Shown: positions 1-64,000 of the stretch, one piece after another
Layout of the letters: each line of letters begins with the position of its first letter
Position numbering within the stretch: position 1 is the stretch's first letter
DNA from: Sarcomyxa edulis
Lineage: Eukaryota; Basidiomycota; Agaricomycetes; Agaricales; Mycenaceae
Reading direction: 5' to 3'
Assembly: GCA_009761415.1 (NCBI GenBank)
Contig: QUOL01000006.1
Location: 496,001 to 560,000 of the forward strand
DNA length: 64,000 nucleotides
Made by a program: the position numbers and the translations under genes
The notes under the pieces: model-generated
Seen by the model: the letters and a program-made list of their open reading frames with translations, nothing else
What the model was told of the DNA's origin: nothing
Database searches by the model: none

Positions 1-205
1 CGGAGTTCCGAGAATTTGGTGACTTTTTTGCCCCGTGGCCAGATGCAATACTACCTAGGAATCCCTGACGAAGGCTAAACTATCGGTCAGACTGTCAACG
101 ACTCGATATCTAAAGATAAGGTCATTGCACGGGACCGCTCAGGAAAGTCTTGTTGAGATTCCACATTTGTACATTGAAGTAGAGAATAAATTTGAGTTAT
201 CACAT

Positions 206-3200
206 TTATACAACCGGAATACTTTCTATGTTCCAATATTCTTGGGCGTAATCTTGAATGGCTCTGTCCGAGCTGAATTTGCCCATCTGGCAATAAAATT
301 TGGATCAGTCTACAATCGAAACGACATAGAAGAACGTCGAAATTTACTTTGGCCGTGGTACGGATGGACTTTTTGATCCACTCATCTCTATCAAGATAGG
401 CTGCATCAACCATGCGCAGCGCCTCCATGTCTGTGAGAAAACAGGTCAACATAACCGTATACACTAAGAGTCCAACATCATACTCACAGGAGTCAAAGTC
501 GTCCGTGAGCAAGTAGAAGTCGCCTTGGCGGACCGTGTTGAGAAGACTGATCATAACCTTTGAGTGCCCGTGCTTGTATAGTGATGAAGTAATGTAAGAA
601 CACTCACGGTTCGTATACCCCGGCATCACCGAACAATCCAGCTGAGACTTGGTTGAGAACATTTGCGAGGGCAGGGCATTTCTCCTCTACGGGAATTGGA
701 TGGTAGAGATGCTGGTAGCGAAGATCTTCTACAGCGGGAGTCAAGTGACCAAAGAAGACTGAAGTCGAACAAAGTCAACAATGACCGGACACAGCGTCAA
801 TGCAAATCAATACGCACAGACGTTGCTCTCTCCAACCTACGATTTTATGGTCAGATATATCTGAAAAAGAAAATGCATTACAACGGGATGTACCCACCTC
901 CTCAGCGATCTCGATGTTGGCACCATCTATAAGATATTGATAGCATCCAGGAAGACGTCTGATAAGCTACAAGATACTCACCGACAGTTCCAACGAGGAG
1001 TCCACCGTTGAGACAGAACTTCATGTTAGACGTGCCAGACGCCTCAGTACCAGCAGTAGAGATATGCTGACTGATATCCGAAGCGGGGATCAGGATCTCA
1101 GCTAGAGAAACTGAGTAATCTGGAAGGAAATAGAGAGTGAGGTAATCTTTGGTGTCCGGGTCAGCGTTGATGACGCGCGCCACATTCACAATGAGACGTA
1201 TGGTCTGGGAAATGATACGCGTAAGCAACCATTTCCATGACTAGAATAAAGAGTCGAGCCTCAACGTACCAGCTTTGCAATGTAGTCTGTGCCAAATCGG
1301 AATTTAGTTTTTGGCCTTACTTCAAGCGTAACTACTTACATGCAGGTGCTGCCTTTCCGGCAAAGAAGACGGCACGGGGGTTCGCCTTCTTCCTCTCCTC
1401 CGGAGTCATGCTCTTGAGTACGAGGTACCTCTAAAAGAAATTTGTCAGGAGCGGCACGGTGGAAAAAGTAGAAAGAACTGACATGAATGACTCCCAAGAT
1501 GTTCAAGGTTTGACGCTGGGGGAAAAATGTACTGAGCATTTAAGTTTTGAGTGCTAGTTTAGGTCGAGAGATACCTTGTATTCATGTAGACGCTATGAGA
1601 GATATGCTTAGTCAATTGATTGTCACGGTGTCCAACGAAACGTCTACGCACTTTGATTTGCACATCAAACATAGCTTTCGTGTTGATCGTGAGACCAAGG
1701 GTAAGCTGGACGTGATGCGCAAGGCGCTCCTTGTTGCGTTGCTTCACTAAAGCCCATTCCTCGCGGAAAGCCTTGTCCTCTGCAAAAGGCAGAAGGCCCT
1801 CCAACTTGTAGAGATCCTTGAGCCACACAGTCTTATCGATCTTGAGGGTCTTCGAGATGAGGGCGCTGAGATCCGGGTTGCACTGGGGGATTCCGTCGTC
1901 AGTCGAGAATGATTATATGGAATGTCCTGTTTACCTGGTCGAGCCATCTACGAGGAGTGACTAACCGAGGACAAACTCAGCATGAAGACCGAAGAGAAAC
2001 AGTAATGTCCTCAGACTCACTTCCGTTGGTAACATTCCCGAATCTGTTTGAGAATAACAATCAGCACATTTCGGGTATATCAAGGTTGATAAATACTTAC
2101 TTGCTTATTCCAGAGAAGTCGACGAAATCCTTTAAGATGGTGGTCCTAACGAGCTCACTGTGGAGCTGGACGACAAGACCGCGAATTAAGATCGAAGAAC
2201 GTCCCGCGAGATTGTTAAGACACGGCATACCTCAGCAACTCCATTGACTTTGCGACTTCCTGTAAACGTGCACAAGTAAGCGTTGGGAAACGAGCGACCC
2301 AGCATCATCCTGTTGATTACCAATGCACGCCAAATGCGCCATCCTGACTTGCTGGGGAACCCCCTCTGAGATACGAACGCAATCAGCGACGTTTCATTGG
2401 CAAAGAGTTGAGACGCGTTACCTTCGATCAAGGACATCCGTGCCAATCTATCACGATCACCGGGGAATTTCTTCTCTACGGCTGTAAAGAGGTGTAGAAT
2501 CAGGAAGAGGCACGAGACAGAATAAGTGGGACCTACACTGCAGGAACAATCTTTTCGGAGACAGGGTACGTAGTTAAGTGAAAGGAAAGACGAAAGAGTG
2601 TAGAAGCGCTTACAGATTCTATAGACGAAGATTGGTCAATGTCGTGTAGATAAATCAAAAAGACGAGACACTCACGATGTCAAAGATGATCTGCATGTGT
2701 CTAGATGGACACGATTCTGTCAAACTCAGCATGTTGTTGAGCATTCGTAATCCACCTACCTCGGCAACAAGTGTTGCAAGAGAGGGACAGGCCACTTCTC
2801 GAGCGCTTCCTGAGGACGAAAACCTCAGTGAGCCTAGAAACAATCCGCACGAAGTGAACCACGTACAGGCAAGACGGTGTGATTGGTGAAGAAGAACGTG
2901 TTGGTGACAATCTGCCAAGCCATATCCCAATGAATGTCTTCTTCATCGATGAGAATACGCATCAGCTCGGGGATAGCGAGAGTCGGGTGAGTCTGGAGAT
3001 ATGATTTGAAGAGTTATCGACGGATCACTGTGCGATAAAGGGTTCAATGCTCACGTCGTTCAATTGAATGGCAACGACTAGAACGAACAGAAATTTGTCA
3101 ACAACGTAAAAATATGTCGATACTAATTTCGACGCACAGTCAGGGAACTCGGTCATGGGTCTGCCCAAGTTCTTGAATCTCCTGATGATATCGGACAAAC

Positions 3201-4779
3201 TAGCTGCGGTCCAGAAGTACTGCTGTTTCAAACGAAGTTCTTTGCCGACTATGGAATATGACACAGAGGTAAGCAAGTGGCAAACAAAATACGGGAAGGT
3301 TCTTACACGAGGTGTGGTCGTTGGGGTACAACACAGAGCTGGGGGCAGATGCAGTCGTGAGCAAGATACGACCAATTTCGAAAATGAGCGAGAACCTACG
3401 TGATCGCTTCTGCGGAGTTGGACGACTCAACGGCCCCTTCGTAGTTACCAGCTATAGCCAAGTGAGCTGCATGATCGCCACAATAATGTAGGTCAGTGGA
3501 TAGCGTACCATTGAAACTGTTCAAATCGAACCCTCTCTTAGGCTTGCTTTCCCATAGCCTAAGGTTGTTGGTGTTCTTGGTGTTGCATCCAGGTATCATG
3601 ACGTCATACGCGACTGCCAAAACCTCCTGTCCACCAGACCACACTGCCCTACCGCTTCCATCGCCCATACGGTCAGACTGACCGTAAAAGCGGATTTCGT
3701 AGACGACGTCCAGACGCGGGAGTTCCCTATGAGACAATGATGGTCAGTCTCAAAATCTCTACATTCGACGAACCGGGACTTACCATGGGTTCTGGGTGTT
3801 GAGCCTGTGATGTAAGGGAGCTTCAATTAGAGCGTTGATGATAAGATTCAAGATCACCTACCAGGGGTCCGGAGCCTCCAACTGGTTTCCTTCTGGGGAA
3901 ATGAGCTGTTGGAAGATACCGTATTTGTATCGTAGACCGTAACCTGGACCAAAAGCAATGAAATGAGAAAATGCGTCGCGAAGGGCGAGTGAAACATGCG
4001 TACCCCATACTGGGAGATCCTGGGAAGCAGATGAATCCAAGTAACAGGCCGCAAGACGCCCAAGACCACCGTTACCCAAGGCGGCATCACGCTCTTCTTC
4101 GAGAATATCTTCAACGGAGAATCCGAGCTCTTTGATGCCCTCTTTGTACTTGTCTTTCAGACCGAGGTTGAGGAGCTGTGATTTTGAGTGAGAAAAGCGT
4201 AGAACAAATGTTGCGAAGACGCACCGCGTTGTCCAAGGTCCGTCCCATCAAGAACTCAAGGGAAAGATAATAAGCTCGCTTGGGTTGCTTTCTGTTGTAA
4301 TGGAGCTGGGTATCGTTCCAGTTCACGAGAAGGTTGTCTCGGACAGACAGAGCTGCAGCTTGGTAGGCGCCTGGTTTGAAGTATCAGTATTCCTCTTTAC
4401 CTTTACACATACTCGTAAGACTGACCCAAGTTGTCTAAATTGTATGCCTGGCGAGCCAGAGAGGTCTGTACATGGTTTACGAATGATTTGGTGATGGAGG
4501 GGACATCTAGAGAGTGAGATATTTGTAAGTATAGCCTTCTCTCACAACTTTGTAAGTCACGCACCTGTATCGAGACCTCTCATTCCACTCTTCCACACCT
4601 GTTCGTCTCCCCTGGGCCATTTCTCCTTACCAGAAGCATCGGTCTCGGGGGTATAGCCTAGTAGTATTTAGCGCGATCTGATAACGAATCAAACGTGGGA
4701 ACACACCTGTAAGCGACCGCACATGTCTGCGGGTACGCTTTGGAGTCCCGATAGTCTTGGGATCAATCACGGAGGTCAT
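206..4779 (-). CDS. GPH1: Glycogen phosphorylase (many short introns)
   Basis: Releases glucose-1-phosphate from glycogen in the cytosol using pyridoxal phosphate. The minus strand codes, in order, for family landmarks: an N-terminal segment [20 protein letters not shown] followed by [13 protein letters not shown] (near 4220-4325), [20 protein letters not shown] with [13 protein letters not shown] (3860-4080), [20 protein letters not shown] followed by the PLP-lysine region [10 protein letters not shown] (980-1150), and a C-terminal block [11 protein letters not shown]...[13 protein letters not shown] (330-530). The last exon reads [20 protein letters not shown] and stops at 206-208, after an intron with a clean CAG acceptor near 275. 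The start ATG (4777-4779) opens [20 protein letters not shown], a typical fungal N-terminus. The coding sum fits the usual 850 or so residues spread over 4.6 kb, so introns are numerous. I saw no frame damage in the exons read. Individual internal exon borders were not all resolved. Confidence 0.95.
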
Positions 4780-5365
4780 GGTCGTCGTCCGTGAAAAAGG
4801 GGTGAAATGCCCTGGCCTTATATACGAATTTTGAAATCGAAGGTCAGCTTTCGTATCAAATACAAGGAACTTGAAATTTCTCAAAATAGTACGCCTTTGA
4901 CTGTCTCCAGTCTCGTCATAAATCTAGAACTATCTCACAAATAGATCCATCCCTGGTTTTTTGTCTCAATTCTCTGTATCTCCGTTCAGTCGCCGAATGC
5001 TCAATCTGAGGAGCTCGAGAGGCCACATCGAGTCGGATTCAGAGTAGAGTCAGACACTGGGCTTTCAGCAAAGGTCTTGCGGGCTGTCACTCGTAATCGT
5101 ACGGGAACGGGACCGATACAAGATATCGATGGGTGTATGGTACAACCGCGTGTCTAGGTTCAATTGCTCTACGATCAGCTCCACTATCATTATCATCATC
5201 ATCAAAAGTATTCGGACAGAACTCTCCCGGACGGACGCTGAGCATATACGTGTTAGAAGAGAAAGGGATGGCAGGCATGGGGATAAATCGAGACATTTGA
5301 GTTTGAGTCCCACAATTGTAGTGTATGTACAGGGATACGACCATATAAATCCGAAGTTCTGACGG
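4780..5365. promoter_or_regulatory. Upstream region of glycogen phosphorylase
   Basis: About 590 bp between the phosphorylase start and the 3' end of the next (weakly supported) minus-strand gene. It must hold the phosphorylase promoter. I see a short ATC/ATT-rich run around 5185-5205 but no clear TATA box that I would defend. Confidence 0.4.
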
Positions 5366-6427
5366 TCAGCTGGATCTCGAAGTCCCTGGAACTTGAGAGA
5401 CTTCATCTGGATGCAGTCCTCATATCACCGACATTGGGTATCGGTGTTCGCGCCATTGAGGGTGTTTTCAAGAATAGGAGAAGACCAGCTTCGGGAACTT
5501 GCAGAAGTAGATAAGTCGTCGCTAGCTTTACCTTCCAGGAAAACGGGTTGATTGGAGCCATGGGAATACAATTCTTGACAAGTTTCGGCGGAGAAGACGC
5601 GACAATGTCGAGAGACGTCCAAGATCCCTGGCAATGGGTCATCAGTCGATTCCAAGCCCTCTCCACATGCGGGGTAAGACGCAAGATGAGGGGCATTAAT
5701 TGTGGGGGCTGCGGGAATAAATCGGGTAGGGCGTCCGGTGATGTGCTCTGATGGATCACAGGTGATGGTGTCAACGACTTCGAGAATAAAGAAGTAGATG
5801 GAAGTAAGAGGATTCAAGAATAATTCGGGACGGGTTACAACTGAATTACTCACGAGTTCGAACGTAAAAAACTTCGGGATGATCATCGAGAACCTTACTG
5901 ACGGTAGGACTACGAGGATCTGTATTCATCCCTCCACCCTCCTTCACCATCTCACTTGGGGCTTGACCTATCTGTGCTGAACATACGACCCCTCATTATT
6001 CACAGATGCAAGATGCCCTCCGGTCGGGATGTGTTTTGTGCGCGTCGGCATCATGTTTGCAGTAAGAGAGCCTGGCTGAGGAGACCGCGATGAGTGAGAA
6101 GTGGATGGAGCATGCATACATACCGTTTATGCACAACTCGATAGCCTCGCCAGGCCTCGCCTCGACCTGAATGATTTGGCAATGCCGCGGCATATCATAT
6201 ACGAGAGTGGTTAGTGTACACCCACTGCCGCCAAAGTGCCGCACCTCATGGAACGTGAAAGTCCAGATAAGTCTTCCGCCGGTGGACAATGGACACACAA
6301 GTTGCGCACAAGTATCCTTCGGAACTCGTGTCGAGATCGACAGATATTAGTAACGATGGTAGAATTTCCCTAGTACTTTAATTCGACCTAAATTGCATGT
6401 CATATGCTGGAACGATGAGGAAAACAT
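5366..6427 (-). CDS. Hypothetical multi-exon protein, unknown function
   Basis: I do not recognise this protein. A consistent spliced frame can be built on the minus strand: ATG at 6425-6427, a short first exon, an intron with a TTACTAAT branch-like site ending in GAAG, then an exon containing CQIIQVEARPGEAIELCING, an intron starting GTATGT near 6118, an exon containing PSEMVKEGGMNTDPRSP, an intron starting GTGAGT near 5850, a long exon with FIPAAPTINAPHLASYPACG, and a last exon ending in TGA at 5366-5368. All joins keep one frame, which is the main support. There is no domain, signal peptide or membrane segment. The start lies only 34 bp past the stop of the BTB gene, so transcription would have to begin inside that gene; this is a reason for doubt. 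It could instead be a non-coding transcript. Confidence 0.33.
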
Positions 6428-6460
6428 CGGAAGTAGCGCTAGCTATGACGGCACGTCACT

Positions 6461-7613
6461 TCAAGATAATAGAAACATACGCGGAATGTTCTCTTTCAGC
6501 TTTCTCATTCGATCCACCACCAATGTCTGATGATGTGTCCAGCACGCAGGACACACCGAAGTATAGAGCGCATGCGAGATCCCAAGGTTGTCACTTGACC
6601 TACTCCAAGCTCGAAGGTCAATCGAGGTGGGTATCATCTGATGAAGCTCTCGCAGTAGCCAGCACCCGTGCGGCGACATCGGATCCGGGCTCAGTTTATG
6701 TCTCCAGTAATCTGCAACATGCTCTGCACACTTGGGACACAACACGTAACCACTAGGAGTGGAGCTACCTGGATCGTGAAGAGGATCCACGATGATGCGG
6801 ACGAGCATATCTTGTAGACTTTCTCGTCCCGCTATCAATCTTCTGAGGTCTGCGGGAGAGAGGACAATATGGGAGCGACCACCATCTGCATTGCAAGTCC
6901 ATCGTTGGACTGAAAGGGCGTAAAACGCAGCTGGGAGGATTTCGGGGACATCGCACTCTCGTGCGAGGGTGATCGCTTCTGTGAGTCCAGTGGATCCTGA
7001 AGATTAGTATGTGTCCGCATGGACAAAGAGCCACATACCGGCAGCGTGTGGTAAAGCTTTTGAAGTCATATCATGGAGTACTTCTTGACGGGGCCAACGA
7101 CAGAGCATTTCCTTGACGGCCCAGTCACGCAGAACACTGATATCATATTTCGTGGCAATACGAAGAGCACCAGCAAGAATATCAAAAGTGACTGGTTGAT
7201 TCTTGAAATAGCTGATCGGCAGTATGGTAGGGGTAAGCTTACAACAGCATTGCAGACCGTATGATACAAGCGACTTACTCGGGATGATACATCCACGACA
7301 ATGTCACCAACCAATCTCGAGCAGCATCACCAGATAGAGCTACTAGCGGGCAGCCTTCCACCGTATCAAAGGACGCCGGCTGGGGCAAGTCGAACATCCC
7401 AGCAAAAATGGGGGAGCATGAGAGGCGGTCACGATGTACTTTGAAGTGATGCGTGTCTACGTCGAGTACGATATCACCGTCGTCGAACCAGAATGGCTTC
7501 GTAGATTCCGCTTCTGGACTACGCTCCTGAGCGAGTTTTCTGCGCTTAGGTTCGGGAGGGGGGGACGAACACCCGTGTGCATGAGTCGCCATGCTTTCCG
7601 AGTTTGTGATCAT
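6461..7613 (-). CDS. BTB/POZ domain protein
   Basis: Agaricomycete-type BTB/POZ protein. Such proteins mediate protein-protein contacts, often as adaptors; this subfamily has no assigned role. From the start: a low-complexity lead with PPPEPKRRKL (a possible nuclear signal), then the BTB core DDGDIVLDVDTHHFKVHRDR LSCSP with FAGMFDLPQP, and after an intron DYFKNQPVTFDILAGALRIA followed by TKYDISVLRDWAVKEMLCRW. After a second intron comes TEAITLARECDVPEILPAAF, which is the usual follow-on region of these proteins, then SPADLRRLIAGRESL and a cysteine-containing C-terminus (YVLCPKCAEHV; VCPACWTHH) ending LKENIPRMFLLS. Introns are at about 7211-7277 (GTAAGT..CAG) and just after the ALPHAA codons near 7036. 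The start ATG at 7613 was chosen; an in-frame ATG at 7592 is also possible. The gene is compact and undamaged. Confidence 0.85.
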
Positions 7614-8230
7614 GATGATGGTTCGAAAACTTGAACAAAGGCTCCAATGCAGTTGTAAGGATTTTTGATGTCCAATGACGAGTATACAGATAGAGGATAG
7701 ACTGATGAGGGATAATTGCGCCAAAGAACAACTTGACTTGAGGAGAAGAAAGTTAGTGCGTGAGAGTCGTGCAGTGGCACTGCCAAGCAAACCGCCAAGA
7801 CTGAGAAAAGCGGAACGTCACCTCACGGGTTCTGTTACATGTCACACTTCTCCTCGTAAGTACCGTGTAAATTCTAGGCGGTCTTAGTTTTTGTATATGG
7901 TAGAAATATTCCACTTAGAATGATTGGAGAACACACGGCGTTCTTTGTGGCGGCTCAGGAGCGACTCCAGGGCCCGTTCGAGACCCTTGCAGGTGTCATT
8001 ACTGAGGAAAGAGAGACACCAGCGGCAAAGGCTGAAGGGAAAGAAAAGGCTAGAAGATGAGAACTCCAGTTAACTGTCGCCTCTGGAAAAAGATTGACTG
8101 ATTGTACCGATGCTTTCTCTGAGAATCATTACAGATCGTTTGGCCCTATAGATATACACATAACTGTTGATTTCAGATGCCAGATAATGAAATATATGAG
8201 TAATAGTAATACATACAAGTACCTAGTGAC
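7614..8230. other. Intergenic region
   Basis: About 620 bp between the BTB gene start and the 3' end of the membrane protein gene, both on the minus strand. It must contain the BTB promoter and the terminator of the upstream gene. I see no additional gene, repeat or RNA in it. Confidence 0.4.
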
Positions 8231-9784
8231 CTACACATCTAGTACATAGTCTGCAGGCTTATGATCATCCACACCTATTTCTCGCGAAGCCCCAGAAGAG
8301 ATGTCGCTCAGATGTATGTGCATCACACCGTCGTCGGCATGACGCCAACTGGAATCTTCTAGCGTCCTGGTGGATTGCGTCGTGTCGATAGCACGGGGAC
8401 CATTTCCAAATTTCAAAGTCGATACCCGAGGATCGGGTTTACTGAGGCCTGCATCGACTCGAACGATGATAGAAGAGAACTGAATGCACGGGCATGAATC
8501 AACATGGAAGAGATTGACATTGGATGAAGCTCACCACTATACCCTGATCATAACGGGTAATCGTTAAAATTGTATGACATGACTGTAGGGCAAGTGCTCA
8601 CGATGATAGGCACTATCTGATTGAAGGGTACTGTCGGTCTCTTCGCTTGAAGAAAAGTTTGAATCGAACTTACTGGGGTGATGATCAAGAACATTCCTTC
8701 CGAGCTCACGATCGACGTCCCAATAAGGGGGACTAACACAATAGAATAGATGCTGGCTATGCTATGCATCAGTTGGATACAATACAACAGAAGATGATGA
8801 ATGGGCCATAGACGTACCGGACTCAATGACTACCGCTAGAATTTTCGATGTGGATGTCATTCCGGACGTGCGAATAGCGGAAACACGACGTTCATGTTTC
8901 CGTATCCTCAGTACGATCAAGGCTACGAGAAAAGAGTATTTAGCCAACGTAAATGGATGGAGATGAACATTCATTAGCAACTCACCCGTACACATCAGGT
9001 TCAATATCAGTGTTGCACAAAATCCATACCATGCACGTCCGGTGTGAGAGATGGAGGGCGGCGCGCCGAAGGCAGCATTCCCAGCTCGGAGGCCAGGAAA
9101 ATGGCCTAGCGAATAAACGGCCCAGATGAGAAGACCTGTTATGATCGTTGACTATGAGACCATTGCAAGTAGACTCATGACACTTGCCCATATCAGCCAA
9201 CAGAGTCAAGAATGGGAGGATAATAACGACATAATTGTTACCCCAGACCACGAAACAGCGGTAGACCTTCATCAGTGAGATGGTGAGCACCACTGGGGCT
9301 CCATTTGACGATGGAAGAGAGACAAACGAGGAATGCGTCTGCCACCAGAGTCACTGCAGCATATATACCTGCGCCTGGTGGTCCATGCGTCTTGATCTGA
9401 TCAAAGTACGTCTGAGGAGCATTTGGAGTGGACATATCGCCCGAAAAGGCGTCCACCATTTGTACAACTTCTACGATGACATGCTAAAAGGAATGTCAGC
9501 AAGAGAGAAAAAACAATAACATTGCAATAATGTATTACAGGCACATACCGCGGTGATAAGTCCGATCAAGGCGAGACTTGTGCCGATAAGATAGTACGCA
9601 GATTGTCTCTTGTTCACATTTCGCTTATACAAGACCGACATGTGTTCAGCAAAAACGATCAGGTAGATACCTACCGTTGATCAGTGCGATAAACATACTG
9701 ATAGACTCGTGAGCAGGACTCACCATAGACGATGGTCTCTAAGAACACTCCGACGAGGATAGCCCGAGGTTGACTCAAAGCCAT
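8231..9784 (-). CDS. Multi-pass membrane protein of an agaricomycete-expanded family
   Basis: An integral membrane protein without a known function, of a type abundant in mushroom genomes. The spliced minus-strand frame reads: SQPRAILVGVFLETIVYG, then IYLIVFAEHMSVLYKRN, then SAYYLIGTSLALIGLITA joined to HVIVEVVQMVDAFSGD, then YFDQIKTHGPPGAGIYAAVT, then YRCFVVWGNNYVVIILPFLT (the most typical motif of the family), then WAVYSLGHFPGLRAGNAAFG, RAWYGFCATLILNLMCT, LIVLRIRKHERRVSAIRTSG, SIYSIVLVPLIGTSIVSSEG and a soluble tail with IIVRVDAGLSKPDP ending at the TAG 8231-8233. Hydrophobic stretches suggest six or seven helices. At least seven introns; one of them (9136-9187) uses a GC donor (GCAAGT..ACAG). 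The start ATG is at 9782-9784, leaving a short N-terminus before helix 1. The family assignment rests on the YRCFVVWGN-type motif and overall layout; exact borders in 8420-8830 are uncertain. Confidence 0.75.
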
Positions 9785-10638
9785 CTCGTGGATAGTCTTG
9801 TGAAATTCGTGAATGAGGAGAGCGTGAATATGTGGGGAATAGCATATTCCAGCGCAGTCTTTAAAGAACATACTTATCTTTGAACCAAGGAAATTTCTCA
9901 CAAATTTTTGATGTTATCCATCACTGGATCATGGGAAGAAGATGATTGCACGGATGAGTGGGATATGATGGTACTTAAAAGGCTATAGCAATGTGCGATT
10001 ACAGTGACCTGATCTTCTAAGGCCTGAACGTATCGCATCTCGAATCATAGCGTAGGAGTATGATGATGATCAGGGTGACCGCCGGCGGCGGCCTTGAGAT
10101 CTCAAAAATTGTGTATGCCTGAAGAGAGACTGGGATCATATTGAGAAGGCACAGTGAGAATACAATATCGCTGTTTTCTGTAGAATTCGAAGCACAATTG
10201 AAACTTCAGAGCAAAGTAATGTCCAATGAAAAAATGACGGTACCTCCGAGTCAAAGGATGATATCGATGCATTGGCTAATGAATCCTCATTAGAATTCCC
10301 CACATTTGTATAAAATTGTGGGGTACGAGAAACCACAACAAATCGAGGCTGATTGACAGTTAAGTAGTACTTCCTCTCGATGATTAGGCGAACAGGAGAT
10401 GCCGATGTCAAGAACATGTTTTTGAGTCAGATTGTGAAAGCAAAGTCCAAGACAGGGATCCGGTCACTGAGTAATCAGTACTCGACCATGGCCGACAGGC
10501 AGACATCGTTAGTTCTGAGAGAGAAAGGTTACGAGCTTGTGGGCCAAATCGAAGTTTATGTCACAAAGAAGAAAAAGTTTGGCCGGAGAGTGCTCCCAAA
10601 TAGGCCGAACGGACGCGAGAAACTGGTTCGCCGCTCCT
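9785..10638. other. Intergenic region left of the Ngaro element
   Basis: About 850 bp with no recognised gene. It holds the upstream region of the membrane protein gene. A plus-strand frame of about 90 codons starting at 10380 runs into the mobile element and has no family resemblance, so I do not call it. Before the element inserted, this DNA was joined directly to 17039 and was the distal upstream region of the Msb1/Mug8 gene. Confidence 0.5.
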
Positions 10639-10799
10639 TTTCGTGCTGTTGTTTTCGTCGATAGCTGTGTAATGGATAGAGATGAAAACTTCGTACAATG
10701 CCAATCTGTCGTGATGTGGGGGGGAAGTCGAGAAGAGGTACTTTCGGACCTATTCGAAGACCCAGGGGGTGTGTCTAAGAGATCGAACCGAGATCACCC
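10639..10799 (-). repeat. Ngaro split direct repeat B2 (outer 3' end)
   Basis: 161 bp, identical by eye to 11128-11288 (B1). It begins TTTCGTGCTGTTGTTTTCG on the plus strand and ends GAACCGAGATCACCC. It forms the 3' terminus of the element. Confidence 0.93.
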
Positions 10800-10929
10800 G
10801 GGTGACGAGCTCTGAGACACCGACAGACTGTACTGTACAAAGCATTTGTATTGGACGGTCTGTGCGAACGAGTTTTACAAAACGAGAGAGAAAAGAGAGA
10901 AAAGAAAGGCAAGAAAAGGGACGGTGGGT
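10800..10929 (-). other. Linker between repeats B2 and A2
   Basis: 130 bp found only once, lying between B2 and A2 where the classic Ngaro scheme has the two repeats directly joined. Its right half is a purine-rich tract (GAGAGAAAAGAGAGAAAAGA and similar) on the plus strand, that is, pyrimidine-rich in element sense. Its role is unknown. Confidence 0.8.
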
Positions 10930-11128
10930 GGGGGCCAAAAAATCCAAGCGAAGAGAAATACGAAGGGAGCGAGGAACGAACGAACGAAGTAATGAACGTA
11001 GTGGTACAAGTCCAAGAAACGCGAGTGTAACGAAAGGTGGAAGCTGTCGATAGACGAGCGTCTGTCACGGTCACACACGAAAAAGCGGTCCACGATTCAT
11101 CCCGTTCCTCCTTTCTCAGTCCTTTCAT
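10930..11128 (-). repeat. Ngaro split direct repeat A2
   Basis: 199 bp, identical by eye to A1 at 16840-17038. It abuts B1 with one shared base, so B1-A2 reproduces the junction expected from a circular intermediate (3' end joined to 5' end). Confidence 0.93.
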
Positions 11129-11288
11129 TTCGTGCTGTTGTTTTCGTCGATAGCTGTGTAATGGATAGAGATGAAAACTTCGTACAATGCCAATCTGTCG
11201 TGATGTGGGGGGGAAGTCGAGAAGAGGTACTTTCGGACCTATTCGAAGACCCAGGGGGTGTGTCTAAGAGATCGAACCGAGATCACCC
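11128..11288 (-). repeat. Ngaro split direct repeat B1
   Basis: 161 bp copy of B2, placed about 100 bp after the recombinase stop codon in element sense and directly joined to A2. Confidence 0.93.
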
Positions 11289-11386
11289 AAGGGGAACCTA
11301 AGCAAAGGCGCGTCGAGGAGAGAAGATGGAGGAGACACACCCGAAAATGAGAACGAAGTGAACATAGCCTGGGGAAAGGAGACCCG

Positions 11387-12544
11387 TCACGCCAGAATCT
11401 GATACTCGAGTGGTTTGAGTAATTCAGCGAATAATGGAGCGATTATCTCAAGGGATCTCCAGTATTTCAAGAATTCGTCTGAAGACCATCGTCCCATAGC
11501 TTTGACAACGTGTGGAGGAACTCCGGATATGAGTAGATGTGTGGTGCCACCTATGCGGAAGGCGTGGCCTGTAGTTGGAATGATGAGACCTCGCAAGAAC
11601 CAAATTTCGTTACATCGAAGAAGGAATTTTCGTCTAGTGAGAGGGATTAACTTGTTTTTGTTATCTCTATAAGAACATAGTGGATCGTTGGAGGTAAGTT
11701 TGTTGGAGGAAATATGATGTTCGAGAGCCGCTATGGGATCGTTGTCTAATTGACGAAGCATCATGACGTCTTCGCCTTTTTCGCCCGCGATTTTCGTTCT
11801 GGGTAAGTGGAGTTTGCGAGAACCTGAAGCGATTGGGGAGAAAAGGTGATGAAGAGCTGGGGCGTGTTTTGGATTGAAAGTTCGTTGATTCTCGGGGAAG
11901 AGTTCGCCTAAACGGATTTGGCACCAGAAGGCGCAACAGGCTGCGAAATATATGGCAACGTCAAGAGTGTTGTTGTGATCAAGATCAAGATATAGCATGG
12001 TTATCATCTGTATGGTTACTGGTGGTCTTTCGGGACGACGTGAGGAGTCGGGTGTCATTTTTTCTGCTCCAGCGAGTACAGCTTTCAACCTCTGTCCGCC
12101 GTTCCAGAACTGATTGTTCTGAGTGTGCCAGGCTTTGATAGCTGAAATCTTGGAGCTGATAGTACCTCCCGCTATTCTGCCGGCTGAATCTGCTACGAAT
12201 GCGCAAAGGATGTATTCTGAGGCGGGAAGACGAGAATATAATGGAATGTCCAAGGAATCGCAGAAGCGAAAGAAATGTTCGACGGCGTTTGAGTATTTTC
12301 TGGAAGTGGATGTAGCCCAGGAGCGGCTGATGACTTTGTCTATCTTCTCGTTTTGAAGTAGGGTGGAATAGGAAGGAAGGGATTGCGGACGAAAGCTGTA
12401 GGATCGATGATATCTGTACGCTTTAGCGCGATAGGCGAAGTTCGAGGTAGTTAATGAAGTGGATGGTTTCTTTGGTATGAATTTGGAGAGTATCTCCAGA
12501 GTGATCCTGTCGGAGTGACAAGGTCTGTCGAGGGTGTGTCGCAT
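11387..12544 (-). CDS. Tyrosine recombinase (integrase) of the Ngaro element
   Basis: 385 residues, single exon, ATG at 12542-12544. It would insert the cDNA by site-specific recombination through a 3'-phosphotyrosine intermediate. An N-terminal core-binding region (VISRSWATSTSRKYSNAVEH) is followed by the catalytic domain: the first arginine in CQIRLGELFPEN, the HxxR box in TGHAFRIGGTTHLLISGVPP, then VVKAMGRWSSDEFLKYWRS, which supplies the W and the tyrosine nucleophile. So the R-H-R-W/H-Y set seems complete. The gene follows the RT-RNase H frame by 101 bp in another frame; it is probably made from the same transcript by reinitiation or from its own promoter. B1 follows 98 bp downstream. No damage seen. 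Confidence 0.92.
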   Translation of the reverse strand: MRHTLDRPCHSDRITLEILSKFIPKKPSTSLTTSNFAYRAKAYRYHRSYSFRPQSLPSYSTLLQNEKIDKVISRSWATSTSRKYSNAVEHFFRFCDSLDIPLYSRLPASEYILCAFVADSAGRIAGGTISSKISAIKAWHTQNNQFWNGGQRLKAVLAGAEKMTPDSSRRPERPPVTIQMITMLYLDLDHNNTLDVAIYFAACCAFWCQIRLGELFPENQRTFNPKHAPALHHLFSPIASGSRKLHLPRTKIAGEKGEDVMMLRQLDNDPIAALEHHISSNKLTSNDPLCSYRDNKNKLIPLTRRKFLLRCNEIWFLRGLIIPTTGHAFRIGGTTHLLISGVPPHVVKAMGRWSSDEFLKYWRSLEIIAPLFAELLKPLEYQILA

Positions 12545-12645
12545 GTTGGTAGAAGTTCGTGGATGAAGCTAATAAAGCGTGAAGAATGGGATTGAAAATT
12601 TATTAATTATTTATTTATTGTAAGTGGGACGTAGGAAATTTGGTA

Positions 12646-14405
12646 CTAGGGTTTCACTCGTGGATCGTGATAACTAATGGAGGGATGAACGAAAGGCTTG
12701 AGATGATACGGAATCTTGGGAGGATATGGAAAAAGTAAGGAACGTGAAGCAAAATCGCCTCTAGAAGGAGCGTCTGCGGGATTTAGTTTAGTAGATACCC
12801 ACTCAGTGGTTATCCAGAGTGAATGTTCTTGAAGGAGGGCTACGATGTGACGAAGAATTGTGTTTGAAGGTGCATTACGGGAACGACCAGCTCGCATAGA
12901 GCCAACGACGCCTTTGTTGTCGGAATGAATGATGACATGAGAATGTTTGTATCCGGCGGCGACGAGAGTACGGACGGCTAGCTCTACGGCGACCATCTCC
13001 GCCCATCCGATATCTCTCTCATCAGCTTTCCATCCGGGGATAAGTTGCCAAGCTAACCATTTGCCGTCGAGAGTGAGACCTAAGCCCCATCCTGTGGAAG
13101 CGTCGACGAAGAGTTGTATGTGAAGAGGAGATGGAGGTTTTATAATGTTCATACCACACCAAGGTTGTTGAAGACGAGCGATCCACCAGTTGATATCGTC
13201 CGCAACTGTCGAAGTTATTTTGCGAGTGGTCCAGGAACGAGCGTTGTTAGGAAAAGTGGAACGTAATTTGAAAAGGGAGGGAAGATGCGCGCGACCGTCG
13301 GGTAGAATGAGAGTAATGTGATTGAGAGTACCTATAAGAGATTCAAGTTGTTCGCGGGTGGAGGGGTAGCCGATATCGCGGAAAGGGAGAAGTTTGTTTA
13401 GATATTTCGTTCGTTTTTTATCTGGAAGAGAAACTGTCTTGTTTTCGAGTGACCAGTCGAAGCCAATGTATGTGAAATGGAAAGAAAAGGGGACGAATTT
13501 TTCCGGTGACCACGGCCAACCTAGTTCCTTCGCGATCGACCAGATCAGCTGCTCATCGTAGCTATAGATCCAGTCACCGGAGGAATTTCGGCCAGTCGGG
13601 TACCTGAAGAAAACGAAATCATCAACCCATTTGATGAGGGCTTGAACACCATAGAATAAGAATATGATTGCGATAGCGTCTGCTAAACGTCCGAAGATAC
13701 CGGGAGCGGGGGCGAGTCCAAAATTGAGACAATGATCGAGGTGCACTAAGAAACCAATTAAAAGCGCTGTGAACGGACGATTACGAGGAGCGGTGGGAAC
13801 TGTACGAAAGGCTGCTTCGACATCGAAGACTGCGGCCTAAAAGATAGATAAGTAGTGTGAAAGGTCATGTGAAAAGTGAATGTTCGTACTTGAGTGCCTT
13901 CTGGAGCGTCGGCGACGAGAAGCCAGGTCTCGGAAAATGAACCCCAAGCACATTGGAATCGTTTAGAGTCTATATTAGAATTGATGGAAGAAACGTCTGG
14001 ATTGTTGCGTGGGTAGGAATGATCGATAGTGGCTCTGAGTTTGCCGCCGGGAACTCGTTCAACGACGTTCATCGGAGCGGTGCGATAGTGACCGATGAGC
14101 TTATTTAGTATTTCTGGAGGGTAGCCAGGGGAAATGCGATTTAATTTGATCTCGTCTGCGTATTTGTCTACGATGTATTTGTGATGCTCGGAGGATTTGT
14201 AATGGTTAGGTGGGGAAAATGTGGAAGACAAAGAGAACTCTTCGAGGCCAATCTCGAAGCCGTTCGCAATGCCTAAGGGGATATCTGCATATTCGTCTAA
14301 AACTCCAGCCTCGTCTAACATCTGGGCCCATCGTTCGTGTTTGTAAGGAGTGACGATGGGAAAAAAGAAATCTCTAAGGGCACGATTGAGCAGTATGGCC
14401 TCCAT
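12646..14405 (-). CDS. Reverse transcriptase-RNase H of the Ngaro element
   Basis: About 568 residues in two exons (14405-13890 and 13836-12646); the intron has GTACGA..TTTTAG ends and keeps phase 0 (EGTQ/AAVFD). RT motif A is VFDVEAAFRTVP, motif B NFGLAPAPGIFGRLADAI, and motif C IKWVDDFVFF with the two catalytic aspartates. RNase H follows: LFVDASTGWGLGLTL (first Asp), WAEMVAVELAV (Glu), VIIHSDNKGVVGS (Asp) and LNPADAPSRGDF (last Asp). The frame is +1 relative to gag, and the first ATG (14405) lies 29 bases inside the gag end; the frame stays open further upstream, so either reinitiation or a frameshift could make it. A methyltransferase domain, typical of DIRS, is absent. Confidence 0.92.
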
Positions 14406-16757
14406 TGCCACAGAGCGAGCAAGAGTGAACGAAGGGACATGTCGCGCCTCTTGGGCATGCCATTGGGCCGTTGTAGTTAACGCAGAAGGAAGCTCCGTTT
14501 GGGTCTTTCCAGGCTCCGTTGGGGTCTTTGTGGAGGTAGGTGGGAGTGCCGTTGCAGAAGGAGAATTTGTGCGTGGTGGATTTGCAATACATACACTTGT
14601 TGGGTATGCGCGGGGCGGCGTTCGGAGGTGGAATTTGGTTTGGAATGGGATTGTTGGCCCTGGGGAACCAGCCGTTATCGGTGCGTTGCTGGAAGGGAAC
14701 GTTGTTGGGAACGTACGCGTTACGAAGGGGTCGCTTTGGATATGTGGAAGTGGAAGGTTGAAAAGAGGGGTTTGGGTTGTATAGAAAGGATTGTGAATTG
14801 GGGTCGATGCCCAATTTTTGATTGATGAGATTCAAGCTGTGTCGATCTTGAGTGGATATAATGGAATTGTACGTTTCCTGTTGCCAGACGGCTGGATTGA
14901 ATCCGGTGGTGTCATGAACGTATGTACGACGGATGGTGATATCATATTCTCGATAGGATGCGAAAGAGACTTCGAAGTCGGGACGTACTCGAATGTTATT
15001 GAAGTGAAGATCCCACGAATCAGCGATGAGGTTCGCGTTTGTACCACCAGGAGCTGCATCGCCTGCGGCCCATAAGTGACTACGGATCGCCTTAACAAAA
15101 CGACGCGCTGCGTCAGACCATGAGATCGGTTCGATGTAACGTTCCTTTGACGAGTCCATCGACTGAGCTTTGGATGTTAATTTCCCTCCGACGATCGTGA
15201 AAGCTGAATCTGGATTTTTTGTAAGAGCGGTCATAGCGTCTCGACAAGCAGCGTTGGTGAGGAGATGAATGGGAATGTGTTCGATCCAACCCTTACGAAG
15301 GGCGTTGACGACTACGGCTGGAATGACTAATTGATTCGGGTCTAGGAGAGGTGCGGATGCCGATGGAGGAGCGTGACGTGCAAGAGGAGGATTGATGGAA
15401 GTGGTTTTCACGGTGTCTAGGAATTGATCGACATATGTAGAAGGCAATGCGCTCTTGGATGAAATGATTGTAGGTGTAGCGTATTTGGATTTGGAAGGTT
15501 TGGATTTGCTAGCGTGGACGGCTGCTCGAATTGCATCGTTGCGATCTTTGAAGTGGATGTGAGACGAAATGAATTTGAATAGATATGGATTAAAGGAAGT
15601 GAAGAAGGATACATTTGAAAGTAGAATGAATGTATGAAATAACGATAGTGAAAATGAAGATGTTCGATGATTATGAAAGATTCTAGAGACGAAAACTCAC
15701 CTCGCTCTCGCATTTGTTCTTCATTATGTTTTCGTAAAATCTTGAGCATATACGATTTCTTCATTGATACGATTTCGTCGTCGCCGTCGGATTCGTCGTC
15801 GTCATCGCTTCCGAAATTCCTACCAGCATCTGAATCCTCATCTTCTATTTCTTCGACGGTAGGAGACGGATGGCGATAATGATGTGAGGTACGTTGAGAA
15901 GAGTTGAGAGGAGGGGGTTGATGATGACGAGGAGAGGGTCGGATGGGAGTGGTAAAGTCTATGTGGCGAGAAGGATGGGCGTTCGGTCTTGATTGGTCGT
16001 AGTTTTCGATGTGTCCGAAGGGGAGATTCGCGATAGCTTGCGCCATGTTTAGGGAATCGGAAGATTGATGGTTCGCTTGCTGATTGGAAAAGGAGACTCT
16101 TCTGGGTTGTTGTAGAAGTTCGGGAGCCCTGTGATAATTAAAAGGAACGGTAGATGTCGATTGAGGGATGTATGTATTATTCTGGGAAGAGGTATCGGCT
16201 GAAGGAGGAGGAGGAAAGCGGTGTTGAGGAAGAGCTTGAAGAGGTATTCCCGGGATAGTATTGATAAGTTGATTCGCTACGTCGGCTTCTTCGAGGTCAA
16301 TGTTGGAAATGGGGTTGTCGATTTGTCGTCCTTTGCCTTTGTCAGTTCTCCTTTTCTTGGCAGCTGAAGGTGGTTCAGCGGGAGTACTGGCGGCGGCGTT
16401 GGGACGTTTACGAGGTTTCGCTGTGGCAGGAATGGGAGCGGGCAAAGGGTTGGTGGAAGTAGAGGGCTTGTTGATCGCTGTGGCTGTGGGTGTGACTGGG
16501 GGCTGTGCTTGTGTGACGCGATTTATGATGTCATTGACATCCATTTGTGGTAAAGTCGGGGCGGGATCGGGCGCTTGTTTGTTCGTGGTGTCAAGTGGGC
16601 GATTTTGGAGATTGGAGGGGTCTTGGGTGTCGCTGGAGTTGTTGTTGGGAAGGATGGGATTCTGGGCTAAGGCGGCTGCGCGAGTACGAGGTTTGGAGGG
16701 ATTGACTGAAGGAGCGGTGGAAGCGGCGCGTGCGGGGACGATTTGAGGCTGAGACAT
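14374..16757 (-). CDS. Gag-like nucleic-acid-binding protein of the Ngaro element
   Basis: About 742 residues in two exons: 16757-15701 and 15545-14374. The intron begins GTGAGT and ends AAAG, joining RERG to DRNDAIRAAVHASK in frame. The first part is long, disordered and rich in Pro, Ala, Asn and Gln, with a basic patch AAKKRRTDKGKGRQ and an acidic patch EEIEDEDSDAGRNFGSDDDD. The second exon is more ordered (PISWSDAARRFVKAIRSHLW; ADSWDLHFNNIRVRPDFEVS) and ends with cysteine-rich motifs: CMYCKSTTHKFSFC, a CCCH-like stretch ACPRGATCPFVHSC, and the knuckle CSLCGNGGHTAQSC directly before the stop. This layout suits a Gag that packages RNA. The start ATG (16755-16757) lies 83 bp inside repeat A1's inner edge. 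Confidence 0.85.
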
Positions 16758-16839
16758 TTGAATTTCGTGATTTGATAATTAAAGGAAGTGTAATTCGGTA
16801 TTATGATGATCGTTATGAGGTTGGGATTATGGTGAATGC

Positions 16840-17038
16840 GGGGGCCAAAAAATCCAAGCGAAGAGAAATACGAAGGGAGCGAGGAACGAACGAACGAAGT
16901 AATGAACGTAGTGGTACAAGTCCAAGAAACGCGAGTGTAACGAAAGGTGGAAGCTGTCGATAGACGAGCGTCTGTCACGGTCACACACGAAAAAGCGGTC
17001 CACGATTCATCCCGTTCCTCCTTTCTCAGTCCTTTCAT
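16840..17038 (-). repeat. Ngaro split direct repeat A1 (outer 5' end)
   Basis: 199 bp, identical by eye to A2 (10930-11128). It is the 5' terminus of the element and probably holds its promoter and leader. Right flank starts GCCCACGCATTTACATTTGC. Confidence 0.93.
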
Positions 17039-17198
17039 GCCCACGCATTTACATTTGCCACGCACAATCTCTTATATCTCCTTTGAATTCGGTATCGTTC
17101 AAGCTGGTGAGTTATTGGAATTTGTCTACCGACGAGAAGCTGACCAGTATACAGTGCAGTGAAGTTCTTACGGGAGTTTATTTCTCGAGGCCCACGCT
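17039..17198 (+). promoter_or_regulatory. 5' leader of the Msb1/Mug8 gene with a likely UTR intron
   Basis: Only 160 bp remain between the mobile element and the start codon. The stretch 17107-17159 has GTGAGT..TGCAG ends and a plausible branch site (GCTGACC), so it is likely a 53-nt intron in the 5' UTR. A TATATCTCC sequence at 17072 could be part of the core promoter. If so, the insertion sits at or just above the core promoter. Confidence 0.5.
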
Positions 17199-20100
17199 AT
17201 GCCTTCGTTTTTGTCCAAGGTTTTCGGACGTAAGAAATCGGACGACAAGCGTGCATCTAATGGCTCTCTATTAGAAGGCAAGTTTGAAGCCGTTTCTCCC
17301 AACGTTTCGCCTACTGCAGACAACTTTACCGGGACTCCACACGGGAATGGGCACGCGAAGGATAGTTTCACTTTGTTCAAGACCAAGTCTCGTACCATTT
17401 TGACGCCGGAACAACCCCATGAACCGCGCATCGACCTTCCACAGCTTTCGTTGCACCTCCCAGGGCCTAAGGACGACTCTAATTCTCGCGCTCTCGGTGT
17501 GGTTTTCGAAGCAGATCCGGATGCTCAGATCTTGCTGCCGGAATCCGTCATTGCGAAACGGAGATTGACCCCTCTCGAAGCACTGATTTTGATTCGAGCA
17601 TGCTCTCAAGCCATTACTGAACGAGGTACATCGTACGCGTTTCCATCCCAATTGACGTTCTCGACTGATCTTCGCACGTACTATATTCAGGCCTTGAAAC
17701 TCTCGGAATAATGCACCCACACTGGTACTCAGCCTCTCCTGAAGCTCAGCGCAAGCTGATATCCCTTTTCATCCAATCCTTGGCTCCCAACAGCCCCATA
17801 ACCACACTCTCTCCTACTCTTACAGCTCCTACCTCAGCTTTCGAATCCGAAATCCAATTCACGCGATCCCCCCATGACGTAGCAGCTGTCCTTCGTTGGG
17901 GACTTCGCCACCAAAAACTTGACGGAGCTCATTTCGGGAAGGATGAACAGTGGTACCAGAAATTCGCAGAGACAGAGCGTTCTTCAGGATATCCACCAAC
18001 GGCTTACTCGGACACATTGGTTCCATTATTGCCTCCTGCTCACCTCGAACTTCTATCCGCTACTTTAGAAATAATATCGTCTCTTGCTGCTCACGCCGAG
18101 GCAAACAGTATCTCTGGGAGCAAGCTATCCAAGTTCCTTGGTCTTTGGTTACTCACTTCTCAGAGGGCTCTCGACACAGATGATTGGTCCACGTTCTACG
18201 CCCGATGGGAGCGTGCAGGTCGGATGCTGGAGCATCTCTTTCTTGCTCGAGTAAGGTTCGACTATTTGCTCTTTCCTCTATAATGTCAACACTTCCTGAT
18301 CTTCGTACAGACAAGAGGCCCTTGCTCATCGAATGCCACTACGCCTTTCCGAATTGGTGAAACATTACCCGTACGCCAAGGTTGGTACACCATCCTCAGA
18401 AGCAGATCTCCTTCCCCGACCACGATTCTCCACACGTCGCAACGACGCTCTTTTCGTCCACATTGATACCCAACTACCTCTTGACGGTCCTACTTCTAAT
18501 CCGAAACATCATCCACTGAAACTAATTTCAGAGGCCTTCACGTCTGAGCCTTCCTCTACTCATAATGATTTAACTGCTCTCTGGGCAAAGATCCAAAAGA
18601 TAGGAACGGAAGGTGATGAATCTTCCCCTGGTGGATATCCAGGCTTGAGTCGCATCTTGGCTGATGAGACTATTCGCTTCCTGTCTCTTCTCCCTGCGGA
18701 TAACAGTGGAGAGGATCCCACGTCCCCAACGTTTACACTCTTTTTATCAGACAAGTCGTCAGGCGTCACTCGTCGTCGATCGCTCTCGATGAGTGACGGT
18801 GACAAGGCTTTGTCCGCAGCGCCGCCGTCAGCGTCTCCGTCCGGGCACAGTAAGACTGCTACGACTCCTTCATCAAGTACTCCATCTCCGCTCGCTCCCC
18901 TTTCCAAAGATTGGGCTGAGTTCTCCACTTCCGGTTTCTTAGAAACGATTCCCATGGGTGCCCCTCTTGCTGCTACGCTCCTCGATTCAGACGTCGAAGT
19001 CACTGCTCCTCGTGCACCGAGCAAACGCGCAAAACCTGCTCCCCGAGTCAGTTCTCCCGTACGTGGGAGACTGTCCCTCGAGAAGGCTCTTCCCAGGATC
19101 AGCACTGATACTTCCACTTCTGTTTCCACCTCTCGCCCGAAACCTACCTCCAAGTCGAATCAAATCTCACTCATTTTACTTGACGAAGCATTTATCGATT
19201 TCTGGAGTGACGCGTTACTTGATCCTATCTCATATACCTGGCCCAGGTTTGTCATTTGCAAGCTCAAACAATCCGTTCCAGGCCTCGAGGTTGTGATCGG
19301 AGATGAAACCAAACGCATCGATTGGCTAGTTGTTGAGCAGTCCTTCAGCAGACCTGCCCCTCCTGCCCCTCCACCAACTAGCTCTCCATCTACAACTACT
19401 GTAGAACCCATTCGACGTGTAAGACCATCATCTCCCAAGCCATCACTCAAATCCGAGCTCTCTAGCACGTTTTCCGCCACAAAGCGAAAACGATTCAGCT
19501 TTTTCAGTCGCACCCACTCCGGACTATCATCAGACAATGTTGTGGCTACTGCCACGGGGCGGAAGAAGGCTACTCGCATCGGCGAGATGGGAGAAATCTT
19601 GACCGAGGCAGACGAGAAGGTGGAGAAGAAAGTTGAAGTTCAGGCTTCTGATGCAGACGCCCTCGGACTTGCGGAACGGAAGGTCGAAAAGACAAGTGGC
19701 GGGCATGGACTTGAGGTATCTGGGTTGGCGGTCGGCGCCATCGGTGTCGCTGCGGGTGCCGCCGTACTCGAGACCGACAATCTGGGACTATTGAATGAAG
19801 CAGCCTCTTCCCCACTTGGAACCAGCTCGACTGACGCACCTGTCTCGGATATTTCTTCACCGATCCCTGAGCCACCTACCAGCGATACTGAACAATCCCA
19901 TGTTGCTAGCGACGTCATTCTACCAACAGACATGGCGGCTCCTGTCGAACCTTCTGTTTCTTCAGAGGAGGGTCATCCTGGCACCGAACCTGAGCACGTG
20001 TCTGAGCCTGTAATTGTAGCAAAAGAGGATGAGGCGGAGGTATTGTCTACCACACAGGAGACTATCACTGAACCTTCTACCATCATCTACGAACCTCCCG

Positions 20101-21294
20101 CCGTCTCTTCTTCCGATATCGTCTCTGAGCCTCAGGAGATACCTGCTCGCGTCACTGAAGAGGCTGTCTTAGAGCCTATCCACGTCTCAGCCCCAGAATC
20201 GCATGTTTCATCTGACATCACGGTAGTTCCTCCTATCGATGCTGCTGTAGGAGATGAAGATGTAGTACCTGCAGCGATCGAGGAAGAACTCGGGACGAAA
20301 CCTGAGCCAGTTACTGATTCTCGTCCAGAGATAACAACTACTGTTGCTCCACACGAGAATAGTAGCATTCCTTCCTCTCCCATTACCGATGATGCGGTCC
20401 CTCAACCTCCTCTTGGAGTATCTGCAATTACTGAGGCCGATTCTCTTGTTGTGGAGACAGATGCGCATGTCCAGGACACTGTCTCGCGCTTCCCCTCCCT
20501 TCCTGCGGTTCCCGTAGTTGAGAGCGACTCAATTCCTGCTTCTCATATTACCGTCGAACCTGTGAATTTTGAAGAACCACCAGCACTGAGTCTATCTGAC
20601 CCTGAAACCGAGAGCAGTATCGCCGACACTCGAGCAGCAGAACACGAAACGTCATTTGCTCCAGAGTCCGTGATCCTTTCTGGGGGAACTCCCGGCCCCG
20701 ACGTGGCGTTGAGCACAAGTGAGCCTGTTGCCATCGCCCAAGCTGCTACAAATAGCCCAGATGATATTATTGCTACCACGACAGAAGTCGAACAAGAAAA
20801 GGGGTCTGAAATAGCCACCGAGTCTCCTGCATATAACCAAGAAGTACAGGTCATAAAATCGGAGCTGGAAGTTCAGTCCGAGGACACCCCCGAAGTCGGA
20901 GTCGCCGATATAGATCCTGTCGAAAATTCCGCACCCATAAGTGATACTACGAGTGTACAACTTCTCAATGGTAGCGTCCCGAAACGTTAGTACAATTTTC
21001 AATCTTACCAAGTTTCCTTGTGGATATTAACAGACACATATTCAACAGTTGTAGTCGCCGAAGCCGCTTCTGTTCATCAGGGCGGCACCGATCTTACTCC
21101 CTTGATTCCTACTCCTGATTCTAACCACCCCGTCAAGTCAGAACCAACTTCTTCCTCCGAACCTATCACCAATGGTATGTCCTTTGTAATCTTTGAGCCG
21201 ATTGAAATATTGAAACATGTATGTAGGCAGCAGTATAACGCACCCCGCCGAAGAGGAAGGAAAACCCCTTACACCCGTTGGTAGCGAAGTTTGA
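17199..21294 (+). CDS. Msb1/Mug8-domain protein (polarity / meiosis-related)
   Basis: About 1291 residues in five exons: 17199-17625, 17691-18255, 18311-20985, 21034-21174 and 21227-21294; phases agree at every join and the sum is divisible by three. The N-terminus MPSFLSKVFGRKKSD and the block LTPLEALILIRACSQAITER joined to GLETLGIMHPHWYSASPEAQ are typical of the fungal Msb1/Mug8 domain, which is distantly related to RhoGAP folds; yeast Msb1 acts with Cdc42 in budding and S. pombe mug8 is induced in meiosis. More of the domain follows: SPHDVAAVLRWGLRHQKLDG, GSKLSKFLGLWLLTSQRALD and RQEALAHRMPLRLSELVKHY. The second half is a very long disordered, acidic tail rich in Ser, Pro, Glu, Thr and Val with recurrent SEP-like motifs. 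A role in polarised growth is inferred from the family only. Confidence 0.9.
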
Positions 21295-21877
21295 AATGAA
21301 TGATATGCTTCTTGTTTATCGTTTTGTTCTACGCCATCGTTGCCTTTATTTTTTCCCCGCTACATTTGATCCATGCTTGCTTAGTGCTTTTACATTCCAG
21401 TCACGCCTACCCTCTTTGTCATGCGTTATGATTCGACGCTCGTGCTTTCCATCCGGATTCAATATGACGCCCCTCCCCTTTACTTGCACATTCATTTTGG
21501 GTCGCTCTACGATTTATTATACTCTTACTACATTCTACAGATACCCTCAAGTTTTCATGCACACTTAATCCTTACTAGTCCATACCTCAGATATGTTATA
21601 CGGAGGTGTTCACCAGCCAGCGATACCCATTCTCGCTGCAACATGTTGGATTGACATACTTAGCCGGACAATCTCCATGAGAACCTCAGAACCTAAGGGG
21701 TGCACCGAATTGTGATAGCCGTACACCTCGAAGTGCTGTTATATAGTCGGGGTAACCTACTCACAACAAAATTTGCCTAGTTGAATAGACGTATAGGACA
21801 TGGACTAAGTTAGGCTCCCAGCGCTGAGCTCGAGTAGCTCCGAGTTGAATCTTCGGGGACACGAAAGACTCGGTCAA
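21295..21877. other. Convergent 3' intergenic region
   Basis: About 580 bp between the tail-to-tail stops of the Msb1/Mug8 gene (plus) and the O-methyltransferase (minus). The part 21300-21600 is T/C-rich on the plus strand. No gene recognised. Confidence 0.5.
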
Positions 21878-23945
21878 TTAAGCCGGAATAAATTCGACTA
21901 TTCCTGCTTCACCAGCGTCCCACATCTTGACGAACTTGAATCCCGCTTCTTTCCTACAACATGAACCAGATCAGTCGGAGTCCGAAGCATTTCCTGGAAA
22001 CTCACCCCATATCGATGAATTCCTGTAACGTTCGCTCTTTGCTGTTCATAGAGCCCATCATGTTGAGATCTTGCTGGTAGATACGAACTCTACCCATCCC
22101 GTAGTTAGCGAGGAGAGGCTCAGGAGCCTTGAAAGCGGCAGGACAGTGTATCAGACACTCGTCAAACTCCCTCTATCAAGACTCACCTGCGTATACAGAC
22201 TCTCTTGTGTTCGATCTCGCGTCTGATATTGCAAGACTAGTTCGTCTAAAGATTCATCAGATCGTGGTCATAAAGCATGGCCTGAAGAAGTCGACATTAC
22301 TCACGAATGAGAAGTTTGCTTGTGGCTTTCGTCGCTTTCCTGACATTCCTAAGGATTGTCAAACATTCCGCATATGGCCAATCATGTCTACGTTGATGAG
22401 TGGGTAAGTAACAATTGTCCAAACAAGAGATTGTGTGCGTACAATACGTGACGAATCTAAAGTATGACAAAGGCGTCAGACTTATCCAAAAAGCAAGATA
22501 GGGATACTTGATTTACATAGTAGAAGTCACAACTAGTTACGGGTACGTCTTTGAAGATATTTATCGGGGCAAATTCAACCATCTTGTTTTCCACAGCCGA
22601 TGGGAGCTCCTTTGCCCAATACTAGACAGAAAACTAATCAATCACGATCTTACGTAGAATTTGAAGCGATACTACCTCTTTTCCCTGTTCGATAACACCC
22701 GGTTGATCTTGTAATACAACCTTAAATCGAGGAAAGGCTTTGGCTAAGTCGAGAGTAACATGCCCGTTACCTCCGCCCACATCACATATGGTAATTTGGG
22801 TATCGGACGGAAGCTCGTCCCATGGATATACTTGTGAGAGGATAAGAAAGCGCACATCAGAAACATAGTAGCTTTATGCCAGACCTTTCGGTAACATGCT
22901 TTTCCCGGTGACTTGGCCCCATCCGACCATAGCTTGAGCAAAACGCTAAGCAAATGAGTATCAGCCGAGAAATCGAGGGAGCTGAAAAGACTGACATCAG
23001 TCTTGGGTTTTCCCTCGGGCTGGAACGAGAGGGTGACTAGTTAGTTGTGTGTCCGAGCTTGATACGACCCACCTACTGTAAGGTAATAGTCAAAGGCAGT
23101 GGAGCCGAATGCCCGCTGGAAGGCAGCATCCTCAAGACAAGACGAAGATCCTGATTTTGGGTCTGCCAAGGTGTCACCTAAGTATGCCGATGCTTTGAAA
23201 ACCTCATCCGTGCTAGAAGCTAGAATTAATACACAAGAACACGAGTACTTGCTATACGTACAGGTGGCCCACTAAGCTTGAGACTGGATCGTTAGAGAGA
23301 AGCTTCATGCTCAGGCGATTATTGGCGAAGACATTAGGCCTGACTGCAAAAATATGAAGATACCTGATAAGACATATATAGACAAGATTTACCTTCATCG
23401 AAGCAGTGCTTGGTTGCTAAAAGACGTAAGATACGTCCGAGTTTGTCTGCATCAAGACCTGACTGTTTTGCCAAGACGTCTACGTGAAGACCTTCAGATC
23501 TATCGAGAAGAAGATCCGCAATTCTAAATTCTGTTACGACGCGCATGCACGCCGGTTCTTCGAACTGAGAGGAGTATCGTAAATATCATAGATATACTCG
23601 TCTCAAATGATTGATTTGATTATTACCCCATAGGCTTTCTAGGTGAAGAAATCGGCTCGGGTTTCAGTATAAGATATATAGTATGAAGGATGGCAGACTG
23701 ACGTTGGTGATGGTATGTCCTGGACTGGCGATAGTAAAGCTCAATTGAGCACAGGAAGCCTCGACGATCTCGATGGCTCTGCGCAGTTCTGGGGTCACCT
23801 TCTCTGGGCTATCGAAGGGCCCAGTGCTGACCGAGTCCAGCGAGGGCACCGTTTGTCCTATCTGTGCATATTCGGATATGATGACTTTGACGGAGTCTTG
23901 TATGAGGTCCACGAGAGCTGAGAGAGGTGCGGAAATAGTAGACAT
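21878..23945 (-). CDS. S-adenosylmethionine-dependent O-methyltransferase (plant COMT type)
   Basis: Methylates hydroxyl groups of small aromatic or secondary metabolites; the substrate cannot be told from sequence. The start exon (ATG 23943-23945) reads MSTISAPLSALVDLIQDSVK, the usual fungal N-terminus. Then CMRVVTEFRIADLLLDRSEG and AKQSGLDADKLGRILRLLAT form the winged-helix dimerisation part, followed by SSCLEDAAFQRAFGSTAFDY. SAM motif I is ITICDVGGGNGHVTLDLAKA (near 22760), continued by FPRFKVVLQDQPGVIEQGK. The catalytic base region is HDWPYAECLTILRN (near 22350-22400), and the C-terminus runs MNSKERTLQEFIDMGKEAGF to GIVEFIPA and TAA at 21878-21880. At least six short introns. It lies head-to-tail with the aldo-keto reductase group on the same strand, which hints at a shared metabolic theme. 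Confidence 0.9.
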
Positions 23946-24192
23946 CACTGTCAGGTTCTCCGTCGTCTGATACTAGGGAGGATCTCAATGAAGTGGGGAG
24001 GAAAAGCGACTGCCATGGTGTTGAGAATTTTCCACGATGCGGCGCCCTTGATGTAGAATCGCCCGTATACGGTCCGTTGGAATTTCTCATGGCCACACAG
24101 GTGATGGTGAAGGTAGCTGACCAAGCCCGTGTAACAGGTAGTACCGTGACATGCTATCTTCGTTTTTATGGTTAGTAGCACCACAGATGATC

Positions 24193-24460
24193 GAGGAGCC
24201 AGACCTCCTTGTGTTGTGTCCCAACCAAGCCACTCACATGATTGACCTAAGGCTACACAGGTCTCTCTTGAGTCCACATAGATCTATGTCGTCCCGGTTG
24301 CTTATGTATAGGAAAACCGCGCTCTTCCATCCTCTGCGGGAAGCCCTCTGGACAATCTACACGAAATAAGTTGAGAGGGCTCCATCGAGAAAGAATGACC
24401 GGCTCACCGAAATATATGTTGCCAGTCTTTTCAACTTTAGAGACCCTGGACATTATGCCT
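24193..24460 (-). pseudogene. Decayed aldo-keto reductase C-terminal fragment
   Basis: On the minus strand the words IHKQPGRHRSMWTQE and, in a different frame, GQSCEWLGWDTTQGG match the C-terminal end of the two full reductases nearby (HKQPGQHRSMF, then EQLGWNLTKGAGG or EWLGWNFKKGGEG). Stops and a frame change separate the two words, and no catalytic part is present. So this is a relic of a third reductase copy, lying about 250 bp upstream of the O-methyltransferase start. The DNA between 24320 and 24460 codes for nothing I recognise. Confidence 0.7.
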
Positions 24461-24479
24461 CGTTGTTGCATCTAATTGC

Positions 24480-25900
24480 ATTAGCACAGGAAGAGCGATC
24501 GTCGATGTTAGAGACCGAAAATATGATACCATATTCACATGCGTGCAAGAGTTGACGAGCTTGGGATTCTTATCTGCTGGGCGTTATGACACGGCAAAGC
24601 CTTGAATATGTGCAAAGGAAGAGGAAGAGGAGACTCGGAGGCCTGAGGCCTGAGGCTCGTTCTCCGGTCATCGTGTCGTCTTTTCCCGTGAGCTTTCCAG
24701 CTTGAACATGGCATACTCGCTTTCCAAATCTGACTGGGGTAATTCCATGCTGATTAGATCAAGATTAGATGAGATATCAATTACTGCAGATGCACGCAAG
24801 ATGGTTGTTCCCTCCGTCTCAGAAAAACAAACCTTACCCTCTTTGTGGGATGACTAGGGGAGACTAGGAGAAGATGCCTCTGGGAGACCAGTCTGACCAC
24901 TGCCAGGTCGTCGTCGTCGGCAAGAACTTAAAACTGCGCAATGTCACGGTGACCTGACAAACGCGACATAACGTGACGTGACGATTAGATTTTTTCAACT
25001 GCTCCAAACCTGCTCTTAAACTCTCTCTATGGAGCCTTTTCTCATCCTCTTGCTGTCGCGATCGGAGAATGACGAGATTTTTGCGGCTCTTTCATTCTCT
25101 AGACAGGGTTTCGAACGAGTGTAGATACTTTCCTTGACATTCTTTGTCTGTCGGGTAACAAGCCGCCATCTCCACAGTCCCCAATCACGCGTCTCGATGG
25201 GTGTTTTCAATCTACCACTGCGGCCAGGCTCTCGGAACGTATATTGTTAGCCGAATATGTAGTTTTTTAGACCGCAAAGCTCCTGTGTATCTTTCAGAGT
25301 CTTCAGTAGCTTCAGTTCAGAAGTGCCTCGCTCAGTCTTCTGATGGAGGTTGCGGCCATGTCTTATAACGTTTGCCAGTTATCAGCGGTCACGAACATTC
25401 CCTTCACTGATCTGGGATGCGAAGCTGCGCAAATGTCTGCGAGCTGTCGAAGCCTCGCAGATAACAATCGCTTACCTGGATCTCCAGTGACAGTGCGGCG
25501 TCTTGACCATATGAAAGAGAGGCTTCAAGTCGTATCGATTTAGGAGAATGGCTTGTTTCGTCCCTTGCTTCGCTCCAACTGACCATTATGAGTGTCTCCC
25601 TTGCGTCACGATGCTGTGGACTTTCAGGCGGTCGAAGAAATATCAGAACGCCACACTTATAGCTGTGCAGAGTGGCAACTGTAGATACCTATGAGTATCA
25701 GAGATAAGAAAGATGCTGAGAAATGCCGAGGCAGTTCAAAAGATTGGAATGGCTCAGCTCATCAACCTACTTAGGGCTCGATGCGCGATAATTATGCCGC
25801 CACAGGAAAAGGTATAGAGGTAAGTAGATAATATTCAAAATTCAGGTCGAACATTCAAATCGTCATTTCTTTGTGCAACAGATATCATATAGCTTTATAA
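24480..25900. other. Intergenic region without recognised gene
   Basis: About 1.4 kb. It contains short GA-rich stretches near 24610-24650 and weak open frames with no family resemblance. I found no tRNA, repeat or coding signal that I would defend. Confidence 0.45.
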
Positions 25901-27374
25901 TCAGACGATGAAACCTCCTGCTCCCTTTGTCAAGTTCCAACCGAGCTGTTCGTACGACCAACCTAGATGCAGTGGCTCGTCTGTCGAAAACATAGACCTA
26001 TGCTGTCCCGGTTGTTTGTGAACATCGTTTAACGCTTTCATATCTTCAACCGGAAGTGCAGCAATCTATGAACGATATGTATCAAGCAATCGCGATGCTA
26101 CGTCGAGGATAAGTTCATCGACTTACCGTGATATTAGTTGCCAGCCTTTCCTTGTCTTCGCTCTTAGGTATGACGACGGTACCTCTTTGGACTCCCCAGC
26201 TCAGAAGTACCTGCCCAGGTGTGATGTTCAACTTATCGGATATACCCTTAACGACAGGGTTTGAGAGGAATTCTTTTGTCAGACTTTGACCTAGGGATAA
26301 GAATAGTAACATTGAACCAAGTCGTATATGTGCGAGTCAAAAAGAGCTCACCGAGAGGAGAGTACGCGGTCAACAATATACCTTTATCGTCGCAGAATGA
26401 CTTGAGATCGTCCTGGGGTAGGAAAGGATGAAGCTCCACTTGATTAACAGCCGGAATGACGACACAGTGGGGAAAGAGCTCTGTGAGCAGTTTGATGGAG
26501 AAGTTTGAGACACCAATGGTCTTGACTTTGCCTGGCATCTTCGTGAAAAAGGAGGACATTGCTCCTTACGTGATGGCATGCTTACCTGTTTTCAAGAGTT
26601 TCTCCATATCTTTCCAGGTATCGATGAAGGTCGGGTGTTCATCTGGCCCCAGAAGCTTCGCATTCGGGTCGGACATCGACGATGCTTTTAGAATTGAGTC
26701 GATGATCAATATCTCGTGGTCTTTGATAATCGAAACACGAACCGTTAAGCATAGTTTGTGGCCAGTGCATGAGATAAAGATCGATGTATTCGCAATCGAG
26801 GTCTTTGAGCGATCTTTCAAAAGCTTCTTGTACTCTGTGATGATCACAGCTCCTAAAAATTGGAGTAAGGTCAGAAGATCAAACGAAAAGCAAAGGCCAG
26901 CAAATATGCTACGTACGAGAGTTTGGTGGTGACATAGATTTCACTCCTGGGAACGTCGGTTTCTTTGATGGCTCGACCCACTGCGGCCTCGTTACCTTTC
27001 ACTACATTAGCACAAAGATGACCAGCACCAAATATATATTACCGTATTCGAAAGCCTACAATACTAGCATGTTAACGACGTAGACTCAGGGTTGAATATT
27101 GAGAGAAATCTTACGGTATCAAAAAGACGGTATCCGATCTAACGACCACCTAAGCTCGCAATTAGCTGGATAGTAAAGTACGACTTACATCCAATGCATT
27201 CTTGCACATTGCAGTAGCGCGATCCCCTTGACCCGGTTCACCCATCCAGCACCTAAAGACGCAAACGATTGAGATATCCAATATGCGTGGATATGCAACA
27301 CAGACGTACCCTAAGCCCACAGAAGGGATTTTGGTGCCATTGTTGAGCGTGAAGTATGGGATAGGAGCAGCCAT
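25901..27374 (-). CDS. Aldo-keto reductase, copy 1
   Basis: NADPH-dependent carbonyl reductase of the AKR superfamily (glycerol dehydrogenase / xylose-reductase-like). Starts MAAPIPYFTLNNGTKIPSVG (ATG 27372-27374), then CWMGEPGQGDRATAMCKNAL, IGYRLFDT (catalytic Asp), EYGNEAAVGRAIKETDVPRS (catalytic Tyr), VTTKL (Lys), CEYIDLYLMHWPQTM (His), HPTFIDTWKDMEKLLKTG, KVKTIGVSNFSIKLLTELFP, NQVELHPFLPQDDLKSFCDD, then ITPGQVLLSWGVQRGTVVIP KSEDKERLATN for cofactor binding, and the tail HKQPGQHRSMFSTDEPLHLG to GGFIV, stop 25901-25903. About eight short introns. The full catalytic tetrad seems present. It is a tandem paralogue of the next reductase. Confidence 0.9.
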
Positions 27375-27440
27375 ATCAAGATACAAGGTTGAGGAGAAAG
27401 TTAGAAGGGATCTGTGGGAGCGTTATACTGATACATCCAG

Positions 27441-27446
27441 TTTATA
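27441..27446 (-). promoter_or_regulatory. TATA box of aldo-keto reductase copy 1
   Basis: TATAAA on the minus strand, 67 bp upstream of the start codon at 27374, a normal distance for a fungal TATA promoter. Confidence 0.5.
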
Positions 27447-27574
27447 ACCCAGTGGGACCGAGTCAAGTAACGGTACCGGTTCTCGGTCGCGGGTATTATT
27501 AGCTGGTACCTGTAAATGATTTGTCTACTGAAAGGCAAGCCTGTCGGTTGATGGTGATGGTGGGATTCAGTGTG

Positions 27575-27675
27575 CTTACCGACAAGAAGAATCAGATTTT
27601 CTATGTTATTCCGAGTATCGATGATATGTGGGCGCTCATCTGAGCGCAAGAATCGCATTCGGGTTTGAGTATTGG
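27575..27675 (-). pseudogene. Aldo-keto reductase exon fragment
   Basis: The minus strand reads FLRSDERPHIIDTRNNIENL, clearly a degraded relative of the reductase word FLRPDEHPNYIDTWKEMEKL found in copy 2 and its counterpart in copy 1. It is followed by KHTESHHHHQ and no further reductase sequence. It lies between the two full genes, so the cluster once held, or mis-recombined, a further copy. Confidence 0.65.
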
Positions 27676-27991
27676 TGAGATCTCCGGCCGAGCAGAAGCG
27701 CTGAGTATGGAGCCCTGCAAGTCTGGATCACTAGACTGTTTCGAATAAAACTTGTCGAGACAACGATTCAGGTACTGCAGCGTGTATATATTGTTACGGC
27801 CTCAGGTCTTCTCTGTACCGCGTGAACATTGCACGATCCTTCTGGCTTATCACTGACGATATGCACTGAGACATAATGCAAAGTAAGCCGTTGTTGACTA
27901 GACATTGACAGATACAGAACGCATACGTACTTCGCAACTTGCTTTACACGTTCAAGAGTAATCATCGAATTAGCAGAATACAGCTTTGAAA

Positions 27992-29482
27992 TCATACGAC
28001 GTAACCTTCTCCTCCTTTCTTAAAATTCCAACCAAGCCATTCATAAGGCCAACCTAAAAGTAGAGGCTCGTCTTTCGTGAACATTGACCTATGCTGACCC
28101 GGTTGTTTGTGAAGATCGTTCAAGGCTTTCATATCTTCGACAGGAAGTGCGGCAATCTAGGAAAGAAACCTATATCAAGGAATGCCGATGCTGTTGAGAA
28201 AGCACTCAATCGACATACCGAGATATTGGCTGCCAGTCTTTCTTTATTTTCGCTCTTTGGTACGACAACGGTACCTCTCTGGACTCCCCAGCTCAAAAGG
28301 ACCTGTCCAGGCGTGATGTTTAACTTATCGGATATACCTTTGACGACAGGGTTCGAGAGAAATTCTCTTGCGAGACCTTGACCTAGAAATTCGATGTCAT
28401 AGTCAATCCGTTAGTCTTAGCGCGATTCGAAGAGAGCTTAGACGAACCGAGAGGAGAGTACGCGGTCAACAATATACCCTTATCCTCGCAGAACGCCTTG
28501 AGATCGTCCTGGGGTAAGAAAGGATGAAGTTCCACCTGATTGACGGCGGGAACGACGGTACATTGGGGAAGAAGCTCTGTGATCAGTTTGATGGAGAAGT
28601 TCGAGATGCCGATGCTTTTGACTTTGCCTGGAGTTTGTATGAGAAGATAATTATGATCGATGAATCGCGGTGAGCTTACCTGTCTTCAAGAGTTTCTCCA
28701 TCTCTTTCCATGTATCGATGTAGTTCGGGTGTTCATCTGGGCGCAGAAATTTTGCGTTCGGGTCGAACATCGATGAAATTTCTGAGATTGGGTAGATGAT
28801 GAGTCTCCCATGTCTGTGGGAAGAATAAAGACGCGTACCGCTGAACATAGTCTGTGGCCAATGCATGAGGTATAAGTCGATGTATTCGCAATCGAGGTCC
28901 TTGAGTGACTTGTCGAACGCTTCCTGTACTCTGTGATGATCGCAGCTCCTGGGAAGTTGGAAAGAGGCTGATCAGCCGTGGATCATTATCTCGATGTATG
29001 TACTGCATACGAAAGCTTGGTGGTGACGAATATTTCACTTCTTGGTACGTTAGTTTCCTTGAGGGCGCGACCTACTGCCGCCTCGTTGCCTGTCGCTGTA
29101 TCAGCACAAGGAAACGATAATCAAGACAGAAAGAGACGGCACCGTATCCAGAAGCCTGTGATACTGAGATGTTAATGACCAATTCTTCAGAGTTAGGAGA
29201 TTCTTACGGTATCGAAATGGCGATAGCCAACCTAGCGATCGCACCAACATAGTTGTGGTTATCTAAAACACACTGTTATGTAGAGCAGTGTCACGAACCT
29301 CTAAAGCAGTCTTGCACATAGCGGTAGCGCGATCAGCTTGACCCGGCTCACCCATCCAGCACCTGAGATTGGAGCACTAAGACGTTCAATACGTTTGTAT
29401 ATGTCACAGAAGCGTACCCTAAACCGACGGAAGGGATTTTGTTGCCATCGTTGAGCGTGAAGTGAGGAATAGGAGCAGCCAT
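27992..29482 (-). CDS. Aldo-keto reductase, copy 2
   Basis: Tandem paralogue of the reductase at 25901-27374 with the same exon layout. Starts MAAPIPHFTLNDGNKIPSVG (ATG 29480-29482), then CWMGEPGQADRATAMCKTAL, GNEAAVGRALKETNVPRSEI, VTTKL, CEYIDLYLMHWPQTMFS, PDEHPNYIDTWKEMEKLLKT, KVKSIGISNFSIKLITELLP, NQVELHPFLPQDDLKAFCED, SNPVVKGISDKLNITPGQVL, SWGVQRGTVVVPKSENKERL and the tail HKQPGQHRSMFTKDEPLLLG to EGYVV, stop TGA at 27992-27994. Catalytic residues of the family seem intact. The protein differs from copy 1 at many sites, so the duplication is old. Substrate unknown. Confidence 0.9.
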
Positions 29483-29527
29483 GATGAGGATACAAAGTGA
29501 AGAGGGATCTGATTACTGATCGTCTGA

Positions 29528-29536
29528 CTTATAAAG
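29528..29536 (-). promoter_or_regulatory. TATA box of aldo-keto reductase copy 2 (proximal)
   Basis: CTTTATAAG, about 50 bp upstream of the start codon. A second, similar block sits 88 bp further upstream at 29616-29624, inside a repeated stretch (GATYTGATTACTGATC ... CTTATAAAG on the plus strand). Confidence 0.5.
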
Positions 29537-29615
29537 TCGCAAAAGTTCCCAGGTACGCATCTACGATTCGTTGGAGCGGTTAATTGAAAATGGATTTGAT
29601 TACTGATCCATTTGG

Positions 29616-29624
29616 CTTATAAAG
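29616..29624 (-). promoter_or_regulatory. Second TATA-containing block, duplicated promoter segment
   Basis: Local duplication of the promoter block at 29505-29536. The two copies share GATTACTGATC and CTTATAAAG. Could give a second transcription start for reductase copy 2. Confidence 0.35.
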
Positions 29625-30090
29625 ACTGGAGGATTCGTTCGTCGGATGGTTCCCAACCCCTAATGAACATGACATACTAGTAGCTACCCGCGGATTCCAA
29701 CGGTTTTCGAGGGTTTTCGACCGCTCGTCCAGCACGGCGCCGTGCAAGTCACAATGGTGCATTGCAATCCTCGAGTCTGCAGTACACATAAGTAGTTGTT
29801 TTGTTGTTCATGGCTTCGTAATTAGACATCGATGCGTACTTGACTCACTTGTTAGTCTCCGACTGAACGGGACCACTCCAGTGCAATATACCTTTCCTCT
29901 CTTCAAGTCTTCCACCTGTAGGAGTGCGTGTTTCCACCGTTGGACAGCGAGAAAATCGGCGAGTCCACTTGGAAGATGGAAGTTAAATCCAAGTCACGTA
30001 TACGCTCGACGCGTACTTCCTGATTGACTCACTCACCCCTGGAAAAATGGCAAGTATGAGTCAATTGTACGAACATTCTCTTCTTTCTTC

Positions 30091-32483
30091 ATGTCCAGCA
30101 TGTCTTCACCTTCGTTTCCAGTGCTAGACAACACCGATGTGTCTCGATGTGTGCTTGATCAGTTCCGAGTGGCTATCGCTACCCAGCTGTCCAATTCTCT
30201 AGGCATCTCCGTCTCCGCATGCTACGACGGCATCGATGTGGGCAAAAAGGGCGTCGATTTCACTGTGGCAGTTCCCAGATTCAGGCTGAAAGGGAAGCCC
30301 AACGAGATAGCGGCAAAGGCAGTCAAAGAGGTGGGTCAAAGGACCTCTGCAAGGGTATACAACCAACTTATGCAGATTCTTGCAGTTCGTCCCAGATGAA
30401 TACGTCGATAGCGTCGAAGCTTCCGGGATCTTTCTACATTACAGAGTCCAACCATTGACCCTTGCCCGCCTCGTACTCAATCAGATCCACAAGCTATCCC
30501 AGCCGACGCCGAATGAGCCCTACGGAACATACGGCCACAACTTGGACGTATCAGGGAAGAAAGTTCTCATCGAGTTTAGCAGCCCTAACATCGCTAAGCC
30601 TTTTCATGCTGGACACCTTCGGAGTACCATCATCGGCACGTTTCTGGCGAATATCTATGAAGCATGCGGTGCCCATGTCATTCGTATGAATTAGTTCAGT
30701 CGCTTCGATCTAACTCTCCCTCTGTTGATTTCTGATACATCTCATTAGTCTTGGAGACTGGGGAAAACAATTTGGTACCTTGGAATTCATTTCCGGTGCC
30801 GGGGTTCTGACACGAGTTCTCTTCACTAGGTCTCTTAGCCGTCGGATTTGAACGGTACGGGTCTGAGGAGAAACTGTCCGAGAACGCCATCATGCATCTC
30901 TTTGATGTATACGTCCGCGTCAATCAAGATATCAAGGCAGAGGCAGAATCTGGTGGCCCCTCCACGACCGACGAAAAAGCCAAGGATGTATTCCGGGCTA
31001 TGGAAGATGGTTTGTCGTTGTCACCTCTAATCATGCCTAGTTCGCTGAACTCATGATTTGCAGGCGACGCAACTACCCTCGCACTCTGGAAGCGCTTCCG
31101 AGAACTCTCCATCAAAGCATACGAACTAGCGTATCGTCGGCTAAATGTCCATTTCGACGTATACGCCGGAGAATCCCTCGTCACCACCGAAAACATCCAA
31201 GAAACCATCAAAGTGCTCCGGGAGAAAGGCCTTTTGGTCGAGAAGCTCAAATCGGAGAGCGTGACACACAAGGACTTCAAGAAGGCTGATCAAGACGCGG
31301 TGGAAGACGATACAGAAACGGACGTCGTGTCTGGTCAGGAAGAAAAGCCGGCTTGGGCGGTGGATCTCAATGCTTGGAAACTTGGGAAACCGGTCGTTCA
31401 GAAACCGGGTTGGTGCCATTTCATACGTCGTCGTTCTTACTAACGTATGATCGAACAGATGGCACGACTATCTACATGGTTCGCGATATCGCAGGCGCCA
31501 TTCAACGGTACGAACAATATAACTTTGACAAAATGATCTACGTCATCGGAGACCAACAAGTATGTCCCTGCTCTCTTTCCCAACATTCTCCTCTTCATCC
31601 TACTTACGTTACGCCAACAGGACCTACACGTCGCCCAATTCTTCAAGATCCTCTCTCTAATGCACGTCCCATTCGCTTCGCACCTCGAGCACGTCAATTT
31701 CGGCAGAGTCAACGGGATGAGCACGCGGAACGGCGAGGTCAAGTTTCTAGATCAGATTCTGGATACAGCGAAGGAGGCGATGATGGAGCAGATGAATAAG
31801 AATCAGGAGAAGATGAGCAAGATCGAAGACCCGGATCGGACTGGGGATGAGATTGGGATTACTTGCGTCAAGATTCAGGATATGGCGGCTAAGAGGTACA
31901 TGGCTCTTCTTTTTTCACCGTGCAACTTCTGATATATCTCCAGGATCATCTCGTACGACTTTGACTGGCAACGTATGACCTCTTTCGAGGGAGATACAGG
32001 TGCTTATCTGCAGTACCAACATGTCAGACTGTGTTCAGGTGCCGTTCACTATTATCTCTAGTATTTTTCCGAGTGTACTGACGATTCACAGTGGCCCGCA
32101 GAGTCGCACCAACCATCATACTCCGCGACGACCCCACCCTCATCAACACGTCCCTCTTGACAGAACCCAAAGCCCACGAACTCGTCATGCTCCTAGCCCG
32201 ATACCCCGACGTAGTCCGCACAGCGCTCAAGAATTCAGAACCGAGTACGATCGTATCGTATTGCTTCAAGTGCGTACAACGTTTCCGTTCTCTTCCACGT
32301 TCGGCTAACTCGATACCCGTCTGCAGGCTCAGCCATCTCGTCAGTTCGGCCTGGGAGATTTTGATCGTGAAAGATCAAGAAATCGAGCTCGCACAGGCCC
32401 GTCTTCTACTATTCACTTGCGCTAAATCCGTCTTGTCAAGTGCGATGCGGCTTTTGTCTCTCACACCCTTGGAGCACATGTAG
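30091..32483 (+). CDS. RARS: Arginyl-tRNA synthetase, copy A
   Basis: Class I aminoacyl-tRNA synthetase that charges tRNA-Arg in the cytosol (and possibly mitochondria). Ten exons with in-phase joins, one of them (30749-30774) only 26 nt. N-terminal domain: [20 protein letters not shown] and [24 protein letters not shown]-type signature in [20 protein letters not shown], then [92 protein letters not shown], and the KMSKS-equivalent [20 protein letters not shown] typical of ArgRS. The DALR anticodon-binding domain ends [17 protein letters not shown] at 32481-32483. An internal acidic insert ([18 protein letters not shown]) is longer than in yeast. Two start codons are possible, 30091 and 30100; only the second is kept in copy B. 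The frame is undamaged. Confidence 0.96.
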
Positions 32484-33178
32484 CTGAGATGTCGTGGTGT
32501 TGTTAGTTTTGTATCCTGCTTTGATCTTCGCAATAACTTATTTCAATTCATTGACCGCTTAAGAGACTGACAAACAGTTGCAAACAAAAAAAAGCTGCAT
32601 CTACAAAACGCTCAATCGGCTAGTATCAAAATTTCAAGGGTTCCCCCTCCCGAGGGTTCCCGATTTCATTATCTACCAACATGACGGGTCTACCTATGGC
32701 ACTCTATCACGAGTTGGGGACGGCAATGGACGCTTCGGAACTAGAAGATCTCTTCAGTGAGGGACACACACGAGAAGGGAGGAGACTGACTGGGGGGAGC
32801 TGAACCTGAGTGGTCTCGACTTGAGTAGCCCGACTGCAAGGTCGGTATATCGTTGGAATGTAACTCGACAACATGATCACACATCGACAACGAATCAAGT
32901 GACAGACCGTGGTATAAAGAAATTTCCGTCGTGAGCCGAGGATTTCGAGGTGCCGTAGAACGAGTCACTGATTGGTTCACCGTGACGCAGGATCAACCGG
33001 ATTGGAAGGGGACAGTACGAATTTGGGTGACTTGAATGAACACCTGGTGATGTACGTGTTGGCGACATGCAAGCTTTGGAACGGAAGAAACTGCGGAGAT
33101 ATTCAAGAATTTGTCAGCAACTGACGAGTGAGAGGACTTACGAGGTCCTCAATTTCCCAATCTTCAAGACCAAGAAGT
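32484..33178. other. 3' flank of ArgRS copy A, duplicated intergenic DNA
   Basis: About 700 bp shared with 59251-60031. Compared with copy B, about 105 bp are missing here around 32884 (equivalent of 59649-59755), which removes an exon-like minus-strand stretch present in B. No convincing gene. Confidence 0.5.
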
Positions 33179-33183
33179 AACAG
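33179..33183 (+). repeat. Target-site duplication, left (AACAG)
   Basis: AACAG directly before the 5' LTR and again at 45539-45543 after the 3' LTR. Copy B has a single AACAG at 60032-60036, the unfilled site. Confidence 0.93.
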
Positions 33184-33682
33184 TGTAGTGGACGTATACT
33201 CTTCTTATCATGACTCCTATACTTTACTTTTTTACTTTCAAAGTCGCTCGACAGCTATGTTTACATTTCCTTACTTTCGTCACTCATGTCACGTTGTTAC
33301 TCAAGTCACGCGTTATCGCGGACAATAGAATTATCTTTTTACCTTCAAACACCCACCACTGCCTACTACACTTCCTTCGTTGGTCTCTTCGAATAGTTAC
33401 GGGCATCGGGCGTGATATTAATAAGGTCAGGTTTCTAATTCTACTTGAGTTCCCGGCTTCGAAGACTCGTCTCTCAAGGACAGCCTGAGAGATTAGGAAT
33501 CTCGATATACCACTCAAGGATAGCCTGAGTGAGGCGAGATTCCGTGAAGTCTTCGAGACCCGAGGTACTGACTGTACAGGTACCTGTAAGTCTCACACCG
33601 AGGCACCGAGTACGCTCGCCAGCTGAACGCTGAACTCGAACGCGTCCCAAATATTTGTGGGACTCTGCGCACGGGTACCACA
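33184..33682 (+). repeat. 5' LTR
   Basis: 499 bp, TGTAGTGGACG...GGTACCACA. Identical by eye to 45040-45538. Contains a T-rich early part (CTTTACTTTTTTACTTTC), the branched hairpin domain at 33459-33556, a palindromic CAGGTACCTG and a strong splice-donor-like GTAAGT at 33586-33591. Confidence 0.96.
33459..33556 (+). promoter_or_regulatory. Branched RNA domain with two conserved-loop hairpins (5' LTR)
   Basis: An outer 9-bp stem TCGAAGACT (33459-33467) / AGTCTTCGA (33548-33556) encloses hairpin 1 (33470-33492: TCTCTCA, unpaired A, GG, loop ACAG, CC, TGAGAGA) and a second 9-bp stem GGAATCTCG (33496-33504) / CGAGATTCC (33535-33543) that encloses hairpin 2 (33511-33531: CACTCA, unpaired A, GG, loop ATAG, CC, TGAGTG). 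Hairpins 1 and 2 differ in the outer stem pairs but keep pairing and the same loop core. The same hairpin type recurs before the second frame. The pairing is seen directly; the function is inferred. Confidence 0.8.
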
Positions 33683-34080
33683 AAGGTGGACAAATCCGGA
33701 CGCTATTCAGCAAACTGGCCGGCGAACACGAAAATTACAGCTCACCTGCCGAGTTCAATCCACCTCCCGGTATCGAGGAGGACGACGACGCCTCTCTCCT
33801 TCCTTCGGAAGAACCAGGAGTAGCAACCGGTTTATTCCGGGACTCATCAGCTCCTAGAACTATACGTCTCCCCGCGAAAAGCAAGTTACCGATTCGACGC
33901 GGCGGGGAACGACAGTTTTCAACTTCCCTTCTTCAAGATAGAGTCTTGGAGACACGAAGTCTCCCTCTAGCTAGAGCTCTATTCGGAGTTCCTCGTCTTC
34001 CTACTCGAAGCGAATCTTACACAAACCCCGCGTCTAGCAACATCTCGGTGGACGGTATTATCAGCCAGCAATCGTCGCCT

Positions 34081-37000
34081 ATGGCGACGCAAACAATTAC
34101 TCAGGACGACCCGGACCCTTCCGCGGAGTCAGGTCCGAGTCAATCGAGCGGGGAAACACTATCAGGAAAGGAGGGGTACGCGATGTCAGACATGGAGGCA
34201 TTGTTCTTAGAGTACGAACAGAACACGGAAACTTCGTCGTCCACGAAGGCGAGGGCGACGTTGTATGCTAATAAAGCCACGCTTAGCAATAGAGATATTC
34301 TCGACATGGGTCTCACGAAGGACGTAAGGCATGCGCGATTTACCTTGGAGTTGAATTTAGCTCGGGCGCTAGAACAGACAGTGACCGAGCTCCAGAGTCT
34401 GTCGAAGAGGGCAGCCGAACTTATCCCTGGACGGAACACCCACTTTTTGGTGGATCCCTATGGAGCGGCTATGAGCACGCTGCGAGGCTGCGACACTTTG
34501 GCAGAACTCAACATCGCTTGGAGTACGATCAGAATTCGTATCGAATTGGCTCAAAAGTTTTTGTTGAAGTATCAGTCTGAGTATTTCCATAAAGAAGGCT
34601 CGAGATTGAATTCTCCGGTGTCTACAACACTCAGTACCTACGAGACTCCCGTAGGATCGCCCAGCTCCATGCAGCAGCTGAAGTCCTTGTACTTGAAGGT
34701 GCCGCATCTTCGTAATCAACTCACCTTCGAACAGGTTAACCGTATGAGGGCGGGCGAAAGCATTACAGAAGTAATACCCCCACCTTCTCCGCTGTTGTTG
34801 TCGTTCCCAGACAGACAGCCGGAAGTGCGCCCGGCGACGATATCTTACGACGAGCAGGGCGAAATGCAGACCAGAACCATCCCAGGTAGAACGAGCTACA
34901 AAGCGGGGAAGGAGTTCCAGTTGCCTACGGATGACTCCCTCGTTACTAGGAGAAACAAACCGCCTAGGAAAAGTGTTACGTTCGGCGCGGGAGTAAGACC
35001 AGGAGAGCCGAGTTTCTCAGAAACGTTGAGAGAACCTCCTCCTCATCTAGAGGGAGCGGAATATGTGGTATATCCAGCGGGTAATCTTACTTCGACCAGC
35101 TCCTTTGGTGGTACCAACAGAGCAGCTCAACCTGTCCCTTTGATGGGAGACCGAACTTTATACAAGGATGAAGTATCGTTTTTCAGGTCTCCAGGCGGTC
35201 CTCCGCCGCCGGCTATGAGTCGAATGAAGCTTAAGCAGCCGGAAGTCCTTTGGGGCGCTGCTTCCAGTTTTCCATATGGCAAACCGTTGGGATTCGACGC
35301 TCGAAGGCGTCAGAGTTACGCCGACCTCAATCCAGGTGATATACGTTCTGCCGGGATAGACGATCCTGCTACGACGCGAACGGGGAATGTTACGTTTCAC
35401 GGGGGACTTAACGAAGAGGACCAGACTACGTCCAGCGATAGCAGCAGAACCTACTCGCGTCAGAATACGAACCAGGCGTCAGTAGAGCCTGAAGATCGTA
35501 GTATCTCCCCCGAAGGAAACGCTCCAGCTCGGGGAATAGGAACCTCGCCTCGTACTCCTCAACCTGGCAAGGATCGTTCGTCAGGAGACGGGTACGGTGA
35601 AGGCGACAAACCTTACTCGTTCAGGGGTTATTCAGGTTACAACAACCCAAATAGACGAAGTGGGAACAATCCTTCAGGACCGCCTGGAGGAGGCGACGAA
35701 CCTCCAGACCCTAACGATCCGTCTTATCCATCAAGACAGCCAGGACCTCCTAATCCTGGTGGAGGTGGAGGTGGTAACGGACCTCCTAATCCTGGCGGAG
35801 GTGGAGGTGGTAACGGACCTCCTAATCCTGGTGGAGGTGGAGGTGGTCACGGACCACCTAACCCCGGAGGGGGCGGAGGATATCCTCCTCCTTTCGATGC
35901 CAATGGAAATGCTATGATACCACCATACGGTACCTTGATGCCTACCATCAAGCCAGAACTCAAGCAAGATGAACTCCCCTCGTGGGATGGGAATCACAAC
36001 ACCGCCATTGCGTACTTTTGGAACGTTCAGGAACTAGCGGCGTTGGGTGGTTGGTTACCTCACGCGTTGGGCTTTTGGCTGTGGAAGAAGCTGGAAAACG
36101 GATCCGACGTCCAAGAGTGGTGGCAGATGCTTGATCAGGGAAGGAAGGACTTTATGCGGAGCCACTACTTGAATTACCTGGAAGGAATCAAGCGCGAATA
36201 TCTGGGAAAGAACTGGCAGCAGAAGATGAATTTGGAGTTTGGTCAGCAGAAGTTTCGTCAGAGAGGGCATGAAGACGAATCCCCTCAAAAATTCATATCT
36301 CGTCGCATCATGTATACTCGGATGTTGGCCAACGCCGATTTTGGTGGACCCTTGGAGGTCTACATAGTCATGACGCGAGCCCCGATTTCCTGGGGTACGA
36401 TTTTGCACGTCGACGGCATTCCTGACTCTGCCACACTCTACTCAAGGGTGGTCGAGAATTCGGACGCGCTTGCTTACGCTGGTAGAAGCCTGGTGGACAA
36501 CGTCGTCACCACTTCCAATCTTTCGAAGGTGCTGCGACAACTAGGCGTGTCAATGAGCTCGAATGCTCCTTCCTCGGGGCGTTGGCGCAACGAACCTTCC
36601 AAGCGAGCTAACCTAGCTCTGGGGTCAGCACTAGGCGATTTTTCGAGCCAAGAAGCAGAAGAATCGAGCCCCCTGGAAGCGAAACAGTTGGACGCCAATG
36701 ACGATCGCATTCTGAAGGAAGTCTATCAGACCCTGAAGAGGAATCCTAGGCCACCTCCGAAAGGAGGCTACCCCTTTCCTAAAAACGACTCAGTGACCAC
36801 GCAGATGGGTCGTCTACCTCCCTCGCCCTGTAAAGTGTGTGGTAGTAAGAATCATTGGGATAAGGAATGTCCAAACTGGAACGTGTACCTTGAGCGAGAG
36901 AAAAGGAACGCTAGGCTGGTCGAGAGTCAGCCGGACGAAGACGAGGGCCTGTATTCGAGTGCTTACGGAGTATTCTTGAATCGCAGGCTGGGAGCGGAGC

Positions 37001-40000
37001 AGTTAGACGTCAATCAACTCTCCGAAACGAGTCCATCGGATTTTGAGCTGGCCTTTCCTCCGGTCTCTTCTGCGGTACAATCGCAACGGGAGAGTCTTGA
37101 GGAATGTAAGTCCGGAGCTACAGGCCCCGTGCCCAGGAGGAATTACGCCGTTACTATCGAAACGGTGGAAGATGAATCATGGGAGACTCAGCGGGCGATG
37201 CCTACAGCTGAACAAAGAGTCTTAGAATCGGTGGAGGAGGAGGACGATGAGCTTCCTACGCAGAAGGAAGCGTTATATTCCAGGTCGGACAAGCTGGACG
37301 AGGAGTATTGGGCGAATGACGGCAAAATGAAGTTCGAAGGAAAGCGAAACGAAGATGGCGAGAGGTACGAGACACAGAGAGTCGAGGAGGACCTTCCCAA
37401 GGACGACGCTTCGGCCGAGGACGTGGGGTTGGATGACTATCCTAAGCCGTCTAGCGACGAAGGGGTTAAGCGCCTACCCAAGAAACGATTCAGACCGTCG
37501 GGTTGTTCGTCGGTGGGAGTCTCTGTCCTCATGACGAGAGGCTGGGTATCCAGTGTCAACGACGAACCGGTGGATCTGAGAATTGATTCGGGGGCCGATG
37601 TGAGCTTGATGTCGGAGGAATTCTACAGATCTCTCATCTCCCCTCCACCGATACGACAAGGAACGAAAATGCAGTTATGGCAATTAACCGACAAAACGGA
37701 ATCGTTGAAGGGCTACGTGACTATTCCTGTCATCATGACGGCGACGAACGGACAAAGGATTCAGTCGGAAGCGGAGGTGTACATTGTTCCGGGAATGACG
37801 GTTCCGATCTTATTAGGAGAGGATTATCAGATGAATTTCGAGCTCTCTGTAGACCGGAACGTGGAAAGAGGCACTCACCTAACCTTTGGTGGAACGGACT
37901 ATGCTGTAGCAGTTTTGGGAGTCGACCGCACCCCCGACTTCAGGCGTATGCGACAGAGCGCCTTCATGGTCTCCCACTTCATCAAGAGGAAGCTACACAG
38001 GCGGGATAAGGCCAAACGCAGGAAAACCAAGCGGATGAGTGAGGAAGCGCTTCGTACAGTCCGCGCATCTAGGGACTATAAGCTTCGACCTCACGAATGT
38101 AAACCGATCGAGGTGGTCGGGGAATTGGGTGAAGACCGGGACTGGTTAGTGGAGAAAACGTTACTTTCGCAGAACGACCACTCGTACTTCGCCGTCCCGA
38201 ATGTGCTCATCTCTGCCTCAAAACCCTGGGTTCCCATCTGTAATCCGTCGGATCGACCACACTACATTAGAAAAGGTGAGGTCATAGGTAGCCTGTATGA
38301 TCCCGGGACCTACTTCGACACGCCGCGTAACCAGGAAGAGTTGGATCTCCTCGACTTGGATGTCAGTCGCATCAAAGTGATTGTGGAAGCCAATATGGCG
38401 GCGTCAAGCTCGTCGACGACCGCGGAGGCCAAGGATGATCCGTCACCCTCCCACGATGAAGATGAATATGGGCCCAAGACGGCAGCTATGCCCGACCTCA
38501 CGGTTTACCCGTCTGCTGAAATGGAGAGCTTGATAGACGTGGGGGAACTACCGGAACATCTGAAGGCCAAGGCTTGGGAGATGTTAGCTCGAAGACGAGC
38601 CGCGTTTGGGTTCGACGGACGACTTGGTCATCACCCTGCTAAAGTCCATATACGAACCGTGGATGGACAAGTTCCTATAGCGGTTCCTATGTACGGATCG
38701 TCTCCAGCCAAACGGCAGGTAATAGATGCGCAGATCGACAAGTGGTATGAACAAGGGGTCATAGAGGAATCAAAGAGTCCGTGGAGTGCGCCGGTGGTAA
38801 TCGCGTATCGGAATGGGAAACCCCGTTTTTGTGTGGATTACCGGAAGCTGAACGCAGTAACGATACCGGACGAATTCCCGATCCCTCGTCAATCCGAGAT
38901 ATTATCGTTCTTATCCGGCGCGCAGGTATTGTCTTCCCTCGACGCGTTATCTGGATTCACGCAGCTCGAGATGGATCCTTCGGACGTAGAAAAAACGGCT
39001 TTCAGGACTCACCGAGGGTTGTACCAGTTCCGCAGGATGCCCTTTGGTCTCAGAAATGGGCCTTCAATTTTCCAAAGAGTGATGCAGTCCGTGCTAGCGC
39101 CTTACCTGTGGCTATTTTGTCTCGTGTACATCGACGATATTGTCATCTACTCCAAAACTTACGAGGACCATATAGAACACCTCGACCGGGTTTTAGGAGC
39201 CATCGAGGACGCCGGGATTACGCTGTCTCCTACCAAATGTCATCTTTTCTACTCGTCGATATTACTGCTGGGTCACAAAGTGTCGCGATTGGGATTGTCG
39301 ACGCACCTGGAGAAGGTCCGCGCTATCCTTGAACTCGAGCGCCCGAAGAAGGTATCGCAGGTCCAGACGTTTCTTGGGATGGCGGTTTACTTTTCGTCTT
39401 TCATCCCTTATTACGCAAGCGTATGCTCTCCTTTGTTCCAGCTGTTGCGGCAAGGGTCCAAATGGCACTGGGATGCGGAACAGGAGTTCGCTTTCAAGGC
39501 CATAAAGGACGCGCTGCGCTCAGCCCCGGTGCTTGGCCATCCGATGGAAGGGTTTCCCTATCGCTTGTACACCGACGCCTCGGACGAAGCGCTGGGATGT
39601 GCGTTGCAGCAAGTGCAGCCTATCATGGTACGCGATCTCGTCGGGACGAGGGCTTATGACAGACTACGAAAGGCTTACGACTCAGGACAACCCCCTCCCC
39701 GACTAGTCTCCACTTTGACGTCCAAGATTGACGATGTTCCAGCCTCGCAAGAGTGGGGCTCGACATTCGAGAGCTCCATTGTGTACGTAGAACGGGTGGT
39801 CGCTTATTGGTCGCGTACTTTCAAAGGACCTGAGCAGAGGTATTCCACCACCGAGCGGGAAGCCCTGGGAGCTAAGGAAGGCCTAGTGAAATTCCTTCCG
39901 TTTATCGAGGGAGAGAAGGTTATCTTGGTGACAGACCATTCGGCTTTGCAGTGGGCAAGGACATACGAGAACGCGAATCGTCGGTTGGCAGCCTGGGGAG

Positions 40001-41988
40001 TAGTGTTTTCAGCGTATCCCAATTTGGAGATTGTCCATCGGGCAGGTCGAATTCATTCCAACGTGGATCCGTTATCTCGTTTACCTCGGGCTCCTCCCGG
40101 TCATACTTCCCCGGCTGGCGACTACGAGATACCCATTGTTCCAGACTCGACGAGGGCTGAACAGAGCGAGCGTCTGTATTCCAACGAGCCAGCTCGTCGA
40201 GCAACGTTTGTTGCGTGGGATCTTGCCGAGTGTGTCGAGGGCGCTAAATCGGCTTGGGCTACTACGAGGAGTCGATCTCGAGCAGAACCCCTTCATCAGA
40301 GCGAACCTGGGGGGGGAGATTCACGAGCAGATCCACTTGACGCAGACAAGTTCGAAGGGGAGTCTTCGGAAGTTCAGCCGGAGGAGGATCTGGAAAACTT
40401 GTCGGACCGCTACTGGGCGGCCATAAATCCACCTCCTAGCCTTCACGTTCACATGAAAGCGGAGTTGAGGTCACGATTTCTCGAAGGATATTCAGAGGAT
40501 CCGGCATTCAAATCGATTTATGCGAAAGGTAGTTCTACCCCGGAACACTGGATCGCGGGATGCCGGTACTTCCAAGACGAGAATGGGCTACTTTTCTTTC
40601 AGGATGCGGACTATCAGCCTCGGCTTTGCGTCCCCAGGAGTCTGCACAGAGACATACTGGCTGAAGCACACGATAATCCTCTGGAAACCGCTCACGGAGG
40701 ACCGGAGAAACTTTACGGCAAGCTCAGTCAGAAGTTCTACTGGCGGAGGATGAAGGTGGATATCGTTCGGTTCTGCAAGTCGTGCGATGTATGTCAGAAG
40801 ATCAAACCGTCAAACTTCAACAAGTACGGTTACCTGATACCTAACCCGATCCCTACCAGACCTTATGAATCAGTATCGATGGATTTTGTGGTGAATTTGC
40901 CAATGTCCGAAGGTTTCAACGCGGTCTACGTGGTCGTGGACAGGCTGACCAAACATGCTCAATTTATTCCGACGACGACCGCCGTCACTACTACCGAATT
41001 TGCGGAATTGTTCACCAAGAACGTAGTCAGTCGATTCGGCTTACCGGACAGCATAGTGACAGACCGAGACCCTCGCTGGACGTCCGCTTTCTGGAAGGCT
41101 GTGGCCAAATTCCTGAAAACGAAGATGTCACTCTCCTCGGCGCATCATCCCCAACATGACGGCCAGACCGAAATAGTGAACCGTCAATTAGGAATTATGC
41201 TTCGAGCCTACGCTAGTCAAGACAAGACATCTTGGGCGAATTGGTTGCATTTACTCGAATTCGCCTATAACAATGCGGTACACGGCTCGACGGGAGCAAC
41301 CCCTTATTACCTGCTATACGGTTTTCATCCCAAAAGTCCCTTGGACTTCGTATCGTCTTCTCAAACGCAATCGTTCAGAGCGTTGGACTTGGATCGGAAC
41401 GCGGCGAGCTTTTTGGAGACGCTGCAGATGCATCGAGAAGGCGCCCGACAAGCTATAGCCAAGGCGCAGAATGATCAGGCTCGATCGTACAACCGAGGCC
41501 GACGACGACCGCCTGAGTTCAAGGAAGGATCCCAAGTGTTAGTAAACCCGCACACTTTGGAGTGGGTCGAATCCAAAGGAGAAGGGAAGAAACTGACTCA
41601 ACGCTGGATTGGCCCTTTTGAAGTTCTGCAACGTATCAACCCTAACGTTTATCGGCTAAAGATGAGCAGTCGTTATCCTGGTTCCCCGGTCATTAATGTG
41701 CAACACCTGAAACCGTACATCTCGTCGCCCGCGGAATGGGGAAAGAGGCCAGTTCTTCCTGAAACTCGAATCCATAAGCCAGAGGAGCCTGAATATGACG
41801 TGGAGCGGATCTTGGCGCATCGTTTTGACAAGAAGAAGAACAAGACAATGTATCTAGTACGATGGGAGGGATACGGACCACAATTCGACACTTGGGAGCC
41901 TGCGATTAACGTGAAGAACTCACCTCTCGCGTTGGCCAAGTACTTCAAGGAGTCGGACACGAAACCAAAACGATCTGGCGTTGTCTGA
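34081..41988 (+). CDS. Gag-Pol polyprotein with C-terminal chromodomain
   Basis: 2635 codons in one unbroken frame; the ATG at 34081 is the first in-frame ATG (the frame itself is open from inside the LTR). Gag: coiled, charged N-part, a disordered middle with four Gly/Pro/Asn-rich 12-residue repeats (about residues 556-603), a capsid-like part (AYFWNVQELAALGGWLPHAL) and a knuckle CKVCGSKNHWDKEC (917). Protease: LRIDSGADVSLMSEEFY (Asp near 1169). RT: RFCVDYRKLNAVTIPDEFPI (about 1585), LVYIDDIVIYSKT (1681). RNase H: LYTDASDEALGCALQQ (1831). Integrase: zinc-binding HDNPLETAHGG..CKSCDVCQK (from 2197), then the DDE residues Asp 2268 (SMDFVVNL), Asp 2328 (VTDRDPRW) and Glu 2364 (QTEIVNRQ), D-35-E spacing. 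Chromodomain: EYDVERILAHRFDKKKNKTM (2571) to WEGYGPQFDTWEP, which targets integration to marked chromatin. No stops or shifts seen. Confidence 0.95.
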   Translation: MATQTITQDDPDPSAESGPSQSSGETLSGKEGYAMSDMEALFLEYEQNTETSSSTKARATLYANKATLSNRDILDMGLTKDVRHARFTLELNLARALEQTVTELQSLSKRAAELIPGRNTHFLVDPYGAAMSTLRGCDTLAELNIAWSTIRIRIELAQKFLLKYQSEYFHKEGSRLNSPVSTTLSTYETPVGSPSSMQQLKSLYLKVPHLRNQLTFEQVNRMRAGESITEVIPPPSPLLLSFPDRQPEVRPATISYDEQGEMQTRTIPGRTSYKAGKEFQLPTDDSLVTRRNKPPRKSVTFGAGVRPGEPSFSETLREPPPHLEGAEYVVYPAGNLTSTSSFGGTNRAAQPVPLMGDRTLYKDEVSFFRSPGGPPPPAMSRMKLKQPEVLWGAASSFPYGKPLGFDARRRQSYADLNPGDIRSAGIDDPATTRTGNVTFHGGLNEEDQTTSSDSSRTYSRQNTNQASVEPEDRSISPEGNAPARGIGTSPRTPQPGKDRSSGDGYGEGDKPYSFRGYSGYNNPNRRSGNNPSGPPGGGDEPPDPNDPSYPSRQPGPPNPGGGGGGNGPPNPGGGGGGNGPPNPGGGGGGHGPPNPGGGGGYPPPFDANGNAMIPPYGTLMPTIKPELKQDELPSWDGNHNTAIAYFWNVQELAALGGWLPHALGFWLWKKLENGSDVQEWWQMLDQGRKDFMRSHYLNYLEGIKREYLGKNWQQKMNLEFGQQKFRQRGHEDESPQKFISRRIMYTRMLANADFGGPLEVYIVMTRAPISWGTILHVDGIPDSATLYSRVVENSDALAYAGRSLVDNVVTTSNLSKVLRQLGVSMSSNAPSSGRWRNEPSKRANLALGSALGDFSSQEAEESSPLEAKQLDANDDRILKEVYQTLKRNPRPPPKGGYPFPKNDSVTTQMGRLPPSPCKVCGSKNHWDKECPNWNVYLEREKRNARLVESQPDEDEGLYSSAYGVFLNRRLGAEQLDVNQLSETSPSDFELAFPPVSSAVQSQRESLEECKSGATGPVPRRNYAVTIETVEDESWETQRAMPTAEQRVLESVEEEDDELPTQKEALYSRSDKLDEEYWANDGKMKFEGKRNEDGERYETQRVEEDLPKDDASAEDVGLDDYPKPSSDEGVKRLPKKRFRPSGCSSVGVSVLMTRGWVSSVNDEPVDLRIDSGADVSLMSEEFYRSLISPPPIRQGTKMQLWQLTDKTESLKGYVTIPVIMTATNGQRIQSEAEVYIVPGMTVPILLGEDYQMNFELSVDRNVERGTHLTFGGTDYAVAVLGVDRTPDFRRMRQSAFMVSHFIKRKLHRRDKAKRRKTKRMSEEALRTVRASRDYKLRPHECKPIEVVGELGEDRDWLVEKTLLSQNDHSYFAVPNVLISASKPWVPICNPSDRPHYIRKGEVIGSLYDPGTYFDTPRNQEELDLLDLDVSRIKVIVEANMAASSSSTTAEAKDDPSPSHDEDEYGPKTAAMPDLTVYPSAEMESLIDVGELPEHLKAKAWEMLARRRAAFGFDGRLGHHPAKVHIRTVDGQVPIAVPMYGSSPAKRQVIDAQIDKWYEQGVIEESKSPWSAPVVIAYRNGKPRFCVDYRKLNAVTIPDEFPIPRQSEILSFLSGAQVLSSLDALSGFTQLEMDPSDVEKTAFRTHRGLYQFRRMPFGLRNGPSIFQRVMQSVLAPYLWLFCLVYIDDIVIYSKTYEDHIEHLDRVLGAIEDAGITLSPTKCHLFYSSILLLGHKVSRLGLSTHLEKVRAILELERPKKVSQVQTFLGMAVYFSSFIPYYASVCSPLFQLLRQGSKWHWDAEQEFAFKAIKDALRSAPVLGHPMEGFPYRLYTDASDEALGCALQQVQPIMVRDLVGTRAYDRLRKAYDSGQPPPRLVSTLTSKIDDVPASQEWGSTFESSIVYVERVVAYWSRTFKGPEQRYSTTEREALGAKEGLVKFLPFIEGEKVILVTDHSALQWARTYENANRRLAAWGVVFSAYPNLEIVHRAGRIHSNVDPLSRLPRAPPGHTSPAGDYEIPIVPDSTRAEQSERLYSNEPARRATFVAWDLAECVEGAKSAWATTRSRSRAEPLHQSEPGGGDSRADPLDADKFEGESSEVQPEEDLENLSDRYWAAINPPPSLHVHMKAELRSRFLEGYSEDPAFKSIYAKGSSTPEHWIAGCRYFQDENGLLFFQDADYQPRLCVPRSLHRDILAEAHDNPLETAHGGPEKLYGKLSQKFYWRRMKVDIVRFCKSCDVCQKIKPSNFNKYGYLIPNPIPTRPYESVSMDFVVNLPMSEGFNAVYVVVDRLTKHAQFIPTTTAVTTTEFAELFTKNVVSRFGLPDSIVTDRDPRWTSAFWKAVAKFLKTKMSLSSAHHPQHDGQTEIVNRQLGIMLRAYASQDKTSWANWLHLLEFAYNNAVHGSTGATPYYLLYGFHPKSPLDFVSSSQTQSFRALDLDRNAASFLETLQMHREGARQAIAKAQNDQARSYNRGRRRPPEFKEGSQVLVNPHTLEWVESKGEGKKLTQRWIGPFEVLQRINPNVYRLKMSSRYPGSPVINVQHLKPYISSPAEWGKRPVLPETRIHKPEEPEYDVERILAHRFDKKKNKTMYLVRWEGYGPQFDTWEPAINVKNSPLALAKYFKESDTKPKRSGVV
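35746..35889 (+). repeat. Four 36-bp tandem repeats coding for a Gly-rich Gag linker
   Basis: Units of 36 bp (CCTCCTAATCCTGGTGGAGG...) starting at 35746, 35782, 35818 and 35854, each coding for PPNPGGGGGG plus two residues (NG or HG). Copy number is likely to vary between copies of the element. Confidence 0.9.
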
Positions 41989-42349
41989 ATGCCAGGCGGA
42001 TACGAATTTACGAACTTTCACGACGCGTTAGCATTTCTTTTACTTTTATATTTTCTTTGCTCGTCTATTTCTTTATTTTGGAAGTCTTTCTATTTTTCTT
42101 ATTTCCCGGAGCGGGCCGAACGGGCGAGACCTTGGAAGACCACCACGAGGCTCAGTCCATTGTTCGCCCAAAAAGGATAGTCTGTTCCTTGACCGCTTCA
42201 TATACCTCCCTTTTCTTCGTTCTTTCCCTACGTTCCCCCTCTTCATACGCTGTGGGATATTTGTTCACGGATAGCCTGAACGAACCCCACCGGCGACGAT
42301 TTGATCTTCCACGGACAGCCTGGAAGAGGAAAATCTGGGAGCGCTCATC
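41989..42349 (+). promoter_or_regulatory. Leader of the second frame: T-rich tract plus hairpin pair
   Basis: 361 bp between gag-pol and the 891-codon frame. The first part is strongly T-rich (about 42030-42110), then a GC-rich patch, then two hairpins at 42261-42283 and 42305-42327 that share their loop core with the LTR hairpins. The order T-rich tract, hairpin pair, start codon repeats the layout of the LTR upstream of gag-pol, which suggests an internal promoter or a subgenomic leader. Confidence 0.55.
42261..42335 (+). promoter_or_regulatory. Hairpin pair with conserved GGAYAGCC core before the second frame
   Basis: Hairpin 3: GTTCA, unpaired C, GG, loop ATAG, CC, TGAAC (42263-42281, extendable by a T-G and a T-A pair). 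Hairpin 4: TCTTCCA, unpaired C, GG, loop ACAG, CC, TGGAAGA (42305-42327), itself enclosed by GATTT (42298-42302) / AAATC (42331-42335). The start codon is at 42350, 22 bp after hairpin 4. Stem sequences differ from those in the LTR while pairing and core are kept. Confidence 0.78.
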
Positions 42350-45025
42350 ATGGATCACCTCTTCGTAAACTCTCGCGGCGAAACGCAAATCCCGACTATG
42401 CGCAAGATTGGAGATGAATTCTGGGTCAGTTTCAACTTCAGCTCGCAATCGATTCCTCTCGAAGCCCTTCATTATCGGGACATCATAGATCGAACTGCCG
42501 ATTATGGCCCTACAGGCCTTCATCTCGAGATGGACCCAGCCACCGAACCCGGCTGGACTAATCTGGAGAAGCACTGGCTTGATTGGATGATGATAAGGAT
42601 GGAGGACTACGAGAACGGACTCCTCGACCTGAATCGTTCCGTGATGCCAGTAGCTTCGGAGTTTGGCAGTTCTTATGGGATACCCGTCCTTTGGGGCGAG
42701 AAGATGAAGATGCTAATTGCGGACTTAGACGTCTGTTGCAAGGCCATCCGCAATCGAACCAAGTACGGGAGGAGTTCTACCATCCCCACTCCCGTTTCTT
42801 TCGGCATTCTCTACCATGATTACCAGACTGAAAAGGAAGCCGAGATCGCGGCGTCGCAGGCAAAGCGTTACTGCCTGGAAGGATTCGCGTTTCTTTCTTG
42901 GTGGGTACACTCGATTGAAGACTGGTCTCAAGGTTTACTAGACACCACGGTCGAACTTATCGAGGGGTACCCGCTTCGTAATCGTCAGCGCCGCGGGGTC
43001 CTCATCAATCTCGGACGAGACTGGAAATTCACGAACATAGGACATCTCCTACGTCACGACATCCCGGTGTTTTATCCGTGGGGAGTAGTGGAGATGGCTG
43101 ACCCCAGGTTTCACCGTTATTGCCCGGGAATGTTCGAAGATTACCAAGCTCATCTCAAGGCACATCCTGATGTCTTGGGAGCTCGCGCGAGGGAAATCCC
43201 CGGATTCCTTGAGAAGTGGTCGGGGCTGAGAGACTATGATCACTATGGACAGAAGAAGAATCCATCCCCTCGCTCTCTTCCTCCTCCGATTCCTGAGGGA
43301 AAGACCTTTCGGTATCGCATCATCGACTTCGTCGGCTGGCAGAGCAGGGCCGAAACGAACGAACATCGAGCTTCCTTGTACCAAACACGGTATCACTATC
43401 GTCTGATCGACAACATCGAAGGGAGAATGGTCTTGTTCTGGCGTTTCCGCGCTCTTCGTTGGAACGAAGTTGATTTCTCATCGATAACTCTCGCCGAGAC
43501 AAACCTGGTTCACATCCGGGAACTCTACAAGGCCACGTGTGCTCCTCTGCCGGGCATCGTTTATTCCATCGAGACAGGTAACCCTATTCGCGGCATTAAC
43601 GACCCTGTGCCTTCCTTGCCCGAGATTACTGCCTACTTGGAAAATCGGGCGGTGATAGCATTGGAGCTGGGATATGCCGATCCTGGTTCGACTGACTCTC
43701 GAAGCGACGTGGAGATGGAAGACGTTACAGCCCCATCCGACCTCAAACGCGCTCACTCACCTGGACCAACGGCAGTTCACAGTGGAAGGGTAGCTCGGGG
43801 TAATTCTCGCCGAGCTCGTCGTTCCCGGGACTCTCAAAACCAGCGACGCTCGTCTACCAGAAGCTCTCGAAACAGCGCCGACAGTAACGGGCCGGAGGTA
43901 TTGCCCGCGGGCTCCTCCCAGTGGGTCGTAGCTATGTCAGACGGGAGATTTGCCCCTCGCTTCCAGGGCGATACCGAGCGTTTGCGTCGTACAGTACTTA
44001 CCCCTTCTCCACCCGTGAGCCAACCTCCCGAGCCTGTCGATACACCAGAACTTCAGCGCCAGCGACAAATCTTCGTGGACGATTTACGCACTAAAGGACA
44101 ACGGTTCACCCGACCGGGGTCTTTGGTCTCTTACCCAGAGTACTATCGTTGGAACGTCGACTTGTTGAGGTTAGGATATCTCTACGTCAATACTGAGAGC
44201 GAATTTCGCATGCGCTACTGGGCGAACTGCGGGGATATGGGAGATGTCAGGCTGATCTTGACGACCGCTGTAGAGAAGGGAGTACCCTTCAAGATCTGTG
44301 TCGATCCCAAGGACAACCACGTGTTCTTGCCTTCAAATTTGGGCGCAAAGGAGTGGTCCTACGACGTTTACTACACTCCTAATCTTCGCGACCACGTTTT
44401 GGAGTATGGACGCGGTGGTAAAGATCTATATTCTCGCTACAGGTTGCAGTTGCTGGACGTGCTTCACCGCCCCCATGCTCGTGCATTGATAGGGCTGGGG
44501 GGGCCTTCGTCGTGGATTGCGAGGAAATATGGAGGGCCTGACTTGGTCCGGGACTTCATGAGCGGTCCATCTACTCAAGTAACTCTGCACCAGCGCGGCT
44601 ACGTCGACAAGAAAGACTTCCTGTTCTATCGTTGCGACGCGATGACCGACGAGGAATTGAACATAGTTTTCGGCTTCTTGCCTGCCGGGACGTATGAGAC
44701 CGACCGCTGGATCTTCCCCCCGAATGACGTTCTTCGCGAGGTCCTTGACCACTGGAGAGGCGAGTGGAATGAGGACTGCGAAAGGGTGTTCGAGATAATA
44801 TATGGGAAACTGGAATCGGGCAAGGTCGAACCTCGGACTCGAGGGATGTGGCTACAGTACTTCCGTTCGGATAATCGCGGTCGTCATACAGCTCCGTTCG
44901 TACCTGACCAGGCCGACTTTGACGAAGCTCTCTCTCGCTTGCGGCGCGGCTTCCCTGGTAGCTGGGATCGTGCTCGGATTAGCACTCTCTGCGTACCCGA
45001 GGTGTTTTACCCGATCGACGCTTGA
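42350..45025 (+). CDS. Extra 891-residue protein of the LTR element, function unknown
   Basis: A long intact frame in the position where some retroelements carry env, but it has no signal peptide and no membrane segment, so it is not an envelope protein. It starts MDHLFVNSRGETQIPTMRKI. The N-terminal half is globular and aromatic-rich (LEKHWLDWMMIRMEDYENGL; RGVLINLGRDWKFTNIGHLL followed by RHDIPVFYPWGVVEM). A central basic Ser/Arg-rich region (near 43790-43880, SRRARRSRDSQNQRRSSTRS) could be a nuclear signal or RNA-binding part. The C-terminal half is again globular (YRWNVDLLRLGYLYVNTESE; GYVDKKDFLFYRCDAMTDEE). Stop TGA at 45023-45025. Similar unnamed proteins with the phrase of the type INLGRDW..PVFYPW occur, as far as I recall, in agaricomycete genomes; I cannot check it here. 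It may assist nuclear import, RNA packaging or host defence evasion, but no function is shown. Confidence 0.88.
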   Translation: MDHLFVNSRGETQIPTMRKIGDEFWVSFNFSSQSIPLEALHYRDIIDRTADYGPTGLHLEMDPATEPGWTNLEKHWLDWMMIRMEDYENGLLDLNRSVMPVASEFGSSYGIPVLWGEKMKMLIADLDVCCKAIRNRTKYGRSSTIPTPVSFGILYHDYQTEKEAEIAASQAKRYCLEGFAFLSWWVHSIEDWSQGLLDTTVELIEGYPLRNRQRRGVLINLGRDWKFTNIGHLLRHDIPVFYPWGVVEMADPRFHRYCPGMFEDYQAHLKAHPDVLGARAREIPGFLEKWSGLRDYDHYGQKKNPSPRSLPPPIPEGKTFRYRIIDFVGWQSRAETNEHRASLYQTRYHYRLIDNIEGRMVLFWRFRALRWNEVDFSSITLAETNLVHIRELYKATCAPLPGIVYSIETGNPIRGINDPVPSLPEITAYLENRAVIALELGYADPGSTDSRSDVEMEDVTAPSDLKRAHSPGPTAVHSGRVARGNSRRARRSRDSQNQRRSSTRSSRNSADSNGPEVLPAGSSQWVVAMSDGRFAPRFQGDTERLRRTVLTPSPPVSQPPEPVDTPELQRQRQIFVDDLRTKGQRFTRPGSLVSYPEYYRWNVDLLRLGYLYVNTESEFRMRYWANCGDMGDVRLILTTAVEKGVPFKICVDPKDNHVFLPSNLGAKEWSYDVYYTPNLRDHVLEYGRGGKDLYSRYRLQLLDVLHRPHARALIGLGGPSSWIARKYGGPDLVRDFMSGPSTQVTLHQRGYVDKKDFLFYRCDAMTDEELNIVFGFLPAGTYETDRWIFPPNDVLREVLDHWRGEWNEDCERVFEIIYGKLESGKVEPRTRGMWLQYFRSDNRGRHTAPFVPDQADFDEALSRLRRGFPGSWDRARISTLCVPEVFYPIDA

Positions 45026-45037
45026 AGAGTGGGGGGG
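45025..45037 (+). other. Polypurine tract of the LTR element
   Basis: AAGAGTGGGGGGG immediately (two T's) upstream of the 3' LTR start at 45040: mostly purine, the expected primer for plus-strand synthesis. It abuts the stop codon of the second frame. Confidence 0.7.
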
Positions 45038-45039
45038 TT

Positions 45040-45538
45040 TGTAGTGGACGTATACTCTTCTTATCATGACTCCTATACTTTACTTTTTTACTTTCAAAGT
45101 CGCTCGACAGCTATGTTTACATTTCCTTACTTTCGTCACTCATGTCACGTTGTTACTCAAGTCACGCGTTATCGCGGACAATAGAATTATCTTTTTACCT
45201 TCAAACACCCACCACTGCCTACTACACTTCCTTCGTTGGTCTCTTCGAATAGTTACGGGCATCGGGCGTGATATTAATAAGGTCAGGTTTCTAATTCTAC
45301 TTGAGTTCCCGGCTTCGAAGACTCGTCTCTCAAGGACAGCCTGAGAGATTAGGAATCTCGATATACCACTCAAGGATAGCCTGAGTGAGGCGAGATTCCG
45401 TGAAGTCTTCGAGACCCGAGGTACTGACTGTACAGGTACCTGTAAGTCTCACACCGAGGCACCGAGTACGCTCGCCAGCTGAACGCTGAACTCGAACGCG
45501 TCCCAAATATTTGTGGGACTCTGCGCACGGGTACCACA
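45040..45538 (+). repeat. 3' LTR
   Basis: 499 bp, identical by eye to the 5' LTR at 33184-33682, including the branched hairpin domain (here 45315-45412). Confidence 0.96.
45315..45412 (+). promoter_or_regulatory. Branched RNA domain, 3' LTR copy
   Basis: Same sequence as 33459-33556; in the genomic RNA the domain may therefore be present at both ends, depending on where R lies. Confidence 0.75.
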
Positions 45539-45543
45539 AACAG
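45539..45543 (+). repeat. Target-site duplication, right (AACAG)
   Basis: Second AACAG, matching 33179-33183. Confidence 0.93.
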
Positions 45544-45660
45544 AAGGACCTGTGAAAGACATGTAAGCCAGGTATAAGAATAACAGGATGTGACGGACAT
45601 ACAAGACAGAAGGGTAGATTCCCCTTCTTGACGAGTTGTTGATCTTACTAACCGAACGCC

Positions 45661-48062
45661 GCTCGCCGCGAGGCCAGAGTCCCAAGATTTTGACCGTCAT
45701 TTTTGCTCCATATTGACCAAAATGACGCATGGATATACCTACGGCGGGGAGGTTAGATATCAAATTAGATTGAAGGAGACATGAAGGAGGGATAGAACGT
45801 ACCTATACGACGGCGCGAGTTGTATGGTACAGACAAGATGGGAGTGCATGACACCGGGAGTGGCTCACGAAGCTAATTACACAAAGAATTAGCGAAGGTA
45901 CACGATAAAATCAAGTACATCGACTTACCATGAGATTTGGACATGTACGCCTTCGATGATGGGAGACATGAGTGAAGGCCTTGACTGAAGAAATTCCTGA
46001 GCGGAAGGAGCGGAATGAACATCAGAGAAAGAGAACAAAAGAAGTCGATGACATACCTTGGTAAGAGTCCGAGAGCGCAGAACTCGAGTCTGCTCGCCGC
46101 AGGGGCTCTTGGCCCTGCTTTCTGTGACACGAGTTGGCTGATAGGATGGAGGTGAGACAGCGATCGGCGGAAGCTCAAATATGAAATCGGAATATCTGAG
46201 GATAGATGTGTCTTTGACAAAGGACGAGGAGTATAAATCTAAGGGAAATGTAATTAGTAGAGAGAGCAAGACGTGCTAGAACGGGCCAGACGTACCTTGA
46301 GGCAGGAGTCCTGGTTATATCTCATCAAGGTCAAGTGAGACAGGCGAACGTTCGTCGGCAAAGCTGCTGGAAGATTGTGAGTAGAAGGAAGGAAGGAAGG
46401 ACGTGAAGAAGAGGGGATGACATACGAGGATCTGAGGGCGCTACGCGCCCTCTTGTTACAACCCAAACAAAAGAGCACTCAGTTTTTGTTCAATGAAAAC
46501 GGAAGATTAGCTTAAAACGTTGAGTCCGCTCGCCGCGGGGCCAAAATCTCAGGATTTTGACAGTGATTTTGGTGACAAAAGTTAGCCGGTAGGGTATGGG
46601 TATGTAACGACAATTAGCGGAAGCCCGAATATTGAATCAGATCTTCGGGATATAGACGTGACATCGGCGAAGTAAGGTGAGTATAAATCTGAAAGACAAG
46701 ACATTAGTGAGCAGAGCGAGAGATGATGGAAAGAGATCGACGTACGGGGAGCTTCAAGTCTTTGGCAGTAGCATGCAGTCGAGGTCTTGAGTGAACTAGG
46801 GCAAGGATCGTTGATAAGGCTAAACAATCGTCAGTGTAGAAAGCATCATAAGAAGGAACTAACATACGAGGATGTGAGGGCGCTACGCGCCCTCTTACTC
46901 CAAACCAAACGAGATATTATCCGGCCCAATCAACGCGGAAGTTTGAATAGAAAGGTGGAGTCCGCTCGCCGCGGGGCTAAATTTTCGAGATTTTGGCGGC
47001 GTCCTTGATGATAAACTAGGCTTGATGTTGACAAAGTAAGGTGAGTATGAATCTGAAAGACAGGACATCAGCGAGCAGAACAAGAGATGATGGACAAGAT
47101 CGACGTACCAAGATCGACGTACCAGGAGCCTCGAGTCTTTTGCAGTAGCATGCATTCAAGGTCTCAAGTGGAATAGTTCGAGGATCATCGATGAGGCTGA
47201 ACACTCATCAGTATAGAAAGTGTAAAAAAAAGAGGAAATGACATACAAGGATGTGAGGGCGCTACGCGCCCTCTTACTCAACCCACACAAGACGATATTT
47301 CTCGGTCTAACTGACACGGAAGTTTGACTAAAAAGTCGGAGTCCGCTCGCCGCGGGGCAAAATTTGCGGGAACCAAGCGTCATTTGTGGTGCGTAGATTA
47401 GCCGAAGGCAGTAGGTTGAGCGATGAAGGTGAGGTGGCTTGTGGGGAACACTACATAGCGAGTAAGCTTAGTCTGCAGAGGGAAAAAACGGGTAGACTAG
47501 ACGTACCAGACTTATTGGGTGGCGCTTCCAGTTTGTGCTAGCTCTTTGCTTTCTTGATACTATGACGAGGGATCGGCCAAAGCTTTAGGCGCGTGAGAGC
47601 ATAGGCATGTAAACAACGATTCAAGAAAGTCTAAGTACGGAATGAGTACAGTATAGGAAAGTGATGATTGTGCGAACAGGCATACCAGGCTTGGAGGGCG
47701 CTTCGCGCCCTCTTTTCCCAGTCCAGACGGCACTCAGAACCTTTTTGCATCCACAAACACGCAATATTATCTCAGAACTTGGAGAGCGCTCGCCGCTGAG
47801 CCAAAATCTGAGATTTTTGAGCGGATTCCTTGCTGCCAAAATGAGCCGAGCATACGCTCAGCGAGGACGATGGAAGAGTTAAGATTGAAAACTTGAAGAT
47901 CGAAATATAGATTTGGCATATCGGACGGAGATCTGCACGGCGCAAGCCATCATGTCGTGCATGCATGACCACGTCGAGTCCTGCCCCGAGTTAGAGGAGA
48001 AAAGACCTTTCTCTTCGATGAACACGTCAGTATGTTTCTGACAATGCCAGTACGCTCGCCGC
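45661..48062 (-). repeat. Degenerate ~430-bp tandem array with GC-rich hairpins (copy A)
   Basis: The 9-mer GCTCGCCGC occurs at 45661, 46092, 46528, 46964, 47345, 47788 and 48054: spacings 431, 436, 436, 381, 443 and 266. A perfect hairpin GAGGGCGC-TAC-GCGCCCTC sits at 46434, 46876 and 47255, with loop TTC at 47694. After most GCTCGCCGC words comes a small AAAATC..GATTTT hairpin. On the minus strand each unit also has intron-like pieces, for example GTATGTTAG..TTTAG then GTACGTCG..TTTCAG around 46680-46860. So the array could be a spliced, repetitive non-coding transcript or a decayed repeat-protein gene. Units are related but too degraded, with stops, to read as one protein. Confidence 0.75.
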
Positions 48063-49495
48063 AAGGCCTCGGGCTCGAAATCTCGATGTTTATATCTATT
48101 GCGTATATTACCCGAAGAAAGGCGAAGGTGTGTGGTTTTTTCGAATGTCTGAGAGACACTTGGTGAGCACAGAGACTGGAGTAGAATGATAAGAACATAC
48201 ATAGTGCTTTCGACACCCTTACCACCTCAGATGCAGCGCAATAGAGACAAGTCTCTGAGAGAAACGGCGATGAAGGCTGTGCGTTACTGTAGCGTGATTG
48301 GAGAGGTTTAGATATAGATGTAAGCGTGAGGGCGGAGGGCCAGGCGCCGGAAATGTGTGGAGATATGTTGATGCTGTATTCAGAACAGGGATTCGGATCA
48401 TTGAAACTGAATGTATTTGATGTGTACTTGTGTCAGCGACGAAGACTGCAAAAAGATCTGAGTAGACGTACAAAATAAATATTATTGTCCTCGTTCTGCC
48501 GCTATGGCCTTCTGGTAAGATATCTGCTTCTTGGGATGCGTGCTAAAAGGACTCTAGTAGCTTGGGGAAGATGAAAACGCGTCGGTATGAGTCGCACGGC
48601 ATTGGAACGAGATTGAGACAGAGAGTATTGCTGTGAACAGCTGTCAATAAGTAGTCTCTTACTGTGCCATAAAAGAATTGAGGCTCACCCATCTTGTACT
48701 GAACACACATTTCACTTGGCTTTAATGCAAGTCTCAAGCTCAAGGGGGCAACATCTAGACAATCTGCATGTCGCCCTGTACCCAAACAACTTTGGACCTG
48801 GGCAACATTGTTAGTATCAGGAACATACCTCCAAAGAGATTCAATCAAGCATACCTTAGTACCATAGACATTCTCTATATTCCACATGTATTTCCTGCCC
48901 ATGATCGCGTCGATCGATCATCATCGAAAATTGAGAGCCGACCAAGCCGACGCTTCGGAAAGCTTTGAAGTAGTGATGTAGGCCTCGAAGTTTTGAGGGG
49001 TGCAGATATGGTCTGAGCGATGATAATGAGGGTGACGCGACTTGGACGCGACCAAGTCCCGGAGAGAGCCACTGAAGCGCTAGTTCGAAAACGTGAGCGT
49101 CAATGACTGGAAATCGAAGTGAAATCCAAAAACGGACGTACTTGTTAGACCTCCCAGTTGTTGCCAAACAACCTCCCGCGATAATCACAACCGACCCCGC
49201 GCCGTCTCTGATGGATTCCAACACTGTCAGCACAAATCGCATCTCCAAAAAATAATCCTACACATACCTGAGATACGCCATGCTGGCCCACAGCAACATA
49301 GAGGATGGTCTCGAGGCTTCACGGAGATAAGATTAATGTTTAAATGGTCAGGAAAATAGAGAGGCATAATTTAGGCAAGGGGGAAATGGTGGGAGACGAT
49401 TTTTGGGTGAGCACTATTTAATACCTTTCCAAGAGTTGACCCTGCTTGAAAATACTTTGGATCGGCCGATCGAGGTACGTGATAATTTGGAATCA
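48063..49495. other. Duplicated DNA right of the array, no recognised gene
   Basis: Minus-strand stretches look exon-like: for example ATGGCGTATCTCAG followed by a GTATGT..GACAG intron and a frame SIRDGAGSVVIIAGGCLATT near 49170-49280, and a stretch MGRKYMWNIENVYGTK / VQSCLGTGRHADCLDVAPLS with a 60-nt intron near 48790-48900. They cannot be joined into one frame by me and match no family I know. Nearly identical to 62568-64000. Confidence 0.4.
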
Positions 49496-51600
49496 GACAC
49501 GCATTCCCAAACAGCAACAGGAAATTTCGAACTTCCTTCGCGTATCAGTACACATTGTGTGGACATTGCAAAACAGACCTGAATTATGTACAACCGCCGT
49601 GCTCACATCCAAGACCCCTGAACCCAGAATCTCACGTAAACTCAGATTTCAAGCTCAATGACTTAGAGAACTGCCTCATTGGATTTCAAGACGACATCTC
49701 ATTTGCATGAATTTCTCAGACTCCTCAGGAAAGACCATCACTTCAAAGAGGTGTGGATTCTCAGACTATGGGGTAACAAATCTGGGGAGGATCAATCGGA
49801 TCCCTAGAGCTGGACGGTCTATCCTCCCCGGATTTATTATTCATAGTGACTCACCAATTCAGCCTGAGGGCGACAATCCTCCAGATATGGTGAACGGACA
49901 TCATCAAGTCCTACAATAGTCAAATAGTTCATCAATAAGCTCCACCGATCTGATGCTCAATATTGTAGCTTCCATGCAACGAAATGACATCGTACATAAT
50001 TGACGCAAAAAGGGCAGGTAAGATTTCCATATTGAGATGAAGGAACAAACCACTCGCCTCTTACTCCGTGGACATATGGCTCTACGGTTGTAGAGAATGG
50101 GCGCCGTGTCAAGGGCGGTGACGGCACCTCGATCAGTCCCCGTGAAGATCTCGCCCAGATTTGTGAGCAACCAATAACAAGGATGGAAGGAACCCGATAT
50201 TGGGATAGTGAGTGATGCACCTTACCTGAGTGAGAGCGCGACAGGGACTGCATCCATACATATGGGCAACTCGGACTTGGACAGTGACGTCGGTGAGAGG
50301 AGACCAGCGGATGGCATTGCGGGGCAGTGAGCACGCAGATCAGTCGAGAATACGCACCCAAACCTTCATGTACTCAAGAGTCCCGCTGCTATCTTGCTGA
50401 GACTGCAGGAGAAGGGACCTACGCGTGAAGATCGTGTTTTTGGGTGACATCAGTCGACGTACCGTGGACCGTGGTAGATCGCACTACCTTGTCGAGAGAC
50501 TATGGATGAAATCAATGAGATATAAGCTGAAGATCATGATCTGCTACATGTGAGACGAAATCACCGTAAGATGTCCTTCAAAGCTCAATCTCGCCGCACC
50601 ACGCCACGCAGACTCGGATGAGTCTCATCAGCGGTCTACACCACTCTCGTCGATAGGATGACCTGGTTCATGGGTGCTGAACGAGGCCTAGATTGCCAGC
50701 CGAGCGCAGGTAGACGGTATGGCAAGTATATCTCGATGAAGAGCACCGTCAACGTGTTGGAAGCGGTGCATCGAGGAAGCTACGGCAGAAGATTGTACGC
50801 ATGACTTCAAGAAGTAAACATCATGGAGGAGACGTACCTTCATGCTGGTCTGTCTCGCAAATCTCGTACCTACTGCCTGAGAAGGCAAGGGAACAGTGGG
50901 CACAAATCTGAGAACGAAATCATCAGGGAGAGACCTACCTTTGCGCTGGTTTGATTCCTGGATCTGACTAGCCTCGTATAAGCAGCTCAGATTTTCGATA
51001 ATCGATACGGCAGATCTATATCCAATCTTTGAGGGAATAAGAAGAAAAGAGCACCTAATTTCTAAGATGACTGACCGACACTCCCAATAAGTTCAGACTT
51101 CGAGGACAAATTTCCCGCTGCGATGGTACCCCTCTATCGTGACTGTCTTCCCAGGTTGGTTGGGCAGAGAAGGTTGGATGATGCATACGAAACGAATTTA
51201 CAAGCTTATCGCAGATCGTACGGCGGGGTGAGACGGTCGATAGGTTTTGAAAAATGAAGACACACTTCATTGAAGTGTTCAAATACCTGACTCCTCAATG
51301 AATAACCAACGGCGTACCTCCACTCAAAAAGGCTCAGATACTGACATTCCAAAGATATGAATAGGTGGTGATATTGCCAGGTCGAAGAGAGACCGACGAG
51401 TGCAAGTGCGAGCCCAGTCGATGAGTTGTGGATTCGAGGCCACCCCAGCCGTCTCGGAGAATTCGGATGTGATTCAGCTGATGTATACTGCTTCAAAATG
51501 CAGTAATGGATAGATGGGGTAGGTGGAGAGGGTGTGGATGAGTGCAGAGGTGCGAATGAGATGCAAGTGAGAAATAAAGATAAAAGTCCGACGAGTCCGA
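49496..51600. other. No recognised gene
   Basis: About 2.1 kb. Minus-strand open stretches exist (for example at 51210-51490, SSTGLALALVGLSSTWQYHH) with GT..AG-like borders, but lack ATGs or a family. Nothing that I can assign. Confidence 0.35.
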
Positions 51601-51639
51601 GTCGCGTCTGCTAATTAGTTTTGAAATCTAATCTTCGCG

Positions 51640-54600
51640 TCACTCTTGCATCCGTCCACCACATCCCAACCACATCCACCTCCCAAACACAGGCTCGATC
51701 TGCTCCTACGCCTCTCCGCATTCCTCAGACAGTCAACGTCCTTCAAAAGATGCTCGAACGCCAAAGTTCAACCGAACTCGAAACTGCAGACACCTGAGTC
51801 AAAAATTCGAATATCCGAACAATCGTCCTCTCTTGCTTCCTCCCAATCCCTGCATTTGATAGTTACGATAAACGCGTTCACTCCAAGTAGGTCTTTGTTC
51901 TTTCAAGAGGCTTGAAATTGCTGATGTTTCCCAGAACTCTGTATCCTCGAGACTCGCACAAAACTCGTCCGACCCCTTCGCCGATTCTGCGACGCGATGC
52001 CTACAATCATTGGCGTTGTATCTACACCATGGGATATTTCGCTGAAATATGGAGGTCTGGATAGGAAGGATAGAAGGTGAGTGCTGCTAGTGGAATCTCG
52101 TCGCCCAATCTCTCCATCCATCTCAAACATGTTGCGATAATGCATTCGCCCTACACACATGTCTTGTCTCCTCTACCCACTCCCTCGTCCTCCAGTCCTC
52201 CCTTTTCTGTTGGCTCATTGTACATCCGCCCAAACCCTTCTTCCTATACATCCCACTCCCCTCTGTGCCTTTTCATTCCACTCAGACCGAGAAAAACCTG
52301 GACTCACAGCCGGGATGTCTCGATTTTCCATACCATCGCCTGTCCCTCTTCGACGGGAAGGCCATCCTAGGATCCTCAACTTCTCGATCGCTCACTAGCA
52401 ACCAAGGACTGCAAGTCAACATATTCTGGGACTAATGGTCCATATCGCTCGCTCCATCGCTCAGCTCACCGCGTGGAATTTACTCGGTCAAGCTAACGTG
52501 AGTTCTGAGTATCTCCAACCCATCTACTTCGACTCTTTGTCGCTCTTCGACGAAAAGGCTATCGTATCTGATTGGGCTCGTCGTCCTTCCTCAGACCATC
52601 TTATTTGCTTCGAGACCGCTGTTTCCCGACGACGACGAAGGTTCAAAAACAGTAAGTACATACGGTATATCTTAGTTCTTATCACTCCTATAGTAGATTA
52701 ACGTTCATAGAATGTCTCTGCCCATCTCAGCCCCGAGCTTTACTCAAGCGTTGAGCCGATAAAGTGCCTCATCGCCTCTGGGCGTTCCGTGAGCTCTGTC
52801 GATCCCCACAGTTGTGGACGGTGATACGGCGCTCCTCCGAGTCGTACACCAGGGACGGGTCACTGTCGTCGTTCAGGCACGACATTTGTGGGGACTGATT
52901 GCGATTCACCGCCATCGTATCCAGTGAGTTCTCTTCCAGTGTCTCGGGAGAACGGTCCTCGCTTCCATTTCAACTCTCCATACCGTATTCAGAACGAAAC
53001 ACGGCGCGAAACTGTTCATGCCCGACAATTTACTGTCAAGGGCACCACACGATATGGTTCGATGGCGCGTCATAGAACGCGCCTTTCCTCTCACGATTTC
53101 TCCGGTTGAGGCAGGAAACCACGGTAAGTCTATTGCTGGAGTGCGGCTTACGGGTCCTGACTCTGTCTAGAGCTCGAAATCCACCAAGGCCCCAGATTCA
53201 AACCGTACACTCGCGATCGGAAACGCAACCAACATCCCACCTTCTCACCACAAAAGGCCGAACCACCGAACACGCACTCACGCTATGGGGTTACCCATAC
53301 ACTCGTAAATCCATACGGCGCCACACACGCGTGTCTCCAAGATCGCAGATTTGGATTTGGATTTGGATTTGGATTTCGACAGGCAGGGAGGGAAAATTAG
53401 CCGGTATGAGCATCTTCTTTCGAAACGTAAGTCCCCGTCTCCGTTTTGACGGCTGTTTGGTTGTCTTGAACAAACAACAGAGTTGTATAAAAGCAGGCTC
53501 GACTCTTTCTGTTTCCAACATCTCCCTCGTCCTTCCCACTTTCCTCCCTGTTCTTTCCCTCCGATATTCTCTTCTCTCTCTCGTACTTGCACAGTGAGTA
53601 GCGCACTCTCCTCTTTGCGAACGATATCTCACTGACGTTCTCTTGTGCACCATAGTGCTTGGGCTCGCAGTCTCGTCGTTTACTATGGTACGTGGCTCAG
53701 CACTTTGCATGTTGTCGAGACTCATTTCAACTTGATTTCAGCTCACCGTCGTCGTCGTCGTCGTTGGTATTTTGATGCCTACTGGAATAATCGGATTCTG
53801 CCCCTCCAAAGTGAGTATCCCATCGTGTTCGTTGTGGCCGATCTCAATAACAATCTTTCTACACATCGTAGCTCTTTCATTGACCGTCTTGCTTGGTACG
53901 TACACAGTCTCCTGTCCTTGTCACTCGCTACCCATACTCACTCGTTCAATCCGGTTTCTAGTTGCTCGTCGTCGCCGCGCCTCTCTTCAATTTGGAGTTC
54001 ACGCAGTTCCAGAATCGACAAGAACATCTAGCCCACTCACGCGGTCGCCACCCTCACTAGTTCACTGGTCGTGTAAGTCTGTCCATCTCGATCTCGTGCC
54101 CGTATATCTCGTTCCACTCATCGCTGATATTCCCACTTCCCAGAGCCACGGGTCGACATTGATTCTGGCTCGTAAGTCTGTTCTGACTCTCAGTTATCGT
54201 TTGTCTCACTGATCAGACATCTCCTAGGTCGAGACGCTACCTACATCTTCCAGATACCTCAGCCGAGCGATGTCCCCACCGCGCCTTCTCGGGTTGTCAT
54301 ACGTCGTTTGAGACCGATCTCAACGTGAGGGAGCGAACGAGAGCAACGACGCACTTCACGGCAAGTTACCCCGTCCCCGTCTTTCGTTTCCGCACTCCTC
54401 TGACAGTGTTTTCTCTTGTAGATCTATATACTGAGCTGAAGAGAGACCGTCGACCATCCTGCTCGTTAACCTGAGTCTAGCGTCAATCCTCTGAGTCGTC
54501 TTGACCCACAGCCCGAACGCCTGACGTTTGACTGGAAGCTAACGCCCATCGCTTGAAGACCAAGACCCTGATAATTCGTTAGTGATAGAGAATTAAAGGT

Positions 54601-54800
54601 CAAAGTGCGTAGCCCTCTCGAAAGAAGTCCTATCTACCTCGGTCTTACCCCGTTATTTAGCACGAACCACTCACTGCCTCCACTCGCTGTCTTGACCAGA
54701 GGTTGGACCATCAGAATCTTCGAGTCGAACGCGACGGAAAGCGCGTCTATAGGTTCTTAGACCAAGGGGAGAGGTACTGGAAGAAAGGTAATGTTACTTA
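51640..54800 (+). other. Intron-rich plus-strand locus without recognisable product
   Basis: Many strong donor-like words (GTAAGT at 53132, 53427 and 54172; GTGAGT at 53595 and 53812; GTACGT at 53690) are followed within 50-80 bp by YAG acceptors, with short exon-like pieces between. Joining 53657-53688 to 53732-53810 gives a hydrophobic stretch LTVVVVVVGILMPTGIIGFC, a possible membrane segment or signal anchor, ending soon after. I could not build a whole gene. The region 51640-51900 is C-rich and reads as Ser/Pro-rich peptides in any frame. Confidence 0.3.
53349..53376. repeat. (ATTTGG)n microsatellite
   Basis: Just over four perfect copies of a 6-bp unit. Confidence 0.9.
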
Positions 54801-55479
54801 GCTTTTTTTCAATCGTACTAACGCGTTATTGGTAGACGTACATGCGTGTAAGTATGTAGACTACACAATACATCGATGAAGAAACTGAATTCTTGTGCGA
54901 TCCAAGAATCCAAGACAGGATGGAGACGCAGGAAGACTCGACGGGGGAATGGGACTCAAGGATATGGAAGGTAAAAAGTTGGCAAAAATGTCGGTGCATA
55001 GACGAGATCAACGTGCGTATTCCTCTTCAATCATGGTCTATAAACTGAGCTTACCTTACTATTCAGCAGCAACAATACGGGGTCAGTCGAGTATTGACGT
55101 TGACCATACACGGATGTAACGCGACGACAGAGACTCCCGGGGAGTCCTTATACATACACTAGGAAAGTCGAAGAAAAAAAGGGGAGCTTATACAGTCTCA
55201 GATCACTCTCGTATCCTAAGCTTCTTATCATCGGGTTTTTTTCGTTCGTAGATGTACACTATGCCTGTCTTTATGTAGACTACGAAATACATGAGAGTTC
55301 TACCATCTAAAATCCCACCCACAACGACTACGACCGTTCAACCCTCTACTCATCGAGTCGAGTCGTCTGCACCTCTCTCTTGCGTTCTATAAGTTGTATG
55401 TGTCGAAAAGACCGCCGCCCGTGCAGTCTCTCGTTCTGGATAAGGTAGGAGAGAGATTCTAGTGTGTGCGAGAAATCGT

Positions 55480-56330
55480 ATCGTCTCGTGTCGTCGTGTG
55501 TGTGTTATTTGGAGTAGAGAACCAGACGCAAGTCTCGATGCCCTCAGATGCAACGCGAGGGTCTGGGGATGGAAGAGGGACGCACCGTCAAGTCCTCATG
55601 ACCATCGAGCCATTGAGTGTCTCGAATATCTTCTTGTAAGGCGAGGATCTGGAGTGGGAATAGATAAGAACGGGGCGCACCGTCATGTTCTCATCACCAT
55701 ACAGCCGTGGAGTCACTCGAATCCCTTCTCTGTAAGTGAGCAACGAGGCGCTATCGCAGCTCGAACCGTCGAAACGAAGGCGGCGAGCGCTGTTGATGCT
55801 GGAGAGTGTGTTACGATGGTACCTGGCCTATTCTTCGGTTTATTTACTAGGAGGGACTTGTAGGAACCGTTGAATTGATTGAACGGTATGTTGTACGCGT
55901 ACCAGGAGAAACGACGAAAGGATTCGATGAAATTCGGACGTACCGTGCAGTTGAGAGTCCGAACCCTCGTCGAGCTTCCAGAATTACTTCTACTCGAGAC
56001 GGCGTCACGTCCTGAGAGAAGATATACGCACCTTGGTGAGTTGTAACATCTTTCGTACCTTCTTAGAGCTGCGTACTGAGAGTCTATGCCAATTCTTCAC
56101 TTCTCGAGATGGGAGTTGGACCACGATATCTCGTCTGACGTGCGAGGAACTCCTCAGATGCAATCGTCCCGCGATCTTCTGCAAGAAGATCAGAATGGTA
56201 GAGCATGGAAATACGCACCGTGAAGTCTGAATAAAAGTGGTTTCTCGCTCTTTGAAAGGGTCGCGAGATGTCTACTGAGGGCCGAGGCTAGTAAGACAAA
56301 AACACGTACCGTTATCGTTGTTCGGCTGCA
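55480..56330 (-). other. Repeated donor-like units on the minus strand
   Basis: On the minus strand the junction ACG/GTGCGT or ACG/GTACGT recurs at about 56309, 56219, 55945, 55680 and 55588 (with an AAG/GTGCGT at 56030). The plus-strand counterparts are CGCACCGTSAAGTC and similar. Two neighbouring blocks, 55556-55630 and 55640-55735, are clearly related tandem copies. This resembles a chain of duplicated short exons, coding or non-coding. Confidence 0.4.
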
Positions 56331-56855
56331 ACATAGCGCCAATCAATCTACCAGAGAGTTTTCGTACGGCGCGAAAGATATGTGAGGCCCTGAAGAAAAG
56401 ATTCTAGCGGTCGCAGAGCCGTGATTTGAAGTCAAACCGCCGGTGTCTAGTCGAGACGCGAGGGCACGAGAGGCTTGTAGGGGTGGAGGGAAAATGGCGG
56501 GGAACGAGATTTTGGGAGAGAGGCGGTCTGACGAAAGAAGACGGAAGTAGGGAGTTTGGGTGAGAGGCATAGAAGAGGAGGGATGCAGTCGGCCCGGGTA
56601 TTTGGTTGTTGTTTGGTCGACAAGGGTGCATTGCGATCGTCGAGTCTGCAGTACACACAAGTGCTAAGTAGGCCAGTGCACCTGTAGAAGTGCGTGATTG
56701 CACCGTTGGACAGCGCGAGTCCACTTGGAAGATGGAAGTTAAATCCAAGTCACGTATACGCTCGACGCGTACTTCTTGATTGACTCACTCACCCCTGGAA
56801 AAATGGCAAGTATGAGTCAATTGTACGAACATTTTCTTCTTTCTTCACGTCCAGC

Positions 56856-59250
56856 ATGCCTTCACCTTCGTTTCCAGTGCTAGACAACACCGATGTGTCT
56901 CGATGTGTGCTTGATCAGTTCCGAGTGGCTATCGCTACCCAGCTGTCCAATTCTCTAGGCATCTCTGTCTCTGCATGCTACGACGGCATCGATGTGGGCA
57001 AAAAGGGCGTCGATTTCACCGTGGCAATTCCCAGATTCAGGCTGAGAGGGAAGCCCAATGAGATAGCGGCAAAGGCAGTCAAAGAGGTGCGTCAAAGTAC
57101 CTCTGCAAGGGTATACAACTGGCAACTTATGCAGATTCTTGCAGTTCGTCCCAGATGAATACGTCGATAGCGTCGAAGCTTCCGGGATCTTTCTACATTA
57201 CAGAGTCCAACCACTGACCCTTGCCCGCCTCGTACTCAATCAGATCCACAAGCTATCCCAGCCGACGCCGAATGAGCCCTACGGAACATACGGCCACAAC
57301 TTGGACGCATCAGGGAAGAAAGTTCTCATCGAGTTTAGCAGCCCTAACATCGCTAAGCCTTTTCATGCTGGACACCTTCGGAGTACCATCATCGGCACCT
57401 TTCTGGCGAATATCTATGAAGCATGCGGTGCCCATGTCATTCGTATGAATTAGTTCAGTCGCTTCGATCTAATTCTCCCTCTGTTGATTTCTGATCCATC
57501 TCATTAGTCTTGGAGACTGGGGGAAACAATTTGGTACCTTGGAATTCTTCTCCGGTGCCGGGAATCTGACACGAGTTTTCTTCTATAGGTCTCTTGGCCG
57601 TCGGATTCGAACGGTACGGGTCTGAGGAGAAACTGTCCGAGAACGCCATCATGCATCTCTTCGACGTATACGTCCGCGTCAATCAAGATATCAAGGCAGA
57701 GGCAGAATCTGGTGGCCCCTCTACAACCGACGAAAAAGCCAAGGACGTATTCCGGGCTATGGAAGATGGTTTGTCGTTGTCACCTCTAATCATGCCTAGT
57801 TAGCTGAACTCATTATCTTCAGGCGACGCAACTACCCTCGCACTCTGGAAACGCTTCCGAGAACTCTCCATCAAAGCATACGAACTAGCGTATCGTCGAC
57901 TAAACGTCCACTTTGACGTATACGCCGGAGAATCCCTCGTCACCACCGAAAACATCCAAGAAACCATCAAAGTGCTCCGGGAGAAAGGCCTTTTAGTCGA
58001 GAAGCTCAAATCGGAGAGCGTGACGCACAAGGACTTCAAGAAGGCTGATCAAGACGCGGTGGAAGACGATACGGAAACGGACGTCGTGCCTGGTCAGGAA
58101 GAAAAGCCGGCTTGGGCGGTGGATCTCAATGCTTGGAAACTTGGGAAACCGGTCGTTCAGAAACCAGGTTGGTGCCATTTCATACGTCGTCGTTCTTACT
58201 AACGTATGATCGAATAGATGGTACGACTATCTACATGGTTCGCGATATCGCAGGCGCTATCCAGCGGTACGAACAATATAACTTTGACAAAATGATCTAC
58301 GTCATTGGAGACCAACAAGTATGTCCCTACTCTCTTTCCCAACATTCCCCTCCTCATCCTACTTACGTTACGCCAACAGGACCTACACGTCGCCCAATTC
58401 TTCAAAATCCTCTCTCTAATGCAAGTCCCATTCGCTTCGCACCTCGAGCACGTCAATTTCGGCAGAGTCAACGGGATGAGCACGCGGAACGGCGAGGTCA
58501 AGTTTCTGGATCAGATTCTGGATACAGCGAAGGAGGCGATGATGGAGCAGATGAATAAGAATCAGGAGAAGATGAGCAAGATCGAAGACCCGGATCGGAC
58601 TGGGGATGAGATTGGGATTACTTGCGTCAAGATTCAGGATATGGCGGCTAAGAGGTGGGTCTATATCGTTGAATATTTCTTTTCACCGTGCAATTTGTGA
58701 TACATGTCCAGAATCATCTCGTACGACTTTGACTGGCAACGTATGACCTCTTTCGAGGGAGATACGGGTGCTTATCTGCAGTACCAACATGTCAGACTGT
58801 GTTCAGGTGCCGTTCACTCTGATCTCTAGTCTTTTCCGAGTGTACTGACTATCCACAGTGGCTCGCAGAGTCGCACCAACCATCATACTCCGCGACGACC
58901 CCACTCTCATCGACACGTCCCTCTTGACAGAACCCAAAGCCCACGAACTCGTCATGCTCCTAGCCCGATACCCCGACGTAGTCCGCACAGCGCTCAAGAA
59001 TTCAGAACCGAGTACGATCGTATCGTATTGCTTCAAGTGCGTTCAACCTTTTTGTTCTCTTCAACGTTCGGCTAACTCGATACCCGTCTGCAGGCTCAGC
59101 CATCTCGTCAGTTCGGCCTGGGAGATTTTGATCGTGAAAGATCAAGAAATCGAGCTCGCACAGGCCCGTCTTCTACTATTCACTTGCGCTAAATCCGTCT
59201 TGTCGAGTGCGATGCGGCTTTTGTCTCTCACACCCTTGGAGCACATGTAG
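56856..59250 (+). CDS. RARS: Arginyl-tRNA synthetase, copy B
   Basis: Second intact cytosolic-type ArgRS, same ten-exon layout as 30091-32483. Starts [20 protein letters not shown]; the upstream ATG of copy A is ACG here, so the protein is three residues shorter at the front. Signatures are unchanged: [20 protein letters not shown] and [21 protein letters not shown]-terminus LTPLEHM, TAG 59248-59250. I see only a handful of amino-acid differences (for example [10 protein letters not shown] against [17 protein letters not shown] against LDVSGKK, PGQEEK against SGQEEK, LMQVPF against LMHVPF, IDTSLL against INTSLL), whereas introns differ more, which suggests both copies are or were under selection. 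No frame damage seen. Confidence 0.95.
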
Positions 59251-60031
59251 CTGAGATGTCGTGGTGTTGTTAGTTTTGTATCCTGCTTTGATCTTCGCAA
59301 TAATTTATTTCAATTCATTGACCGCTTAAGAGAATGACAAACAGTTGCAAACAAAAAAAAGCTGCATCTACAAAACGCTCAATCGGCTAGTATCAAAATT
59401 TCAAGGGTTCCCCCTCCCGAGGGTTCCCGTTTTCATTATCTACCAACATGACGGGTCTACGTACGGCACTCTATTACGAGTTGGGGATGGCAGTGGACGC
59501 TTTGGAACTAGAAGATCTCTTCAGTGAGGGACACGCACGAGAAGGGAGGAGCTTGACTGGGGGGAGTTGAACTTGAGTGGTCTCGACTTGATTAGCCCGA
59601 CTGCAAGGTCGATATTTCGTTAAAATGTGACTCGACAACATGATCACATAGACTTACCGAGAACATCGTCAACGAGACTCCTTGCATCCATTTTGTAGCC
59701 CTGAATGTCGACCGGCATGCTGCACGAAAAGAGTGCCGGAGTCGAAGTGACGGCGCGGATAGACCGGGGTAGAAATAAATTTTCGTCGTGAGTCGAGCAT
59801 TGCGAAGTGCCATGAAATGAGTCACTTATTGGTGCACCGTAGGACAAGTGACGCAGGATCAGCCGTGTTGTGGGAGGGAAGAGTACGAATTCGGGTGGCC
59901 TAATTGACGTGTTGGCGACGTGCAAGCTTTGGAACGGAAGAAACCGTGGATGATTTCGTGAAGTCGCGAGCAACTGACGAGTGAGAGGACTGACAAGGTC
60001 CTCAATTCCCTAATCTATAAGACCAGGAAGT
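59251..60031. other. 3' flank of ArgRS copy B
   Basis: Counterpart of 32484-33178 with about 105 bp more (59649-59755). The extra part reads on the minus strand as MPVDIQGYKMDARSLVDDVL followed by a good GTAAGT donor at about 59659, so a short first exon is possible; a downstream stretch LLPSRACPSLKRSSSS could be its partner. Too weak to call a gene. Confidence 0.35.
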
Positions 60032-60036
60032 AACAG
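60032..60036 (+). other. Empty insertion site of the LTR retrotransposon
   Basis: Single AACAG in the context GGAAGTAACAGGAGAATCTG, equivalent to the duplicated AACAG flanking the element in copy A (GAAGTAACAG and AACAGAAGGACCTG). Confidence 0.92.
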
Positions 60037-60153
60037 GAGAATCTGTGAAAGACATGTAAGCTAGGTATAAGAATGAAAGGATGTGACGGACATACAAGAC
60101 AGAAGGGTAGATTCCCCTTCTTGACGAGTTGTTGATCTTACTAACCAAACGCC

Positions 60154-62567
60154 GCTCGCCGCGAGGCCAGAATCTCAGGATTTTGACCGTCATTTTTGCT
60201 CCATATTGACCAAAATGACGCATGAATATACCTACGGCGGGGACGTGAAATATCAAATTAGATTGAAGGAGACATGAAGGAGGGATAGAACGTACCTATA
60301 CAACGGCGCGAGTTGTGTGGTACAGACAAGATGGGAGTGCATGACACCGGGAGTGGCTCACGAAGCTAACTACAACACAAAGAATTAGCGAAGGTACACG
60401 ATAAAATCAAGTACATCAACTTACCATGAGATTTGGACATGTACACCTCCGATGATGGGAGACATGAGTGAAGGCCTTGACTGAAGAAATTCCTGAGCGG
60501 AAGGAGCGGAAGGAGCGGAATGAACATCAAAGAAAGAGAACAAAAGAAGTCAATGACATACCTTGGTAAGAGTCCGAGAGCGCAGAACTCGAGTCTGCTC
60601 GCCGCAGGGGCTCTTGGCCCTGCTTTCTGTGACACGAGTTGGCCAATAGGATGGAGGTGAGACAGCGATTGGCGGAAGCTCAAATATGAAATCGGAATAT
60701 CTGAGGGTAGATGTGTCCTTGACAAAGGACGAGGAGTATAAGTCTAAGGGAAATGTAATTAGTGAAGAGAGCAAGACTTGCTAGAACGACCCAGACGTAC
60801 CCAGAGGCAGGAGTCCTGGATAGATCTCATCAAGGTCAAGTGAGACAGGTGAACGTTCGTCGGCAAAGGTGCTGGAAGATTGTGAGTAGAAGGAAGGAAG
60901 GAAGGACGTGAAGAAGAGGGAATGACATACGAGGATCTGAGGGCGCTACGCGCCCTCTTGTTACAACCCAAACAAAAGAGCACTCAGTTTTTGTTCAATG
61001 AAAACGGAAGATTAGCTTAAAACGTTGAGTCCGCTCGCCGCGGGGCCAAAATCTCAGGATTTTGACAGTGATTTTGGTGACAAAAGTTAGCCGGTAGGGT
61101 ATGGGTATGTAACGACAATTAGCGGAAGCCCGAATATTGAATCAGATCTTCGGGATATAGACGTGACATCGGCGAAGTAAGGTGAGTATAAATCTGAAAG
61201 ACAAGACATTAGTGAGCAGAGCGAGAGATGATGGAAAGAGATCGACGTACGGGGAGCTTCAAGTCTTTGGCAGTAGCATGCAGTCGAGGTCTTGAGTGAA
61301 CTAGGGCAAGGATCGTTGATAAGGCTAAACAATCGTCAGTGTAGAAAGCATCATAAGAAGGAACTAACATACGAGGATGTGAGGGCGCTACGCGCCCTCT
61401 TACTCCAAACCAAACGAGATATTATCCGGCCCAATCAACGCGGAAGTTTGAATAGAAAGGTGGAGTCCGCTCGCCGCGGGGCTAAATTTTCGAGATTTTG
61501 GCGGCGTCCTTGATGATAAACTAGGCTTGATGTTGACAAAGTAAGGTGAGTATGAATCTGAAAGACAGGACATCAGCGAGCAGAACAAGAGATGATGGAC
61601 AAGATCGACGTACCAAGATCGACGTACCAGGAGCCTCGAGTCTTTTGCAGTAGCATGCATTCAAGGTCTCAAGTGGAATAGTTCGAGGATCATCGATGAG
61701 GCTGAACACTCATCAGTATAGAAAGTGTAAAAAAAAGAGGAAATGACATACAAGGATGTGAGGGCGCTACGCGCCCTCTTACTCAACCCACACAAGACGA
61801 TATTTCTCGGTCTAACTGACACGGAAGTTTGACTAAAAAGTCGGAGTCCGCTCGCCGCGGGGCAAAATTTGCGGGAACCAAGCGTCATTTGTGGTGCGTA
61901 GATTAGCCGAAGGCAGTAGGTTGAGCGATGAAGGTGAGGTGGCTTGTGGGGAACACTACATAGCGAGTAAGCTTAGTCTGCAGAGGGAAAAAACGGGTAG
62001 ACTAGACGTACCAGACTTATTGGGTGGCGCTTCCAGTTTGTGCTAGCTCTTTGCTTTCTTGATACTATGACGAGGGATCGGCCAAAGCTTTAGGCGCGTG
62101 AGAGCATAGGCATGTAAACAACGATTCAAGAAAGTCTAAGTACGGAATGAGTACAGTATAGGAAAGTGATGATTGTGCGAACAGGCATACCAGGCTTGGA
62201 GGGCGCTTCGCGCCCTCTTTTCCCAGTCCAGACGGCACTCAGAACCTTTTTGCATCCACAAACACGCAATATTATCTCAGAACTTGGAGAGCGCTCGCCG
62301 CTGAGCCAAAATCTGAGATTTTTGAGCGGATTCCTTGCTGCCAAAATGAGCCGAGCATACGCTCAGCGAGGACGATGGAAGAGTTAAGATTGAAAACTTG
62401 AAGATCGAAATATAGATTTGGCATATCGGACGGAGATCTGCACGGCGCAAGCCATCATGTCGTGCATGCATGACCACGTCGAGTCCTGCCCCGAGTTAGA
62501 GGAGAAAAGACCTTTCTCTTCGATGAACACGTCAGTATGTTTCTGACAATGCCAGTACGCTCGCCGC
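60154..62567 (-). repeat. Degenerate ~430-bp tandem array with GC-rich hairpins (copy B)
   Basis: Same array as 45661-48062. The GAGGGCGC-TAC-GCGCCCTC hairpins lie at 60939, 61381 and 61760, the TTC-loop form at 62199; the last GCTCGCCGC is at 62559. Confidence 0.75.
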
Positions 62568-64000
62568 AAGGCCTCGGGCTCGAAATCTCGATGTTTATAT
62601 CTATTGCGTATATTACCCGAAGAAAGGCGAAGGTGTGTGGTTTTTTCGAATGTCTGAGAGACACTTGGTGAGCACAGAGACTGGAGTAGAATGATAAGAA
62701 CATACATAGTGCTTTCGACACCCTTACCACCTCAGATGCAGCGCAATAGAGACAAGTCTCTGAGAGAAACGGCGATGAAGGCTGTGCGTTACTGTAGCGT
62801 GATTGGAGAGGTTTAGATATAGATGTAAGCGTGAGGGCGGAGGGCCAGGCGCCGGAAATGTGTGGAGATATGTTGATGCTGTATTCAGAACAGGGATTCG
62901 GATCATTGAAACTGAATGTATTTGATGTGTACTTGTGTCAGCGACGAAGACTGCAAAAAGATCTGAGTAGACGTACAAAATAAATATTATTGTCCTCGTT
63001 CTGCCGCTATGGCCTTCTGGTAAGATATCTGCTTCTTGGGATGCGTGCTAAAAGGACTCTAGTAGCTTGGGGAAGATGAAAACGCGTCGGTATGAGTCGC
63101 ACGGCATTGGAACGAGATTGAGACAGAGAGTATTGCTGTGAACAGCTGTCAATAAGTAGTCTCTTACTGTGCCATAAAAGAATTGAGGCTCACCCATCTT
63201 GTACTGAACACACATTTCACTTGGCTTTAATGCAAGTCTCAAGCTCAAGGGGGCAACATCTAGACAATCTGCATGTCGCCCTGTACCCAAACAACTTTGG
63301 ACCTGGGCAACATTGTTAGTATCAGGAACATACCTCCAAAGAGATTCAATCAAGCATACCTTAGTACCATAGACATTCTCTATATTCCACATGTATTTCC
63401 TGCCCATGATCGCGTCGATCGATCATCATCGAAAATTGAGAGCCGACCAAGCCGACGCTTCGGAAAGCTTTGAAGTAGTGATGTAGGCCTCAAAGTTTTG
63501 AGGGGTGCAGATATGGTCTGAGCGATGATAATGAGGGTGACGCGACTTGGACGCGACCAAGTCCCGGAGAGAGCCACTGAAGCGCTAGTTCGAAAACGTG
63601 AGTGTCAATGACTGGAAATCGAAGTGAAATCCAAAAACGGACGTACTTGTTAGACCTCCCAGTTGTTGCCAAACAACCTCCCGCGATAATCACAACCGAC
63701 CCCGCGCCGTCTCTGATGGATTCCAACACTGTCAGCACAAATCGCATCTCCAAAAAATAATCCTACACATACCTGAGATACGCCATGCTGGCCCACAGCA
63801 ACATAGAGGATGGTCTCGAGGCTTCACGGAGATAAGATTAATGTTTAAATGGTCAGGAAAATAGAGAGGCATAATTTAGGCAAGGGGGAAATGGTGGGAG
63901 ACGATTTTTGGGTGAGCACTATTTAATACCTTTCCAAGAGTTGACCCTGCTTGAAAATACTTTGGATCGGCCGATCGAGGTACGTGATAATTTGGAATCA
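62568..64000. other. Duplicated DNA right of the array (copy B), no recognised gene
   Basis: Almost identical to 48063-49495 with two substitutions seen (63492, 63603). Same exon-like but unassignable minus-strand pieces. Confidence 0.4.

What the first reader, a model, noticed from the sequence alone, without database searches (positions are those of the whole stretch)
33459..42335. Covarying hairpins with a shared GGAYAGCC core in the LTR and before the second frame
Four hairpins in one element share the core CANGGAYAGCCTG while their outer stem bases differ and still pair: TCTCT/AGAGA, CACT/AGTG, GTT/AAC, TCTTC/GAAGA. Each has one unpaired base (A in the LTR, C before the second frame), two G-C pairs and an AYAG tetraloop. 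They come in pairs, one pair upstream of each long frame, and the LTR pair lies within a larger branched fold closed by two perfect 9-bp stems. The layout (lower stem, one unpaired base, GG/CC, 4-base loop) resembles the coat-protein operator hairpin of phage MS2, as analogy only. A Gag-binding packaging or translational control element is a good hypothesis.
Basis: partly seen in the sequence, partly recalled or inferred. Interest (0 to 1): 0.87.

Follow-up and report, generated by a model that had tools for sequence, protein, structure and literature searches.

The report
Element-specific packaging-like hairpins in fungal retrotransposons
A family of fungal jumping genes, and parasitic relatives that lack the copying enzyme, carries pairs of small RNA hairpins whose stems change in matched ways and whose four-letter loops tend to change together within each element, as expected of a tag that the element's own protein reads to pick its RNA.

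Summary
The element is an LTR/Gypsy chromovirus with a gag-pol frame and an unknown second frame (ORF2). Of 14 distinct ORF2-bearing elements in the same genome, 13 have a hairpin pair in the LTR and 12 have one before ORF2. Of 52 hairpins, 50 fold with GG/CC around a 4-base loop and unpaired bases on the 5' side (46 with exactly one). Stems covary strongly. Loops differ between elements but agree between LTR and pre-ORF2 hairpins of one element (identity 0.81 against 0.53 permuted, 0 of 5000); stems do not. So an element-encoded ligand is more likely than one host ligand. Genome-wide (35.6 Mb) a class A pair pattern hits 29 times, its reversed control 0. All 29 lie, by position, in this clan in sense; 7 lie inside frames of related elements without a detectable RT that share the primer-binding site (LTRs shown for two). 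Best reading: a cis-acting recognition signal, most likely for packaging and read by Gag, exploited in trans by parasitic elements. Binding, packaging and the reading protein are untested; Gag and ORF2 trees agree and cannot tell the two apart.

The parts
33184..33682 (+). 5' LTR (499 bp), flanked by 5-bp target duplication AACAG (33179-33183 and 45539-45543)
   Evidence: 100% identity to the 3' LTR; ends and duplication read
33458..33467 (+). 5' strand of the closing stem of the LTR branched fold; partner 33548-33557
   Evidence: fold; in 9 LTR modules only 60% of its cells pair, so the weakest of the four helices
33470..33492 (+). LTR hairpin 1 (unpaired A, GG/CC, loop ACAG)
33496..33543 (+). 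distal 9-bp stem (33496-33504 with 33535-33543) that carries LTR hairpin 2
33511..33531 (+). LTR hairpin 2 (unpaired A, GG/CC, loop ATAG)
33687..33702 (+). primer-binding site and adjoining leader (TGGACAAATCCGGACG), TGGACAAATCCGGAC shared with relatives and non-autonomous elements; tRNA not identified
34081..41988 (+). ORF1: Gag (zinc knuckle at about 36829-36870), protease-like, RT, RNase H, integrase, chromodomain; ATG start assumed
   Evidence: protease match below the curated cut-off
42260..42284 (+). pre-ORF2 hairpin 1 (unpaired C, GG/CC, loop ATAG)
42305..42327 (+). pre-ORF2 hairpin 2 (unpaired C, GG/CC, loop ACAG), ends 22 nt before the ORF2 ATG
42350..45025 (+). ORF2, 891 aa, no Pfam or PDB relative found
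45026..45037 (+). polypurine tract, like that of the two non-autonomous elements whose 3' LTR was read
45040..45538 (+). 3' LTR
45326..45348 (+). LTR hairpin 1, 3' LTR copy
45367..45387 (+). LTR hairpin 2, 3' LTR copy

Best explanation
The tandem hairpins are a sense-strand RNA recognition signal of one retrotransposon clan. Shown by sequence: a conserved layout (stem, unpaired 5' base, GG/CC, 4-base loop), compensatory stem changes, and loops that agree across the sites of an element. Inferred: an element-encoded RNA-binding protein, most likely the nucleocapsid (zinc-knuckle) part of Gag, reads loop plus unpaired base in two adjacent hairpins and so selects its own full-length RNA for particles. 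Related elements with no detectable RT or zinc knuckle use the same signal, placed inside their frame, to be packaged in trans. The pair whose second hairpin lies 27-51 nt (GG to ATG) before the ORF2 start may in addition let the same protein damp ORF2 translation, as the MS2 operator does for replicase.
For: Covariation: LTR modules 26 of 37 pairs with double changes, reached by 0 of 500 shuffles, at most 16 when slid; pre-ORF2 12 of 20, 1 of 500 shuffles, at most 7 when slid; in-frame non-autonomous modules 9 of 27, 2 of 500 shuffles, 92% of cells paired against at most 40% when slid. Layout: 50 of 52 hairpins. Strand: 30 G.T against 7 A.C outer-stem cells over all 52 hairpins in the class A register, 12 against 3 in the 32 class A hairpins; all 29 genome hits in sense (one search read). 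Loop agreement within elements 0.807 against 0.533, 0 of 5000; class A only 0.929 against 0.693, 6 of 5040; stems show no such agreement. Genome-wide pair pattern 29 hits, control 0, 7 of them in non-autonomous frames. Shared primer-binding site. Zinc knuckle in 12 of 13 relatives fetched; none in the five non-autonomous proteins read, one of them in part, and no Pfam family in their frames. For Ty3 the Gag3 NC zinc finger is needed for packaging, and UTR or POL sequences in the RNA (PMC4974528, passages).
Against: The permutation ignores kinship, so descent from a uniform ancestor adds to the loop agreement. The pre-ORF2 pair sits close to a start codon in the 12 elements that have it, which also suits translational control. 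No pair of this layout was found in the non-autonomous LTRs held. C40a has no pair before ORF2 and C1a only one hairpin at each site. The LTR stretch folds as well on the antisense strand. No binding, probing or packaging data exist.
Confidence: 0.6

Rival explanations
1. Translational operator: the hairpins before ORF2 (and in the 5' leader) are bound by ORF2p or Gag to regulate translation; packaging is not involved.
For: In 12 of 14 elements a pair lies before the ORF2 ATG, hairpin 2 at 27-51 nt. ORF2 is kept as an open frame in divergent elements. Three elements of a more distant group (one of them disrupted) have other repeated bulged hairpins before their own ORF2; none was seen in the two LTRs looked at.
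Against: Non-autonomous elements carry the pairs in mid-frame, with no ORF2 relative. The LTR pair lies about 550 nt before the assumed ORF1 ATG.
Confidence: 0.17
2. The reader is ORF2p, acting as a second RNA-binding or particle protein that selects RNA; otherwise as in the best explanation.
For: The ORF2 tree matches the loop classes as well as the Gag tree does. The stretches held of two control families, in which no ORF2 was looked for beyond listing frames, show no pair.
Against: No sign of an RNA-binding domain in ORF2; the structure model is uninformative (pLDDT 30). Gag has a zinc knuckle, needed for packaging in Ty3 (PMC4974528 passages).
Confidence: 0.15
3. A host RNA-binding protein, decay or export factor recognises the hairpins.
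For: Tetraloop hairpins are common host ligands (recalled, no call).
Against: Elements in one genome have different loops, shared across sites of the same element; one host ligand would not drive that.
Confidence: 0.05
4. Kissing-loop dimerisation signal.
For: Retroviral GACG tetraloops take part in packaging and may aid dimerisation (PMC516450, passages). The ATAT loop of several class B hairpins is self-complementary.
Against: Class A loops (ACAG, ATAG, ATTG, ACTG, GTTG, GAAG, AAAG) are not self-complementary, nor complementary to their partner loop (loops, read directly).
Confidence: 0.03

Closest known systems
MS2 coat-protein operator (TR) hairpin and dispersed packaging signals of MS2 (PMC4751978, passages)
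   Same: Short stem, one unpaired base on the 5' side, two pairs, 4-base loop (exact layout recalled); a site at a downstream cistron that also starts assembly; several similar sites in one RNA.
   Different: No coat-protein family found; a retrotransposon of a fungus; tandem pairs; loop sequence varies by element.
Retroviral packaging hairpins with GACG tetraloops in alpha- and gammaretroviruses (PMC516450, passages)
   Same: Tetraloop hairpins in the RNA of an LTR element; proposed reader Gag/NC.
   Different: Additional pairs far downstream before ORF2 or inside frames; unpaired base and GG/CC core; lineage-specific loop change.
Ty1/Ty3 packaging determinants (PMC4974528 passages; PMC11381356 abstract)
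   Same: Ty3: Gypsy-type Gag with zinc finger; cis-acting RNA in UTRs or POL.
   Different: The 2016 review states that Ty packaging sequences were not precisely defined; no such hairpin pairs in what I read of either paper.
Fungal chromoviruses with an additional ORF of unknown function (PMC2864245, section 5 and passages)
   Same: Chromodomain Gypsy elements of fungi, some drawn with an extra ORF.
   Different: The word hairpin does not occur in that text. Whether the extra ORFs are related to this ORF2 was not tested.

Membership tests
Ty3/Gypsy chromovirus | RT, RNase H, integrase, chromodomain in pol order | tested here: met
Ty3/Gypsy chromovirus | LTRs with target duplication, primer-binding site, polypurine tract | tested here: met
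   primer tRNA not identified
MS2-type operator | bulged stem-loop layout with 4-base loop | tested here: met
   50 of 52 hairpins, 46 with exactly one unpaired 5' base; the MS2 layout itself is recalled
MS2-type operator | recognised by a leviviral coat protein | tested here: not met
   no coat-protein family in ORF1 or ORF2 in Pfam; so analogy only
LTR-retroelement packaging signal | conserved RNA structure in the 5' leader or LTR | tested here: met
   that the LTR hairpins are in the RNA is inferred, no consistent TATA word was found
LTR-retroelement packaging signal | present on non-autonomous RNAs mobilised in trans | tested here: inconclusive
   signal present in non-autonomous frames; mobilisation inferred from near-identical LTRs of two and shared primer-binding site
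LTR-retroelement packaging signal | bound by Gag and needed for encapsidation | not testable with these tools
   needs binding and packaging assays
Rfam families | match to a curated RNA family | tested here: not met
   no match at E up to 1 over 32500-46000

The most novel reading that the evidence does not exclude
A private address code: each retrotransposon lineage in one genome has its own tetraloop word, repeated in tandem hairpins and read by its own Gag, while parasitic elements collect several words as in-frame hairpin arrays (the C34 element has three pairs with loops ATAG, ATTG and GTTG) so that more than one autonomous lineage can package them; the copy before ORF2 doubles as a translational operator, making it an MS2-like switch in a eukaryotic retroelement.
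Probability: 0.3. Interest if true: 0.92.

Novelty: new variant of a known kind. Interest (0 to 1): 0.8.

Why it matters
According to the review passages seen (PMC4974528, 2016), the RNA packaging sequences of the yeast Ty elements had not been precisely defined. Here a compact motif, its element-specific variants and natural parasites that use it all sit in one genome, so specificity can be tested by swapping four loop bases between coexisting elements. It would give a natural set of orthogonal hairpin-protein pairs and a view of an arms race between autonomous and parasitic elements over genome selection.

Tried and rejected
Single host ligand: disfavoured because loops agree within, not between, elements of one genome. 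DNA-level signal: disfavoured by the G.T over A.C excess, sense orientation and the one-sided bulge. Kissing loops: class A loops are not complementary. Splice acceptor before ORF2: no consistent AG after the pyrimidine tract (read by eye). Internal promoter before ORF2: TATA-like words are not at consistent places. Copying of whole hairpins between LTR and pre-ORF2: stems are no more alike within than between elements. Gag against ORF2 as reader by tree conflict: trees agree, no decision. Homology of ORF2 with the ORF2 of the more distant group: none found. Relatives outside this genome: one protein only, P0001, 45%, without flanking DNA; none in genome contigs or viral contigs. AlphaFold2 of ORF2 with two sequences: pLDDT 30, not used further. 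Eight literature searches showed no description of these hairpins in their listings; that is not proof of absence.

Full report
What is there. The window holds a young LTR retrotransposon: 499-bp LTRs at 33184-33682 and 45040-45538, identical, with a 5-bp duplication AACAG on both sides. ORF1 encodes a Gag with zinc knuckle, RT, RNase H, integrase and chromodomain. ORF2 (891 aa) has no Pfam match, no PDB match and one relative in a search of 5.8 billion proteins, P0001 at 45% identity. The four hairpins are as described, with a second copy of the LTR pair in the 3' LTR. The single core alone is not specific: 19 exact hits in the genome, 11 for the reversed pattern; 9 of the 19 lie in the clan described below, the other 10 showed no pair.

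Relatives in the same genome. The window's assembly (35.6 Mb, 40 contigs) contains 14 distinct elements with a related ORF2, the window's included. A further one, C34:645106 (C34a), has the same hairpin letters as C2:1488943 and was left out of counts. I named them by contig. Some are in pieces; for C2a the ORF2 start (L030) and the LTR (L032) lie about 16 kb apart and were taken as one element by position and loop. A scan for the layout found pairs upstream of ORF2 and in the LTR. Anchors of the more divergent ones (class B: the unpaired base lies one position further out and a third pair precedes GG/CC) were set by eye from the folds. Result: LTR pair in 13 of 14, pre-ORF2 pair in 12 of 14. 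Misses: C1a shows only one hairpin at each site, C40a none before ORF2. One further LTR without ORF2 nearby (C2:1278263, C2s) also has the pair. These make 26 modules and 52 hairpins. By minimum free energy 50 of 52 pair GG with CC around a 4-base loop with unpaired bases just before GG or one position further out. Of these, 46 have exactly one unpaired 5' base there and 4 a wider internal loop (C2a LTR 1, C2a pre 2, C11b pre 2, C34b pre 2). The two failures are C10 pre-ORF2 hairpin 1 and C11b LTR hairpin 2.

Covariation. LTR modules (9 of 14 used): 79.6% of cells paired, 26 of 37 pairs with a double change, score 0.446 against 0.224 shuffled, 0 of 500 on both; the count of further pair types is reached by 12 of 500; the closing stem is weakest at 60%. 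Pre-ORF2 modules (7 of 12 used): 92.9% paired, 12 of 20 pairs with a double change (1 of 500), score 0.590 against 0.244 (0 of 500). Sliding the partner lowers every measure in all three tests. The structures were derived from these sequences, which favours the unslid version, and the shuffles ignore kinship. A covariance model from the 9 LTR modules, run over 51 held sources (244,880 bases), gave 39 matches at E up to 10. Among matches not used to build it: class B LTR modules in L029 (7.7e-5), L028 (0.0025), L035 (0.018) and L033 (4); pre-ORF2 modules in the window (3.2e-5) and L025 (1.1e-6); a non-autonomous module in L055 (7.3e-5). It missed the class B LTR modules of L027 and L036. No match fell in L048-L054 (more distant groups) or L081-L084 (two other Gypsy families).

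Strand. Outer-stem cells: 30 G.T (a pair in sense RNA) and 7 A.C (a pair only in antisense RNA) over all 52 hairpins in the class A register, 12 and 3 in the 32 class A hairpins. All 29 genome-wide pair hits lie in sense. Against this, the LTR stretch folds equally well on both strands (z -5.4 and -5.6), while the pre-ORF2 stretch favours sense (z -2.8 and -0.5).

Loops go together. Loops by element: window ACAG and ATAG at both sites; C2b, C17, C11a ATTG at all four; C40b GTTG at all four; C2a ACTG at all four; C3 AAAG, GAAG in the LTR and ACTG, GAAG before ORF2; class B mostly ATAT, with AGAT, ACAT, ATCT, ATTT, ATTC, AAAC, ATAA and, in C11b, one ACTG. For 12 elements with both sites, LTR-versus-pre-ORF2 loop identity within elements is 0.807 against 0.533 with partners permuted (0 of 5000); within the seven class A elements 0.929 against 0.693 (6 of 5040). 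Stem arms show no such agreement (5' arm 0.420 against 0.405, 1209 of 5000; 3' arm 0.432 against 0.400, 417 of 5000). ATTG, ACTG and class B each form one group in both the Gag and the ORF2 tree, and the two trees agree; support for class B is weak (72/50 and 65/53), and C40b, with the class A layout, lies on a long branch away from the other class A elements. So loops were replaced at several sites of an element while stems drifted separately. The elements share one nucleus, so a single host ligand would not produce this; the ligand is most simply element-encoded. The permutation does not model the tree, so descent adds to the number.

Non-autonomous elements. Two exact-core matches led to long frames (L006, L009) whose N-terminus is weakly related to the ORF1 N-terminus (E 6e-6 for C17; 7e-4 to 0.014 against the window). 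C23 (about 1978571-1986482) has 447-bp identical LTRs and duplication CCGAG; C34 (about 630932-638611) has LTRs of about 445 bp, 99.6% over 449 aligned nt, and duplication GAGGA. C6, C4, C19 and C33 (C33 repeats C19 in the stretch read) are further members; LTRs were not shown for them. None lies at an RT hit (82 of 141 candidates scored there), the five proteins read, C34 in part, have no zinc knuckle, and no Pfam family was found in the eight pieces scanned (about 1.1 kb of the C34 frame was not fetched). All six share the primer-binding word with the autonomous elements; C23 and C34 also share the polypurine tract. Inside the frame they carry the pair at 45-nt spacing: three pairs in C34, two in C23, one in C6 and in C19, and in C4 one plus a second copy of which only hairpin 2 is convincing. 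Covariation in 7 of 9 such modules: 92.1% of cells paired, 9 of 27 pairs with double changes (2 of 500), score 0 of 500, further pair types not significant (85 of 500), slid controls at most 40% paired. The coded peptides differ in the stem arms while pairing is mostly kept. Single-sequence folding favours another structure for hairpin 1 of C34 copy 2 and of C4 copy 2. C4 has the ATAA loop of autonomous C1a; C6, C19 and C33 have ATTG; C23 has ATAG, ATTG and ACTG; C34 has ATAG, ATTG and GTTG. No pair was found in their LTR stretches.

Genome-wide specificity. The pattern GGRNWGCCTG-N(26-38)-GGRNWGCCTG, which fits class A only, has 29 hits in 35.6 Mb, 0 for the reversed control. By position 21 lie in autonomous elements (C34a included), 1 in the lone LTR, 7 in non-autonomous frames. 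The primer-binding word preceded by AAG has 9 hits: seven class A autonomous elements (C34a included), C23 and C34. Preceded by TG it has 12: four class B elements, C4, C6, C19, C33, and four others, of which two were looked at in part. Thus C4, with a class B loop, has the class B junction TTGG, and C23 and C34 the class A junction AAGG; C6, C19 and C33 (ATTG loops) have ATGG, which fits neither. C3 reads GAGG, and C40b and C34b gave no exact word in the stretch held.

Mechanism. Shown: conserved, covarying RNA structure with a sense bias, element-specific loops, presence in the frames of elements without a detectable RT, and for class A restriction to this clan in this genome. Inferred: recognition by an element-encoded protein; that it is Gag (zinc knuckle; Ty3 precedent in PMC4974528, passages); that the outcome is packaging. 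The nearest working likeness is the MS2 operator, a translational operator for replicase and assembly initiation site (PMC4751978, passages); hairpin 2 before ORF2 lies 27-51 nt (GG to ATG) from a start codon in the 12 elements (C39 has a second in-frame ATG at 23), so a double role is open.

Limits. One genome; host not identified; no expression, probing or binding data; class B anchors set by eye; that the LTR hairpins are in the RNA is inferred.

Noticed in passing
L048 1-551, L052 571-930, L049 (minus strand) 1-747: More distant Gypsy elements (RT about 66%, unrelated ORF2; primer-binding site differs in the one read) have their own repeated bulged hairpins before ORF2, with cores CCTGCAC..GTGCGG or GCTGCT..AGCGC and some matched outer pairs, by eye; none seen in the two LTRs looked at.
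   Followed up: partly
window 45624-47839: Repeats at about 380-440 nt spacing just after the element, each D5 copy with an inverted repeat such as GAGGGCGCTACGCGCCCTC (families D2, D4, D5, D6).
   Followed up: no
window 35707-35879: 36-nt repeat in Gag coding a Pro/Gly-rich stretch.
   Followed up: no
L048 551-3781, L049 11-3355 (minus): ORF2 of the more distant group carries long Arg/Ser repeats and may be an RNA-associated protein; no Pfam match, no PDB match for the one piece tried.
   Followed up: partly
L091 97 and 281: Another sequence with the same primer-binding word and one ATAA-loop hairpin upstream of it; no frame of 100 aa or more in the 1.6 kb held.
   Followed up: no
L057, L056, L059 upstream of the frame: Stretches before the frames of C6, C19 and C4 have another hairpin whose stem seems to covary (GTACTC/GAGTAC, GTACCC/GGGTAC), by eye.
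   Followed up: no
P0001: The precomputed annotation lists PF28437.1, but the Pfam copy here gives no match for P0001 or ORF2.
   Followed up: no
L026 (C40:923591): This ORF2-bearing element has the LTR pair but no recognisable pair before ORF2; its sequence there looks unlike the others, perhaps an insertion.
   Followed up: no
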